The notes under the pieces are model-generated. The model ran no database searches. It was not told where the DNA came from and saw nothing but the letters and a program-made list of their open reading frames with translations. This document shows, in pieces, positions 1 to 47,915 of a stretch of 47,915 bases of DNA. The translations under genes and the position numbers were made by a program. Origin of the DNA: Bacteroidales bacterium (GTDB taxonomy: Bacteria > Bacteroidota > Bacteroidia > Bacteroidales > F082); the NCBI GenBank assembly GCA_017466405.1, contig JAFTUF010000046.1, positions 1-47,915 on the forward strand, written 5' to 3'. How positions within the stretch are numbered: the stretch's first letter is position 1; every line of letters starts with the position of its first letter.

Positions 1-59
1 GATTCCATCGTATTTTCCTGTTCGAACAAACTCATTCCTGTTTTCTTCTGATATTTCAT
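1..59 (-). CDS. 5' end of a possible IS5-like transposase, cut by the window edge
   Basis: An ATG at 59 on the minus strand opens 19 codons that run off the window. The peptide begins MKYQKKTGMSLFEQENTME, which resembles the N-terminus of IS5-group transposases of Bacteroidetes (an SLFE motif followed by a basic/acidic helix). A -7 box TATATTTG lies 18 bp upstream, which supports a real start. Too little is present to name the family with certainty; another small-start protein is possible. Confidence 0.35.
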   Translation of the reverse strand, partial: MKYQKKTGMSLFEQENTME

Positions 60-76
60 ATATTTTAAATTTATAG

Positions 77-84
77 CAAATATA
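77..84 (-). promoter_or_regulatory. -7 promoter box TATATTTG for the edge gene
   Basis: TATATTTG on the minus strand matches the Bacteroidetes TAnnTTTG -7 consensus and sits 18 bp before the ATG at 59. The rest of 85-256 is AT-rich with no gene that I can see; it could hold an insertion sequence end. Confidence 0.4.
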
Positions 85-256
85 ACAAAAATATCAACAT
101 AACCAACTGATTGTCATAAATTTAATTTATAGAAGTTGCCTATACGATTGCAAATATATAATGTAGTTGAAAAAAAAACAAGAAAAAAATCTATGCAAAA
201 GTATGCATTAAAAAATAGAACTAATTAAATATCAATTGTTTGTTATTTTCCATTTT

Positions 257-790
257 TTAGCAAAACACTTCCATTGCTATATGAGCGCAGGCAACAGCGT
301 CGGCGAGGGCATGATGATGATTCTTTAGGTCGAAGCCGCAGTGCGCCGCTACTGTATGCAGCTGATGATTTTCCAAATCGGGGAAAACTTTTACAGAAGT
401 TCTGTAAGTGCAATGAAACTGATAGTTTGGATATTTCATTTTATAATGAGCGAAACATGCTTTCAGGCAGCGCTCATCGAAGCTCTTGTTGTGAGCCACA
501 AGAGGCAGATTCTTAATAAGTTTTGAAGCCTCACGCCACACTTGGGGAAAGATCGGCGCGTCGTTGGTGTCTTCTTGTTTTATTCCATGAATTTTGGTAT
601 TCCAATAGCAATAATAATTTGGGACTGGTTTTATCAAACTATAAAAAGAATCAACAATCTCCCTGTCTCTTACAATGACGATTCCGACGCTGCACGCGCT
701 TCTGATGTCGCCGTTAGCCGATTCGAAATCGATAGCTGCAAAGTCAGGGAGATCGGGTATGATGTTCTGATTGTCAGATGATACGGACAT
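257..790 (-). CDS. DEDDh 3'-5' exonuclease (DNA polymerase III epsilon-like)
   Basis: This 177-residue protein is a stand-alone RNase T/epsilon-type exonuclease domain. The Exo I motif is AAIDFES (Asp and Glu metal ligands), Exo II is LVAHNKSFDERCL, and Exo III is HHALADAVACAHIA, giving the DEDDh set. The family removes nucleotides from 3' ends of DNA or RNA; the substrate here cannot be read from sequence. It is the last gene of a minus-strand operon: its ATG lies 1 bp after the stop of the 103-residue gene. No fusion to a polymerase, BRCT or GIY-YIG domain is present, so a DNA repair or nucleotide-recycling role is more likely than a replicative proofreading subunit. Confidence 0.85.
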   Translation of the reverse strand: MSVSSDNQNIIPDLPDFAAIDFESANGDIRSACSVGIVIVRDREIVDSFYSLIKPVPNYYCYWNTKIHGIKQEDTNDAPIFPQVWREASKLIKNLPLVAHNKSFDERCLKACFAHYKMKYPNYQFHCTYRTSVKVFPDLENHQLHTVAAHCGFDLKNHHHALADAVACAHIAMEVFC

Positions 791-791
791 T

Positions 792-1103
792 TTATTCTTT
801 AATTTCTACATGGAAAACATCCAATTCGTCATCCTCAAACATACATTCCGTGGTATAATATTGACCTGGTTTGTCGTCATCTTGGAAAAGCAACAAAGTC
901 ACCTTCTTGAACTTCAAAGGTTGCTGACTTTCTGATATCTGTTGCACTTTTTCGTATGACAATCCTTCCATCTTCAACATCTTCAACATCATCGCCAAAT
1001 CTAAGTCGACATTGATGAAAATATCTTCATCGCCTTCTTTCCAAGCAATGCTAATAACACCTGTTGTGTATAGTTCAAAGTTCCTTACTTCTACTGTTTT
1101 CAT
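792..1103 (-). CDS. Small conserved-looking protein of unknown function
   Basis: A 103-residue acidic protein that I do not recognise. The sequence alternates predicted beta strands and one helix (residues about 33-60, LDLAMMLKMLKMEGLSYEKV), ends in an acidic tail, and has no signal peptide or membrane segment. It sits 5 bp after the HAD phosphatase stop and 1 bp before the exonuclease start, so it is almost certainly translated as part of the operon. No function is proposed. Confidence 0.7.
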   Translation of the reverse strand: MKTVEVRNFELYTTGVISIAWKEGDEDIFINVDLDLAMMLKMLKMEGLSYEKVQQISESQQPLKFKKVTLLLFQDDDKPGQYYTTECMFEDDELDVFHVEIKE

Positions 1104-1108
1104 AGTTT

Positions 1109-1717
1109 TTACTTTTGATTTAATAATTCTTTCAAATCTTTTTGCAATTGTTCCGCATTGACGAATCTGATACCTTTCATTCCCAATGCAATAGCGCCAT
1201 TTACATTTTCCAATCTATCGTCGATGAAGACAGACTCTTCCGCCACGAGATTGTAACGTTCCAATAACACCTTATATATTGCAGGATCTGGTTTCAACAA
1301 TTTCTCATCGCCAGAGCAGACGATATGGTCTATCAATGAGAATATAGGATATTTCTTTTGTACTGCCGGGAAAGTCTCGCTCGACCAATTTGTCAATCCG
1401 TAGATGACAGGATAACCATTCTCTTTCAAAGATTTAATAAGTTCGTACATTCCAGGAATCTCCTCTCCCATCGTCTTCATCCATTCCGATTGATACAACT
1501 TTATAGCATCTTCAAATTCAGGAAACTCTGCGATACGTTCTCTCACCGCTACTTCAAAAGGCTTGCCTTTATCCATCTGAGCGTTCCATTCATTGTTACA
1601 CACATTCTCTATGAACCAGTTACATTTATCTTCGTCATTAAAATAACTATCATAAAGATAATGCGGATTCCAATCAACGAGTACGCCACCAAAATCAAAA
1701 ACAATATTCTTTATCAT
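1109..1717 (-). CDS. HAD family hydrolase (HAD-IA, YihX-like phosphatase)
   Basis: The 202-residue protein has the HAD motifs of the subfamily IA phosphatases: motif I VFDFGGVLVDW near the N-terminus with the nucleophilic Asp, motif II GLTNWS, motif III Lys in LLKPDPAIY, and motif IV VFIDDRLENV. The cap is the small helical insertion between motifs I and II. The Gly in the second position of DFGG is typical of YihX-like sugar-phosphate phosphatases. It lies 25 bp downstream of the acyl ligase fusion and 5 bp upstream of the unknown gene, so it is an operon member. The substrate is not determined. Confidence 0.88.
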   Translation of the reverse strand: MIKNIVFDFGGVLVDWNPHYLYDSYFNDEDKCNWFIENVCNNEWNAQMDKGKPFEVAVRERIAEFPEFEDAIKLYQSEWMKTMGEEIPGMYELIKSLKENGYPVIYGLTNWSSETFPAVQKKYPIFSLIDHIVCSGDEKLLKPDPAIYKVLLERYNLVAEESVFIDDRLENVNGAIALGMKGIRFVNAEQLQKDLKELLNQK

Positions 1718-1742
1718 AAAAAATAATTTTTGCCGATTTAAT

Positions 1743-4199
1743 TTACGATAATTTCTTCTGTATCAAAGCTGCTATCTTATCTCTGAAACTTTCTGCCGTT
1801 TGTTCCGCCGTTGGCAATTCAGGTTCCATGACCTCAACATTGATTGTCTTCCAGAACTTTGGAACGATGCTGCTACCATAACATGCAGACTCAGAACCAG
1901 AGATAGCGACAGGAACTACAGGGACGTTCAACTCCTTACTTAAGATAGCGAATGTCTCTTTGAACTTCTTCATCTTGTTATCTTTAGAACGTGTTCCTTC
2001 AGGGAAAATGACGATGTTCTTACCTTTTTCCAAAACAGCACACATCTCTTGTAATGACTGACGGACGTTTTTGTTAATATCCATTAAGATGATATTGTTC
2101 TTTTTAGCGAAGAACTGAGCGAACTTGTTTCTCCAGTGTTTCTCTTTAGCAAAGAAGAATGTATCTTTATTAACCTTACGTGAGAAGTTATAAGTAATTA
2201 AGAATCCGTCTATTGCTGAACGATGGTTCGCGACGATGATGCAAGGACTCTTTGGCAACTTTCGGCTTCCTTTAAATCTGAAGCGATAACAGATAGAGAA
2301 TAAAATCTTCGTAAATGTATAAGTACACCATTGAGTGATGCCAGGTTTCTCTAATTTAATATCGGCTTTTGTTGCAAGAATATCTTTCCAAGTTATCTTA
2401 GAAGTATTGAACGAATGTTCGTTATTTTCGATATAATCGGTGAGTTTTGCCAATGTATTGAGGTTCTCCATCTGCTCCTCATTGAGGTTGATACCGAAAG
2501 TATTTTCGATATAAGCGAGAAGCGACACTTTGCTCAGCGAGTCCATTGAAAGGTCTATCTCGAAGTGGGAGTTCTCGTTGGCAATCATCCTTGTCTCTTC
2601 TTCTATAAAGGATTTCAACAACTTATAGACTTCGCTCTTACCTTCTAAAGATTCCTGTTCGTTATTGGTCTTTGGTTTATCTACCAGATGAGGAAGGAGG
2701 AAACGCTGCACCTTACCGAGACGCGTCTTCGGCAACTCTTCCGACATTATATGATACTGCTTGATTCTCTTATATTGAGGCTGTTCGGCATTGAAACGAG
2801 CTACTTCTTCTTTAATGAGAGAATCCATCTCTTCCAAAGAGCGCTGTCTGATTGCCGTCATCTCCGGACGTATCGCTGCATGAAGAGCATCGCCGCTTAA
2901 GAAGATTCCAATCTCTTGAACGTAAGTGCTTTCGCTCATAAACTCTTTCTCAAGCAATTCAGGATTTATGTTCTTACCGTTTGATGTGACGATAATCTCT
3001 TTGATACGACCTGTTATCTTAAGTCCGTATTTATCAAGTATTCCCATATCGCCGGTATGAAGCCAGCCGTCCTTGATAATCTGATTTGTCTCTTCCTCGC
3101 GTTTGTAATAACCTTTCATCACGTTATCGCCTTTCACGCAAATTTCGCCTTTTTCAGAGATCTTAGCCTCGATATTAGGAAGCAACTCGCCAGCATAACC
3201 GACCTTACGTCTTCCTGGACGAGTGAACGAAATCATAGGAGCTGTCTCTGTCATGCCATAACCTTCGAGAACATATAAGCCTAAGGTTTTCAATATCGTT
3301 GCTGTCTCTATAGAGAGCGCTGCTCCGCCGGAGACGAGATATTTCAGATGACCGCCGAATTTCTTATGTACGCTGCTGAAGACGACTCTCGACACAGCAT
3401 CGCTGCCGATGAGTTTCGTAATCTTATAAAGGAGACGCGTCACGAAAGAAGCGTTGATCTTGTTCATCACTCCTTTGACGAGCATGTCGTAAAGACGAGG
3501 CACACCTATTATAATAGACACTGCTCCAGCATTGAGAGTCTTTATGATTGATTCAGCGTTCATCGCCTCAGCGATATGAATCGTTCCGCCCATATATAAA
3601 GGAGCTACCACGCTACCTAAAAGTGGAAGGATATGATGCACCGGCAACAACACCATCACGTTACTGTCTTCTTGGAAGATTGGCACCGACTTACTCACTG
3701 CATCGACGTTAAACATCACGTTTTTGAAAGAAAGCATCACGCCCTTTGGATTACCTGTTGTACCAGAGGTATAGTTAATCAACATGGTATCTTCTTTTTC
3801 TCCGAGAGGAAGGTCAACTGCAGGGATACTTTCATCGTCGGATAAAATAAAGTCGTCCTTGGTATAAAGACGAGCGCCTTGCAGATTGATGTCTGCGAAC
3901 ATTTCTTTCTTGTCATCAGAGATGAACACTATGTCGGGGCGACAGTCATTGATGACGTATTCAATTTCTTTCTTTGTAGATTGCGAATCCAATGGCACTG
4001 CTATCGACTTGCAACGCATCGCGCCATAAAAAGCGAAACACCATTCAGGAGAGTTTTGCGCACAGAGAAGAACCTTTTCGGGTTTGGATTCTTCCATGAA
4101 CTTATTAGCGTAAATTTGTGAGTATCTTAGAAGTTGCTCGTATGTATATTTAGCTTCCTTAAAGGTAATCGCTAATTTGTCTTTCTTTGATATTAACAT
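1743..4199 (-). CDS. Acyl-CoA/ACP ligase - acyl carrier - PlsC acyltransferase fusion
   Basis: Three domains in one chain (numbering from the longest frame at 4286). An AMP-binding ligase occupies the N-terminal two thirds, with P-loop-like INYTSGTTGNPKG and the GWLHTGDMG motif. An acyl-carrier domain follows, with attachment Ser about residue 583 in SMDSLSKVSL. A PlsC/LPLAT domain is C-terminal, with NHRSAID (His about 688, HX4D) and FPEGTRS. It probably activates a free fatty acid, holds it on its own carrier and transfers it to a lysophospholipid or glycerol phosphate, like Aas but with a built-in carrier. The frame is open to 4286, but the first 29 residues are not ligase-like and a -7 box TATATTTG lies at 4224-4231, so I place the start at the ATG ending at 4199. 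It heads the operon with the HAD, unknown and exonuclease genes. Confidence 0.85.
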   Translation of the reverse strand: MLISKKDKLAITFKEAKYTYEQLLRYSQIYANKFMEESKPEKVLLCAQNSPEWCFAFYGAMRCKSIAVPLDSQSTKKEIEYVINDCRPDIVFISDDKKEMFADINLQGARLYTKDDFILSDDESIPAVDLPLGEKEDTMLINYTSGTTGNPKGVMLSFKNVMFNVDAVSKSVPIFQEDSNVMVLLPVHHILPLLGSVVAPLYMGGTIHIAEAMNAESIIKTLNAGAVSIIIGVPRLYDMLVKGVMNKINASFVTRLLYKITKLIGSDAVSRVVFSSVHKKFGGHLKYLVSGGAALSIETATILKTLGLYVLEGYGMTETAPMISFTRPGRRKVGYAGELLPNIEAKISEKGEICVKGDNVMKGYYKREEETNQIIKDGWLHTGDMGILDKYGLKITGRIKEIIVTSNGKNINPELLEKEFMSESTYVQEIGIFLSGDALHAAIRPEMTAIRQRSLEEMDSLIKEEVARFNAEQPQYKRIKQYHIMSEELPKTRLGKVQRFLLPHLVDKPKTNNEQESLEGKSEVYKLLKSFIEEETRMIANENSHFEIDLSMDSLSKVSLLAYIENTFGINLNEEQMENLNTLAKLTDYIENNEHSFNTSKITWKDILATKADIKLEKPGITQWCTYTFTKILFSICYRFRFKGSRKLPKSPCIIVANHRSAIDGFLITYNFSRKVNKDTFFFAKEKHWRNKFAQFFAKKNNIILMDINKNVRQSLQEMCAVLEKGKNIVIFPEGTRSKDNKMKKFKETFAILSKELNVPVVPVAISGSESACYGSSIVPKFWKTINVEVMEPELPTAEQTAESFRDKIAALIQKKLS

Positions 4200-4223
4200 T
4201 TTTCCGAAGTTTTCAATAATTCG

Positions 4224-4231
4224 CAAATATA
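4224..4231 (-). promoter_or_regulatory. -7 promoter box deciding the ligase fusion start
   Basis: TATATTTG on the minus strand, 24 bp upstream of the ATG at 4199. It lies inside the longer frame that begins at 4286, which argues against the longer start. Confidence 0.55.
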
Positions 4232-4329
4232 ATAAAAAGACTTTGACATTTGACTGCGACAATTGATTTTTTTTAAACTGTTTCACGAATAATTATTTAC
4301 AGAAACGATGGTTAAATCGAAATTATCTA

Positions 4330-4362
4330 TTTGACAAAAACATATTTCGATTGTTACCTTTG
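4330..4362 (+). promoter_or_regulatory. Promoter of the SDR gene
   Basis: TTTG at 4330-4333 and TACCTTTG at 4355-4362 with a 21-bp spacer fit the Bacteroidetes housekeeping promoter closely. The ATG of the SDR gene is 39 bp downstream. Confidence 0.65.
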
Positions 4363-4401
4363 CAACGTTAATGTAAGTATGAAATTTAAAAAAGATATAA
4401 T

Positions 4402-5163
4402 ATGAAAAGATTAGAAAACAACGTGACAATAATAACCGGCGGCGGCAAGGGAATAGGATTCGGTGTAGCTTCAGCATTTGCTAAAGAAGGCTCAAATCTC
4501 GTGATAACAGGAAGAACCGAATCGAGATTGTTAGACGCCAAGAAAAGATTGGAAGAAGAATACGGAGTCAAGGTTTTGGCTCTCGTTGCTGACGGCGCCG
4601 ACGAGGCAAGAATAAAAGAAGTCATCGCCAAGACTATTGAAACCTTTGGAAAGATAAACACATTGATAAACAACGCACAAGCTTCCAAGTCGGGTTTATC
4701 ACTCATTGAACATACTAAAGAAGATTTTGATTTAGCCATAAACTCAGGACTTTACGCCACATTCTTCTATATGAGAGAAGCATATCCATATTTGAAAGAT
4801 TCTAAAGGTTCCGTCATCAACTTTGCATCCGGCGCCGGTTTGTTCGGCAAGCCAGGACAAAGTTCCTACGCCGCTGCTAAAGAAGGCATCAGAGGATTAT
4901 CGAGAGTCGCTGCTACCGAATGGGGACCTGACGGCATAAGAGTCAATATGATAGCTCCATTAGCAATGACAGAAAGTTTGAAAGAATGGAAAGAAAACTA
5001 TCCTGACTTATTCCAAAGAACTATACAAGGAATCCCATTGGGACGTTTCGCCGACCCGATGAACGACATTGGAAGAGTATGTGTATTCTTGGCATCCGAC
5101 GATGCTTCATACGTCACAGGTGAGACTATCTCATTACAAGGCGGCTCTGGATTAAGACCTTAA
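4402..5163 (+). CDS. SDR family NAD(P)-dependent oxidoreductase
   Basis: A 253-residue classical short-chain dehydrogenase/reductase. The Rossmann motif TGGGKGIG lies at about residues 12-19, the catalytic Ser is in INFASGAG, and the Tyr/Lys pair is in SYAAAK, followed by the PDGIRVNMIAP strand. The usual NNAG is NNAQ, a variant seen in part of the family; it leaves the catalytic triad intact. It is a soluble cytoplasmic enzyme. The gene is alone in its direction, divergent from the lipid ligase operon and convergent with a T9SS protein, so context gives no substrate. FabG-like reduction or a sugar/steroid alcohol oxidation are both possible. Confidence 0.88.
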   Translation: MKRLENNVTIITGGGKGIGFGVASAFAKEGSNLVITGRTESRLLDAKKRLEEEYGVKVLALVADGADEARIKEVIAKTIETFGKINTLINNAQASKSGLSLIEHTKEDFDLAINSGLYATFFYMREAYPYLKDSKGSVINFASGAGLFGKPGQSSYAAAKEGIRGLSRVAATEWGPDGIRVNMIAPLAMTESLKEWKENYPDLFQRTIQGIPLGRFADPMNDIGRVCVFLASDDASYVTGETISLQGGSGLRP

Positions 5164-5192
5164 CGGATTTGGGACTTCGGGAATCCGAGGTC

Positions 5193-5294
5193 CTGAGTTG
5201 CTGAGTTACTAAGTTGCTGAGTTGCTGAGTTACTAAGTTGCTGAGTTGCTGAGTTACTAAGTTGCTGAGTTGCTGAGTTGTTGAGTTGTTGAGT
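5193..5294. repeat. Tandem 8-mer repeat (GCTGAGTT/ACTAAGTT)
   Basis: About twelve 8-bp units, mostly GCTGAGTT, ACTAAGTT and GTTGAGTT, fill the gap between the convergent SDR and T9SS genes. Shorter arrays of the same kind occur at 9650-9680 and, in reverse orientation, at 45940-46050. Confidence 0.85.
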
Positions 5295-6650
5295 TTAGAT
5301 AATGATTATTCTTTTAACAATAACTTCGTTATCTAAAATCATCCTGACGATATAAGTTCCTTTATTGAACATTGATAAGTCTATCGTCGTTTCACATTGA
5401 TTTACATTATTGGAATAAACCATTCTTCCGTCAACGGAGAAGATGTTGATTTCTCTTAAGATATTATTAGAATTAATTTTCAAGAAATCACTTGCCGGAT
5501 TTGGATAAACATTAACATCTGTTAAGAAATAATCTTCCACGCCAGTGCTTCCGTATATATAAAGGTCTGTCCCGTTATCTTCCGACGTCATCGGATAGTT
5601 TGTCGATACGACTCTGATTCTATATGCGTCGCCATCTTCCGTACTATATGGTATCGTTGCATTAATGACACCGCTTTCATTTGTCGTCACACGGCCTATT
5701 TCCACAGGATTATCAAAGTTTCCGTCAGCATCAGAAAGCTGAGCTATGACCTGATTAGCGGCTTTATTCAAGTTGTTTGCCGACATAGTACCGTCGAGGT
5801 TAAAAGACACTTCTATCTTCAAAGCCGAGCCATCAGCAGGAAAAGGATATTCGTTTTGATTTAAGTCACCGACAGAAAGAAGCGGATTATAAATCAGATA
5901 TATATCATCAACAAAAACCTCGTCGCCGCTGTCGCCGCCTCCTGGAGTGGAGTTTGTTGAGAACGTCGTAAGAATATATCTTGGGTCATTATGCGAAGCC
6001 GTCGTGAATGGAATCGACAATCTTTTCCACACCAATGAATTACCAGAAGCACATGTACGCGCATATTCACGTTTTGCTGTAGCGCAGACCATATTTGATG
6101 GATCATAACCTCCAGAACTGAGCTGCTTCAAATCCACATCGCCGTGAATTGCCGTCATCACGCTTGCGTAAGAATCAGATTCTTTTGCACGAAAAGCGAC
6201 CCAAACGGTAAGAGAATCAGGGATGACAGTCATGGGCGTACAATAGTCTGAGTTACGTTGCGTATAGTTGTAATTATTGCCTCCGTCGGGACTCATGCTT
6301 CCAGCGTTGATTCTTCCTGTAGTCATATTGCCATTTGCCACAATTCCGACTTTCTTTTTTGAAAAGATACGGACGCTCCTATTGCCGGAACTGCCAGGAC
6401 GCTTTGACGAAGACGGCTCTATCTGCTGCGACATCAAGCCATTAAAAGTTCCTGATGCCGACATAAACGAATGCCAATGCGCAGGCTCCGCTTCTTCAGA
6501 ACCTTCATTCACCCACGACTCAAAACCGTAATTGTAAAATTGCTGCTCTTCGACTCTTTGTGCATTTAGACTTAGACCTGAAAACATTATTGCAGAAGAT
6601 ATTGCAAGGTGGAGGATATTTTTCTTCGAGACAAATTTGTTGACATTCAT
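5295..6650 (-). CDS. T9SS-exported protein with a PCMD-like domain and C-terminal sorting tail
   Basis: A Sec signal peptide (hydrophobic ISSAIMFSGLSLNAQ) is followed by a region resembling the putative carbohydrate metabolism domain of Bacteroidetes: GFESWVNEG near the start and GDEVFVDDIYLIYNP before residue 260. An immunoglobulin-like segment and a type A T9SS tail follow (VNVYPNPASDFLKI, then NIFSVDGRMV and KGTYIVRMI). It should be exported and anchored at or released from the cell surface. The frame opens at 6662, but a -7 box at 6676-6683 would put transcription start only a few bases upstream of that codon, so the ATG at 6650 is preferred. A paralogue without the tail lies at 20947-21981. 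Confidence 0.82.
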   Translation of the reverse strand: MNVNKFVSKKNILHLAISSAIMFSGLSLNAQRVEEQQFYNYGFESWVNEGSEEAEPAHWHSFMSASGTFNGLMSQQIEPSSSKRPGSSGNRSVRIFSKKKVGIVANGNMTTGRINAGSMSPDGGNNYNYTQRNSDYCTPMTVIPDSLTVWVAFRAKESDSYASVMTAIHGDVDLKQLSSGGYDPSNMVCATAKREYARTCASGNSLVWKRLSIPFTTASHNDPRYILTTFSTNSTPGGGDSGDEVFVDDIYLIYNPLLSVGDLNQNEYPFPADGSALKIEVSFNLDGTMSANNLNKAANQVIAQLSDADGNFDNPVEIGRVTTNESGVINATIPYSTEDGDAYRIRVVSTNYPMTSEDNGTDLYIYGSTGVEDYFLTDVNVYPNPASDFLKINSNNILREINIFSVDGRMVYSNNVNQCETTIDLSMFNKGTYIVRMILDNEVIVKRIIII

Positions 6651-6675
6651 AAAAATTAACATTTATAATAATAAG

Positions 6676-6683
6676 CAAATTTA
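6676..6683 (-). promoter_or_regulatory. -7 promoter box of the T9SS protein gene
   Basis: TAAATTTG on the minus strand, 25 bp upstream of the preferred ATG at 6650. Confidence 0.5.
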
Positions 6684-6760
6684 CGAAAAATCTTTCGACA
6701 TCAGACATTAGTCATTAGTCTTTTTCCTATCTTCGCATTTGAAATTTTATCTTTCGTTTT

Positions 6761-8302
6761 ATGAATCATTTTCTTGTCAAGACTAAAAAAATATTAGGAA
6801 TCTCAGCATTACTTCCATTGATAACTGTCTGTGGCGAAAAGTCACAAAAACCAATGAACATTCTTTTCATTATGTCGGACGACCATTCGTATCAGACAAT
6901 CAGCGCATACGACACCTCTTTTATACATACTCCTAATCTCGATCGTATCGCCAATGAAGGAGTTCGTTTCAACAACAGCTTCGTCGCGAACTCCATCAGC
7001 GCTCCTTCACGCGCATGTCTGCTCACAGGAAAACATAGCCTTGCCAACGGATTCACCGACAACAAATGTACTTTCGACGGAAGTCAGCAGACCTTTCCGA
7101 AACTGATTCAAGACAAATACGAGACTGCCATCATCGGAAAATGGCATCTTAACTCCGACCCGACAGGCTTCGACCATTGGGATATATTAATAGGTCAGGG
7201 CGATTATTACAATCCTACCTTCATTCGTAACGGAGAGAAGATTCAACGCGAAGGATACGCAACAAACGTCACCACTGACATTGCTTTGGAATGGTTAGAA
7301 AATGAAAGAAATACCGACAAGCCTTTCTGTCTCCTCCTACATCATAAAGCCCCTCATCGTACCTGGATGCCCGACACCTGCGATTTAAAACTTTTTAAAG
7401 ACAGCGACTTTCCTCTTCCTGAGACTTTCTACGACGATTACGAAGGACGACTCGCAGCACAAGAAAACAAGATGTCGATAAGCAAAGACATGGACTTGGT
7501 TTATGACTTAAAACTCGCCGATAAAGACAGTCTCATCCATGGAAATCCAAATCTCGAATATTGGGGACGCTGGATGTATAACAACATGAATCCGGAACAG
7601 AAGAAAGCCTGGGACGCTCATTATGACATAGTTATTGAAAAGTTTAAAGAAGCCAATCTCTCAGGAGAAGAACTCGACAAATGGAAATACCAACAATATA
7701 TGCGCGACTATCTTCGAGTGATAACATCTGTCGATCGTAATGTCGGACGCGTGCTCGATTATCTTGAAGAAGAAGGACTTCTAGAAAACACTCTTGTAGT
7801 CTATACCTCCGACCAAGGTTTCTATATGGGCGAGCATGGTTGGTTCGACAAACGCTGGATGTATGAAGAATCGTTCAGGACTCCTTTGTTGGTGCGTTAT
7901 CCTGGAGGCGTAAAAGGCGAGATTGACGAGATGGTACAAAACATCGACTACGCCCCTACTTTTTTAGAGCTAGCTGGTGTTGAAATACCAGACGACATCC
8001 ATGGATGCTCGTTTTTGCCTTTGTTAAAAGGTGAGAAATATAAACCCAATCGTGACGGAATCTATTACCATTATTATGAATTTCCTGACGAGCACCACGT
8101 CAAACCACATCTCGGAATACGCACTGAAACACACAAACTCATTCATTTCTACGAAGATGACGTTTGGGAGTTATACGACCTGCGCTACGACCTAAAAGAA
8201 ATTAACAATATCTACGGACAAGAAGGAACAGAAGATATAACGAAAGAATTGAAAGAGAAGTTAGAGAAACTGAAAGAGCAGTATGGGGAGATGAGTTACT
8301 AA
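6761..8302 (+). CDS. S1 family sulfatase, Ser-type formylglycine precursor
   Basis: The 513-residue protein has an N-terminal hydrophobic export segment (residues 11-24) and the alkaline phosphatase-like sulfatase fold. Metal ligands are in FIMSDDHSY (Asp40/Asp41). The sulfatase signature is S80-A-P-S-R84, so the modified residue would be Ser80, which needs an anaerobic radical-SAM maturase (anSME); none is encoded in this window. Other family motifs are IGKWHLN, HHKAPHRTW and YTSDQGFYMGEHGWFDKR. The pattern resembles sulfatases of N-acetylglucosamine-6-sulfate or other glycosaminoglycan/mucin sugars, but the substrate is inferred only. Cys24 could be a lipidation site although the -1 residue is Val. 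Divergent from the T9SS gene. Confidence 0.88.
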   Translation: MNHFLVKTKKILGISALLPLITVCGEKSQKPMNILFIMSDDHSYQTISAYDTSFIHTPNLDRIANEGVRFNNSFVANSISAPSRACLLTGKHSLANGFTDNKCTFDGSQQTFPKLIQDKYETAIIGKWHLNSDPTGFDHWDILIGQGDYYNPTFIRNGEKIQREGYATNVTTDIALEWLENERNTDKPFCLLLHHKAPHRTWMPDTCDLKLFKDSDFPLPETFYDDYEGRLAAQENKMSISKDMDLVYDLKLADKDSLIHGNPNLEYWGRWMYNNMNPEQKKAWDAHYDIVIEKFKEANLSGEELDKWKYQQYMRDYLRVITSVDRNVGRVLDYLEEEGLLENTLVVYTSDQGFYMGEHGWFDKRWMYEESFRTPLLVRYPGGVKGEIDEMVQNIDYAPTFLELAGVEIPDDIHGCSFLPLLKGEKYKPNRDGIYYHYYEFPDEHHVKPHLGIRTETHKLIHFYEDDVWELYDLRYDLKEINNIYGQEGTEDITKELKEKLEKLKEQYGEMSY

Positions 8303-8310
8303 GTCTCCAA

Positions 8311-8366
8311 GTAGAGACGCGTCAATTACACCAATAAAAACAAACAATATGTAATTGATACGTCTC
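8311..8366. repeat. Dispersed inverted repeat, copy 1 (GAGACG family)
   Basis: Left arm GAGACGCGTCAATTACA and right arm TGTAATTGATACGTCTC are complementary at 15 of 17 positions around an AT-rich centre. It lies between the convergent sulfatase and cinA genes and may act as a terminator for both. Confidence 0.75.
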
Positions 8367-8383
8367 CCTCATAATTTAAAAAT

Positions 8384-9649
8384 TCAATTCAACATTTCTT
8401 GTCGCAGCATCTCTAAGGCTGTGATGCAACTTCTTTCAATGTTATTATTTCTGTCTTTATCGAAGTTATATCGTTTTGAGACAACGCCTTTTGCAGTAGC
8501 AAGAGCAATCCATACTGTGCCAACGGGATTCTCCTCGCTGCCACCATCCGGACCTGCGATACCCGTAGTGGCAAGCGCATAGTCTACATTCATGATTTCA
8601 CGCGCTCCGACAGCCATCTGTTCTGCCACTTCTCGACTGACGACAGTATGTCGCTCAACATCGTTATGATTTACCTTAAGAATATTTTCTTTGACTTCTG
8701 TTGCATACGAGACTACGCTGCCTTTAAAAATCGCGGAGCAACCCGGAATCGCTGTTATCATCTTAGCGATAGAACCTCCGGTGCAGCTCTCCGCTGTAGC
8801 TAGCGTCTGCTTTCTTTCCTTAAGCATCTCAACAACGACTTCTGAGATTGGTTTATCGTCGCAGGCAAAGATATTGTCTGGTATTATTTTCTTCAACTTC
8901 TCCACCTCACAATCGAGCGACTTCTGCATAAAGCATTCATCTTCATGACGAGCGTCGATACGAAGTCTGACCATTCCATACTGAGGAAGATAAGCAAGCG
9001 ACATGAATTCCGGCAGCGACTCTTCCCAGTCTTTTATCTTGTCAGCAAGAAACGACTCTCCGATACCAGTCGTCATGATGACTCTGCGTCCGTAAGGTGT
9101 CGGCTTGAAATGATTTTTAAGACGTTCAACAAGTTCCGTCTTGAAGATAGATTTCATCTCGAAAGGCACGCCTGGCATCGAAATATATACCGTATTTTCT
9201 TTCTCAAACCACATACAAGGCGCTGTACCAAAACGATTTGGAATATAAGTACACGACTTCGGGATAAAAGCCTGAAGTCTGTTTCTCTCGCTCATCTGAT
9301 AACCTCTGAGCCTGAAAATCTCGTTGATATTCTCGAGAGCGTCTTCGTTCAAAACCATCTCTGTGTCGAAATATTTACACAAAGTAGGTTTTGTGATATC
9401 GTCGGCTGTAGGACCAAGTCCGCCGGTGATGAAGACGATATCAACATCACTACAAGCATTCAAGGCATCGAGTATGTCTTTCTCGCCATCGCCTATTGTT
9501 AATACCGAAACCAGCTGAAAACCATTTAGGTTCAGTTGTTCTCCAAGCCATGAAGCATTAGTATTGACGACTTGTCCCAATAATAATTCGTCGCCTATCG
9601 TTATAATTTTAGCTTTTACAAAATTGTTTTCTTTCATACCATTTACCAA
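8384..9649 (-). CDS. cinA: CinA family protein (nicotinamide-nucleotide amidohydrolase)
   Basis: Full-length 421-residue two-domain CinA. The N-terminal MoCF/COG1058 domain begins KAKIITIGDELLLGQVVNTN and carries FITGGLGPTADD. The C-terminal PncC domain has TLATAESCTGGSIAKMI and ALATTGIAGPDGG. The family deamidates NMN to nicotinate mononucleotide and may hydrolyse ADP-ribose, recycling pyridine nucleotides. The next gene on the same strand upstream is a sirtuin, which releases nicotinamide from NAD, so the two could serve the same recycling pathway. The start may be the ATG at 9649 or the one at 9637 (MKENNF); the former is at the border of an 8-mer repeat. Confidence 0.93.
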   Translation of the reverse strand: MVNGMKENNFVKAKIITIGDELLLGQVVNTNASWLGEQLNLNGFQLVSVLTIGDGEKDILDALNACSDVDIVFITGGLGPTADDITKPTLCKYFDTEMVLNEDALENINEIFRLRGYQMSERNRLQAFIPKSCTYIPNRFGTAPCMWFEKENTVYISMPGVPFEMKSIFKTELVERLKNHFKPTPYGRRVIMTTGIGESFLADKIKDWEESLPEFMSLAYLPQYGMVRLRIDARHEDECFMQKSLDCEVEKLKKIIPDNIFACDDKPISEVVVEMLKERKQTLATAESCTGGSIAKMITAIPGCSAIFKGSVVSYATEVKENILKVNHNDVERHTVVSREVAEQMAVGAREIMNVDYALATTGIAGPDGGSEENPVGTVWIALATAKGVVSKRYNFDKDRNNNIERSCITALEMLRQEMLN

Positions 9650-9680
9650 AGTTGCTAAGTTACTGAGTTACTAAGTTACA
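9650..9680. repeat. Short 8-mer repeat array upstream of cinA
   Basis: Units AGTTGCTA/AGTTACTG/AGTTACTA, the same type as the array at 5193-5294, directly before the first possible cinA start. Confidence 0.7.
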
Positions 9681-9719
9681 GAGAGATTCATGTAAAGACA
9701 CACGGACGTGTGACTAAAA

Positions 9720-9774
9720 GTAGAGACGCGTCAATTACACCAATAAAATATATAATATGTAATTGACACGTCTA
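9720..9774. repeat. Dispersed inverted repeat, copy 2 (GAGACG family)
   Basis: Left arm GAGACGCGTCAATTACA, right arm TGTAATTGACACGTCT, separated by about 20 bp of AT-rich DNA. It lies between the sirtuin stop and the cinA start. Confidence 0.75.
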
Positions 9775-9789
9775 AATTAGTCATTGTCA

Positions 9790-10563
9790 TCAGTCATTGT
9801 CAACAGTTAATTTAGGCAGAATCTCTCCTGCTTTTCCTTGTAAGAAAATATCCGTGATAGAATCTGTATAAAGCGAGCGGTCTTTATTGATTTCTATGAT
9901 TGTCGCTCCATGTTGTTTTGCCATTCCTGGAATCATATTGGCAGGCGACACATTACCCGATGTTCCTATTATGATAAACACGTCGCAGTCATTGGCAGCG
10001 TCGATGGAGTTTTTGTATGCGTCGTATGGAATGCCCTCGCCGAAGAAGATGAAATCGGGTTTCAGAAGATGACCACATCTCGGACATAAAGCAGGCTCCT
10101 CCGTGATGTTAATTTCTTTTAAGGGATAAACGGCATCACATTGCTTACATACGAATCTTGACGAATTGCCGTGAAACTCATGAACTATTTTATTTCCAGC
10201 GATACGATGAAGGTCGTCGATATTTTGTGTGATGACACATTTTAGTTTACCATCTCTCTCCCATTTAGCGAGAACCTCATGACCAGGATTTGGTTTTATC
10301 TCGTTGTTATTGAAGAAGTCGAAGAATATTTCTTTTATCACTTTCCACGACTCTTTGGTATGCCTGTAGTAATAATCGATATCCAAAGAATCAGGATCGT
10401 ATTTATTCCATATTCCGTTTTCACCTCTGAATGGAGGAATTCCGCTCTCCGCAGAGATGCCAGCTCCTGTAAACGCCACTATTTTCTTTGCCTTAGAAAT
10501 TATTTCAGACGCTTTTTCCAACAACGTCTGTTGTCCGTTGTCTGTTAACTGTTGACACATCAT
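9790..10563 (-). CDS. Sir2 family NAD-dependent protein deacylase
   Basis: A 257-residue class III-type sirtuin. NAD-binding motif is AFTGAGISAESGIPPFRG, followed by the catalytic region TQNIDDLHRIAG and the active-site His in HEFHGN. A zinc ribbon of two CxxC pairs is present (CKQC and CPRC), and a Rossmann GTSGNVSPA motif follows. It removes acyl groups from lysines using NAD. Both termini are coded by simple 7-mer repeat DNA: residues 3-13 (CQQLTDNGQQT) come from a CTGTTG-type array, and the last residues (LTVDND) from a related one. No later Met precedes the NAD motif and the -7 box at 10584-10591 leaves only a short leader, so the repeat must be translated. Confidence 0.92.
   Translation of the reverse strand: MMCQQLTDNGQQTLLEKASEIISKAKKIVAFTGAGISAESGIPPFRGENGIWNKYDPDSLDIDYYYRHTKESWKVIKEIFFDFFNNNEIKPNPGHEVLAKWERDGKLKCVITQNIDDLHRIAGNKIVHEFHGNSSRFVCKQCDAVYPLKEINITEEPALCPRCGHLLKPDFIFFGEGIPYDAYKNSIDAANDCDVFIIIGTSGNVSPANMIPGMAKQHGATIIEINKDRSLYTDSITDIFLQGKAGEILPKLTVDND
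10526..10556. repeat. CTGTTG-type 7-mer repeat inside the sirtuin reading frame
   Basis: Units CTGTTGT, CCGTTGT, CTGTTAA and CTGTTGA. Relatives occur at 36660-36692, 38880-38896, 39480-39512 and 45669-45700. Confidence 0.75.
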
Positions 10564-10583
10564 AATATGATTTTTTTGACTAG

Positions 10584-10591
10584 CAAAGATA
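10584..10591 (-). promoter_or_regulatory. -7 promoter box of the sirtuin gene
   Basis: TATCTTTG on the minus strand, 20 bp before the ATG at 10563. Confidence 0.6.
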
Positions 10592-10635
10592 TTAAAAACA
10601 TCTCAGATTTTTTTCAAAAATTAACTATTTAACTA

Positions 10636-10666
10636 TTGATTTTTTCTTTTAAATATTTTAACTTTG
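10636..10666 (+). promoter_or_regulatory. Promoter of the glycogen operon
   Basis: TTG at 10636-10638 and TAACTTTG at 10659-10666 with a 20-bp spacer. The start codon of the debranching enzyme follows 33 bp later. Confidence 0.6.
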
Positions 10667-10699
10667 CAGGGTTATAAATTATAGAAACCCCTACGTAAA

Positions 10700-12652
10700 A
10701 TGGCATATATCTTTTTCGACAAGCAACATTTGGTTAACCTTGAATTTACTATGAACAAAGAGATTCTCCGTTCTAACAGGTCGGGAGCTTTTTGTAACAC
10801 GACAATCATCGGTTGTAACACAAGAAAGTATCACGGATTATTGGTTGTGCCGCAGCCTCAGCTCGACAACTACAACCACGTACTGCTTTCGTCCATCGAC
10901 GAGACCGTCATAGTGAACAAGGAAGAGTTCCATTTCGGAGTCCATCAGTATGAAGATGGAACAATAATGCCTCACGGACATAAGTATCTAAGAGAGTTCT
11001 CCGCAGAGCCTATTCCTACTTTATTATATAGAGTTGGCGGCACAAAGATTACAAAAGAATATATCTTCGCAGAGAATGAAAACCGTATCTATATAAGATA
11101 TAATGTTGTTGAAGCTGCTCAGCCTATTACATTACGCCTCAACCCATTTCTGGCGTTCCGTAACGTTCACAGCCTAACACACGAAAACCACGATGCAAAT
11201 CGTAAATACGTCCCTTTGAAAAACGGCGCCGCTTGGCAGATGTATGAAAACTACAGTCCTTTGTGCCTACAGTTTTCAAAGAGCGCAGAATATACACACG
11301 CTCCTCTTTGGTACTATAAAACATTTTATATTAGAGAATTTGAACGCGGTTATGACGCAGTCGAAGACCTCTACGTTCCAGGTTTCTTCGAGGTGAATTT
11401 AAAACAAGGTGAGACTATTATAGTATCAGCAGGCTTGGAAGAAAAGAGCCCTGCTACATTCAAACGCCAATTTGAATCTTTATTAGAGTCAAGAATACCT
11501 CGCGACAGCTTCGAACATTGTCTGCAAAACTCCGCACAGCAATTCATCATACGCGAGAAAGAAGGAACCCGTATGTTCGCAGGTTTCCCTTGGTTCGGAA
11601 GCTGCGGACGCGACACCCTCCTCTCAATACCTGGACTGATTCTTACTTCTGGCGATAAAAAGACTTTTAAAGAATTATTGAAATATCTGATAGACACGAT
11701 GAAAGGTCCTTTCTTCTCTAACAGATATTACCAAAAATCATTATATTACACTGCCGTCGATTCTCCTTTGTGGTTCTTCCTCATACTTCAAAAATATGAA
11801 AGCATGCTCGGCGCTAGCAAGAAATCAATATGGAAAGACTACGGAGAAGTCATGACGACAATCCTCGACAGTTTCATCAACGGCACCGACTTCAATATCA
11901 AAGCATTGGAAAACGGACTGCTTTATGCCGGTAACGAAAACGTAGCTCTCACATGGATGAATGTCTTCTGCGACGGAAAACCTTACACCCCAAGAACAGG
12001 ATTGAATATTGAAATAAACGCATTGTGGTATAACGCCTTACGTTATGCTGTGGAAGTATTGAAAGAAGCAGATAAGAAAAATCCTTCATTGCAAAGATGG
12101 CAAGATGTCGCTGACAATCTTGAAAGTTCTTACACAAAATGTTTCTACGATGAACAAAACGATGTGTTTTACGATTATATAAATGACAATGAGAAAAACG
12201 ATATGGTACGTCCGAATATGCTGATTGCCATCGCTTTGCCTTATTGTCCTTTCAACGACGATTTGAAGAAGAAGATCTTTGACATCACTCGCTCCGAATT
12301 GTTGACCAACAGAGGATTACGTTCCTTGTCGCCTCGCTCCGAATCTTATAGAGAAGTCACTATAGGCAATCACAGAGAAAGAGAGACAGCATATCACAAC
12401 GGAACAGTATTCCCATGGCTTATAATGCCTTACGCTGATGCTGCATTAGGTCTTTACGGCAAGACTGCATTACCTTATCTTGAAGATTTATATAAAGGCT
12501 TTGAAGAGGTCATTGCTGAGAATGGAATCGGAACAATATCTGAGATTTACGACGGTAATCCGCCTCACGAATCTCGAGGTTGCATCTCACAATCGACGAG
12601 CGTTGCAGCATTGTTATATTTGAAATATGTTATTGACGGATTGAAAAAATAA
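10700..12652 (+). CDS. Glycogen debranching enzyme (amylo-alpha-1,6-glucosidase, GH133)
   Basis: The 650-residue protein has the bacterial GDE N-terminal domain (residues about 15-230; NRSGAFCNTTIIGCNTRKYHGLL is its hallmark region) and a C-terminal (alpha/alpha)6 glucosidase domain (about 280-645) with GFPWFGSCGRDTLLS, GLNIEINALWYNALR and the final GCISQSTSVAALL. It hydrolyses alpha-1,6 branches of glycogen in the cytoplasm. It is the first gene of an operon: the GT4 gene starts 4 bp after its stop, and the GH57 gene follows. Length and order match the glycogen loci of Bacteroides relatives. Confidence 0.93.
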   Translation: MAYIFFDKQHLVNLEFTMNKEILRSNRSGAFCNTTIIGCNTRKYHGLLVVPQPQLDNYNHVLLSSIDETVIVNKEEFHFGVHQYEDGTIMPHGHKYLREFSAEPIPTLLYRVGGTKITKEYIFAENENRIYIRYNVVEAAQPITLRLNPFLAFRNVHSLTHENHDANRKYVPLKNGAAWQMYENYSPLCLQFSKSAEYTHAPLWYYKTFYIREFERGYDAVEDLYVPGFFEVNLKQGETIIVSAGLEEKSPATFKRQFESLLESRIPRDSFEHCLQNSAQQFIIREKEGTRMFAGFPWFGSCGRDTLLSIPGLILTSGDKKTFKELLKYLIDTMKGPFFSNRYYQKSLYYTAVDSPLWFFLILQKYESMLGASKKSIWKDYGEVMTTILDSFINGTDFNIKALENGLLYAGNENVALTWMNVFCDGKPYTPRTGLNIEINALWYNALRYAVEVLKEADKKNPSLQRWQDVADNLESSYTKCFYDEQNDVFYDYINDNEKNDMVRPNMLIAIALPYCPFNDDLKKKIFDITRSELLTNRGLRSLSPRSESYREVTIGNHRERETAYHNGTVFPWLIMPYADAALGLYGKTALPYLEDLYKGFEEVIAENGIGTISEIYDGNPPHESRGCISQSTSVAALLYLKYVIDGLKK

Positions 12653-12656
12653 AATT

Positions 12657-13952
12657 ATGAAAGTGTTGATGTTTGGCTGGGAATTTCCTCCACATATCAC
12701 AGGAGGTCTCGGCACAGCTTGTTTCGGAATGACAAAAGGTCTCGCCAAGAACGGCGTCGATGTGCTTTTCGTAGTACCTAAGGCTCACGGCGACGAAGAT
12801 GAGACCAATGTGCGACTGCTGAATGCAAGCGATGTCACTGTCAATATTGATAATGAAAAAGATAGATCGTACTGGGACAGGGTTCAATATATGGAAATTG
12901 GATCTAACATCATCCCATACGTAGGACCGGAACGTTTTGAGCGACTCGTTGAAGAACAACGCGCTACAAGTCATTTTCAGAGTCCTGTCTTCATGCCACG
13001 TTACGAGTTCTCCGGAAAATATGGAGCTAACCTTATGGAAGAGGTCTCTCGTTACGCGCTCATCGGCTCTTCTTTAGCACTCGAACATAAAGACGAGTTC
13101 GACGTGATTCACGCTCACGACTGGCTGACATATTCCGCTGGCATAGCTGCGAAAGAAACTACAGGAAAACCACTCGTCGTTCACATGCACGCCACAGAGT
13201 TCGACCGCTCGGGAGAAAATATTAACACACTTGTATATTCTATCGAACGCCGCGGTATGGAAGCCGCCGACATCGTGATAACAGTAAGCGACTTGACAAG
13301 AAAAATCGTCGTTGAGAAATACGGCATCAATCCAGATAAAGTCATCACCGTACACAATGCCGTCGAACCTAACGACAAGAAACGTTCAGAATATGAGACA
13401 TGCGGTCTGAAGAATAAAGTCGTCACTTTCCTTGGACGTATCACTTACCAAAAAGGACCAGAATATTTCGTAGAAGCCGCACATAAGATTTTACAATACG
13501 ACCCGACGATACATTTCGTTATGGCAGGCACCGGCGACCTTCTTCCTAAGATGATACGTCGTGTGGCTCAGCTTAAGATGGGTGCTAACTTCCACTTCAC
13601 AGGATTCTTGAAAGGCAACGACGTTGATCAGATGTTCGCGATGTCGGATGTCTTCGTGATGCCTTCTATCTCTGAACCATTTGGTATTGTGCCACTTGAA
13701 GCGATGCGTCTCGATGTTCCTTGTGTCATCTCAAAACAATCTGGCGTTTCGGAAGTCGTGGAGAACGCTCTCAAAGTAGATTTCTGGGACATCAACGGAT
13801 TGGCCGACGCCATCTACGGATTGTGCCATTATCCTAAACTGAGCGAGATGTTCAAGAGAGAAGGAAAGATTGAAGTCGATAATCTCAAATGGGAATTCGC
13901 CTCCAAGAAGATAAAAGCTGTTTACGAAAAAGCCATCGAAATAACAAAATAA
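12657..13952 (+). CDS. GT4 family glycosyltransferase (glycogen/alpha-glucan synthesis)
   Basis: The 431-residue GT-B enzyme opens with KVLMFGWEFPPHITGGLGTACFG, the acceptor-side loop of starch synthase-like GT4 enzymes. The donor-binding half has FLGRITYQKGPEYFVEAA and the E-X7-E motif in SEPFGIVPLEAM. It transfers glucose from a nucleotide sugar; with debranching enzyme 4 bp upstream and a GH57 enzyme 22 bp downstream, an alpha-1,4-glucan or maltooligosaccharide primer product is likely. The main glycogen synthase of this locus is probably the GT3 half of the fusion at 15414, so this enzyme may start chains or make maltose derivatives. No signal peptide. Confidence 0.88.
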   Translation: MKVLMFGWEFPPHITGGLGTACFGMTKGLAKNGVDVLFVVPKAHGDEDETNVRLLNASDVTVNIDNEKDRSYWDRVQYMEIGSNIIPYVGPERFERLVEEQRATSHFQSPVFMPRYEFSGKYGANLMEEVSRYALIGSSLALEHKDEFDVIHAHDWLTYSAGIAAKETTGKPLVVHMHATEFDRSGENINTLVYSIERRGMEAADIVITVSDLTRKIVVEKYGINPDKVITVHNAVEPNDKKRSEYETCGLKNKVVTFLGRITYQKGPEYFVEAAHKILQYDPTIHFVMAGTGDLLPKMIRRVAQLKMGANFHFTGFLKGNDVDQMFAMSDVFVMPSISEPFGIVPLEAMRLDVPCVISKQSGVSEVVENALKVDFWDINGLADAIYGLCHYPKLSEMFKREGKIEVDNLKWEFASKKIKAVYEKAIEITK

Positions 13953-13974
13953 AAAAACATTAAAATTATATATT

Positions 13975-15111
13975 ATGAGCAAGTCGATTTGTTTTTATTT
14001 CCAAGTTCATCAACCATATAAATTACGTACTTACCGTTTCTTTGACGTAGGAAAGAGACATCATTATTATGATGAATATCAAAACAGAACCATCATGCGT
14101 CGTTGCGCTGACCACTGTTATCTTCCTATGAACGAGATTCTTATGGAACAGATTAAAAAATATGGCGACAAGGTTAAATTCGCATTCTATTTCTCAGGAA
14201 TAGCCATCGAGTTGATGCAACAATATGCACCGGACGCCCTCGACAGCTTCAAGGAACTCGTCAAGACTGGCAACGTTGAAGTTCTTGCAGGTACTTACGG
14301 ACATTCATTGGCCTCGCTACAAAATTTAGACGTATTCAAGAAACAAGTCGCTGAACATAAGAAATTGATGAAAGAGACTTTCGGCGTCACACCTAAGACA
14401 TTAGTCAACACCGAGTTGATTTATTCCAACGAGATAGGCAACGACGTTTCTGAAATGGGATTCAATCTTATGCTCACTGAAGGAGCAAAACACGTTCTCG
14501 GATGGAAGAGTCCTAACTATATGTACGCTAACTCTATAAATCCAAAATTAAGACTCCTTCTTCGTAACACCAGCCTCAGCGACGACCTCACACTTCGCTT
14601 TGCTAACGACTCTATCACAACAGAATCATTCGTGGAAAAACTTAATACCATTGAAGACGAAGTCGTTAACATCTATGCTGATTACGAAACATTCGGAGAG
14701 AAGTTCAATGCAGAGACCGGCATTTTTGATTTCGTGAAACATCTACCTGAAGCTATATTGAACAACACAGACTTCGAATACGCCAAGCCAATAGAAACAC
14801 TCGACAATTTACAGACTGTCAGCATTTTCGATGCTCCTATCCCGTTGTCACGCAACGGCGAAGAACGCGACCTCTCAGCATGGATGGGCAACGACTTACA
14901 AGATGACGCTTTACAAACATTATATTCGTATGCCAACAAAGTAAAACGTTCTAAAGATGAAGAAGTCACCCGTGACTGGAACGCACTTCTCGACGCTGAC
15001 AACTTCAACTGTCTATGCACAAAATATAGCGGCTCGTCACCATACGACTACTATGTTAACTTCATGAATATCCTAACAGATTTTAACGAAAGAGTTTCGA
15101 AAAAAGACTAA
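13975..15111 (+). CDS. GH57 alpha-glucan hydrolase/glucanotransferase
   Basis: A 378-residue GH57 catalytic domain. Motif I is FYFQVHQPY near the N-terminus, motif II AGTYGHS, motif III VNTELIYSNEI with the nucleophile Glu147, and motif IV ADYETFGE with the acid/base Asp236. It lacks the long C-terminal region of branching enzymes, which suits a short amylase or 4-alpha-glucanotransferase. There is no signal peptide, so it acts inside the cell, in the same operon as the debranching enzyme and the GT4 enzyme. A hairpin terminator follows at 15150-15186. Confidence 0.88.
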   Translation: MSKSICFYFQVHQPYKLRTYRFFDVGKRHHYYDEYQNRTIMRRCADHCYLPMNEILMEQIKKYGDKVKFAFYFSGIAIELMQQYAPDALDSFKELVKTGNVEVLAGTYGHSLASLQNLDVFKKQVAEHKKLMKETFGVTPKTLVNTELIYSNEIGNDVSEMGFNLMLTEGAKHVLGWKSPNYMYANSINPKLRLLLRNTSLSDDLTLRFANDSITTESFVEKLNTIEDEVVNIYADYETFGEKFNAETGIFDFVKHLPEAILNNTDFEYAKPIETLDNLQTVSIFDAPIPLSRNGEERDLSAWMGNDLQDDALQTLYSYANKVKRSKDEEVTRDWNALLDADNFNCLCTKYSGSSPYDYYVNFMNILTDFNERVSKKD

Positions 15112-15149
15112 TGACAAATGTCTAAAGTCTAAAGATGAAAGTATAAAGT

Positions 15150-15186
15150 AAAAGGGACGTCATTTTATCTATGACGCCTCTTTTCT
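15150..15186 (+). terminator. Hairpin terminator after the GH57 gene
   Basis: AAGGGACGTCAT and ATGACGCCTCTT pair across a 7-nt loop with two weak positions, followed by TTTTC. Confidence 0.6.
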
Positions 15187-15268
15187 TATTAGCGCATTTG
15201 TAGAAACGCAAATGTTAATTTATATTATAATTTATAATTTTTTCACATTTAGAACCACTATTTTTTCT

Positions 15269-15413
15269 TATCTTTGCAAAGAGTGGGAAAACGCTCTATA
15301 TTTACATTTATGATGTTATATAACATATTGGCTTACAACATTCTGTAGGTTATGGTTGTTATTAAAAAGGATAACTAATATACAATAATAAATATAATAC
15401 TATAAAGAATTTA
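15269..15413 (+). promoter_or_regulatory. Promoter and long leader of the glycogen synthase/phosphorylase gene
   Basis: The -7 box TATCTTTG is at 15269-15276, giving a leader of about 130 nt before the ATG at 15414, far longer than the 15-40 nt leaders elsewhere in the window. The leader holds a GAGTG/CGCTC hairpin at 15281-15296 and a perfect 14-bp palindrome ATGTTATATAACAT at 15313-15326. I do not recognise a known riboswitch. Confidence 0.5.
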
Positions 15414-18400
15414 ATGAAAACTCCAAATTATCTTTTTGAAACGAGTTGGGAAGTCTGTAACATGGTCGGTGGAATTTACACCGTGTTATCGACAAAAGCA
15501 GATGAAGTGAAACAAATTCTTGGTGACAACTACATAACAATAGGTCCCGATGTTGTTAAGGAAGCACATGAAACTTTGTATTTTGTTGAAGACAATACAT
15601 TATATCCAGAATGGAGAGAAAAAGCTATTTCTCAAGGACTTAAAGTCAGAATTGGACGCTGGAAGTTAGGCAGTAGACCTCTTGCCATCTTAGTCGATTA
15701 TACATCATTATACCCACAGAAAAACGATATATTGTCTCATCTTTGGGAACAATATCGTCTCGATTCCATTCGCGGTCAGTGGGATTACATCGACCCAGTT
15801 CTCTTCGGTTACGCCGCAGGTCAGGTTATCGAAAGCTTCATAAAATGGAACGTTGAAAGCGACGAAAACATCGTTGCTCATTTCCACGAATGGATGACAG
15901 GCGCCGGCGTTCTCTACCTCAGAGAAAACTGTCCTCAGATAGCAACAGCTTTCACAACACACGCCACTTATCTCGGTCGCGCCATCTCCGGCAACGGTCT
16001 CGCTCTCTACAACGACTTAGAGACTTTCGAACCTACAGCAATGGCTAACAGATTCAATATCACATCACAACAATCGATGGAATATAACGCCGCTCAAAAT
16101 GCTGACGCTTTCACAACAGTGAGCGAAGTTACAGCTGCCGAATGCAAACAATTCCTTCATCGCGAACCAGATGTGATTACTATCAATGGCGTTAACGAAT
16201 CTTACGTCCTCGACGATAAATCAAGAAATGAAAAAAGAAACGCTGCCAAAGAGAAAATCTCTAACATCTTGGAAATCATGTCGGGTAAGAAAGTATCAGA
16301 CGACGCTTTCTTTATCATCAATAGCGGAAGATATGAGTTTAAGAATAAAGGCATCGACTTATTCATCAATGCTTTAGGTCAACTTAACAGAAACGAAAAC
16401 CTTAAGAAAGAAGTCGTTGCTGTTATAGCTGTTCCTGCTAATATCTCAGGTATCTACAAAGAATTAGAATATCGTCTTGAAGGAAAGAAAGCTGTTGAAG
16501 GTCGTATCGAATTACCTTGCACTCACCATATCTTCGGTTTTGAACACGACTCAGTGCTTAATAGCCTGAGAGAAAACGGATTGCAAAACAACGAAAACGA
16601 CAAGGTTAAAGTCATCTTCGTCCCTTCATATCTCAACGGAAACGACGGAGTTTTCAACCTCAAATATGACGATTTCTTATATGCCTTCGATTTGTCTGTA
16701 TTCCCATCGTATTATGAACCATGGGGTTACACTCCAATGGAAAGCATAGCTCACGGAATACCAACAGTGACAACAGACCTCGCAGGTTTCGGACGTTACA
16801 TCCAAGATGAAAAGATGAATAACAAGTCTGTCGTTGTCTTGCATCGTGAAGAAGGAAACGGCGCTGTCGTGACAGAAGAAATAGCAAAGACTATTTTGGA
16901 TTTCACTTCTAAAGATGAAAAACAAATTACAGATATAAGAGATAACGCTCTTTCATTAGTAAAAGAATTCTATTGGAAATCGTTGTTCAACAATTATTTA
17001 GAGACCTACGACATAGCTCTTGACAAATTACGCGGTCGTGATTACCTCAAGCAAGCAAAAAAATATAACGAAATTCTTCGTAACTTCAACTACCAAAAAC
17101 AAGACACACCTAACTGGAAGAAAATCACTGTAGAACCTGTATATTCAAAAGATATGCAGAAGCTTCAGGAACTCTCACAGAATCTTTGGTGGTGCTGGGA
17201 CATCGACGCTACAGAATTATTCTCATCCATCGATCCTCAAGCATGGAAAGCATTGGAACACAATCCAATCGCTCTTATGAAGAACCTCTCCAAAGCACAA
17301 ATCGAGGCTTTGGAAAACGACAAGGCTTTTGTTGAGAAGTTAAATTCAACTTACGAAAGATTCAAAGAATATATGTCTGCCAAACCTGCTGACAATCACA
17401 GCATCGCTTATTTCAGCATGGAATACGGTTTGACAAAGAGCCTTAAGATTTATTCCGGCGGTCTCGGTATTTTAGCAGGCGACTATCTCAAACAAGCATC
17501 AGACTCTAACGCTAACTTATTGGCAATAGGTCTCTTATATCGTTACGGTTACTTTGCACAAGACTTATCAGTCTGGGGAGAACAACTCTCAGAATATATC
17601 CCACAAAACTTCTCATACCTTCCAATGGAGGCCGTCTGTGATGAAAACGGCAATGAAGTAAGAATCAACATTGCATTCCCTGGACGTACAATCTATGCAA
17701 AAGCATGGAGAGTTCCTGTTGGACGTATCAGCTTATATCTCCTTGATACAGACATCGATGAAAACTCAGCAGAAGACAGAGGCATCACAGGAAAGCTCTA
17801 TGGCGGCGACAGCGAGATGCGTATCAAACAAGAGATGTTCCTCGGCATTGGCGGTATCAGATTATTAGACAAGATAAACATAAAACCAACTATATATCAC
17901 TGCAATGAAGGTCACGCAGCATTCTGCGGATTAGAGCGTTTGAGCGTTTATATCACACGTCACAACTTGGACTTTGCAGTAGCTAAGGAACTCGTCAGAA
18001 CATCAACATTGTTCACCACACACACTCCAGTTCCTGCAGGTCACGACGTATTCGAAGAACACCTTATGAGAACCTATCTCTCTCATTATCCAGGACGTAT
18101 GAATATCAGCTGGGACGACTTCATGAACTTAGGAAAAATTCGTCACAACGACCCATACGAGAAATTCTCAATGAGCGTACTCGCCACAAACCTCAGCCAA
18201 GAAGTCAATGGCGTAAGTAAGATTCACGGACGCGTTTCAAGAGAGATGTTCCAACAAATGTGGCCAGGTTACTTCGCAGAAGAAAACCATATCGGTTATG
18301 TCACAAACGGCGTTCACCTCCCAACATGGACCGACTTCTCATGGCAGAGACTTTACAGAGATGTCTTAGGTAAAAATTATATTGACGTTCAATCAGATAC

Positions 18401-19640
18401 TAAGGTGTGGGAAAAGATTGACACTGTAGCTGACGAGACAATCTGGAATATCAAGAAAGAATTGAAACATCGTCTCACCGAATATCTTAAGGTGAAAGTC
18501 GTTGAAGATATGCAACGTCGTCAAGAAAGTCCTTCTTTGATTATCAATACAATAGAAAACTTTAACGAAAACGCTCTCATCATAGGATTCGCACGTCGTT
18601 TCGCAACATACAAACGTGCCCACCTTTTATTCAACAACATAGAACGTCTTGCCAAACTTCTCAACAATCCTGAAAAACCTGTAGTGTTCTTGTTCGCCGG
18701 TAAGGCTCACCCTAACGACAAAGCTGGCCAGGATTTGATTAAGATGATTATCGAGACATCGAGAAAGAAAGAGTTTGCAGGCAAGGTTATCTTCCTCAAC
18801 AACTACGATATGGAACTCGGTAAGATATTGACTTCCAGCGTTGACATCTGGATGAACACACCTACACGTCCTTTGGAAGCTTCTGGCACAAGTGGCGAAA
18901 AAGCCGTTATGAACGGTACCTTGAACCTTTCAGTTCTCGACGGATGGTGGGCAGAAGGTTATCGCAAAGAAGCAGGTTGGGCATTGCAAGAAGAAAGAAC
19001 ATACAGCGACCAACGCTACCAAGACGAGCTCGACGCTGAGACAATTTACAACCTTATTGAAAACGAAATCGTTTCATTATACTTCAACAGAGATGAAAAA
19101 GACGTTCCTACACAATGGGTTAGATATGTCAAAAACGACTTGATGCAAATCGCTCCTAACTATACAATGAAACGTATGCTCGACGACTATTTCGCACAAT
19201 ATTATAATAAGTTGATTGAAAGAACCGACATCATGCGCGAAAACCGTTACCAAAAAGCATTCGAGATTGCAGCATGGAAGAAGAAAGTTGAAGCTAACTG
19301 GGATAAGATTGAAGTCGAGGCTATTAAGATTCCAGATCCAAACGTCAGATCATTGACTTTCGGTGATGCAATCATTGCTGAGATAACATTGAAGACACCT
19401 GGTTTAGACAGAGGCGACGTCGGTATTGAAATTGTCTTTGGCGGCAAGGATACCAACGGCAACGACAAATTAATGAGCGTTGAACAATTGCAATTGGTTG
19501 ATTCAGGAGAAGGTTGGGCTAGATATTACATTAACATGCCGTTAAATAAAGCCGGAGTATTCGATTACACCTTCAGAATCTATCCTAACAACGAAATGTT
19601 GCCTCACAGACAAGATTTCGCTTTAGTCAAATGGATATAA
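15414..19640 (+). CDS. Glycogen synthase (GT3) - glycogen phosphorylase (GT35) fusion
   Basis: One 1408-residue frame holds two enzymes of opposite direction. Residues 1 to about 550 are a GT3-type glycogen synthase: LFETSWEVCNMVGGIYTVL at the start, HFHEWMTGAGVLYLR, FTTHATYLGRA, and PSYYEPWGYTPMESIAHG on the donor side. From about 570 a DUF3417 domain begins (NLWWCWDIDA near residue 589), followed by a short-type alpha-glucan phosphorylase with YFSMEYGL, HCNEGHAAF and the pyridoxal phosphate Lys1163 in EASGTSGEKAVMNG. The synthase extends alpha-1,4-glucan from a nucleotide sugar; the phosphorylase releases glucose-1-phosphate. The gene has its own promoter after the debranching operon. There is no stop or frameshift at the junction. 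Confidence 0.9.
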   Translation: MKTPNYLFETSWEVCNMVGGIYTVLSTKADEVKQILGDNYITIGPDVVKEAHETLYFVEDNTLYPEWREKAISQGLKVRIGRWKLGSRPLAILVDYTSLYPQKNDILSHLWEQYRLDSIRGQWDYIDPVLFGYAAGQVIESFIKWNVESDENIVAHFHEWMTGAGVLYLRENCPQIATAFTTHATYLGRAISGNGLALYNDLETFEPTAMANRFNITSQQSMEYNAAQNADAFTTVSEVTAAECKQFLHREPDVITINGVNESYVLDDKSRNEKRNAAKEKISNILEIMSGKKVSDDAFFIINSGRYEFKNKGIDLFINALGQLNRNENLKKEVVAVIAVPANISGIYKELEYRLEGKKAVEGRIELPCTHHIFGFEHDSVLNSLRENGLQNNENDKVKVIFVPSYLNGNDGVFNLKYDDFLYAFDLSVFPSYYEPWGYTPMESIAHGIPTVTTDLAGFGRYIQDEKMNNKSVVVLHREEGNGAVVTEEIAKTILDFTSKDEKQITDIRDNALSLVKEFYWKSLFNNYLETYDIALDKLRGRDYLKQAKKYNEILRNFNYQKQDTPNWKKITVEPVYSKDMQKLQELSQNLWWCWDIDATELFSSIDPQAWKALEHNPIALMKNLSKAQIEALENDKAFVEKLNSTYERFKEYMSAKPADNHSIAYFSMEYGLTKSLKIYSGGLGILAGDYLKQASDSNANLLAIGLLYRYGYFAQDLSVWGEQLSEYIPQNFSYLPMEAVCDENGNEVRINIAFPGRTIYAKAWRVPVGRISLYLLDTDIDENSAEDRGITGKLYGGDSEMRIKQEMFLGIGGIRLLDKINIKPTIYHCNEGHAAFCGLERLSVYITRHNLDFAVAKELVRTSTLFTTHTPVPAGHDVFEEHLMRTYLSHYPGRMNISWDDFMNLGKIRHNDPYEKFSMSVLATNLSQEVNGVSKIHGRVSREMFQQMWPGYFAEENHIGYVTNGVHLPTWTDFSWQRLYRDVLGKNYIDVQSDTKVWEKIDTVADETIWNIKKELKHRLTEYLKVKVVEDMQRRQESPSLIINTIENFNENALIIGFARRFATYKRAHLLFNNIERLAKLLNNPEKPVVFLFAGKAHPNDKAGQDLIKMIIETSRKKEFAGKVIFLNNYDMELGKILTSSVDIWMNTPTRPLEASGTSGEKAVMNGTLNLSVLDGWWAEGYRKEAGWALQEERTYSDQRYQDELDAETIYNLIENEIVSLYFNRDEKDVPTQWVRYVKNDLMQIAPNYTMKRMLDDYFAQYYNKLIERTDIMRENRYQKAFEIAAWKKKVEANWDKIEVEAIKIPDPNVRSLTFGDAIIAEITLKTPGLDRGDVGIEIVFGGKDTNGNDKLMSVEQLQLVDSGEGWARYYINMPLNKAGVFDYTFRIYPNNEMLPHRQDFALVKWI

Positions 19641-19671
19641 TTTCTTTATAGTACAATTTTACGCACCAATA

Positions 19672-19708
19672 AAAATTAAGAATTTCCTTTTTGGAAGTTC
19701 TTAATTTT
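19672..19708 (+). terminator. Rho-independent terminator of the glycogen locus
   Basis: AAATTAAGAATTTCC and GGAAGTTCTTAATTT form a 15-bp stem (one G-U pair) over a 5-nt loop, followed by a T tract. Confidence 0.85.
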
Positions 19709-19711
19709 TTT

Positions 19712-19719
19712 TATATTTG
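19712..19719 (+). promoter_or_regulatory. -7 promoter box of the AAA ATPase gene
   Basis: TATATTTG overlaps the GTG at 19719 that begins the longest frame, so translation must start downstream, at the ATG at 19734 with a very short leader. Confidence 0.6.
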
Positions 19720-19733
19720 TGAAAATAAATTAC

Positions 19734-20960
19734 ATGGAATTCAATAGAGAATTATATATCAACAAACTGCTTAATCGCAGAAACAATGGTAAAACTAAAT
19801 TACTGACAGGCATCAATTGCGTTGGAAAATCATATTTTCTATTTGAAATATTTATGAATTATCTATTGAATCATGGAACTAACAGAAATCATATATTCAG
19901 GATTGATTTGATGGAACGATGTAGTGAGCAATTTAGAAATGCTAAAAATCTCATCAATCATATTGAAAAAAAACTTATCGACCAAAAGGATTATTATGTT
20001 TTAATAGATGAAATTCAACTTATTGATAGTTTTGATTTTCTTCTTGATAATTGTTCCAAATTGAAAAATGCAGATTTTTATGTCACGGGTAGCGACACTC
20101 ATTTTTTCACAAATATGTCATGTAAAAAATGTGATGTAATAGAAATCTTCCCATTGACATTCAAGGAATTCATTCAGATTTACAAGGGAAAAGTAGAAAA
20201 TCATTTAGAAGAATATTTGCTTTATGGAGGCTTGCCTTCTGTCGCTTTCATCATGGAAGAAGAAATGAAAAAGGAGTATCTAAAAATAATATACGAATAT
20301 ACCATCTTTAACGACATTAATAAACACTATAAAATCAATAAGTTAAAAGTAATGGACAAGCTTATTGACGCCTTAGCTGATAACATTGGAATAAAAATAA
20401 ACTTCACCGATCTATGTAACTTCATAAATTCCACTAAGCAAACAATCACCAAGCTGTCAATAAGAACTTATATGAAGATTATCAGAAATTATTTCATATT
20501 AAATCAAATACAAACTCTAAACATCAAAAAGATGAAGAATGCATATAGTCCTGTAAAATACTATTTCACTGATTTAGGGATGAGGAACATAAGATCTCGA
20601 TTTGACATCTCAGACAAAACGCGCCTTATTGAAAATTTGATTTACAACGAATTACGTACACGCGATTATGAAATAAGCACAGGATTTTTCTCACGACACG
20701 TATCATATTCTGATGGAAAAATAAAACGCAAACACTACGACATAGATTTTGTATGTGTTAAAGAAAACGATTTGGTTTATATACAGATTTGTCCAAGCCC
20801 CGACAATTTAAAAATCGACACATTGGTGAGAATCAAAGATAAAGCAAAAAAAGTTGTTATAACTAACGAGATAGAACCTACATATAAAGATGACAACGGT
20901 ATTGTGATACTCAATCTTTATGATTTCTTATTAAACGAGAACATTTTCAATGAATTATGA
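19734..20960 (+). CDS. AAA ATPase with DUF4143-type C-terminal domain
   Basis: The protein starts MEFNRELYINKLL. A P-loop GINCVGKS and Walker B YYVLIDEIQLID lie in the N-terminal half, followed by the FPLTFKEF and YLLYGGLPSVAFI motifs typical of this prokaryotic ATPase family and a C-terminal nuclease-like DUF4143 segment with KHYDIDFVCVK. The cellular role of the family is unknown; members are patchily distributed and often sit in accessory DNA. The coding sequence is richer in AT than the glycogen genes beside it, a sign of separate origin. Its last 14 bp overlap the end of the convergent PCMD-like paralogue. The longer GTG start at 19719 lies in a -7 box and is rejected. Confidence 0.8.
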   Translation: MEFNRELYINKLLNRRNNGKTKLLTGINCVGKSYFLFEIFMNYLLNHGTNRNHIFRIDLMERCSEQFRNAKNLINHIEKKLIDQKDYYVLIDEIQLIDSFDFLLDNCSKLKNADFYVTGSDTHFFTNMSCKKCDVIEIFPLTFKEFIQIYKGKVENHLEEYLLYGGLPSVAFIMEEEMKKEYLKIIYEYTIFNDINKHYKINKLKVMDKLIDALADNIGIKINFTDLCNFINSTKQTITKLSIRTYMKIIRNYFILNQIQTLNIKKMKNAYSPVKYYFTDLGMRNIRSRFDISDKTRLIENLIYNELRTRDYEISTGFFSRHVSYSDGKIKRKHYDIDFVCVKENDLVYIQICPSPDNLKIDTLVRIKDKAKKVVITNEIEPTYKDDNGIVILNLYDFLLNENIFNEL

Positions 20961-21981
20961 GACAATCAGATTCCATAGGATAATTCGTAGTAATGACCTT
21001 TATCTTATAATTTTTGTCAATAAAATTATCTGGAATCTTACATCTTATCGAGCCACTTTTGTCTGTAACAACTCTACCAATCACGACAGAATCCTTAAAA
21101 TCATCTTCTAAAGAAATCTTGACAATCACTTCATTAGGAGGAAGATTTAAATTTGGAGCCGACATTGTTCCTTTTATGATATACTCAATTTCAATCTCAT
21201 TAGCATTTTCCAACTCTTCATTCTTAACTTTAGCTTCCAATGTCGGATTATAAATCAAATGTAAATCATCGATAAACATTTCATCACCAGCATTTCCTTC
21301 ACCCGCCCTTCTGTTGGTCGTGAAAGATGTAAGTATGTAGCAAGGTTCTTTACATAAATGTGAATAATCTTTAAAAGGAAGACTCAGACGTTTCCAAATC
21401 ATTTCCCCATCTATTGAAGATGTTCGAGAAAACTCAAATTCCACCTGCGCGCATAACATCTCGTAAGGTTCCCAGCCACCTGTCAGACAAACGAAGTCAG
21501 CATCGCCATGAACGTAACACATTATTCTTCCGTAAGATTCTTCTTTTTTAGTCCTCAGGCAAATCCAAACTGTCAATGAATCAGGAACGTTATTTATCTC
21601 GGTACTGAATTCAGAATTACGCTGTGTATAGTTATTATTTTTCGTACCGGCAGGAAACATACTTCCAGCATTGAGTCGTCCATTGGTGACGTTACCGTTT
21701 GCCGTTATCCCAACTATTGACCTTGAAAAAATATGCGCCGAATATTTACCATCGCTTCCAGAACGAGTAGCGTTATGGCGTTCAATTTGTTGCATCAAGA
21801 GAGATGAAAAAGGACCCGTCGATGACTTAAAAGAATGCCAATGCTGAGGCTCCTCGTTTTTGGTTCCAAGATTATCCCAGTGCTCAAAGCCCGAATTTGG
21901 AATTTGGATAAAATCATATTCCTGAGCATTCGTGACAATGGATACGAAAAAAAACAACGATATAAATAATAATTTTTTCAT
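20947..21981 (-). CDS. Exported PCMD-like protein lacking the T9SS tail
   Basis: This is a clear paralogue of the protein at 5295-6650: GFEHWDNLG, EPQHWHSFKSSTGPFS, GNAGDEMFIDDLHLIYNP and the NYPM segment all align. It has a signal peptide (KKLLFISLFFFVSIVTNAQ). It stops just after NYPMESDCLIIH, where the other copy continues into its sorting tail, so it may be periplasmic, or a truncated cargo gene. The stop codon lies within the last codons of the convergent ATPase. The frame opens at 22008, but a -7 box TATCTTTG at 21989-21996 places the real start at the ATG at 21981, close to leaderless. Confidence 0.78.
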   Translation of the reverse strand: MKKLLFISLFFFVSIVTNAQEYDFIQIPNSGFEHWDNLGTKNEEPQHWHSFKSSTGPFSSLLMQQIERHNATRSGSDGKYSAHIFSRSIVGITANGNVTNGRLNAGSMFPAGTKNNNYTQRNSEFSTEINNVPDSLTVWICLRTKKEESYGRIMCYVHGDADFVCLTGGWEPYEMLCAQVEFEFSRTSSIDGEMIWKRLSLPFKDYSHLCKEPCYILTSFTTNRRAGEGNAGDEMFIDDLHLIYNPTLEAKVKNEELENANEIEIEYIIKGTMSAPNLNLPPNEVIVKISLEDDFKDSVVIGRVVTDKSGSIRCKIPDNFIDKNYKIKVITTNYPMESDCLIIH

Positions 21982-21988
21982 CGTGATG

Positions 21989-21996
21989 CAAAGATA
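21989..21996 (-). promoter_or_regulatory. -7 promoter box of the tail-less PCMD-like gene
   Basis: TATCTTTG on the minus strand ends 8 bp from the signal-peptide ATG, implying a leader of only a few bases. Confidence 0.5.
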
Positions 21997-21999
21997 CGA

Positions 22000-22183
22000 T
22001 TTTTTCATCTCCGCGGATCTCGTGAATCTATACGGATTTTCATTTTCTTAGTCACAACAAGATACGCGCAATTCTCGCGATACGTGGAAAATACTTTTTT
22101 CATCTCCGCGGATCTCGTGAATCTATACGGATTTTCATTTTCTTAGTCACAACAAGATACGCGCAATTCTCGCGATACGTGGA
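22000..22183. repeat. Tandem duplication, 95-bp period
   Basis: Two nearly identical copies (about 22000-22088 and 22095-22183) contain CATCTCCGCGGATCTCG and ACGCGCAATTCTCGCG. The second copy ends 3 bp before the GxxExxY stop codon; the first runs into the upstream region of the PCMD-like gene. The DNA is richer in CG dinucleotides than its surroundings. Confidence 0.9.
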
Positions 22184-22186
22184 GAA

Positions 22187-22555
22187 TTACTTCAATACCC
22201 TATAACCATCTCTAAAATCTCCAACATGAAAGTTTACTAATAATCCTGCTGGTTTATTAAGCAACCTCATGTACGTTCGTAACTGTTTAAAGTGAACAGG
22301 CAATAACTTCTCTACAGATTTCAGTTCCACTATCAGCGTATCTTCTACGATAATATCCAAACGAAGATCTGAGCTAATTATCTCTTCTTTATAAATTATT
22401 TCTACTGGTAATTGAGTTGCGATTTCCAGATCTCTCAATTCAAGTTCATGGCACATTGCTTCTTGATATACACTTTCAAGTAAACCAGGTCCAAGTGCGT
22501 TATACACTTCCATTGATGCACCTATCGTTTCATAAATTAATGTATCTAAATTCAT
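22187..22555 (-). CDS. GxxExxY protein (PD-(D/E)XK-like small protein)
   Basis: The 122-residue protein carries the family-defining GPGLLESVYQEAM motif and a nuclease-like core: DLRLDIIVEDTLIVELKSVEKL has the spaced Asp and E-x-K of PD-(D/E)XK folds. The C-terminal half (LRTYMRLLNKPAGLLVNFHV) also matches the family. Function is unproven; the family spreads between genomes and is often near short repeats. A promoter with TTG and TATCTTTG 20 bp apart (22614-22644) precedes it. A 95-bp tandem repeat abuts its stop. Confidence 0.9.
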   Translation of the reverse strand: MNLDTLIYETIGASMEVYNALGPGLLESVYQEAMCHELELRDLEIATQLPVEIIYKEEIISSDLRLDIIVEDTLIVELKSVEKLLPVHFKQLRTYMRLLNKPAGLLVNFHVGDFRDGYRVLK

Positions 22556-22613
22556 ATTCTTGGCATTTGTTCTTTACAGATATTTTCAATCCGTAAGAAG
22601 ATTAATTTCATTA

Positions 22614-22644
22614 CAAAGATACAATACAAAACAACATTTGTCAA
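22614..22644 (-). promoter_or_regulatory. Promoter of the GxxExxY gene
   Basis: On the minus strand TTG (22642-22644) and TATCTTTG (22614-22621) are 20 bp apart; the ATG is at 22555. Confidence 0.6.
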
Positions 22645-22757
22645 GAATTATTTTCTTAAAAATTATTAAGAAACAATAAGTTACACATCACAAACAAGGT
22701 CAATATAATAAAAACATTTCTTAATTTAGATAAATCAAAATAAGCATCTAATAAATC

Positions 22758-22810
22758 TATTAGTAACTATTTTTAACATAACTTTTACTTCCATATTTTG
22801 TTTGTTGTAG
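22758..22810 (+). promoter_or_regulatory. Upstream block of tolC, shared with acrA
   Basis: TTTTTAACATAACTTTTACT followed by TTCCATATTTTGTTTG is almost the same as 25107-25160 upstream of the membrane fusion protein gene. The block probably holds the promoter (TATTTTG) and perhaps an operator. Confidence 0.6.
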
Positions 22811-22821
22811 AAAAAGATGTT

Positions 22822-24300
22822 ATGAAAAAAATAAGCCAACAAGTCGAAATTACAACGAATCAACAAGATAATAATTGTACATTGTCAATTGTAAATTGTA
22901 AATTATTTTTTTGTTTTTTACCTTTAGTCATCATATTCCTATCAACGCCTCTAGTCAATGCTCAGGAAGAGATTGACTTAGAGGTTGTTGTACCGGAGAA
23001 TTGGCAAATCGACACTATATATCTGACCAACAACATAAGCTATAACGAATGGTGGAAGAAATTCAACGACCCTACCCTCGACTCGTTGATAACTACCGCA
23101 TTGACAAACAATTATAATCTGCAATCCATTGCAGCCACACTCGACAAATCTGAATTGATGTTTCGTCAGTCAAAGTCTGCCTTTTATCCAAGCTTAAGTC
23201 TTGACGCTCAATACAATCTAAGTGAAAGCAGCCTCAACTATTATGAAGTTACCAGCTCCGACGAAAATAGAACCAACGGCTATCTCAACGCGGGACTCAG
23301 CGCCAACTGGGAAATCGACGTCTTTGGCAAAATCAGAGATAATGTGAGAGCTAACAAGAAAACATTCTTAGCGACGGAGGCTGGCTATCAAGACGCTGTT
23401 GCGACATTATGCGCTCAGGTCGCTACGACTTATTTCAATCTGCGTTCTTATCAGCAGCAGCTTATCGTTGCTAATCAGAACATTGCATCTGAGAAAAACA
23501 TTTTAGACATCACAGTTGCTCGTTATGAATCTGGATTAGGAACGCAACTTGACGTGTCACAGGCTAAATCTGTTTATTATAACACCTTGGCAACGATACC
23601 AAGATTAGACGCTTACATCACACAATGTATCAACGAATTAGCAGTTTTATTAGGAACATATCCTTCTGTCATAGGCGAAGCATTGAACAATGTCGGCGAG
23701 CTTCCAAGCATAAGACATATCGTCAATGTTGGCATTCCTGCCGATGTGATACGTCGTCGTCCTGATATTCGTCAGGCGGAGTTACAGATTGAAGCACAGG
23801 CCGCTACGATAGGAGCGAAAAAAGCCGACTATTATCCTAAGTTCAGTATCGGAGGAAGTTTTGGTTTTCTCTCACACGACATCGACAAGTTCTTCAATAG
23901 CGAAAGTAGGATGTTTCAGTTCACGCCAAGTATCACCTGGAATCTCTTCTCCGGAACGCAAGCGAGAAAAGCTGTAAAAATTGCTGAATTAGAATTGGTT
24001 GAAAGCATTGACAACTATAACAACATCATCCTGACTGCAATTCAAGAAGTCGAGACAGAGATGAGCAATTACGCCAACGCATTAAAAACCATCGAGATGG
24101 GACAGCAAGTCGTGGAACAAGGAAACAAGACATTAGAACTCTCAATAGATTTATATAAAAGAGGTCTCGGTACTTTCACCAACGTTCTTGATGCTCAGCG
24201 TACAGTACTTTCAGATCAGAATTATTTAGTAAGCGCGTGGAACTCAGCGTTATTGGCATTGGTAAGATTATACACTGCATTAGGAGGAGGATGGGAATGA
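22822..24300 (+). CDS. TolC/NodT-type outer membrane efflux protein
   Basis: The outer membrane channel of a tripartite RND pump. The mature part begins EEIDLEVVVPENWQID, and two OEP repeats follow, with NEWWKKFNDPTLDSLI, PADVIRRRPDIRQAE and the second repeat near RGLGTFTNVLDAQR. The frame opens with TTG at 22798 inside the promoter block, so the ATG at 22822 is chosen. The signal peptide has an unusually long polar n-region: residues 24-36 (NCTLSIVNCKLFF, numbered from 22822) are coded by a 7-mer repeat (CAATTGT/AAATTGT). The hydrophobic core and a VNAQ cleavage site follow. Partner genes acrA and acrB lie 1 kb downstream, beyond a toxin-antitoxin pair. Confidence 0.9.
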   Translation: MKKISQQVEITTNQQDNNCTLSIVNCKLFFCFLPLVIIFLSTPLVNAQEEIDLEVVVPENWQIDTIYLTNNISYNEWWKKFNDPTLDSLITTALTNNYNLQSIAATLDKSELMFRQSKSAFYPSLSLDAQYNLSESSLNYYEVTSSDENRTNGYLNAGLSANWEIDVFGKIRDNVRANKKTFLATEAGYQDAVATLCAQVATTYFNLRSYQQQLIVANQNIASEKNILDITVARYESGLGTQLDVSQAKSVYYNTLATIPRLDAYITQCINELAVLLGTYPSVIGEALNNVGELPSIRHIVNVGIPADVIRRRPDIRQAELQIEAQAATIGAKKADYYPKFSIGGSFGFLSHDIDKFFNSESRMFQFTPSITWNLFSGTQARKAVKIAELELVESIDNYNNIILTAIQEVETEMSNYANALKTIEMGQQVVEQGNKTLELSIDLYKRGLGTFTNVLDAQRTVLSDQNYLVSAWNSALLALVRLYTALGGGWE

Positions 24301-24427
24301 TTGTTAAATTTAGAATTAAAAAGTTGTTATTTTGGCGGTGTAAAATAATCTTCAAAGGCGTAGCCAGAAACGGAGGTTACGAAACTTTATAAAAATTCAA
24401 TACTTGCCAGATATTCTAGTTTGATAC

Positions 24428-24456
24428 TTTTGCGGTCGAAAATTTCGACCGCAAAA
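24428..24456. terminator. Bidirectional hairpin between tolC and the toxin gene
   Basis: Perfect 14-bp arms TTTTGCGGTCGAAA and TTTCGACCGCAAAA around one base. It lies between the convergent tolC (+) and toxin (-) genes and has T or A tracts on both sides. Confidence 0.8.
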
Positions 24457-24483
24457 ATAGCAATTCCTTTTCTGTTAACCTCT

Positions 24484-24768
24484 CTAAAACAAATTAGAAT
24501 GACTTCCTAATCTAATCAGTTCTAGAATTTTTAGTTCGTTCTCGCCCACCTTAGAATATACAAGTATCCAATCCGGATGTACATGACAATCCCGATATTT
24601 CTTCATTCTTCCTCGTAACTGATGATCCTTAAACTTCACGTCTAAAGGCATGTCTAAAATCAGTTTTTCCAAAACTTCTTCAAAGACTTCCAACTTAAAC
24701 GTTCTGCTTTTTCGTGCTATTTCTAAATCTCGCTTAAATTTTGTTGAGATTACAACCTTTCGTTTCAT
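24484..24768 (-). CDS. YafQ family type II toxin (ribosome-dependent mRNA interferase)
   Basis: A 94-residue RelE-superfamily toxin. The family pattern is intact: FKDHQLRG with the first active His, RDCHVHPDWILVYS with His, Asp and Trp, and a C-terminal GSHSNLF with the catalytic His and the Phe. YafQ toxins cut mRNA on the ribosome, mainly at lysine codons. All expected active-site residues are present, so it should be functional. It overlaps the antitoxin gene by 4 bp (ATGA), which couples their translation. The pair sits between tolC and acrA of an efflux locus. Confidence 0.92.
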   Translation of the reverse strand: MKRKVVISTKFKRDLEIARKSRTFKLEVFEEVLEKLILDMPLDVKFKDHQLRGRMKKYRDCHVHPDWILVYSKVGENELKILELIRLGSHSNLF

Positions 24769-24986
24769 CTCAACAGGTCACGCTTAAAATCTTCAAAACT
24801 CTCATAAATCACCCCTCGTCCTTCTTCAAGCTCTCTCATAGCTTCCAAAGTCTCTTCAGTAGGTTGATATTCATTCTGAAAGATTTCCTGCTTCTCCTCG
24901 TAGTTTTCTTTCTTCATAATTGGATTTTGTAATTCTTCCACAGGCATATCAAGCCCTGCACTAAAAGTAAAATCAAATGTTTGCAT
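24765..24986 (-). CDS. Antitoxin partner of the YafQ toxin
   Basis: A 73-residue acidic protein upstream of and overlapping the toxin. The C-terminal half (TEETLEAMRELEEGRGVIYESFEDFKRDLL) has the helix and toxin-wrapping tail of RelB/antitoxin proteins. The N-terminal half does not look like the ribbon-helix-helix of DinJ, so DNA binding is uncertain even though a perfect palindrome sits at the promoter. Confidence 0.8.
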   Translation of the reverse strand: MQTFDFTFSAGLDMPVEELQNPIMKKENYEEKQEIFQNEYQPTEETLEAMRELEEGRGVIYESFEDFKRDLLR

Positions 24987-25014
24987 AATATTTTGGCTTT
25001 AAAAATTATAATGC

Positions 25015-25035
25015 AAATGTATAACTTAAGTTATA
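25015..25035 (-). promoter_or_regulatory. Toxin-antitoxin promoter with palindromic operator
   Basis: The -7 box TACATTTG (25015-25022, minus strand) overlaps a perfect 16-bp palindrome TATAACTTAAGTTATA (25020-25035). A further half site ACAACTTAAAA follows at 25040-25050. This is the layout expected for self-repression by an antitoxin complex. Confidence 0.6.
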
Positions 25036-25106
25036 AAACTACAACTTAAAATAAGGCAACGACGAAAGTTTTTAAGTTAATGGATTTCAAATGCTTTACA
25101 TCAGTA

Positions 25107-25160
25107 TATTAGTAAATAATTTTTAACATAACCTTTACTTCATTATTTTGTTTGATGTTA
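25107..25160 (+). promoter_or_regulatory. Upstream block of acrA, shared with tolC
   Basis: TTTTTAACATAACCTTTACT followed by TTCATTATTTTGTTTGATG; about 85% identical to the block before tolC. It lies about 105 bp before the acrA ATG, with inverted repeat copy 3 in between. Confidence 0.6.
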
Positions 25161-25173
25161 AAATAAGTCAACG

Positions 25174-25225
25174 GTAGAGACGCATCAATGTTACCTGCAA
25201 AAATAAAAACACATTGATACGTCTA
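25174..25225. repeat. Dispersed inverted repeat, copy 3 (GAGACG family)
   Basis: Left arm TAGAGACGCATCAATGT, right arm ACATTGATACGTCTA. It would lie in the acrA leader if the shared upstream block is the promoter. Confidence 0.75.
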
Positions 25226-25263
25226 AAAACAACAGATAATTATTGACATTAAAATCAAAATAT

Positions 25264-26388
25264 ATGAAAGCAATAAAATTTATATCATTAACAATCACAA
25301 CTTTAGTCGTTGCAGCTTTCTTTAGTTGTGATAGCAAAAGTAAAGGTAAACAAAGCACCGCTTCTGTTCCAAAAATCGATGTTGCCAAGCCGTATGTAAT
25401 GCCAATTGTCCTGCATAAAGATTATCCTGGTTATCTTCAGGCGAACAACATTATTAATGTGGTAGGACGAGTCAGCGGTTATGTCACAAAACAGAATTTC
25501 AGTTCGGGACAATATGTCAATGCCGGCGACTTGCTCTACATCATCGATCCTCTTGTTTATGAGAACGAAGTCAATCAGGCGAAGGCAAATCTGAAGTCGG
25601 CAGAAGCAAGTTTGGATTATTACGAAAACAACTACAACAGAATGTTGGAAGCTTCTAAGAGCGACGCTATCAGTCAGATAGACTTGATACAAGCGGAGAC
25701 CAACGTGCGTACTGCACAAGCGAGTGTCGATAATGCGAAAGCAGCTCTTAAGACAGCTGAGAAGACATTAAGTTATTGTTACATAAAGGCTCCAATCTCA
25801 GGCAACGTCTCTACCAGCGGCGCCAGCGAAGGAGAATATGTCAACGGCTCAGCATCGCCAGTATTATTGACGACTATCTACAATAACAACCCGATGTTCG
25901 CTTATTTCAATATAGAAGACAATCAATATCTTACAATGAAAGTAAGTTCAAAAAACTGGGACTCTCCCCTGCCTCAGAAAGTTTATATCAATATGCAGGA
26001 AGCCATGTTTCCTATGATTGAAGCTACACCTAATTATATCTCACCATACGTCAATTTAAAGACAGGGACCTTGATGTTGAGAGCCGTCTTCGACAATGAA
26101 AACAGCGACTTGAAAAGCGGTATGTATTGCACCGTTTCCTTGCCTTACGGCGAAAATGACGCAGCAATTTTAATCCCAGACGCCTCAACTGGAACTGACC
26201 AATTAGGACGATATATTTACGTAGTTGACAACAATAACATAGTGTCGTACAGACATATAAAGACAGGAGAGATAATCAACGACACTCTGATTCACGTCAT
26301 CTCTGGATTGTCTCCTGACGAGAGATTTGTTACAAAAGCCTTGTTGAAAGTCAGGGCTGGAATGAAAGTCGAACCTATAAATCAATGA
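25264..26388 (+). CDS. RND efflux membrane fusion protein (AcrA-like)
   Basis: A periplasmic adaptor with a lipoprotein-like N-terminus (hydrophobic LTITTLVVAAFFSC; lipid Cys in FFSCDS). A split biotinyl-lipoyl domain (GRVSGYVTKQNFSSGQYV and YCYIKAPISGNVSTSG) flanks a coiled-coil hairpin (EVNQAKANLKSAEASLDYY to VDNAKAALKTAEKTL). Beta-barrel and membrane-proximal domains follow. It joins the AcrB-type pump encoded 4 bp downstream to the TolC protein encoded at 22822. The frame opens at 25243, but the codon at 25264 (MKAIKF) fits a signal peptide better. Confidence 0.9.
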   Translation: MKAIKFISLTITTLVVAAFFSCDSKSKGKQSTASVPKIDVAKPYVMPIVLHKDYPGYLQANNIINVVGRVSGYVTKQNFSSGQYVNAGDLLYIIDPLVYENEVNQAKANLKSAEASLDYYENNYNRMLEASKSDAISQIDLIQAETNVRTAQASVDNAKAALKTAEKTLSYCYIKAPISGNVSTSGASEGEYVNGSASPVLLTTIYNNNPMFAYFNIEDNQYLTMKVSSKNWDSPLPQKVYINMQEAMFPMIEATPNYISPYVNLKTGTLMLRAVFDNENSDLKSGMYCTVSLPYGENDAAILIPDASTGTDQLGRYIYVVDNNNIVSYRHIKTGEIINDTLIHVISGLSPDERFVTKALLKVRAGMKVEPINQ

Positions 26389-26392
26389 CGCC

Positions 26393-29300
26393 ATGTTCTC
26401 AAAATTCTTTATCGACAGACCAATATTTTCCTCCGTCATCTCCATCATCATAGTGATTGCCGGATTGGTGACGCTGCGTACACTTCCTATAGCGCAATAT
26501 CCCGACATCACACCACCAACTGTCATGGTATCAGCATATTACCCAGGAGCGAGTGCTGAGACTGTGGCACAGACTGTAGGCGTTCCCATCGAGCAGCAAG
26601 TCAACGGAGTGGAAAATATGATGTATATGAGTTCGTCATCATCAAGTGACGGAAAATATTCATTAACAGTGACTTTTGAATTAGGCACCGACATCGATGA
26701 CGCTGCTATCATGGTACAGAACAGAGTCAATCTCGCAGAAGCCAACTTACCATCTTCTGTAAAACAACAAGGTGTGAACGTCTTGAAAAGAAGTCCTAAC
26801 CAGCTGATGTTCGTCGTCCTCGACAGCGATTTAGAAGAATATGACGGATTATTTTTATCCAACTACGCAAACATAAACATCGTCAATGAGTTGGCACGAC
26901 TTAAAGGTGTCGGCGACGTACATGTCTTCGGCGCTGCTGAATACGCCATGCGAGTTTGGCTAGACCCTGAAATTATGAGAATCAGAGATATAACTCCTGA
27001 TGAGGTTCTCAATATGATAAAAGCTCAGAACATGGAAGTCTCCGCTGGTTCCGTAGGCGCTCCCCCGACATCAGGAAATATGGCTTTTCAATATAGCATC
27101 AGCACTAAAGGCAGACTCGTCGATGTGGAAGAATTCGGCAATATCATAATAAGAACTATCGACAACGGTGAATATCTGCGACTTAAAGACATTGCCAAAA
27201 TAGAATTAGGCTCGCAATCATATTCCGTCACCACAACGATGAAAGGCGAAGAAATCGCTGCGATAGGTATTAACCAGATGCCAGGATCAAATGCTTTGGA
27301 CGTTGCTAAAGAAGTGAAAAACAAGGTTGAAGAGCTGCAACAATTTCTTCCTGAAGGCATCAACATGAACATCGTAATGGATAACACCAAATACGTAACC
27401 GCTTCCATCGATGAGGTTTTAGTCACGATAGCAGAAACAACATTACTCGTTATCTTAGTGATGTTCTTATTCTTACAAAACATCAGAGCTGTCATAATCC
27501 CAGCGTTGACGATTCCGATCTCGTTATTAGGAACATTAGCCGTCATGCGACTTCTCGGATTCTCCATCAATTTATTAACATTATTCGGATTAGTCTTAGC
27601 CATCGCTATTGTAGTAGATGACGCCATCGTCGTGGTTGAAAACTCATCTCGACTGATACAATCAAAAAAACGACTGCTACACAACAACTTATCAAATACA
27701 AATAATTCTGACATCACACTACGAAGAGAAGCCGTTACCGAAGCCATGCGAGAAATCGAAGGCCCTATCATCAGTATCGTCTTAGTTCTTCTCGCAGTAT
27801 TCATCCCTACAGCCTTCATCGGCGGAATAACAGGAGAGCTCTACAAACAATTCGCACTCACCATAGCGACAGCAACAATCATCTCTGGTTTTATCTCCTT
27901 GATTTTCACACCTGCCATGTGCGTACTTTTCCTCAAAGAAGAAAAATGGAACTTCAAATGGTTCAACAATTTTTATGACAAGACATTAGGTTTATATGTA
28001 AGAGTCGTTAAATCATTCTTAAGAAAACCTGTCATCGCATTAGGAAGCTTCGTCATTATTTCTGCTTTGACTGCATTCATTTTCTTTAAGTTACCTAACG
28101 AATTCTTACCAGAGGAAGACTTAGGATATTTCATGATCAGCGTTCAGCTTCCCAACTCATCGAGTTTAGAGAGGACGGAAAAAGTAACCGCCGACCTATC
28201 AAAGATGTTAGACAAATATCCAGAGATAGATACATATTTGGTTATCAACGGATTTTCTTTCATCAAGGGAGGCAATAGCTCCAACGAGGCGAGTATGTTT
28301 GTGATGCTGAAAGACTGGGACGAGCGTAAAGGCAAAGACAAGACCGCTATGGCATTGATTGACAGAATCAACGCTGAGACATCTGAATATCAGGAAGCTA
28401 ACATCTTCGCGCTAAATCCGCCTTCAATTCCTGGATTAGGAGCAGCCGGTGGACTCTCATTCGTGCTTGAAGACCGTAACAACTTAGGAACAACAGAGTT
28501 AGAAAATGCCGTCGCTACTATTATGGAGAACTATCATCAAGAGCCAGCGCTGATGTATCTGCAGAGTCAGTTCCAAGGCAACAGTCCGCAGTATTTTCTT
28601 AACATCAACCGCGACAAGATTGGCATGATGGGATTGCAGCTAAATCAAGTCTTCGACGCGTTATCTTCTTATATGGGTTCCACCTTTGCCAACGATTTCG
28701 TAAAATTCAATAACATATATCAAGTCATCATTCAAGCTAACCCTAACAACAGAAATGTCATTGAAGATATTTTGAAGTTAAGCGTCGAAAATTCTTACGG
28801 CGAGATGGTTCCGTTCTCCGCGTTTTGTAATATCGACGAGAAAATGGGACAGACGCAGATAAACAGATACAACCTCTACCCTGCCGCCAACATAACAGCC
28901 ATCGCAGCAGATGGTTACAGTAGTTCCGAGGCGATGACTGCACTTGAAAACCTCACCGAAGATTTATTAGGAAACAATTTCGGCTACGAATGGACATCCG
29001 TTGCATATCAGGAAAAAATCTCGAACGAGAGTGTCAGCATGATTTTCATTCTCGCCATAATATTGGTAATACTGGTTTTAGCAGCGATGTACGAAAGCTG
29101 GACCAATCCTTTCGCTGTCATCTTAAGCGTTCCTTTAGCGTTGATGGGCGTTGTCGTCGGTTGCATTGTTATGTTCTTGCCTATCAGCATATACTCACAG
29201 ATTGGTATCATCTTATTGATTGCCCTATCAGCGAAAAACGCTATTTTGATTGTCGAGTTTGCCGTCGATTATAGAAAAGCAGGACTGACGATAGGACAAT

Positions 29301-29530
29301 CTGCATTACAAGCAGGACGCGTGAGGTTAAGACCAATTCTTATCACCTCCTTGACATTCGTTCTCGGAGTGTTGCCTCTGTTGTTTGCCACTGGCGCCGG
29401 TGCCGAATCGAGAGTTGCTCTTGGCACGGCCGTTGTCTTCGGAATGTTCACTAACACAATCTTCGGAACCTTGTTCGTACCAAACTTCTTCAGAATCACA
29501 GAAGGACTGCAGGATAGGATTAAGAAATAA
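26393..29530 (+). CDS. RND efflux pump, HAE1 family (AcrB-like)
   Basis: A full-length 1045-residue inner membrane pump. It starts MFSKFFIDRPIFSSVISIII, and has the proton-relay Asp pair in IAIVVDDAIVVVEN and the Lys partner in ALSAKNAILIVEFA, plus two sets of six transmembrane helices and two porter loops. Proton-driven export of hydrophobic drugs or bile-type compounds is the usual role. It is translated with acrA (4-bp gap). The TolC gene lies before, not after, this pair, which differs from the common adaptor-pump-channel order. Confidence 0.94.
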   Translation: MFSKFFIDRPIFSSVISIIIVIAGLVTLRTLPIAQYPDITPPTVMVSAYYPGASAETVAQTVGVPIEQQVNGVENMMYMSSSSSSDGKYSLTVTFELGTDIDDAAIMVQNRVNLAEANLPSSVKQQGVNVLKRSPNQLMFVVLDSDLEEYDGLFLSNYANINIVNELARLKGVGDVHVFGAAEYAMRVWLDPEIMRIRDITPDEVLNMIKAQNMEVSAGSVGAPPTSGNMAFQYSISTKGRLVDVEEFGNIIIRTIDNGEYLRLKDIAKIELGSQSYSVTTTMKGEEIAAIGINQMPGSNALDVAKEVKNKVEELQQFLPEGINMNIVMDNTKYVTASIDEVLVTIAETTLLVILVMFLFLQNIRAVIIPALTIPISLLGTLAVMRLLGFSINLLTLFGLVLAIAIVVDDAIVVVENSSRLIQSKKRLLHNNLSNTNNSDITLRREAVTEAMREIEGPIISIVLVLLAVFIPTAFIGGITGELYKQFALTIATATIISGFISLIFTPAMCVLFLKEEKWNFKWFNNFYDKTLGLYVRVVKSFLRKPVIALGSFVIISALTAFIFFKLPNEFLPEEDLGYFMISVQLPNSSSLERTEKVTADLSKMLDKYPEIDTYLVINGFSFIKGGNSSNEASMFVMLKDWDERKGKDKTAMALIDRINAETSEYQEANIFALNPPSIPGLGAAGGLSFVLEDRNNLGTTELENAVATIMENYHQEPALMYLQSQFQGNSPQYFLNINRDKIGMMGLQLNQVFDALSSYMGSTFANDFVKFNNIYQVIIQANPNNRNVIEDILKLSVENSYGEMVPFSAFCNIDEKMGQTQINRYNLYPAANITAIAADGYSSSEAMTALENLTEDLLGNNFGYEWTSVAYQEKISNESVSMIFILAIILVILVLAAMYESWTNPFAVILSVPLALMGVVVGCIVMFLPISIYSQIGIILLIALSAKNAILIVEFAVDYRKAGLTIGQSALQAGRVRLRPILITSLTFVLGVLPLLFATGAGAESRVALGTAVVFGMFTNTIFGTLFVPNFFRITEGLQDRIKK

Positions 29531-29550
29531 CGAGAAAAAATTTCATTCCC

Positions 29551-29656
29551 TTTGAACAAAGATAAACTCTCGATTGTATTATATACGGTTTTGGTTATAC
29601 ATTTCAATTTTCTCAAATGATGAAAAGCACTCAAGTTCCCAGCTGAGTGCTTTTTT
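29551..29656 (+). repeat. Four-copy hairpin element, copy 1
   Basis: Contains TTTGAACAAAGATAAAC, GGTTTTGGTTATACATTTC and the hairpin AAAAGCACTCA/TGAGTGCTTTTTT. It follows acrB by 20 bp, so it can act as the efflux operon terminator on the plus strand. It also ends about 26 bp from the stop codon of the convergent ATPase gene. Other copies are at 31435, 32336 and 35106. Confidence 0.85.
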
Positions 29657-29681
29657 AGTTTAAATTAAATTATTTGCAACA

Positions 29682-31007
29682 TCACATATCCTCAATTGAA
29701 AGTCCTTTATATATTATCTCATAACCACTGAAAGAGCCAACCGTTTTAAAGAACAATTCAGATTTAGCTCTTAATATTGTTTCGTCAAAGTTCTTCCCTT
29801 GTCGTTTGACTTCAATAAATTCTATTTTGTTATCCAACTCATCTTCCGCAACTATATCAATTTCATTTTCTCCCTTGCGATCATGCCAATATCCAAGGCG
29901 AGTATATTCACCTGATTCTTTCAAGACTTCATTAAAATAGCTCTCGAGAGATTTTCCGCTGACTGTTGAAAAGTCACGCTCCGCTATCGTTCTTAATCTA
30001 TCGTTACCGCCAGCCTCAATGATATGCGTATATTTATATATAAAACGGAACCAGAATTTTAGGAACTGATCATTGATTGAGTAATGTACATTCTTATTGC
30101 TTGACTTTTCATAGATTGGCTGCATCTTACTTATCAAGCCATACTCTTCGCTTAGATTTTTCAAGTAACCTGATAACTCCTTTATATTAAGGGCATTCTC
30201 CAACTCCGAGCGCGTATTTCTACCTTGAGCAATAAACGTCAGAATTGAGAAATAAATACCGTAATCTTTGCCGAATTCATCGACAAGCATATTTTTACCC
30301 TCTGACAAAAAATAAGAATCACGCTCGAAGAACATATCCAACATCTTCTTCTCGGTAAATTTTTTCCTATCGATGAACAACTCAACATATTTAGCCACTC
30401 CGCCAGTTAGCGTATAAAGAGCCAACAAGTCAGACTTCTTATAGTCAGGACAATATTCTGCCATTATCTCTTTTAAGACAGATGGACTAAATGGTCGAAC
30501 ATGTATGGTATCGGTCTGTCTTCCAAACAGAGGCTGCTTCCTATCCTTGAATATCTTATTCATCAAAGTATTCACCGAGCCTGCCACAATCAGATTTATA
30601 TGAGCCTTATTCTTATAGCTATCCCAGATATTCTGCATATCTGAATAGATGGAGGAATTTACCCTATAGAAATCCTGAAACTCATCAATAAAAAGGGTGA
30701 TATGTTGAGTCAATGACAACTCCATCAAATACTTAAATATCGCAGCAAACGACATTCCCTTACCATCAAGCATGGGAATGTTGAGCTTTGTACGAATTTC
30801 GTCAATGAAGACATCACACAAATCCGTTTCTGCCTTACGAGCAACAAAGAAGTAAAGGATAGTTTTGTTCTCATAAAACTTCTTGACCATCTCGGTCTTG
30901 CCAATACGCCGTCTTCCCGTAATAATAGTGAATTGAGCTACTTCGTGAGAAACCTCTTCAATTTCTCTTAGTTTTTTAAATTCTGTTTCTCTATCAAAAA
31001 ATCTCAT
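29682..31007 (-). CDS. DEXX-type ATPase with DUF234-like C-terminus
   Basis: The protein starts MRFFDRETEFKKL, the usual opening of this family. The P-loop is TGRRRIGKTEM; Walker B is ITLFIDEFQDF. A winged-helix middle region follows (about residues 260-330) and then a nuclease-like DUF234 segment, RKGENEIDIVAE and IEFIEVKRQGK (Asp and E-x-K). Function is unknown; the family is widespread in archaea and anaerobes and often in mobile or accessory regions. The longer frame to 31082 only adds residues coded by a direct repeat and the -7 box region. It lies between copies 1 and 2 of the hairpin element. Confidence 0.82.
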   Translation of the reverse strand: MRFFDRETEFKKLREIEEVSHEVAQFTIITGRRRIGKTEMVKKFYENKTILYFFVARKAETDLCDVFIDEIRTKLNIPMLDGKGMSFAAIFKYLMELSLTQHITLFIDEFQDFYRVNSSIYSDMQNIWDSYKNKAHINLIVAGSVNTLMNKIFKDRKQPLFGRQTDTIHVRPFSPSVLKEIMAEYCPDYKKSDLLALYTLTGGVAKYVELFIDRKKFTEKKMLDMFFERDSYFLSEGKNMLVDEFGKDYGIYFSILTFIAQGRNTRSELENALNIKELSGYLKNLSEEYGLISKMQPIYEKSSNKNVHYSINDQFLKFWFRFIYKYTHIIEAGGNDRLRTIAERDFSTVSGKSLESYFNEVLKESGEYTRLGYWHDRKGENEIDIVAEDELDNKIEFIEVKRQGKNFDETILRAKSELFFKTVGSFSGYEIIYKGLSIEDM

Positions 31008-31032
31008 ATCTATAATTTTATCGTAACAACCA

Positions 31033-31066
31033 TTACCGTAACAACCATTACGGTAATGCAAATTTA
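31033..31066 (-). promoter_or_regulatory. Promoter and inverted repeat upstream of the DUF234 ATPase
   Basis: The -7 box TAAATTTG is at 31059-31066. Directly downstream an inverted repeat TTACCGTAA (31033-31041) and TTACGGTAA (31048-31056) with a 6-bp spacer overlaps two direct repeats GTAACAACCATTAC. It could bind a repressor or fold in the leader. Confidence 0.5.
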
Positions 31067-31094
31067 CAAATAAAATTATCATTTAAGCAAAAAA

Positions 31095-31160
31095 ATCAAA
31101 TAATTTATTTCCATTTTGATGCTTCGTAATAATCCATCCTTTCATGAAGCACTAGTATTA
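31095..31160 (-). pseudogene. Remnant of a RelE/ParE-type toxin C-terminus
   Basis: Directly after the small antitoxin-like gene, in a different frame, the peptide ILIILVLHERMDYYEASKWK ends at a stop. LHERMDYY resembles the last strand of ParE/RelE toxins. Only about 20 residues remain, with no start of their own, so this looks like the stump of a deleted toxin gene. Confidence 0.4.
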
Positions 31161-31316
31161 TCAAGATTTCATTAATCCATCATCAATAGCATCTTTTAAC
31201 TCTTGCAAAACATCATGCCGTATATGGAATTCTTTTTCTTTCATAGTATGGTTTTCCAATTCTTTTACACCGATGTCGTCAGTCGGTATATTCATTGTAA
31301 TTACAATCGTTTTCAT
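31161..31316 (-). CDS. Small antitoxin-like protein, 51 residues
   Basis: An ATG at 31316 opens a 51-codon frame (MKTIVITMNIPTDDIGVKEL and on, ending AIDDGLMKS). A -7 box TATATTTG lies at 31344-31351, 27 bp before the ATG, which favours a real gene. The short N-terminal strand, charged helix and the fragment of a toxin-like tail downstream suggest an antitoxin whose partner has been deleted. Identification is tentative. Confidence 0.5.
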   Translation of the reverse strand: MKTIVITMNIPTDDIGVKELENHTMKEKEFHIRHDVLQELKDAIDDGLMKS

Positions 31317-31343
31317 AAATTTGGGCTTAAAGATTTAACATTG

Positions 31344-31351
31344 CAAATATA
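31344..31351 (-). promoter_or_regulatory. -7 promoter box of the small antitoxin-like gene
   Basis: TATATTTG on the minus strand, 27 bp upstream of the ATG at 31316. Confidence 0.5.
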
Positions 31352-31434
31352 CGTCTTCACTCATTGAAAGTCAAGATGTTTTTTCATAAAAATTATTAAC
31401 AAAATATCATCATTTCAAAAAAAACTGCAACACT

Positions 31435-31544
31435 TTTGAACAAAAATAAACCCTCGATTGTATTATATTCGGTTTTGGTTATACATTTCAATTTTCTCAA
31501 ATGATGAAAAGCACTCAAGTTCCCAGCTGAGTGCTTTTTTAGTT
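31435..31544 (+). repeat. Four-copy hairpin element, copy 2
   Basis: Nearly identical to copy 3. It carries the AAAAGCACTCA/TGAGTGCTTTTTT hairpin and ends 3 bp from the stop codon of the DUF2442 gene. No plus-strand gene ends here, so on that strand it is not a simple operon terminator. Confidence 0.88.
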
Positions 31545-31547
31545 AAA

Positions 31548-31796
31548 TTACATTATATTTCCATTATAAAGGTCTTCGAGATGAAATTCCAGATCATTTC
31601 CCCAAATTATATTGCCGTTGACCAACTTCCCCTTCTTGAAATTAACAATTTTAAGATATTTATTATACTGAGGATGAGGATGACTTCTAATAAATTCTCC
31701 GACATCAATATTCTTACGAGTAGAGTCATTAAATAAAATATCAACAGTCAAATCGTCATTATAAACAGCCTCAATAATCTGAATCCGGTTTTCCAT
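31548..31796 (-). CDS. DUF2442 protein (partner of DUF4160), locus A
   Basis: An 82-residue protein with the DUF2442 pattern: an N-terminal beta segment (AVYNDDLTVDILFNDSTRKNID), a middle helix, and NGNIIWGNDLEFHLEDLY near the end. It overlaps the stop of the DUF4160 gene by 1 bp (TAATG). DUF4160/DUF2442 pairs are common, small and patchy, which suits a toxin-antitoxin-like role; this is inference and no activity is known from the sequence. Confidence 0.82.
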   Translation of the reverse strand: MENRIQIIEAVYNDDLTVDILFNDSTRKNIDVGEFIRSHPHPQYNKYLKIVNFKKGKLVNGNIIWGNDLEFHLEDLYNGNIM

Positions 31797-32095
31797 TATA
31801 TTTTGTCTTTAATATTGGTTTTCTTTATTTTCTTCTTTAAAACAAAAAAATCTATCCATTTATTTACAATTTCAGGAGCATATTTCTCAACAAACGATAA
31901 TGCTATCTTCAAATCATTTTCTGAAAAAGTCTGCGCTTTTGAATTGCGTTGTCTAATTTCCACTATTTCAGCATTATCAATAATTATTTCAAAAATAACT
32001 TCCGCTCCACCTTTCTGCACGTGGACGTGAATCGGTTCGTGTTCATTAGAGTAAAATTTAAACACAAACCCAAAATATTCAAATATTGTCGGCAT
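31796..32095 (-). CDS. DUF4160 protein, locus A
   Basis: A 99-residue protein. It starts MPTIFEYFGFVFKFYSNEHEPIHVHV, the DUF4160 hallmark with a conserved EH.P.H.HV. A helix (ENDLKIALSFVEKYAPEIVNKWIDFF) follows, then a basic tail. The -7 box TAATTTTG at 32121-32128 precedes it. First gene of the pair with DUF2442. Confidence 0.85.
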   Translation of the reverse strand: MPTIFEYFGFVFKFYSNEHEPIHVHVQKGGAEVIFEIIIDNAEIVEIRQRNSKAQTFSENDLKIALSFVEKYAPEIVNKWIDFFVLKKKIKKTNIKDKI

Positions 32096-32120
32096 AATAA
32101 ATTTTGTTTAATGGTTTCTA

Positions 32121-32128
32121 CAAAATTA
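32121..32128 (-). promoter_or_regulatory. -7 promoter box of DUF4160/DUF2442 locus A
   Basis: TAATTTTG on the minus strand, 25 bp before the ATG at 32095. The remaining DNA from 32129 to 32335 is AT-rich and holds no gene that I can see. Confidence 0.45.
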
Positions 32129-32335
32129 CAATTAATATTGTAACAATTAATTATTTCCTAAAAAATTATCCTATGCAAATCTATAAAAATTAAATCACAA
32201 TATAATATTCTCGACATCCATTATTTTCAACATTTATCGAATTTAACATTTATTTATCAAATCTTTAACAACTATTCTTAAAATATATTAAGGTTTCATA
32301 AAAATCATGTATCTTTAAAAAAAATACATTTTCTT

Positions 32336-32443
32336 TTTGAACAAAAATAAACCCTCGATTGTATTATATTCGGTTTTGGTTATACATTTCAATTTTCTCA
32401 AATGATGAAAAGCACTCAAGTTCCCAGCTGAGTGCTTTTTTAA
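32336..32443 (+). repeat. Four-copy hairpin element, copy 3
   Basis: Same core and hairpin as copies 1 and 2. It ends 17 bp from the stop codon of pdxS, and lies about 240 bp upstream of the DUF4160 start at 32095. Confidence 0.88.
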
Positions 32444-32460
32444 TCTTATCTTACCTTATT

Positions 32461-33324
32461 TTATTTTCCTCTCTCCGCCATCAGGATTTTTATCTCGTTT
32501 TCGTTGATTCCTACCATAGCCTCGCCGAGGTCTTCGCTCAACTCTGCCAAGATGTTAGGATTGTTGTAGTTAGCAACAGATTTCACTATTGCCTTAGCTC
32601 TTTTCATCGGATCGCCGCTCTTGAATATGCCGCTTCCCACGAACACACCTTCGGCTCCTAACTGCATCATCAAGGCAGCGTCGGCTGGTGTCGCCACACC
32701 TCCAGCAGCGAAGTTTGGCACCGGAAGTCTGCCGTTGTCATGGACATATTGTATCAACTCAAAAGGCACTCTCAACTCTTTGGCGGCTTCATACAACTCA
32801 TCAGAATTAAGAGAAACGACTTTCCTTATCTCACTCTGCATCATACGCATATGACGGACAGCCTGAACAATATCACCTGTGCCTGCCTCTCCTTTCGTCC
32901 TAATCATCAAAGCACCTTCGCCGATACGACGCAATGCTTCGCCTAAATCTCTCGCTCCGCAAACGAATGGCGTCACAAACTGACGTTTGTCAACATGATA
33001 GACATCGTCGGCTGGAGAAAGCACCTCGCTCTCATCGATATAGTCAATGCCTATCGACTCCAAAATCTGAGCTTCAACAAAATGACCTATACGACATTTC
33101 GCCATCACGGGAATATTGACAGCTTTCTGAATCTCTTTTATCATCTTAGGATCGCTCATACGCGACACTCCACCCGCGACTCTGATGTCGGCAGGAACTC
33201 TCTCAAGAGCCATAACGGCTTTAGCACCAGCAGCCTCAGCAATACGAGCCTGCTCTGGATTAGTTACATCCATAATAACACCGCCTTTTAAAGACAATGC
33301 TAAATCACGATTTATTTCTTTCAT
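32461..33324 (-). CDS. pdxS: Pyridoxal 5'-phosphate synthase lyase subunit PdxS
   Basis: A complete 287-residue PdxS (Pdx1). The early Asp is in GGVIMDVTN, the first catalytic Lys in [11 protein letters not shown], and the second Lys in [19 protein letters not shown]; the [11 protein letters not shown] phosphate loop is near the end. It condenses ribose 5-phosphate, glyceraldehyde 3-phosphate and ammonia to pyridoxal phosphate. Ammonia normally comes from the glutaminase PdxT, which is not in this window. A kinase-like/AraC regulator lies directly upstream on the same strand, separated by about 100 bp with two 21-bp-spaced direct repeats. MKEINRD is preferred over the extra Met before it. Confidence 0.96.
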
Positions 33325-33348
33325 CATTCAAAAATTTTAAATACGGTA

Positions 33349-33415
33349 CAAAGAAAAATATTATCAAAAGACGAAAGAAAAATGTGTTCCGATATTGTAA
33401 AATATTATTCCGATA
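33349..33415 (-). promoter_or_regulatory. pdxS upstream region with AraC-like direct repeats
   Basis: TTCCGATA occurs at 33387-33394 and again at 33408-33415, exactly 21 bp (two helical turns) apart. A weak -7 box TTTCTTTG (one mismatch) lies at 33349-33356 with no good -33 element. If this is the promoter, the repeats sit at about -43 to -71, where AraC-type activators bind. Confidence 0.55.
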
Positions 33416-33425
33416 ATAAGAAAAT

Positions 33426-34502
33426 TCATCTCATACGAAACTCCAAAGGCGTGCATTTTTCGTTTTTAAGAAAGAAGGAAGAAAAACTTGACTGTGATGA
33501 AAATCCTAGACGGTTGGAAATCTCCTGTATGTTAAAATTCGTTGACTCTAAAAGTATCTTTGCTTCTTTCATCACATAATCCGATATAATCTGTTTCGGA
33601 CTTACACCAACAACATCGTTAGTCACTTTAGATAGATAACGTGTTGAAATACATAACTTATCAGCATAAAATTCCACGTCATGCGACTTGTTATAATTTT
33701 CCGCCAGAATCGACATGAGTTTGTTGTAGATGACAGTCTTTCTCGAATGTTGTATTTTCTCCTTCACGGCATAAACCACCTGTTTGTGCATATAGTCGTG
33801 AGCTTTTTCCAAAGCCGTTGTGATGTCGTCGCCGAAAGCTAGACGCGTCGCGATGGCGGAAGAGAGCGCTCCACCTACTCCGTGTTTCTGCCAGCCTTCT
33901 GTATTGTGAGAAGTGAAGAAATGCGTTCTGTCGTTTTCATAAAGCAATGCCGTCAGAAGACCGTCGGAATGTTTGGACGCACGCAGCAAGACGGATTCCG
34001 CACCCATATTAATAAAGGTACGAGCCGCCTTTATCATATCGTCATCAGTTTTAATCTTCATGGCGAGCATTTTTTCAGCTTCGTTGCTACGTAATATCAA
34101 TAACGTCGCCATAGGAATCAAATGTCTTTTGATGGCAGCAACTGCTTCATCAGGAATGATTTGCATTCCATCAGAAGAGAAGATTCCAGGTACAAGCACG
34201 ATGCTCTGCGAAGCGACAATTTCTTTTTTCAACATCTTGATTGTAGCGACATCACGGACGAGACCGATTTTTGTGACCTTAGGATGCCATTCCTTCACGA
34301 CAGCCCTCACCTGCCCTATTATCATGTCAGTCGGGAGGTCGTTGATGGAAGTAGAACCGTCATCATTCTGCACCGTCACAGACGTTATCGCTGTCAGGGC
34401 GTATGCTCCGAGCGCAGACATCGTTCTTATATCCGCCTGAACGCCAACGACGCCGGCGCCGTCAGAACCAGTTATCGTCAATATCGGAACAAGGGTTGGC
34501 AT
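33426..34502 (-). CDS. ThiD-like kinase domain fused to an AraC-type DNA-binding domain
   Basis: Residues 1 to about 245 resemble HMP/HMP-P kinase ThiD (PVLTITGSDGAGVVGVQADI, ALGAYALTAITSVTVQN, TKIGLV), and residues about 255-358 are a two-helix-turn-helix AraC domain (YADKLCISTRYLSKV and IQEISNRLGFSSQSSFSSFF). ThiD enzymes carry a catalytic Cys in HGTGCTLSSAIA; here the motif is HGVGGALSSAIA, with Gly211 in place of Cys. The domain therefore probably senses a pyrimidine or pyridoxine-type ligand without phosphorylating it. The gene is directly upstream of pdxS and downstream of a DUF2442 gene (16 bp), so it is a candidate vitamin B6 regulator. A true ThiD with the Cys is encoded at 39246. 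Confidence 0.85.
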   Translation of the reverse strand: MPTLVPILTITGSDGAGVVGVQADIRTMSALGAYALTAITSVTVQNDDGSTSINDLPTDMIIGQVRAVVKEWHPKVTKIGLVRDVATIKMLKKEIVASQSIVLVPGIFSSDGMQIIPDEAVAAIKRHLIPMATLLILRSNEAEKMLAMKIKTDDDMIKAARTFINMGAESVLLRASKHSDGLLTALLYENDRTHFFTSHNTEGWQKHGVGGALSSAIATRLAFGDDITTALEKAHDYMHKQVVYAVKEKIQHSRKTVIYNKLMSILAENYNKSHDVEFYADKLCISTRYLSKVTNDVVGVSPKQIISDYVMKEAKILLESTNFNIQEISNRLGFSSQSSFSSFFLKNEKCTPLEFRMR

Positions 34503-34518
34503 ATAATCTAATTTAAAA

Positions 34519-34773
34519 TCATTTCATCAAGACACTTCTTTCATATAAGAATTCAGGGGCAAAGCCTATTTCATTATTCCAATCAACAGTAAAAGGATCC
34601 AAAGTATAAGATTTGAAATAGTCCATATCTCTTAGTTTTTTGCATACACCTTTGTCCATCAATGGTTCAAAATCCATCAGACGTACTTCTGTATTATTAA
34701 ATGTTAACTTTAACACATAATCTTTTACATATTCAGCTTTTACTATTTTCAAAATAATATCTCTCATAATCAT
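34519..34773 (-). CDS. DUF2442 protein, locus B
   Basis: An 84-residue DUF2442 protein: KAEYVKDYVLKLTFNNTEVRLMDFEPLM, then a loop and FTVDWNNEIGFAPEFLYER. Its start overlaps the DUF4160 stop by 4 bp. It differs strongly from the locus A protein, so the two pairs are not recent duplicates. The regulator gene follows 16 bp downstream. Confidence 0.82.
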   Translation of the reverse strand: MIMRDIILKIVKAEYVKDYVLKLTFNNTEVRLMDFEPLMDKGVCKKLRDMDYFKSYTLDPFTVDWNNEIGFAPEFLYERSVLMK

Positions 34774-35045
34774 TTTAAAGGTTCTATCTTATTAGCAAGT
34801 TCGCTATTTAAAAGCAATCTCCAATTCTCCAACAGTTCTTCCTTATGAATATCAAGCCATTCATAAACCAATTTCAACTCGCGTCTTGGCAGAGAACCAA
34901 TTATCACTCCTTCTTCTATTGTAATAACTGCCTCGTATCCATTATACCAAACATGAAAATGTGGCGGATTATGATCTTCAATATACATATAGATTATAAT
35001 CCCATAAAATCTACTTATTTCTGGCATATCATTAAAAGATTTCAT
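34770..35045 (-). CDS. DUF4160 protein, locus B
   Basis: MPEISRFYGIIIYMYIEDHNPPHFHV is the standard DUF4160 opening (conserved DH.PPHFHV), followed by GVIIGSLPRRELKLVYEWLDIHKEELLENW. The frame starts at 35045; the ATG at 35027 (MPEISRF) matches other family members better. A -7 box TATCTTTG lies at 35072-35079 and copy 4 of the hairpin element begins 60 bp upstream. Confidence 0.87.
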   Translation of the reverse strand: MKSFNDMPEISRFYGIIIYMYIEDHNPPHFHVWYNGYEAVITIEEGVIIGSLPRRELKLVYEWLDIHKEELLENWRLLLNSELANKIEPLK

Positions 35046-35071
35046 TATTGTTATTTTGATTTTAGTGTTTG

Positions 35072-35079
35072 CAAAGATA
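35072..35079 (-). promoter_or_regulatory. -7 promoter box of DUF4160/DUF2442 locus B and perhaps the regulator
   Basis: TATCTTTG on the minus strand, 27 bp before the ATG at 35045. The regulator gene may be read from the same transcript because it follows with a 16-bp gap. Confidence 0.5.
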
Positions 35080-35105
35080 TATTTTTTTTAATAATTTATC
35101 TTCTT

Positions 35106-35168
35106 TTTGAACAAAAATATCCTCCGATTGTATTATATCCGGTTTTGGTTATACATTTCAATTTTCAA
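35106..35168 (+). repeat. Four-copy hairpin element, copy 4 (half, no terminator hairpin)
   Basis: Shares TTTGAACAAAAATA, CGATTGTATTATAT and GGTTTTGGTTATACATTTC with the other copies but stops before the AAAAGCACTCA hairpin. It ends 2-4 bp from the stop codon of the second thiE-like gene. Confidence 0.85.
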
Positions 35169-35169
35169 T

Positions 35170-35718
35170 TCACAAACCTCCCATCATCGCCGCACCACCG
35201 AAACCTAAATCTTTCAAGAATGAAATTTTGTCGAAGGTTACGCCGCCTAAAGCAACGACTTTCTTATCAATAATTCCATCTTGCGAAGCTTTCTTCAGTT
35301 CTTCTTCCGTGAACGCCGACTTATATCCTTTCTTGGAAATACTGTCGAAAATCGGACTTAAAAAGACATAGTCGAAATCATCTTTATATAATTTCACTTC
35401 TTCCAAAGAATGACAGGAACGTGTCTTAAAACCTTGATAGTCTTCAGGATATTTTGTAACGTTTCTATTGATATGAATTCCTTTCAAATCAAACTCATAA
35501 TATAATTCAGGATAATCGTGGATGACGATTTTCTTCCTTTCGTCGGGAGTTAATTCTTTCAACAACTCACGCAATTCTGCAAGGACGCGGCAAGCCACGT
35601 CCTTACTATTAGCGGGTTTTCTCAGATGAAGAATATCGAAGCCGCTCTCAAAAACACGACGTATGAAAGCGACTTCGTTATCCTCGGTATAGGGTTTTGT
35701 TATTGCAATGAGATTCAT
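35170..35718 (-). CDS. ThiE/TenI-like protein (second thiamine phosphate synthase homologue)
   Basis: A 182-residue TIM-barrel protein with ThiE-like segments: DILHLRKPANSK, IVIHDYPEL, GIHINRN, YVFLSPIFDSISKKGYKSAF and VALGGVTFDKI. The substrate motifs of canonical ThiE (QLR..., GxHxGQxD and GPFxxTxTK) are altered, so it may be a TenI-like or specialised paralogue. It is the last gene of the thiamin operon; a canonical ThiE is encoded at 38449. It is separated from thi4 by a 156-bp inverted repeat-rich gap. Confidence 0.83.
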   Translation of the reverse strand: MNLIAITKPYTEDNEVAFIRRVFESGFDILHLRKPANSKDVACRVLAELRELLKELTPDERKKIVIHDYPELYYEFDLKGIHINRNVTKYPEDYQGFKTRSCHSLEEVKLYKDDFDYVFLSPIFDSISKKGYKSAFTEEELKKASQDGIIDKKVVALGGVTFDKISFLKDLGFGGAAMMGGL

Positions 35719-35732
35719 GTTAGTGTAGAGTT

Positions 35733-35883
35733 GATTGTTTATAGTTTAGAGTAGTTTTGAAGTTGATAGTTAATAGTTTTAAAGTTTATTTGCTAAGTAT
35801 GCAGATAAAATTATGATAAACTTTTAAACTATAGACTTTTAAACTTTCAACTACTCTAAACTATGAACTTTAAACTATAAACT
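35733..35883. repeat. Imperfect long inverted repeat of 7-mers between thi4 and the second thiE
   Basis: GTTTATA, GTTTAGA and GTAGTTTT units on the left are answered by TCTAAACTATGAA and TTTAAACTATAAAC on the right. The right arm runs into the last codons of thi4. The transcript would fold into a long imperfect hairpin. Confidence 0.55.
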
Positions 35884-36642
35884 TTTAATAATCAAATCTG
35901 AGACTTTCTTTCCCGACATGAGCATTCCGCCGAAGATTGGTCCCATGCGCGGAGTGCCGCTCACTGCCGACGCCGCCATGCCGCAGACATAAAGTCCCGG
36001 GTAGATTTCTTTTGTTCCGTTGACGACTTCTTCTTCGCCAGATACGACATCTAAAGAGCGTTCACCAATGACATCGCCGGTGTCTGTCGCGAGACGAATG
36101 CCGTTCTTACGAGCGACGGTCTTACACATCTCGCTGTCGTGACCTGTTCCATCGACGACACATTTTGCCATGATATTCAACGGATCGACATGCATTCCTT
36201 CTCTTAAGACCGGAGTCCAGTTGACGACAACGCCGCTGACAACATTGTCTTTAAAAATGACATCTTCAACAGAATAGCAATTGAAAATCGTTGCGCCGGC
36301 ATGAACAGCCTTATAAAGGAGAGCTGATGTGCTTTCGACGGAATCCATGACGTAGAGATTGTCGTCGTATTTTTCATAATTAATGTCGAAGTCATTGATA
36401 ATGTGCAGCGCTTCTTCTTGAACTACAATCTGGTTAAACATCATAGCTCCGCCCCACATACCTCCGCCTGGAGATAGTTTTCTGTCGAACAAAGCGACTT
36501 TCTTACCTGCTTTGGCGAGATAATACGCCGCTACAATTCCTGAAGGACCGCCACCAACGATAGCGACATCTAATTCTAAATTCTTTTCTAACTTACTGAA
36601 ATAGGTACTGATAATTCCCTGTGATACTTTTTTTTCTATCAT
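35875..36642 (-). CDS. thi4: Sulfide-dependent thiazole synthase, Thi4 family
   Basis: A 255-residue FAD-fold protein: VAIVGGGPSGIVAAYYLA dinucleotide motif, FDRKLSPGGGMWGGAMMF, and a C-terminal GLYVCGMAASAVSGTPRMGPIFGGML. Thi4 makes the ADP-thiazole precursor of thiamin from NAD and glycine. Yeast-type enzymes donate sulfur from a Cys; here the position is His151 in REGMHVDPLNI, as in archaeal enzymes that use free sulfide. That fits a sulfide-rich anaerobic habitat. The frame is open to 36801, but the extra 53 residues are the translation of inverted repeat copy 4 and a CTGTTG array, so the ATG at 36642 (MIEKKVSQG) is the start. Confidence 0.92.
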   Translation of the reverse strand: MIEKKVSQGIISTYFSKLEKNLELDVAIVGGGPSGIVAAYYLAKAGKKVALFDRKLSPGGGMWGGAMMFNQIVVQEEALHIINDFDINYEKYDDNLYVMDSVESTSALLYKAVHAGATIFNCYSVEDVIFKDNVVSGVVVNWTPVLREGMHVDPLNIMAKCVVDGTGHDSEMCKTVARKNGIRLATDTGDVIGERSLDVVSGEEEVVNGTKEIYPGLYVCGMAASAVSGTPRMGPIFGGMLMSGKKVSDLIIKSL

Positions 36643-36659
36643 AATTTTTTTTATTTCTA

Positions 36660-36692
36660 TCAACAGACAACGGACAATAGTCAACAGTCTGT
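36660..36692. repeat. CTGTTG-type 7-mer repeat upstream of thi4
   Basis: Minus-strand units CTGTTGA, CTATTGT, CCGTTGT and CTGTTGA lie 20-50 bp before the thi4 start. Confidence 0.7.
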
Positions 36693-36728
36693 TTTGGGTT
36701 AATAATTTTATATTTTCATACGCATATT

Positions 36729-36785
36729 GAGACGCAGCAATCACATTATTGTTAATTATCATTGGTGTGATTGACGCGTCTCTAC
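36729..36785. repeat. Dispersed inverted repeat, copy 4 (GAGACG family)
   Basis: Left arm GAGACGCAGCAATCACA and right arm TGTGATTGACGCGTCTC. The inner part differs from copies 1 and 2 (CACA instead of TACA) and the right arm differs to match. It abuts the thiC stop codon. Confidence 0.8.
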
Positions 36786-36787
36786 AA

Positions 36788-38380
<1,593 letters not shown>

Positions 38381-38437
38381 TTATTTATGTCAACAGTCTG
38401 TTTTTGGTTAATAATTTTTATTTTTAGACGCAGATTC

Positions 38438-38492
38438 AGACGCAGCAATTACATATTGTTAATTTTTATAGGTGTAATTGATACGTCTCTAC
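38438..38492. repeat. Dispersed inverted repeat, copy 5, inside the end of thiE
   Basis: Left arm AGACGCAGCAATTACA, right arm TGTAATTGATACGTCT. The thiE stop codon (38449-38451) lies in the left arm, and the right arm codes for the last residues of ThiE. Confidence 0.8.
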
Positions 38493-39249
38493 AATTGTCA
38501 ATTGTAAAAAGAACATTGTTAACCTCTCTCACCGCATCTCCCGTTCCCGTTCCCGCTCCCGTTCCCGTTTCCGTTCCCGCTCCCGTTCCTGCTCTCAAAA
38601 TGCTTCCGCTCATCGCGATGCCATCGACGCCTACATTAATTAATTCGGGAATGTCGTCTTTGGTGATTCCTCCTATCGCGACAAGCGGAATGTTGATATT
38701 GTTTTCTTTCATCTTATTGATGATGTTTTTATAACCTTCGATGCCAAGAATCGGGGCAAGGTTTTTCTTCGTGGATGTAAAACGGAAAGGACCGCAACCG
38801 AAGTAGTTGGGAACGAGATTTGGGAACGGGTGTGGGTGTTGGGAGCGAGTGCGGGTGTGGGAATTGGGGACGGGGACAAAGTCTGTTGTCCGTTGACATA
38901 ACAACAATATATCTTCGAAAGTGTTGACCGTCGCTCCTATTATAAAGTCGCTGCCCAGAATATTACGCGCTTCATCTACAGGCATATCGTTTTTGCCAAG
39001 ATGCACACCGTCGGCTTTTATCTTCTTGCAGAGATGTACGTTATCGTCGATGATGAATGTTGCACCGTATTCTTTGCACATATTTTGTACGATGAGAGCT
39101 GTCTCTTCTAACAAGGATTCGTCAGCGTCTTTCATCCTTAACTGAATCCATCGGCAGCCGCCTTCGAGAGCGATTCGCGCCGAATCGATGTAAGAATATT
39201 TCTCCGTATAATGTGTGATAAACTGTAATCTGAAATGTTCTAAATTCAT
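38449..39249 (-). CDS. thiE: Thiamine phosphate synthase ThiE carrying repeat-coded insertions
   Basis: A canonical ThiE core: FITHYTEKYSYI, CRWIQLRMKDADE, FIIDDNVHLCKKIKADGVHLGKNDMP, GCGPFRFTSTKKNLAPILG and PLVAIGGITKDDI. It joins HMP-PP and thiazole phosphate. At 266 residues it is about 50 longer than usual. Residues about 119-148 (QRTTDFVPVPNSHTRTRSQH and on) are coded by a CTGTTG array followed by a GGGAAC-type hexamer array. The C-terminus after ILRAG is coded by a second hexamer array (TGAGTETGTGAGTGTG) and by inverted repeat copy 5, whose left arm supplies the stop. The start overlaps the thiD stop (ATGA). Confidence 0.92.
   Translation of the reverse strand: MNLEHFRLQFITHYTEKYSYIDSARIALEGGCRWIQLRMKDADESLLEETALIVQNMCKEYGATFIIDDNVHLCKKIKADGVHLGKNDMPVDEARNILGSDFIIGATVNTFEDILLLCQRTTDFVPVPNSHTRTRSQHPHPFPNLVPNYFGCGPFRFTSTKKNLAPILGIEGYKNIINKMKENNINIPLVAIGGITKDDIPELINVGVDGIAMSGSILRAGTGAGTETGTGAGTGTGDAVREVNNVLFTIDNCRDVSITPIKINNM
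38537..38594. repeat. GTTCCC/GCTCCC hexamer array in thiE 3' part
   Basis: About nine 6-bp units, GTTCCC, GCTCCC and GTTTCC, kept in frame and translated as GT/GA/TE dipeptides. Confidence 0.85.
38811..38896. repeat. Hexamer and 7-mer repeats inserted inside thiE
   Basis: GGGAACG/GGGTGTG/GGGAGCG units (38811-38879) next to a CTGTTGT/CCGTTGA unit (38880-38896), between the ThiE strand ending ILLLC and the GCGPFRFT motif. Confidence 0.8.
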
Positions 39250-40094
39250 AACACTATCATTTTTTGAGGGTTAAAGAAATGATTCACCGGACCGAAGCCA
39301 TGACCGATTCTTATATCAGCAGCGTTGCGAATGGCTTCGGTTACGTATTTCTTAGCTTCAGAAATAGAATCTTCCAAAGAAAGTCCTCTCGCCACGAAAG
39401 CCGCGATTGCCGATGATAAAGTACATCCCGTTCCGTGAATGTTGTTGGTTTGAATCGTCTCTGAAGAAAATGACAAAAAAGTCTGTTGACTATTGTCTGT
39501 TGACTGTTGACCTTTATAAAATAAAAAATCCGTTTTTACATCACCTTCTTCGTGACCGCCTTTGAGAAGTACGGATTTCGCTCCGAGATTCAACAGATAA
39601 TCTGCTGCTTTTTCTTTTTCCTCAAAGGTTGAGACAGGCATTCCAGTCAAGGCAATCATCTCCGGAATATTTGGTGTTATGAGTTCGCTCATCGGAAGAA
39701 GACGCTCTTTGATTGTCTCCTGCGCTTCGAGTGATAAAAGTCTATGTCCGCTGCTTGAAACGATGACAGGATCAAGTATTATTTTCAGTTTATAATGGCT
39801 AAGTGCTTCTGCCACAGCCTCGACGATTTTCTCGTTAGATAACATTCCAATCTTCACTACTGAAGGATTAAGGTCTTCCATCACAGCAACAATCTGTTCA
39901 TAAACCATTTTAGGATTCAAGGCGAATTGAGATTTTACACCTAATGTATTTTGCGCTGTGATAGCAGTTATCGCTGTCGCTCCATAAACGCCGAGGGCGG
40001 AAAATGTCTTGAGGTCAGCTTGTATTCCAGCTCCTCCAGACGAGTCGGAACCGGCTATTGACAATACGATAGGATAAGATTTGATTTGATTCAT
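39246..40094 (-). CDS. thiD: Bifunctional HMP kinase/HMP-P kinase ThiD
   Basis: First gene of the thiamin operon. Motifs are SIAGSDSSGGAGIQADLKTF, GVYGATAITAITAQN, ILDPVIVSSSGH and the catalytic HGTGCTLSSAIAAF. It phosphorylates HMP and HMP-P. Residues coded by 39480-39512 (GQQSTDNSQQT) come from a CTGTTG-type 7-mer array in a variable loop before the catalytic motif. The frame opens at 40160, inside the TPP aptamer; the start is the ATG at 40094 (MNQIKSYPIVLSIAG), whose first base pairs into the putative sequestering stem of the riboswitch. Confidence 0.95.
   Translation of the reverse strand: MNQIKSYPIVLSIAGSDSSGGAGIQADLKTFSALGVYGATAITAITAQNTLGVKSQFALNPKMVYEQIVAVMEDLNPSVVKIGMLSNEKIVEAVAEALSHYKLKIILDPVIVSSSGHRLLSLEAQETIKERLLPMSELITPNIPEMIALTGMPVSTFEEKEKAADYLLNLGAKSVLLKGGHEEGDVKTDFLFYKGQQSTDNSQQTFLSFSSETIQTNNIHGTGCTLSSAIAAFVARGLSLEDSISEAKKYVTEAIRNAADIRIGHGFGPVNHFFNPQKMIVL
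39480..39512. repeat. CTGTTG-type 7-mer repeat inside thiD
   Basis: Units CTGTTGA, CTATTGT, CTGTTGA and CTGTTGA on the plus strand, translated on the minus strand in a loop between the core and the HGTGC motif. Confidence 0.8.
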
Positions 40095-40250
40095 ACCACT
40101 ATTTTTTACGTTATTACTGCTCAAAACAGTGGTACGGCAAGTACCATGAAGGGACTCCAAACTTCCAGCGTCAGCATTATCTGTACTGGTGCAATGTGTA
40201 TAATCTCAGACACGGCAGCCTTTCGGCATACCGGACACCACCATTCGAGT
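40094..40250 (-). promoter_or_regulatory. TPP riboswitch (thi box) and expression platform of the thiamin operon
   Basis: On the minus strand the aptamer runs from about 40250 to 40153. P1 pairs ACTCGAA with TTTGGAGT; the core has GTGTCTGAGATTATACAC (the CUGAGA box) and ACAGATAATGCTGACGC (the GAUAAUGCNGNCG box). Downstream, GGTAC/GTACC (40145-40131) forms one hairpin, while TACCACT (40134-40128) can pair with AGTGGTA (40100-40094), which covers the start codon. The two stems exclude each other, so control of translation is likely. Confidence 0.92.
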
Positions 40251-40256
40251 ATGGCG

Positions 40257-40264
40257 CAAAGGTA
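40257..40264 (-). promoter_or_regulatory. -7 promoter box of the thiamin operon
   Basis: TACCTTTG on the minus strand; transcription would begin near 40251, at the first base of the aptamer. Confidence 0.65.
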
Positions 40265-40278
40265 ATAAAAAAAATTCT

Positions 40279-40286
40279 TATCTTTG
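40279..40286 (+). promoter_or_regulatory. -7 promoter box of the TIGR02757 gene
   Basis: TATCTTTG overlaps the TTG at 40284 that opens the longest frame, so the ATG at 40305 is the start. Confidence 0.6.
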
Positions 40287-40304
40287 CTTAAAATATTTTA
40301 CCCA

Positions 40305-41057
40305 ATGAAAAATTATTTAGACTCCTTATTTATAAAATATAATACTCCAGATTTTATTGAGAACGATCCGGTGCAGTTCCCGCGTCGTTATTCCGAGAAA
40401 AACGACATCGAGATAGTGGCGTTTCTCACTGCTACAATTGCTTGGGGCAAGCGTTCCATGATTCTCAATTCGGCTAATAAAATGCTCAACACCATGGGTA
40501 AGTCGCCTTACGACTTCATCATGTCGGATGGTTTCAAGAACTTAGACCCCGACAAATGCGTGCATCGTACCTTCTTCAACCGCGACTTCATCTATTATTG
40601 CAAAGGTCTAAAACAGATTTATACAGAACATCAAAGTCTCGAAGACATTTTCACATTAAACGACAATCATGATGTATGGCAAGGCATTCAGAATTTCAGA
40701 GATAAGATTCAGGAAGTTAACGGCGGTGCAACAAGCGTTCACATCTCTAATCCTTATTGTGACAATCCAAAGAAAGGCTCTGCCTGCAAGAGACTTCATC
40801 TAGCTCTCAAATGGTTAGTTCGTGACGACGGCATCGTCGATATTGGCATCTGGAAAAAGATAAAACCTTCCGACTTGATGATTCCGCTTGATGTCCATGT
40901 GGGAAGAATCTCGCGCGAACTCGGACTTCTTCAAAGGAAAAGCAACGACAGGACAACCGTCGAAGAACTTACTTCAAGACTTCGTGAGATGGATCCTAAC
41001 GACCCTGTAAAATACGATTTTGCTTTATTCGGTTACGGTGTCAACCGTGAGATATAA
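40305..41057 (+). CDS. TIGR02757 family protein (DUF2400)
   Basis: A 250-residue protein matching the TIGR02757 pattern of Bacteroidetes and other anaerobes: FIENDPVQFPRRYSEKNDIE, TATIAWGKRSMIL, SPYDF, KGSACKRLHLALKWLVR and MIPLDVHVGRISRELGLL. The last part resembles helix-hairpin-helix DNA glycosylases, so a nucleic acid function has been suggested for such families, but none is established. Divergent from the thiamin operon and ending at a bidirectional terminator. Confidence 0.85.
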   Translation: MKNYLDSLFIKYNTPDFIENDPVQFPRRYSEKNDIEIVAFLTATIAWGKRSMILNSANKMLNTMGKSPYDFIMSDGFKNLDPDKCVHRTFFNRDFIYYCKGLKQIYTEHQSLEDIFTLNDNHDVWQGIQNFRDKIQEVNGGATSVHISNPYCDNPKKGSACKRLHLALKWLVRDDGIVDIGIWKKIKPSDLMIPLDVHVGRISRELGLLQRKSNDRTTVEELTSRLREMDPNDPVKYDFALFGYGVNREI

Positions 41058-41064
41058 AAAGAAA

Positions 41065-41092
41065 AAGAGACGCGGAAAATTCTGCGTCTCTT
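41065..41092. terminator. Bidirectional terminator
   Basis: AAGAGACGC and GCGTCTCTT form a strong stem extended by GAA/TTC, between two convergent genes, with A and T tracts outside. Confidence 0.85.
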
Positions 41093-41102
41093 CGTTTTAT
41101 CA

Positions 41103-42767
41103 TTAGTTTCTTTGATAGAGATAACGTTTGATGCTCTTCTTCGGAGTTCTTTCAAAAGCTTCCGACATCACTTCTATCTTCTTGAGTTTCGCATAGTTTG
41201 GCAACTCTTTATTCACTTCAGGCAAAGTATCTTCCATATATTTAATGAAAGTCCTTTGGTCCATACCTTCTTTTGCTGCCAAATCGAAGTCAGGATAAAT
41301 CAAAGCTGTAAGTCCGCCATTGTCTTCAATCACTAAGGATTCAAGTACGTAAGGACGAGTATCCAAGACAGCCTCCACTTCTTCTGGGTAAATGTTTTGT
41401 CCTGAAGGACCGAGAATCATACACTTAGAACGACCCCTGAGGAAGAGAAATCCATCGGCATCGATAACACCCATATCGCCGGTATGAAGCCAGCCTTCGC
41501 TGTCCAAGACTTCCTTAGTCGCTTCTTCATTCTTATAATAACCGAGGAACACATTAGCGCCTCTGACGAGAAGCTCACCAGGAATATTCTGAGGATCCGG
41601 AGAGTCGATCTTCATTTCCATATTAGGAACGATACGTCCGCAGGAATATAACTTTGCTTCTTTATAATCTGCATAAGTAATGATAGGAGCGCATTCAGTC
41701 ATGCCGTAGCCGACAGTAAATGGAAATTCCATCTTCTTGAAAAATGCTTCCACCTCTTTGTTAAAGGCAGCTCCACCGATAATAACCTCGTAGAATTCAC
41801 CGCCAAAAGCGTTGACAAGCTCAGTCTTTATCTTATTCATAATCACTTGTTCGAGGCCTGGCAACTTCATTGCAAATCTGATACCTGCTTTTTCAAGTAC
41901 AGGTTTCACCTTGCTCTTGTAAATCTTCTCTATGATGAGAGGCACTGCGATAACCAAAGTCGGTTTGACTTCTGAGAGCGCCTGCATGATAATCTTAGGA
42001 CTTGGAAGTCGTGAGAGGAAATAAACATGACATCCTCTTGTTAATTCGTACAACACCTCGAACATAAGTCCGTACATGTGAGCACTTGGCAACATGGACA
42101 CAACGCGAGATGTATTGTTCATCTGAGGAAGCACCTTGGCTGCAAACTCCATATTGGAACAGACTGCTCGATAAGGAATCATGACGCCTTTTGAGAAACC
42201 TGATGTTCCGGAAGTATAGTTTATGATGGCGAGTTCATCGGCACTGTCTTCATAATAACTTATTGAGTTAGCGTCAAACTCCATTGGATAATGTTTTCCA
42301 AAGAGTTCATTCAAATGTTCACGGCTATCAGCGATTTTTTCATTAGCAGCATAAAGCAGCTTGAAAGTATTGACTTGAATGATAGCTTGAAGATCAGACA
42401 TGTCAATTTCAGAAAGACCTTCCCAAATAACCTCATCGACGAAGAGAATCTTTGCTTCTGAATGATTTACGAGATGATTTATGTTACTTGGCTTAAATTC
42501 ATGCATCAGTGGAACAGGCACTGCACCATAAGTCATGGCAGCAAGGAAAGAAACGACCCAGTTGGCTTGGTTTCTAGAACATAGTGCTACTTTATCGCCT
42601 TTTTTAAGACCACATTCCTCAAACATGATGTGAAGTTTTGCTATTCTTCTCGCCAAATCTCTGTAGTGCAACGTCACACCTTGATAGTTCGAGATGGCTG
42701 GTCTGTCCCAATTTTCTTTGAATGATTTTTCGAAGATCTTGTTTACTGATGAAAAGTTCATATTCAA
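41103..42767 (-). CDS. AMP-dependent long-chain acyl-CoA ligase
   Basis: A 554-residue ANL-family ligase: IINYTSGTSGFSKGVMIP (P-loop), YGMTECAPIITYAD, and GWLHTGDMGVIDADGFLFLRGRSKCMI. The catalytic Lys region near the C-terminus (ERTPKKSIKRYLY) is present. It should activate a fatty acid to acyl-AMP and acyl-CoA. It resembles the ligase part of the fusion at 1743 but carries no carrier or acyltransferase domain. A -7 box TATTTTTG lies at 42804-42811. Confidence 0.9.
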   Translation of the reverse strand: MNMNFSSVNKIFEKSFKENWDRPAISNYQGVTLHYRDLARRIAKLHIMFEECGLKKGDKVALCSRNQANWVVSFLAAMTYGAVPVPLMHEFKPSNINHLVNHSEAKILFVDEVIWEGLSEIDMSDLQAIIQVNTFKLLYAANEKIADSREHLNELFGKHYPMEFDANSISYYEDSADELAIINYTSGTSGFSKGVMIPYRAVCSNMEFAAKVLPQMNNTSRVVSMLPSAHMYGLMFEVLYELTRGCHVYFLSRLPSPKIIMQALSEVKPTLVIAVPLIIEKIYKSKVKPVLEKAGIRFAMKLPGLEQVIMNKIKTELVNAFGGEFYEVIIGGAAFNKEVEAFFKKMEFPFTVGYGMTECAPIITYADYKEAKLYSCGRIVPNMEMKIDSPDPQNIPGELLVRGANVFLGYYKNEEATKEVLDSEGWLHTGDMGVIDADGFLFLRGRSKCMILGPSGQNIYPEEVEAVLDTRPYVLESLVIEDNGGLTALIYPDFDLAAKEGMDQRTFIKYMEDTLPEVNKELPNYAKLKKIEVMSEAFERTPKKSIKRYLYQRN

Positions 42768-42803
42768 AGTTATTAGTTATTAAAAAAAATTAGTTCATCG
42801 CTA

Positions 42804-42811
42804 CAAAAATA
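42804..42811 (-). promoter_or_regulatory. -7 promoter box of the acyl-CoA ligase
   Basis: TATTTTTG on the minus strand, 36 bp before the ATG at 42767. Confidence 0.45.
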
Positions 42812-42834
42812 CAAAAAAAATCGTTTTTTTTCTT

Positions 42835-42842
42835 TATGTTTG
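42835..42842 (+). promoter_or_regulatory. -7 promoter box of the agmatinase-family gene
   Basis: TATGTTTG contains the ATG at 42836 that opens the longest frame; that ATG cannot be the start if this box is used. Confidence 0.55.
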
Positions 42843-42859
42843 CAAAAAAGATTATCGTT

Positions 42860-43882
42860 ATGGAAGAAAAACAATTTGACCCTAATGCAGCAGCAGCCTT
42901 AGGCTCTGGAATATACGGACTGCCATGCAGCGCAGAAGATGCTGAAATTATTATCATCCCTGTCGAATGGGAACTCACAACAAGTTATAACAGAGGCACT
43001 GTCGATGGACCTCAAGCTGTCTTTGACGGCTCAATGCAGGTGGATTTATGTCACCACGACTATCCTGACTTATGGCAGAGAGGTATTTGGATGGATGAAT
43101 TTCCTCAAGAACTGAGAGACCTTCATGCATATTTAGCACCTATCAGTGAAGAAATCATCGACGGCATTGAAAGTGGCGATGTCGATGAAAATCCAGAAAA
43201 CTATGAAGATAAATACGCTGTCATGGAAGAAGGTTTCAACAAGATGTTTGCTTGGCTGAAAGACAGAATAGCATATTGGAAGTCGTTAGGAAAGAAGGTC
43301 GGTTTGCTTGGCGGCGACCACAGCATACCTCTTCCCTATCACACATATCTCAATGAGAAAGAAGAAGAATACGGAATCATCCATGTCGATGCCCACAGCG
43401 ACCTCAGAATAGAATTTGAAGGTTTCAAATATTCGCACGCTTCTATATTTTATAATGTGATGAAATATGACAATATAGATAAACTCGTTCAGGTCGGCAT
43501 CAGAGATTATTGTCATCAAGAGAAAGACATCATCAAGAACTCCGACGGAAGAATGGTGGTATTCTACGATCGTGACAACCGCAGAAAGATGTACGAAGGA
43601 AGCACCTGGAAACAGATCTGTGACGACATCATCAGCGAGCTTCCTGCTAAGGTTTATATCTCCATCGACATCGACGGCCTTGATCCTAAATCATGTCCTA
43701 ACACAGGCACTCCAGTTCCTGGAGGCATGGAATATGAAGAACTTATGTATCTGTTGAACAGAGTCAAGGAAAGCGGCAATGAGATAATTGGCTTCGACTT
43801 ATGCGAAGTCTCTCCAGGCGAAGACGAATGGGACGGCAACGTTGGAGCAAGAGTACTTTATCATTTGTGCGGAATTATTTAA
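42860..43882 (+). CDS. Agmatinase/arginase (ureohydrolase) family protein
   Basis: A 340-residue ureohydrolase starting MEEKQFDPNAAAA. The manganese motifs are intact: GLLGGDHSIPLP, IIHVDAHSDLRIEFEG and VYISIDIDGLDPKSCPNTGTPVPGG. The family cleaves agmatine, arginine or formiminoglutamate-type substrates; the specificity loop does not settle which, although agmatinase is the usual call in Bacteroidales. The 8 residues before the chosen start are coded by the -7 box and leader. Inverted repeat copy 6 follows its stop. Confidence 0.88.
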   Translation: MEEKQFDPNAAAALGSGIYGLPCSAEDAEIIIIPVEWELTTSYNRGTVDGPQAVFDGSMQVDLCHHDYPDLWQRGIWMDEFPQELRDLHAYLAPISEEIIDGIESGDVDENPENYEDKYAVMEEGFNKMFAWLKDRIAYWKSLGKKVGLLGGDHSIPLPYHTYLNEKEEEYGIIHVDAHSDLRIEFEGFKYSHASIFYNVMKYDNIDKLVQVGIRDYCHQEKDIIKNSDGRMVVFYDRDNRRKMYEGSTWKQICDDIISELPAKVYISIDIDGLDPKSCPNTGTPVPGGMEYEELMYLLNRVKESGNEIIGFDLCEVSPGEDEWDGNVGARVLYHLCGII

Positions 43883-43895
43883 ATTAGAAATAAAT

Positions 43896-43947
43896 GTAGA
43901 GACGTATCAATGTTTCATGCCCATTAACACACATTGCTGCGTCTCTC
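43896..43947. repeat. Dispersed inverted repeat, copy 6 (GAGACG family)
   Basis: Left arm GTAGAGACGTATCAATGT, right arm ACATTGCTGCGTCTCT, with the CAATGT core of copy 3. It lies between the ureohydrolase and DUF47 genes; the frame open from 43934 is a translation of its right arm. Confidence 0.78.
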
Positions 43948-43966
43948 ACATCAAATAAAAAGAGAA

Positions 43967-44617
43967 ATGAGTTTTAATAGGTTTTTACAATTTTTTGTAA
44001 CTAAGGAGACTAAGTTCTTCCCTATTTACATCAAGCAGACGGAATTGCTTGTTCATGCGACAAAGACTTTATTGGAGATGATTAAAGTTGATAATTATGA
44101 AGAACGTAAGTTACTGGGACGTCAGATTAAAAAAGACGAGACCGATGGCGACGAGCTCTTCAGAAATCTTTACAAGATGCTCAACATCACTTTCATCACA
44201 CCTTTCGACAGAGAAGATGTCAACGAACTCGCCGCTAACTTAGACGACTGCTTAGACATCATCGACGACTGCTCGAAGAACATACTGATGTATCAGCCAA
44301 AACGTATCGACAGCCAACTTATAGAGACTGCTAATTATCTTCACGAGTGCGCAATGCTTCTCCACGAGATAATAAAGAAATTGGAGTTCATCTCCTTAAA
44401 TCATAACGAGATCATCGACAACTGCGACAAGATAAAACATATCGAGCATGTTATTGACGGAATCTATTCCGATTACATCAGCAACCTCTTCAACAGCGAA
44501 ACCGATTATATCGAGTTGGTCAAGAATAAGAATATCGTAGAGACTTTTGAAAGCGCGAGCGACATATTGAAAAATGTCTCCGACACAATAAGAACAATCG
44601 TCATAAAGAAATCGTGA
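43967..44617 (+). CDS. DUF47/PhoU-like accessory protein of the PiT transporter
   Basis: A 216-residue all-helical protein of the DUF47 family, with the PhoU-like metal-binding signatures DETDGDELFRNLYKML and DREDVNELAANLDDCLDIIDD. Such proteins accompany and probably control Pit-type phosphate transporters. The start is the ATG at 43967, preceded by AAAGAGAA; the upstream open codons belong to an inverted repeat. The transporter gene starts 1 bp after its stop. Confidence 0.9.
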   Translation: MSFNRFLQFFVTKETKFFPIYIKQTELLVHATKTLLEMIKVDNYEERKLLGRQIKKDETDGDELFRNLYKMLNITFITPFDREDVNELAANLDDCLDIIDDCSKNILMYQPKRIDSQLIETANYLHECAMLLHEIIKKLEFISLNHNEIIDNCDKIKHIEHVIDGIYSDYISNLFNSETDYIELVKNKNIVETFESASDILKNVSDTIRTIVIKKS

Positions 44618-44618
44618 T

Positions 44619-45653
44619 ATGTTAGTCTTTATCATAGGAGCGTCTATCATCTTAGGTCTGCTCATCACATTTTTAAACGGCATGAACGACGCTGCTGATG
44701 CGGTGTCGTGTCTCATCACCACCAAAGTTCTGACACCATTAAAGGCTGTGGCATGGGCTGCGTTCTGGGGATTCATGGCGTATTTCATCTTCAACTCCGG
44801 CGTCGCCGAGACTATGAGTCGGGGCATCGTAGAGAGCAGCTACATGGACCCTTACGTCGTGTTCTGCGCTTTGGTAGGTGCGACATTCTGGGTATGGATA
44901 TGCACATATCTCGGACTGCCGATATCATCTTCGCAGGCTTTGGTCGGCGGCATCATAGGACCTGTCTGGTTCGCCTACGGATCTTCGGCATTGGTAAGCA
45001 AAGGCATCATCCTAATCATAGCGTTCACATTCCTTACACCAATCATCGGGATGATAGTAGGATTCTTCCTCATGTGCCTCATCATGCGTCTTTTCAAAAA
45101 CGCCAACAAGAAGAAAGCCGACAATGTTTTCAAGAAGTTACAGTTAGTATCGTCGGCAGCTTTCAGTCTCGGTCATGGTGCCAACGACGCTCAGAAAACC
45201 ATCGGTATCATATCCATCATGCTCTTCACCTCATTGCAATCACCTGAGTTAACGGAAGGTTTTAAAAACATGTTGGCAATGTTCTTCGATGCTGAAAAAG
45301 GATACCACGTTCCACAAATCGTCGCTATTGTATGTTATCTCGTGATGGCGTTAGGTACTTTGATTGGCGGCAAAAACGTCATCAAAACAACAGGAAGCGG
45401 CATCGTAAAGATAACTCCTGAGAAAGGATTCTGCGCCGAGACAGCAGGTGCTGCCACGCTCATCACTTGTTCTGTATTCGGTATCCCAGTGAGTACCTCT
45501 CACAGCATAGTAGGTTCCATTATCGGAGCCGGCTTGACAAACGGCGTCAAGTCAATCAGCTGGGGCACAGCAAAAAGCATCATCTGGGCATGGATACTCA
45601 CAATACCAGCGCCACTGCTCATCTCCGGAATTCTTTATTCCTTAGTGAAATAA
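44619..45653 (+). CDS. Inorganic phosphate transporter, PiT family
   Basis: A 344-residue membrane protein with about ten transmembrane segments. Both copies of the PiT signature are present: FLNGMNDAADAV near the N-terminus and LGHGANDAQKTIG in the middle, and the repeat motifs LGLPISSSQALVGGIIG and FGIPVSTSHSIVGSIIGAG frame the pore. It imports phosphate with a cation. It is coupled to the DUF47 gene with a 1-bp gap. Confidence 0.94.
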   Translation: MLVFIIGASIILGLLITFLNGMNDAADAVSCLITTKVLTPLKAVAWAAFWGFMAYFIFNSGVAETMSRGIVESSYMDPYVVFCALVGATFWVWICTYLGLPISSSQALVGGIIGPVWFAYGSSALVSKGIILIIAFTFLTPIIGMIVGFFLMCLIMRLFKNANKKKADNVFKKLQLVSSAAFSLGHGANDAQKTIGIISIMLFTSLQSPELTEGFKNMLAMFFDAEKGYHVPQIVAIVCYLVMALGTLIGGKNVIKTTGSGIVKITPEKGFCAETAGAATLITCSVFGIPVSTSHSIVGSIIGAGLTNGVKSISWGTAKSIIWAWILTIPAPLLISGILYSLVK

Positions 45654-45668
45654 GAACTAAAACTCACA

Positions 45669-45700
45669 GACTGTTGACCGTTGTCTGTTGTCTGTTGACT
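45669..45700. repeat. CTGTTG-type 7-mer repeat after the PiT gene
   Basis: Units CTGTTGA, CCGTTGT, CTGTTGT and CTGTTGA, just before the hairpin at 45713. Confidence 0.75.
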
Positions 45701-45704
45701 TTTA

Positions 45705-45834
45705 AATAAAAAAGGCTGCTCTCGCATGATTGCAGCCTATTTTGCTAAATACTAATTCATTAAACATTAAACCACTTAAGGTCTTTATGGCATGATAACG
45801 AAGCAAAGGGAGGACTTCATTATCTCTTTTAGAC
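45705..45834 (-). ncRNA. Candidate small RNA, about 130 nt
   Basis: On the minus strand a -7 box TATCTTTG (45839-45846) is followed by a hairpin with 10-bp arms GATAATGAAG/CTTCGTTATC (45824-45815 and 45803-45794) and a pyrimidine-rich loop TCCTCCCTTTG. About 60 nt later the stem AGGCTGC/GCAGCCT (45738-45713) with a run of six T residues forms an intrinsic terminator. No open frame longer than about 11 codons is present. The loop is complementary to GGAGG-type sequences. No Rfam family is assigned from memory. Confidence 0.5.
45713..45738. terminator. Hairpin terminator after the PiT gene and of the candidate small RNA
   Basis: AGGCTGC and GCAGCCT around a 12-nt loop; the T tract is stronger on the minus strand (TTTTTTATTT) than on the plus strand. 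Confidence 0.7.
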
Positions 45835-45939
45835 AATGCAAAGATAACACTGATTTAAAAGACAGCACATCACCACAATTTGGTATTTTGAAAAATAATT
45901 AATAACATGATATTGGGAATATGATTCCTAGCATCTCAG

Positions 45940-46050
45940 CAACTTGGCATCTCAGTAGCTTAGCAACTCAGTAACTTAGCATCTCAGTAACTTAGCATCT
46001 CAGTAGCTTAGCAACTCAGCAACTTAGCATCTCAGCAACTTAGCAACTTA
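45940..46050. repeat. Tandem 8-mer repeat (CTCAGTAA/CTTAGCAT)
   Basis: About thirteen 8-bp units such as CTCAGCAA, CTTAGCAT and CTCAGTAG, the reverse complement type of the array at 5193. It lies before the desulfoferrodoxin promoter. Confidence 0.85.
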
Positions 46051-46092
46051 AAAGCTCATCGACAAAATCGATATTGCTATTGAAACTATCTG

Positions 46093-46124
46093 TTTGACGA
46101 GTGTTATTTTTCATTATATTTTTG
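46093..46124 (+). promoter_or_regulatory. Promoter of the desulfoferrodoxin gene
   Basis: TTTG at 46093-46096 and TATTTTTG at 46117-46124, 20 bp apart. Confidence 0.6.
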
Positions 46125-46209
46125 CAAGCGTAAAAGACAAAAAGACTATGAGTCAACAAGTCTTAAAGATAAAAAACAAAAAAAACATTAACATTAAAAA
46201 TAGACAATT

Positions 46210-46584
46210 ATGGCAACAAAATTTTATAAATGCAATCACTGCGGAAATGTAATAGAAAAGATAGTAGATTCAAAGGTACCAGTATTTTGCTGCGGCGAAA
46301 AGATGGAAGAGTTAGTTCCTAACACTGTAGAAGCAAGCGGCGAAAAACACATCCCTGTCGTGACAAAACTTCAAGATAACATCTTAAAGATTGAAGTCGG
46401 CAGCGTACATCACCCTATGCTTCCAGAACATCATATCGCTTTCATTTATGTAGAGACAGAAAACGGAGGAATCCGCATCGACCTAAAAGACCAGCCAGTA
46501 GCAGTCGTTCATCTCGGCGAAGAAAAAGCAGTTGCTGTTTACGAATACTGCAATCTCCACGGTTTGTGGAAAGTGGAACTATGA
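46210..46584 (+). CDS. dfx: Desulfoferrodoxin (two-iron superoxide reductase)
   Basis: A 124-residue protein with an N-terminal desulforedoxin site (Cys8, Cys11, Cys27, Cys28) and the superoxide reductase domain: EKH (Glu45, Lys46, His47), HHPMLPEHHI and the C-terminal CNLHGLW supply the His4-Cys iron site. It reduces superoxide to peroxide without making oxygen, a defence of anaerobes. The gene stands alone with its own promoter, about 85 bp of leader and a terminator after it. Confidence 0.95.
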   Translation: MATKFYKCNHCGNVIEKIVDSKVPVFCCGEKMEELVPNTVEASGEKHIPVVTKLQDNILKIEVGSVHHPMLPEHHIAFIYVETENGGIRIDLKDQPVAVVHLGEEKAVAVYEYCNLHGLWKVEL

Positions 46585-46589
46585 TTTAG

Positions 46590-46640
46590 AATCTGAAAAT
46601 CTGAGAATCTGAGAATCTGAGAATTTTAGAATTATAAGAA
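46590..46640. repeat. 8-mer repeat AATCTGAG after dfx
   Basis: Four to five units of AATCTGAG/AATCTGAA decaying into AATTTTAG, between the dfx stop and a terminator. Confidence 0.75.
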
Positions 46641-46662
46641 ACTAACTTAAAACAACAAATAA

Positions 46663-46695
46663 AAAAGCCGTTACTATTATTCAGTAGCGGCTTTT
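46663..46695. terminator. Bidirectional terminator between dfx and the last gene
   Basis: AAAAGCCGTTACT and AGTAGCGGCTTTT pair with one weak position around ATTATTC. Confidence 0.8.
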
Positions 46696-46721
46696 CATCA
46701 TATATCTAATCAAGACGAATC

Positions 46722-47855
46722 TCAGTCTCTTATTATCAATTGTTCGCTTTTATCTCCCACCTTAATAATATACAGACCTTTGGCAAGATCAGCGATATTA
46801 ATTTGTATATCATCAGCTGTAACTTCTTCAGTAATGAGCGTTCTTCCTGAAATATCGGAAATCGTAATCAAATCGCCAATATTGTTGCGTGTCTTTATCC
46901 TGACGATATCGTTTGCAGGATTCGGATAAATCTCAAGTCTTGATGAATATGCGATGTCATCTACAGAGACATGCTCAACGCAAAGAGGTTCCGACTCCAC
47001 ATCGTCATATACAGCAGTCACGCAATATCGGATGTCATTTACTGTTTCAAATTCAGTATCAAAATAACATGTGATATATGGCTCTTTTATTTCTTTTACA
47101 ATTTCATCGTTGGCATAAACTCTATAGCCTGTCAACTTGTTGTTCTTACTATTGTCTACATTGACAACTTTGCCATCCTGATTCTCCAGAATAGTCTTGA
47201 TGCATAAATTACGACTTACCGCCTCATCGAAACAATACCATTGTGATTCACCTATATGAATCCAGTTCTTGCCATAATTAGGTTCACCGTTGTCGACCGG
47301 AAATATAAAATGCCCGTTTGAATGTCCGTCTGACGAGAATCCTATATAATAATTTTTATCATTCTCAAAATAAAAATCATCGTCGAGGTCAATATAGTTC
47401 CACTCTCCGAAAATGAGATTCTCATTACCTATTTCCTGCTCATATACCAATGTCATCTCCTCATCAAATGCCTCCCATATTACAATAGAGTGAGTGTTTT
47501 CTGTTCCTAAAGGAATAAACGCTATCTGTTTAATTTTCCATCCTACATATTCAGCAATGTCATCTGAAGTGAAGTAATGCAACGCTTCTTGTTCTTCATA
47601 AACTCCGGCAGCGCAGGTGGTGTACAATATGTCATTAGACCAAGATAATAACTTCTCGTCATAATTTGTGTTTTGAGGAATATCCCATGTCAGCATCATA
47701 TACCCAAGATGATTTTGCATTGAGTTCAGATTTTGTACAGGATTATTCTCATCATCTATCTGTTCAACATTTACATTATCTTGTTGTTTTGTGATTTGAG
47801 CAAAAGCATTTGCTGAAAAGCAAACTGCAATAAAAAAAATAAAGAATCGTTTCAT
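46722..47855 (-). CDS. T9SS-exported protein with C-terminal sorting tail
   Basis: A 377-residue protein with a signal peptide (KRFFIFFIAVCFSANAFAQ) and a type A sorting tail (LEIYPNPANDIVRI, ITISDISGRTLI, AKGLYIIKVG). The middle has repeats of beta-rich segments like those in gingipain-adhesin-type or fibronectin III domains (LTGYRVYANDEIVKEIKEPY to VTAVYDDVESEP). It should be exported by the type IX system. A -7 box TAACTTTG is at 47881-47888. No enzyme motif is visible. Confidence 0.85.
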   Translation of the reverse strand: MKRFFIFFIAVCFSANAFAQITKQQDNVNVEQIDDENNPVQNLNSMQNHLGYMMLTWDIPQNTNYDEKLLSWSNDILYTTCAAGVYEEQEALHYFTSDDIAEYVGWKIKQIAFIPLGTENTHSIVIWEAFDEEMTLVYEQEIGNENLIFGEWNYIDLDDDFYFENDKNYYIGFSSDGHSNGHFIFPVDNGEPNYGKNWIHIGESQWYCFDEAVSRNLCIKTILENQDGKVVNVDNSKNNKLTGYRVYANDEIVKEIKEPYITCYFDTEFETVNDIRYCVTAVYDDVESEPLCVEHVSVDDIAYSSRLEIYPNPANDIVRIKTRNNIGDLITISDISGRTLITEEVTADDIQINIADLAKGLYIIKVGDKSEQLIIRD

Positions 47856-47880
47856 GGTTTAATTTTTTTATTTTAACGCC

Positions 47881-47888
47881 CAAAGTTA
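47881..47888 (-). promoter_or_regulatory. -7 promoter box of the last T9SS gene
   Basis: TAACTTTG on the minus strand, 25 bp before the ATG at 47855. Confidence 0.5.
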
Positions 47889-47915
47889 CGAAAATAATAA
47901 AAACATCATCAAATA

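Follow-up and report, generated by a model that had tools for sequence, protein, structure and literature searches.

A putative vitamin B6 regulator beside pdxS in Bacteroidales that joins a ThiD-type kinase fold to an AraC-type DNA-binding domain

The locus and its fusion protein

The window analysed here is the whole stretch of 47,915 nucleotides of contig JAFTUF010000046.1 from a Bacteroidales bacterium (assembly GCA_017466405.1). On its minus strand lie, in this order, a thiamin cluster, a DUF4160 gene, a gene for a fusion protein and pdxS, with the following features.

40146-40252, minus strand: TPP-riboswitch-like leader before thiD
39246-40160, minus strand: thiD, a true ThiD with the motif HGTGC (profile, TIGR00097, 313.2 bits)
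38449-39249, minus strand: thiE-like gene, presumed (named from the sequence)
36788-38374, minus strand: thiC-like gene, presumed (named from the sequence)
35875-36801, minus strand: Thi4-like gene, presumed (named from the sequence)
35170-35718, minus strand: TenI-like gene (profile)
34770-35045, minus strand: DUF4160 gene (profile)
33426-34502, minus strand: fusion, a candidate regulator of 358 aa, with a probably kinase-dead ThiD/pyridoxal-kinase-fold domain (~5-245) and an AraC-type DNA-binding domain (~254-358)
32461-33327, minus strand: pdxS, PLP synthase subunit and presumed target (NCBIfam PdxS at 492.6 bits, cut-off 395)
32408-32439, minus strand: hairpin 3' of pdxS (AAAAGCACTCA...TGAGTGCTTTT), a possible terminator read from the sequence, inside a 108-bp repeat

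The leader before thiD scored 39.9 bits (E 1.6e-6, 401-base search), below the Rfam gathering score of 54.3, in a sub-threshold search limited to 40050-40450. The listed TTG start of thiD, at 40160, falls inside this leader, which makes the ATG at 40094 the probable true start. An imperfect inverted repeat, its 68-nt arms 76% complementary, separates the TenI-like gene from the Thi4-like one (35722-35883). Four copies of a 37-bp sequence, GTATTATATNCGGTTTTGGTTATACATTTCAATTTTC, are found on one strand of the window (29576-29612, 31460-31496, 32361-32397 and 35130-35166), against none in shuffles; two of the four sit in the exact 108-bp repeat. Two DUF4160 genes (31796-32095 and 34770-35045) flank the fusion-pdxS pair, each near a copy of the 37-bp repeat. 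A defence system in the window was considered and dropped, there being no PADLOC match.

The original prediction for this locus described a ThiD-type domain with GVGG, and hence Gly211, at the place of the catalytic cysteine, fused to a complete AraC DNA-binding domain, and both parts of that description hold. The Pfam family Phos_pyr_kin matches residues 15-247 of the fusion (6.8e-51), and the motif HGVGG at 207-211 puts Gly211 at the position of the cysteine in ThiD's HGTGC. HTH_18 matches residues 279-357 (8.3e-20) and covers model positions 1-79 of 80. With 71.3 bits against a cut-off of 33.6 for HTH_18, and 36 against 26.6 for HTH_AraC, the C-terminal part is an AraC/XylS domain, and HTH_18 is also above its cut-off in all six fusion relatives scanned. 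Neither the GntR winged helix nor the fold-type I aminotransferase domain of PdxR/MocR is among the fusion's Pfam matches.

The kinase part falls short of the family models for working enzymes. Against TIGR00097, the ThiD equivalog, the fusion reaches 172 bits, under the cut-off of 204.95 (the true ThiD of the window has 313.2), and against NF009077, the ThiD-type pyridoxal kinase PdxK, it reaches 93.7 bits, under the cut-off of 385. An AlphaFold (AF2) model of the window's fusion, a long form, has a pLDDT of 86.3, and its best Foldseek matches are ThiD and pyridoxal kinases, which identifies the ThiD fold: ThiD 4jjp (E 2.8e-20, TM 0.90 by target), PdxK 2i5b (TM 0.81-0.83) and 4c5l (TM 0.78-0.80, both by target). 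The fusion is single-copy in the window genome, where a separate ThiD is also present. It lies upstream of pdxS on the same strand, as predicted, at a distance of 98 bp (33328-33425) and not the 100 bp first given.

The fusion clade and its linkage to pdxS

The catalytic cysteine is absent from all 43 fusion ORFs found (0/40 distinct, since L007/L045, L036/L122 and L056/L137 are duplicate sequences), and no fusion with an intact catalytic motif occurs among them. At the cysteine position the 39 aligned fusions (the window's and those of 38 loci) have Gly in 25, Asn in nine, Ala in three and Ser in two, and four further fusion ORFs (L136, L137, L138, L145) read HGHGN or HGLSN. Among the 83 plain ThiD ORFs from the same searches, the motif HG[TS]GC is found in 82 (HGTGC in 81, HGSGC in one), the search expression giving no match in the remaining one, and none of the 83 has an AraC domain. 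A quick-method tree that combines 29 fusions with 43 plain ThiDs places the fusions on one side of a single branch (SH-aLRT 100) and divides them into a branch A of 16 rows, including the window, and a branch B of 13 rows.

Nine short forms in branch B (L051-L053, L055-L057, L060, L061 and L063) lack about 65 residues (~140-205 in the numbering of the window's fusion) but retain the N-terminal half and the AraC domain. Pfam scans of three short forms matched no more than roughly the first 123 of the 246 Phos_pyr_kin positions. The AlphaFold model of one of the short forms, L051, has a pLDDT of 85.6 and finds the same ThiD and pyridoxal-kinase targets in Foldseek, at TM ~0.5-0.7 by target. From what is known of the ribokinase fold, we take the deleted stretch to be the nucleotide side of the kinase, and the loss of so much of it in some members indicates that selection does not maintain catalysis. 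The Gln of ThiD's TAQNT is retained in only 30 of 39 fusions and absent in nine, which points to an altered pocket. Judged from these sequences, the kinase domain of the fusion is in all likelihood catalytically dead.

The fusion and pdxS keep company across genomes. In the window's family, pdxS was found in 13 of 173 genomes, and a profile search (E 1e-40, up to 13 candidates per genome) placed the full-length fusion in the identical set of 13; the hypergeometric value for this co-occurrence, 8e-20, ignores kinship within one genus and is not readable as a probability. The other profile matches in the family are one contig-cut second copy (G393) and sequences that end by position 199 of 309, like plain ThiD. 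A sample of the order holds pdxS in 13 of 295 genomes; a search there for the fusion with the window protein as query (E 1e-30, up to six candidates scored per genome) gave the long form in five genomes, a sixth (G111) has a short form adjoining pdxS, and all six fall among the 13. No fusion lies within ~1.5 kb on each side of pdxS in the other seven pdxS genomes of this sample, which became the controls described below. It is the family search that bears on whether genomes without pdxS lack short fusions. In a sample of the phylum (395 genomes, E 1e-60) the only full-length fusion is the window's own, and the two other matches stop at position 242, as does plain ThiD.

Where the surroundings of the fusion can be judged, pdxS adjoins it in 35 of 40 loci (32 of 37 distinct), 28 in tandem and seven divergently, with gaps of up to ~520 bp; three of the 43 loci (L042, L052, L123) are not judgeable, their contigs ending beside the fusion. 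At L063 pdxS is ~2.4 kb away, and at L043, L046, L057 and L060 there is no pdxS within ~4 kb on each side. Of the seven genomes whose loci have no adjacent pdxS, five have the gene, and a search of the two others, fusion-bearing genomes of L052 and L057 for which completeness was not given, returned no pdxS match. Loss of the cysteine and a place next to pdxS had both been proposed as features to look for in homologues, and both checks favour the original prediction. Palleniella muris also has a free-standing kinase of the ThiD/PdxK Pfam family (L046:8252-9040, minus strand), ~3 kb away from its fusion gene and possibly serving B6 salvage.

A direct repeat upstream of pdxS

The gap between the fusion and pdxS holds three further features, the half-sites being ranked over all positions and both strands with a cross-species matrix that includes the window's own proximal site.

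33407-33423, minus strand: distal AraC-type half-site, TTTCTTATTATCGGAAT, matrix score 14.3 (rank three in the window), spaced 21 bp from the proximal one
33386-33402, minus strand: proximal AraC-type half-site, TTTTACAATATCGGAAC, the conserved one (EM motif), matrix score 23.0, best in the window, 33 bp 5' of TTTG
33349-33352, minus strand: TTTG belonging to a putative Bacteroidetes -7 box for pdxS, 33 bp away from the proximal half-site (most loci have 32-33 bp)

The 8-mer reported in the original prediction to occur twice, 21 bp apart, is TTCCGATA, at 33387-33394 and 33408-33415, and the spacing is exact. At this spacing the pair occurs nowhere else in the window and in none of 100 shuffles, and the single 8-mer is unremarkable there (4 observed against 2.16 expected). 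The -7 box was also rightly called weak, reading TTTCTTTG against the consensus TAnnTTTG given for Bacteroidetes in the accessible part of PMC7366714. The whole element upstream of pdxS is a 21-bp direct repeat of the 17-bp half-site TTTtTCAAAATcGGAAC, with 32-33 bp between its end and the TTTG of the -7 box.

When 24 representative promoters were searched for motifs, the 17-bp site TTTttCAAAATcGGAAc emerged. The site matrix was built from eight branch-A tandem loci and tested on 20 other loci, 16 of which had been in the motif search that yielded the eight matrix sites, which leaves the tests partly dependent on it. When position was ignored, dinucleotide shuffles were beaten (p<0.05) by 12 of the 20 test loci and by none of the seven controls, and the best site mostly preceded a TTTG by 33 bp (branch A) or 32 bp (chiefly branch B). 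Requiring this 32-33 bp offset as well raises the passing test loci to 18 of 20 (17 of 19 distinct) and lets through one of the seven controls, in a test that depends on the position-free one, after which the offset was chosen; many fusion loci are close relatives, and the controls come from other genera and are not kinship-matched. The control that passes is a fusion-less pdxS promoter (L148), and it does so marginally (p=0.041) and with a weak score. No convincing site was found at the test loci L008 and L044 or at the L157 pdxS. Eight of 36 loci stood outside the test, namely five loci closely related to those used for training (L034, L116, L117, L119, L120), two duplicates (L045, L122) and L063, where pdxS does not adjoin; the five close-kin loci have the half-site pair, with 15-16 of 16 letters at spacing 21.

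Of all the shifts tried for a partner half-site, -21 gives the highest mean score in branch A (z 4.4) and in branch B (z 3.1) alike, and the 21-bp direct repeat is therefore real and general across fusion loci. The paired repeats on which the original prediction had staked its case are accordingly conserved, and the lack of repeat conservation upstream of pdxS that would have spoken against it is not seen, the repeat being kept in most loci. An extra half-site 22 bp downstream, noticed by eye in branch B (L051, L056, L145), ranks fourth in the shift test, below -21, -20 and -22, and was rejected.

The place of the site follows the layout of the genes. In tandem loci with a gap of at least ~100 bp the site lies inside the fusion-pdxS gap, in nearly joined tandem loci it lies 5' of the fusion gene, which heads the operon, and divergent loci have it in the gap common to both genes, pointing toward pdxS. 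Where pdxS does not adjoin the fusion, the site is present at 32-33 bp in four of five cases (L158, L159, L160, L161) and absent at L157. The pdxS genes L157 and L158 (Palleniella muris) are the only ones on a contig other than that of the fusion, and one of the two (L158) has the site; the pdxS at L159 is on the same contig as the fusion at ~5.8 kb and that at L161 at ~2.4 kb, and the L042/L160 contigs end beside the genes. Action of the fusion at a distance is suggested, with one clear case for it (L158) and one opposed (L157).

A scan for a wider regulon with TCGGAAY-N14-TCGGAAY, allowing one mismatch, gave 60 matches in ten genomes, one per genome being the pdxS promoter. Of the other 50, six were read in context and all six lie within open frames. 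The reversed control pattern outnumbers the real one in nine of the ten genomes, so the scan recovers pdxS, and the fusion may have other targets. An RNA element for the fusion or pdxS was also considered and set aside, no Rfam match in the window being over its gathering score.

A proposed B6 sensor and its alternatives

Some bacteria of the gut and rumen appear to use such a broken-down kinase joined to a DNA-binding domain to control a gene of B6 synthesis. We consider it likely that the ThiD-derived kinase-AraC fusion is a kinase-dead B6 sensor which controls pdxS(T), probably as an activator, by binding the upstream direct repeat, which supports the interpretation in the original prediction. 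An ancestral ThiD/pyridoxal-kinase domain would have lost its catalytic cysteine and gained an AraC DNA-binding domain, and the resulting ligand sensor would retain the substrate-side half of the kinase, the N-terminal one, and could spare a large part of the remainder. A dimer would occupy the two directly repeated 17-bp half-sites, spaced 21 bp; with 32-33 bp between the promoter-proximal copy and the TTTG of the -7 box, the protein would sit upstream of the core promoter. It would activate pdxS(T) when B6 is short, and binding of a B6 vitamer (PLP or pyridoxal) by the kinase-fold domain would turn activation off.

The proposed protein resembles several known regulators in part. PdxR, the MocR/GntR regulator of Gram-positive bacteria, also joins an enzyme-fold sensor to a DNA-binding domain, and it controls pdxST, as the fusion probably does, but it consists of a winged helix followed by an aminotransferase fold, whereas the fusion is a ThiD kinase fold followed by AraC, and the domains are unrelated; the best reading is that the fusion does PdxR's job without kinship to it. 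In several species the apo form of PdxR activates and PLP is an anti-activator, according to the accessible part of PMC5320631. ThiD and PdxK kinases (B. subtilis PdxK 2i5b, S. aureus 4c5l) share the fold and ~24-30% identity over the kinase domain, but the fusion, unlike them, is without the cysteine, is joined to AraC, stays below the family cut-offs and has lost ~65 residues in some members. With AraC/XylS activators it shares the C-terminal double-HTH and, as a sequence pattern, the operator: AraC itself uses directly repeated 17-bp half-sites that are spaced 21 bp and precede the promoter. The sensor of AraC is a cupin-like arm domain, as opposed to the seemingly dead vitamin kinase of the fusion. 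ROK repressors and BirA/NadR are kinases or enzymes turned regulators as well; their folds and regulons differ from those of the fusion, and BirA and NadR retain enzyme activity. Archaeal ThiR has a different DNA-binding domain from the fusion. It is alike in being a relative of a vitamin enzyme, thiamine phosphate synthase, reused as a regulator (cited in the accessible part of PMC6593275), and unlike in that the vitamin, the enzyme and the domain of life are all others.

That the fusion regulates pdxS is, on sequence grounds, very probable, and would be more so were there more than one site-bearing pdxS on another contig than the fusion. The contrary case, that the repeat is inherited promoter sequence or the site of some other factor and the fusion an inconsequential neighbour, draws on the fact that related species share promoters by descent, on the controls being of other genera and not kinship-matched, and on the pdxS at L157, which is on another contig than the fusion and has no site; it seems highly improbable given that the site precedes the promoter expected to drive pdxS in gap, operon, divergent and non-adjoining layouts alike, and that fusion and pdxS co-occur exactly in the family. 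The sign of the control is less secure. The half-site pair upstream of the -7 region and the weak box of the window lead us to infer that the fusion is probably an activator rather than a repressor. Repression of pdxS by the same protein and operator, with B6 as co-repressor, is unlikely: the site lies before the fusion gene itself in the operon layout, and such autoregulation is compatible with either sign, but the conserved half-site 32-33 bp 5' of TTTG, with its partner further upstream and outside the core promoter, is in the usual place of an activator, and the weakness of the -7 box in the window also argues against a repressor.

A B6-type vitamer is a fairly likely ligand. ThiD binds HMP (1jxi is a ThiD complex) and the fusion adjoins a thiamin cluster in the window, so HMP or a thiamin precursor might be sensed instead, linking B1 and B6. 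We regard this as rather improbable, since the adjoining thiamin cluster is seen in the window only, and searching the other fusion loci with ThiD (E 1e-10, over ~1.5 to 4 kb around the fusion or as far as the contig reaches) turned up no separate thiD, whereas pdxS adjoins the fusion in 35 of 40 loci; the thiamin cluster of the window has its own TPP-riboswitch-like leader, albeit at 39.9 bits and below the gathering score of 54.3, and the TAQNT Gln is absent in nine of 39 fusions. A bifunctional protein, a regulator still acting as a pyridoxal or HMP kinase with another residue replacing the cysteine, would fit the full fold kept by the long forms (TM by target 0.90 for ThiD 4jjp and 0.81-0.83 for PdxK 2i5b). 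It is nevertheless very unlikely, with the cysteine gone in 43 of 43 fusion ORFs, some clade members without ~65 kinase residues and a separate ThiD in the window genome.

Among the literature matches listed, with subscription journals mostly outside coverage, no ThiD-AraC B6 regulator is described, and the accessible main texts of PMC5320631, PMC9997740 and PMC6593275, all of which name PdxR, do not mention AraC. Nothing on control of PdxS-route B6 synthesis in Bacteroidales came up among those matches, and the regulator named there for pdxST is the MocR-type PdxR. The parts are of known kinds (AraC regulators, the ThiD fold, enzyme-fold vitamin regulators), and what is new, within that literature, is their combination and role. 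The fusion is a concrete candidate regulator with a DNA site and a promoter spacing. If the B6-sensor reading is true, an enzyme-fold B6 regulator was invented independently, with living intermediates from full to shortened kinase, and the clade displays the stepwise conversion of an enzyme to a sensor. For annotation, such fusions could easily be mislabelled as HMP kinases.

The clade of the window also differs in its B6 enzymes. PdxT, the glutaminase partner of PdxS, was not found in any of ten of its genomes, those of the window and of nine same-genus long-fusion relatives (G000, G321, G303, G376, G377, G385, G391, G393, G381, G389), and is present in all eight other fusion genomes tested. 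PdxS without PdxT in this clade would probably run on ammonia. In its accessible part, PMC9997740 lists eight genomes with a PdxS homologue only, among genomes without a predicted PLP pathway, and cites a study on B. subtilis pdxT-deletion suppressors; the prototrophy rule given there requires PdxS and PdxT, and would overlook the window's clade. We lean slightly towards the fuller picture in which the pseudokinase lineage is a dedicated B6 regulator of the PdxS route, reading PLP or pyridoxal without ATP, its nucleotide-side piece discarded in some members and its target in the window's clade a PdxS without PdxT. PdxJ had no match in any of the 18 pdxS-bearing genomes tested. Among seven relatives without pdxS, PdxJ was found in one, and six have neither gene, as auxotrophs should look. 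Genomes G101, G201, G286, G374, G309 and G311, of the same genus, have no PdxJ or pdxS match and are likely B6 auxotrophs, which would make B6 prototrophy patchy within the genus.
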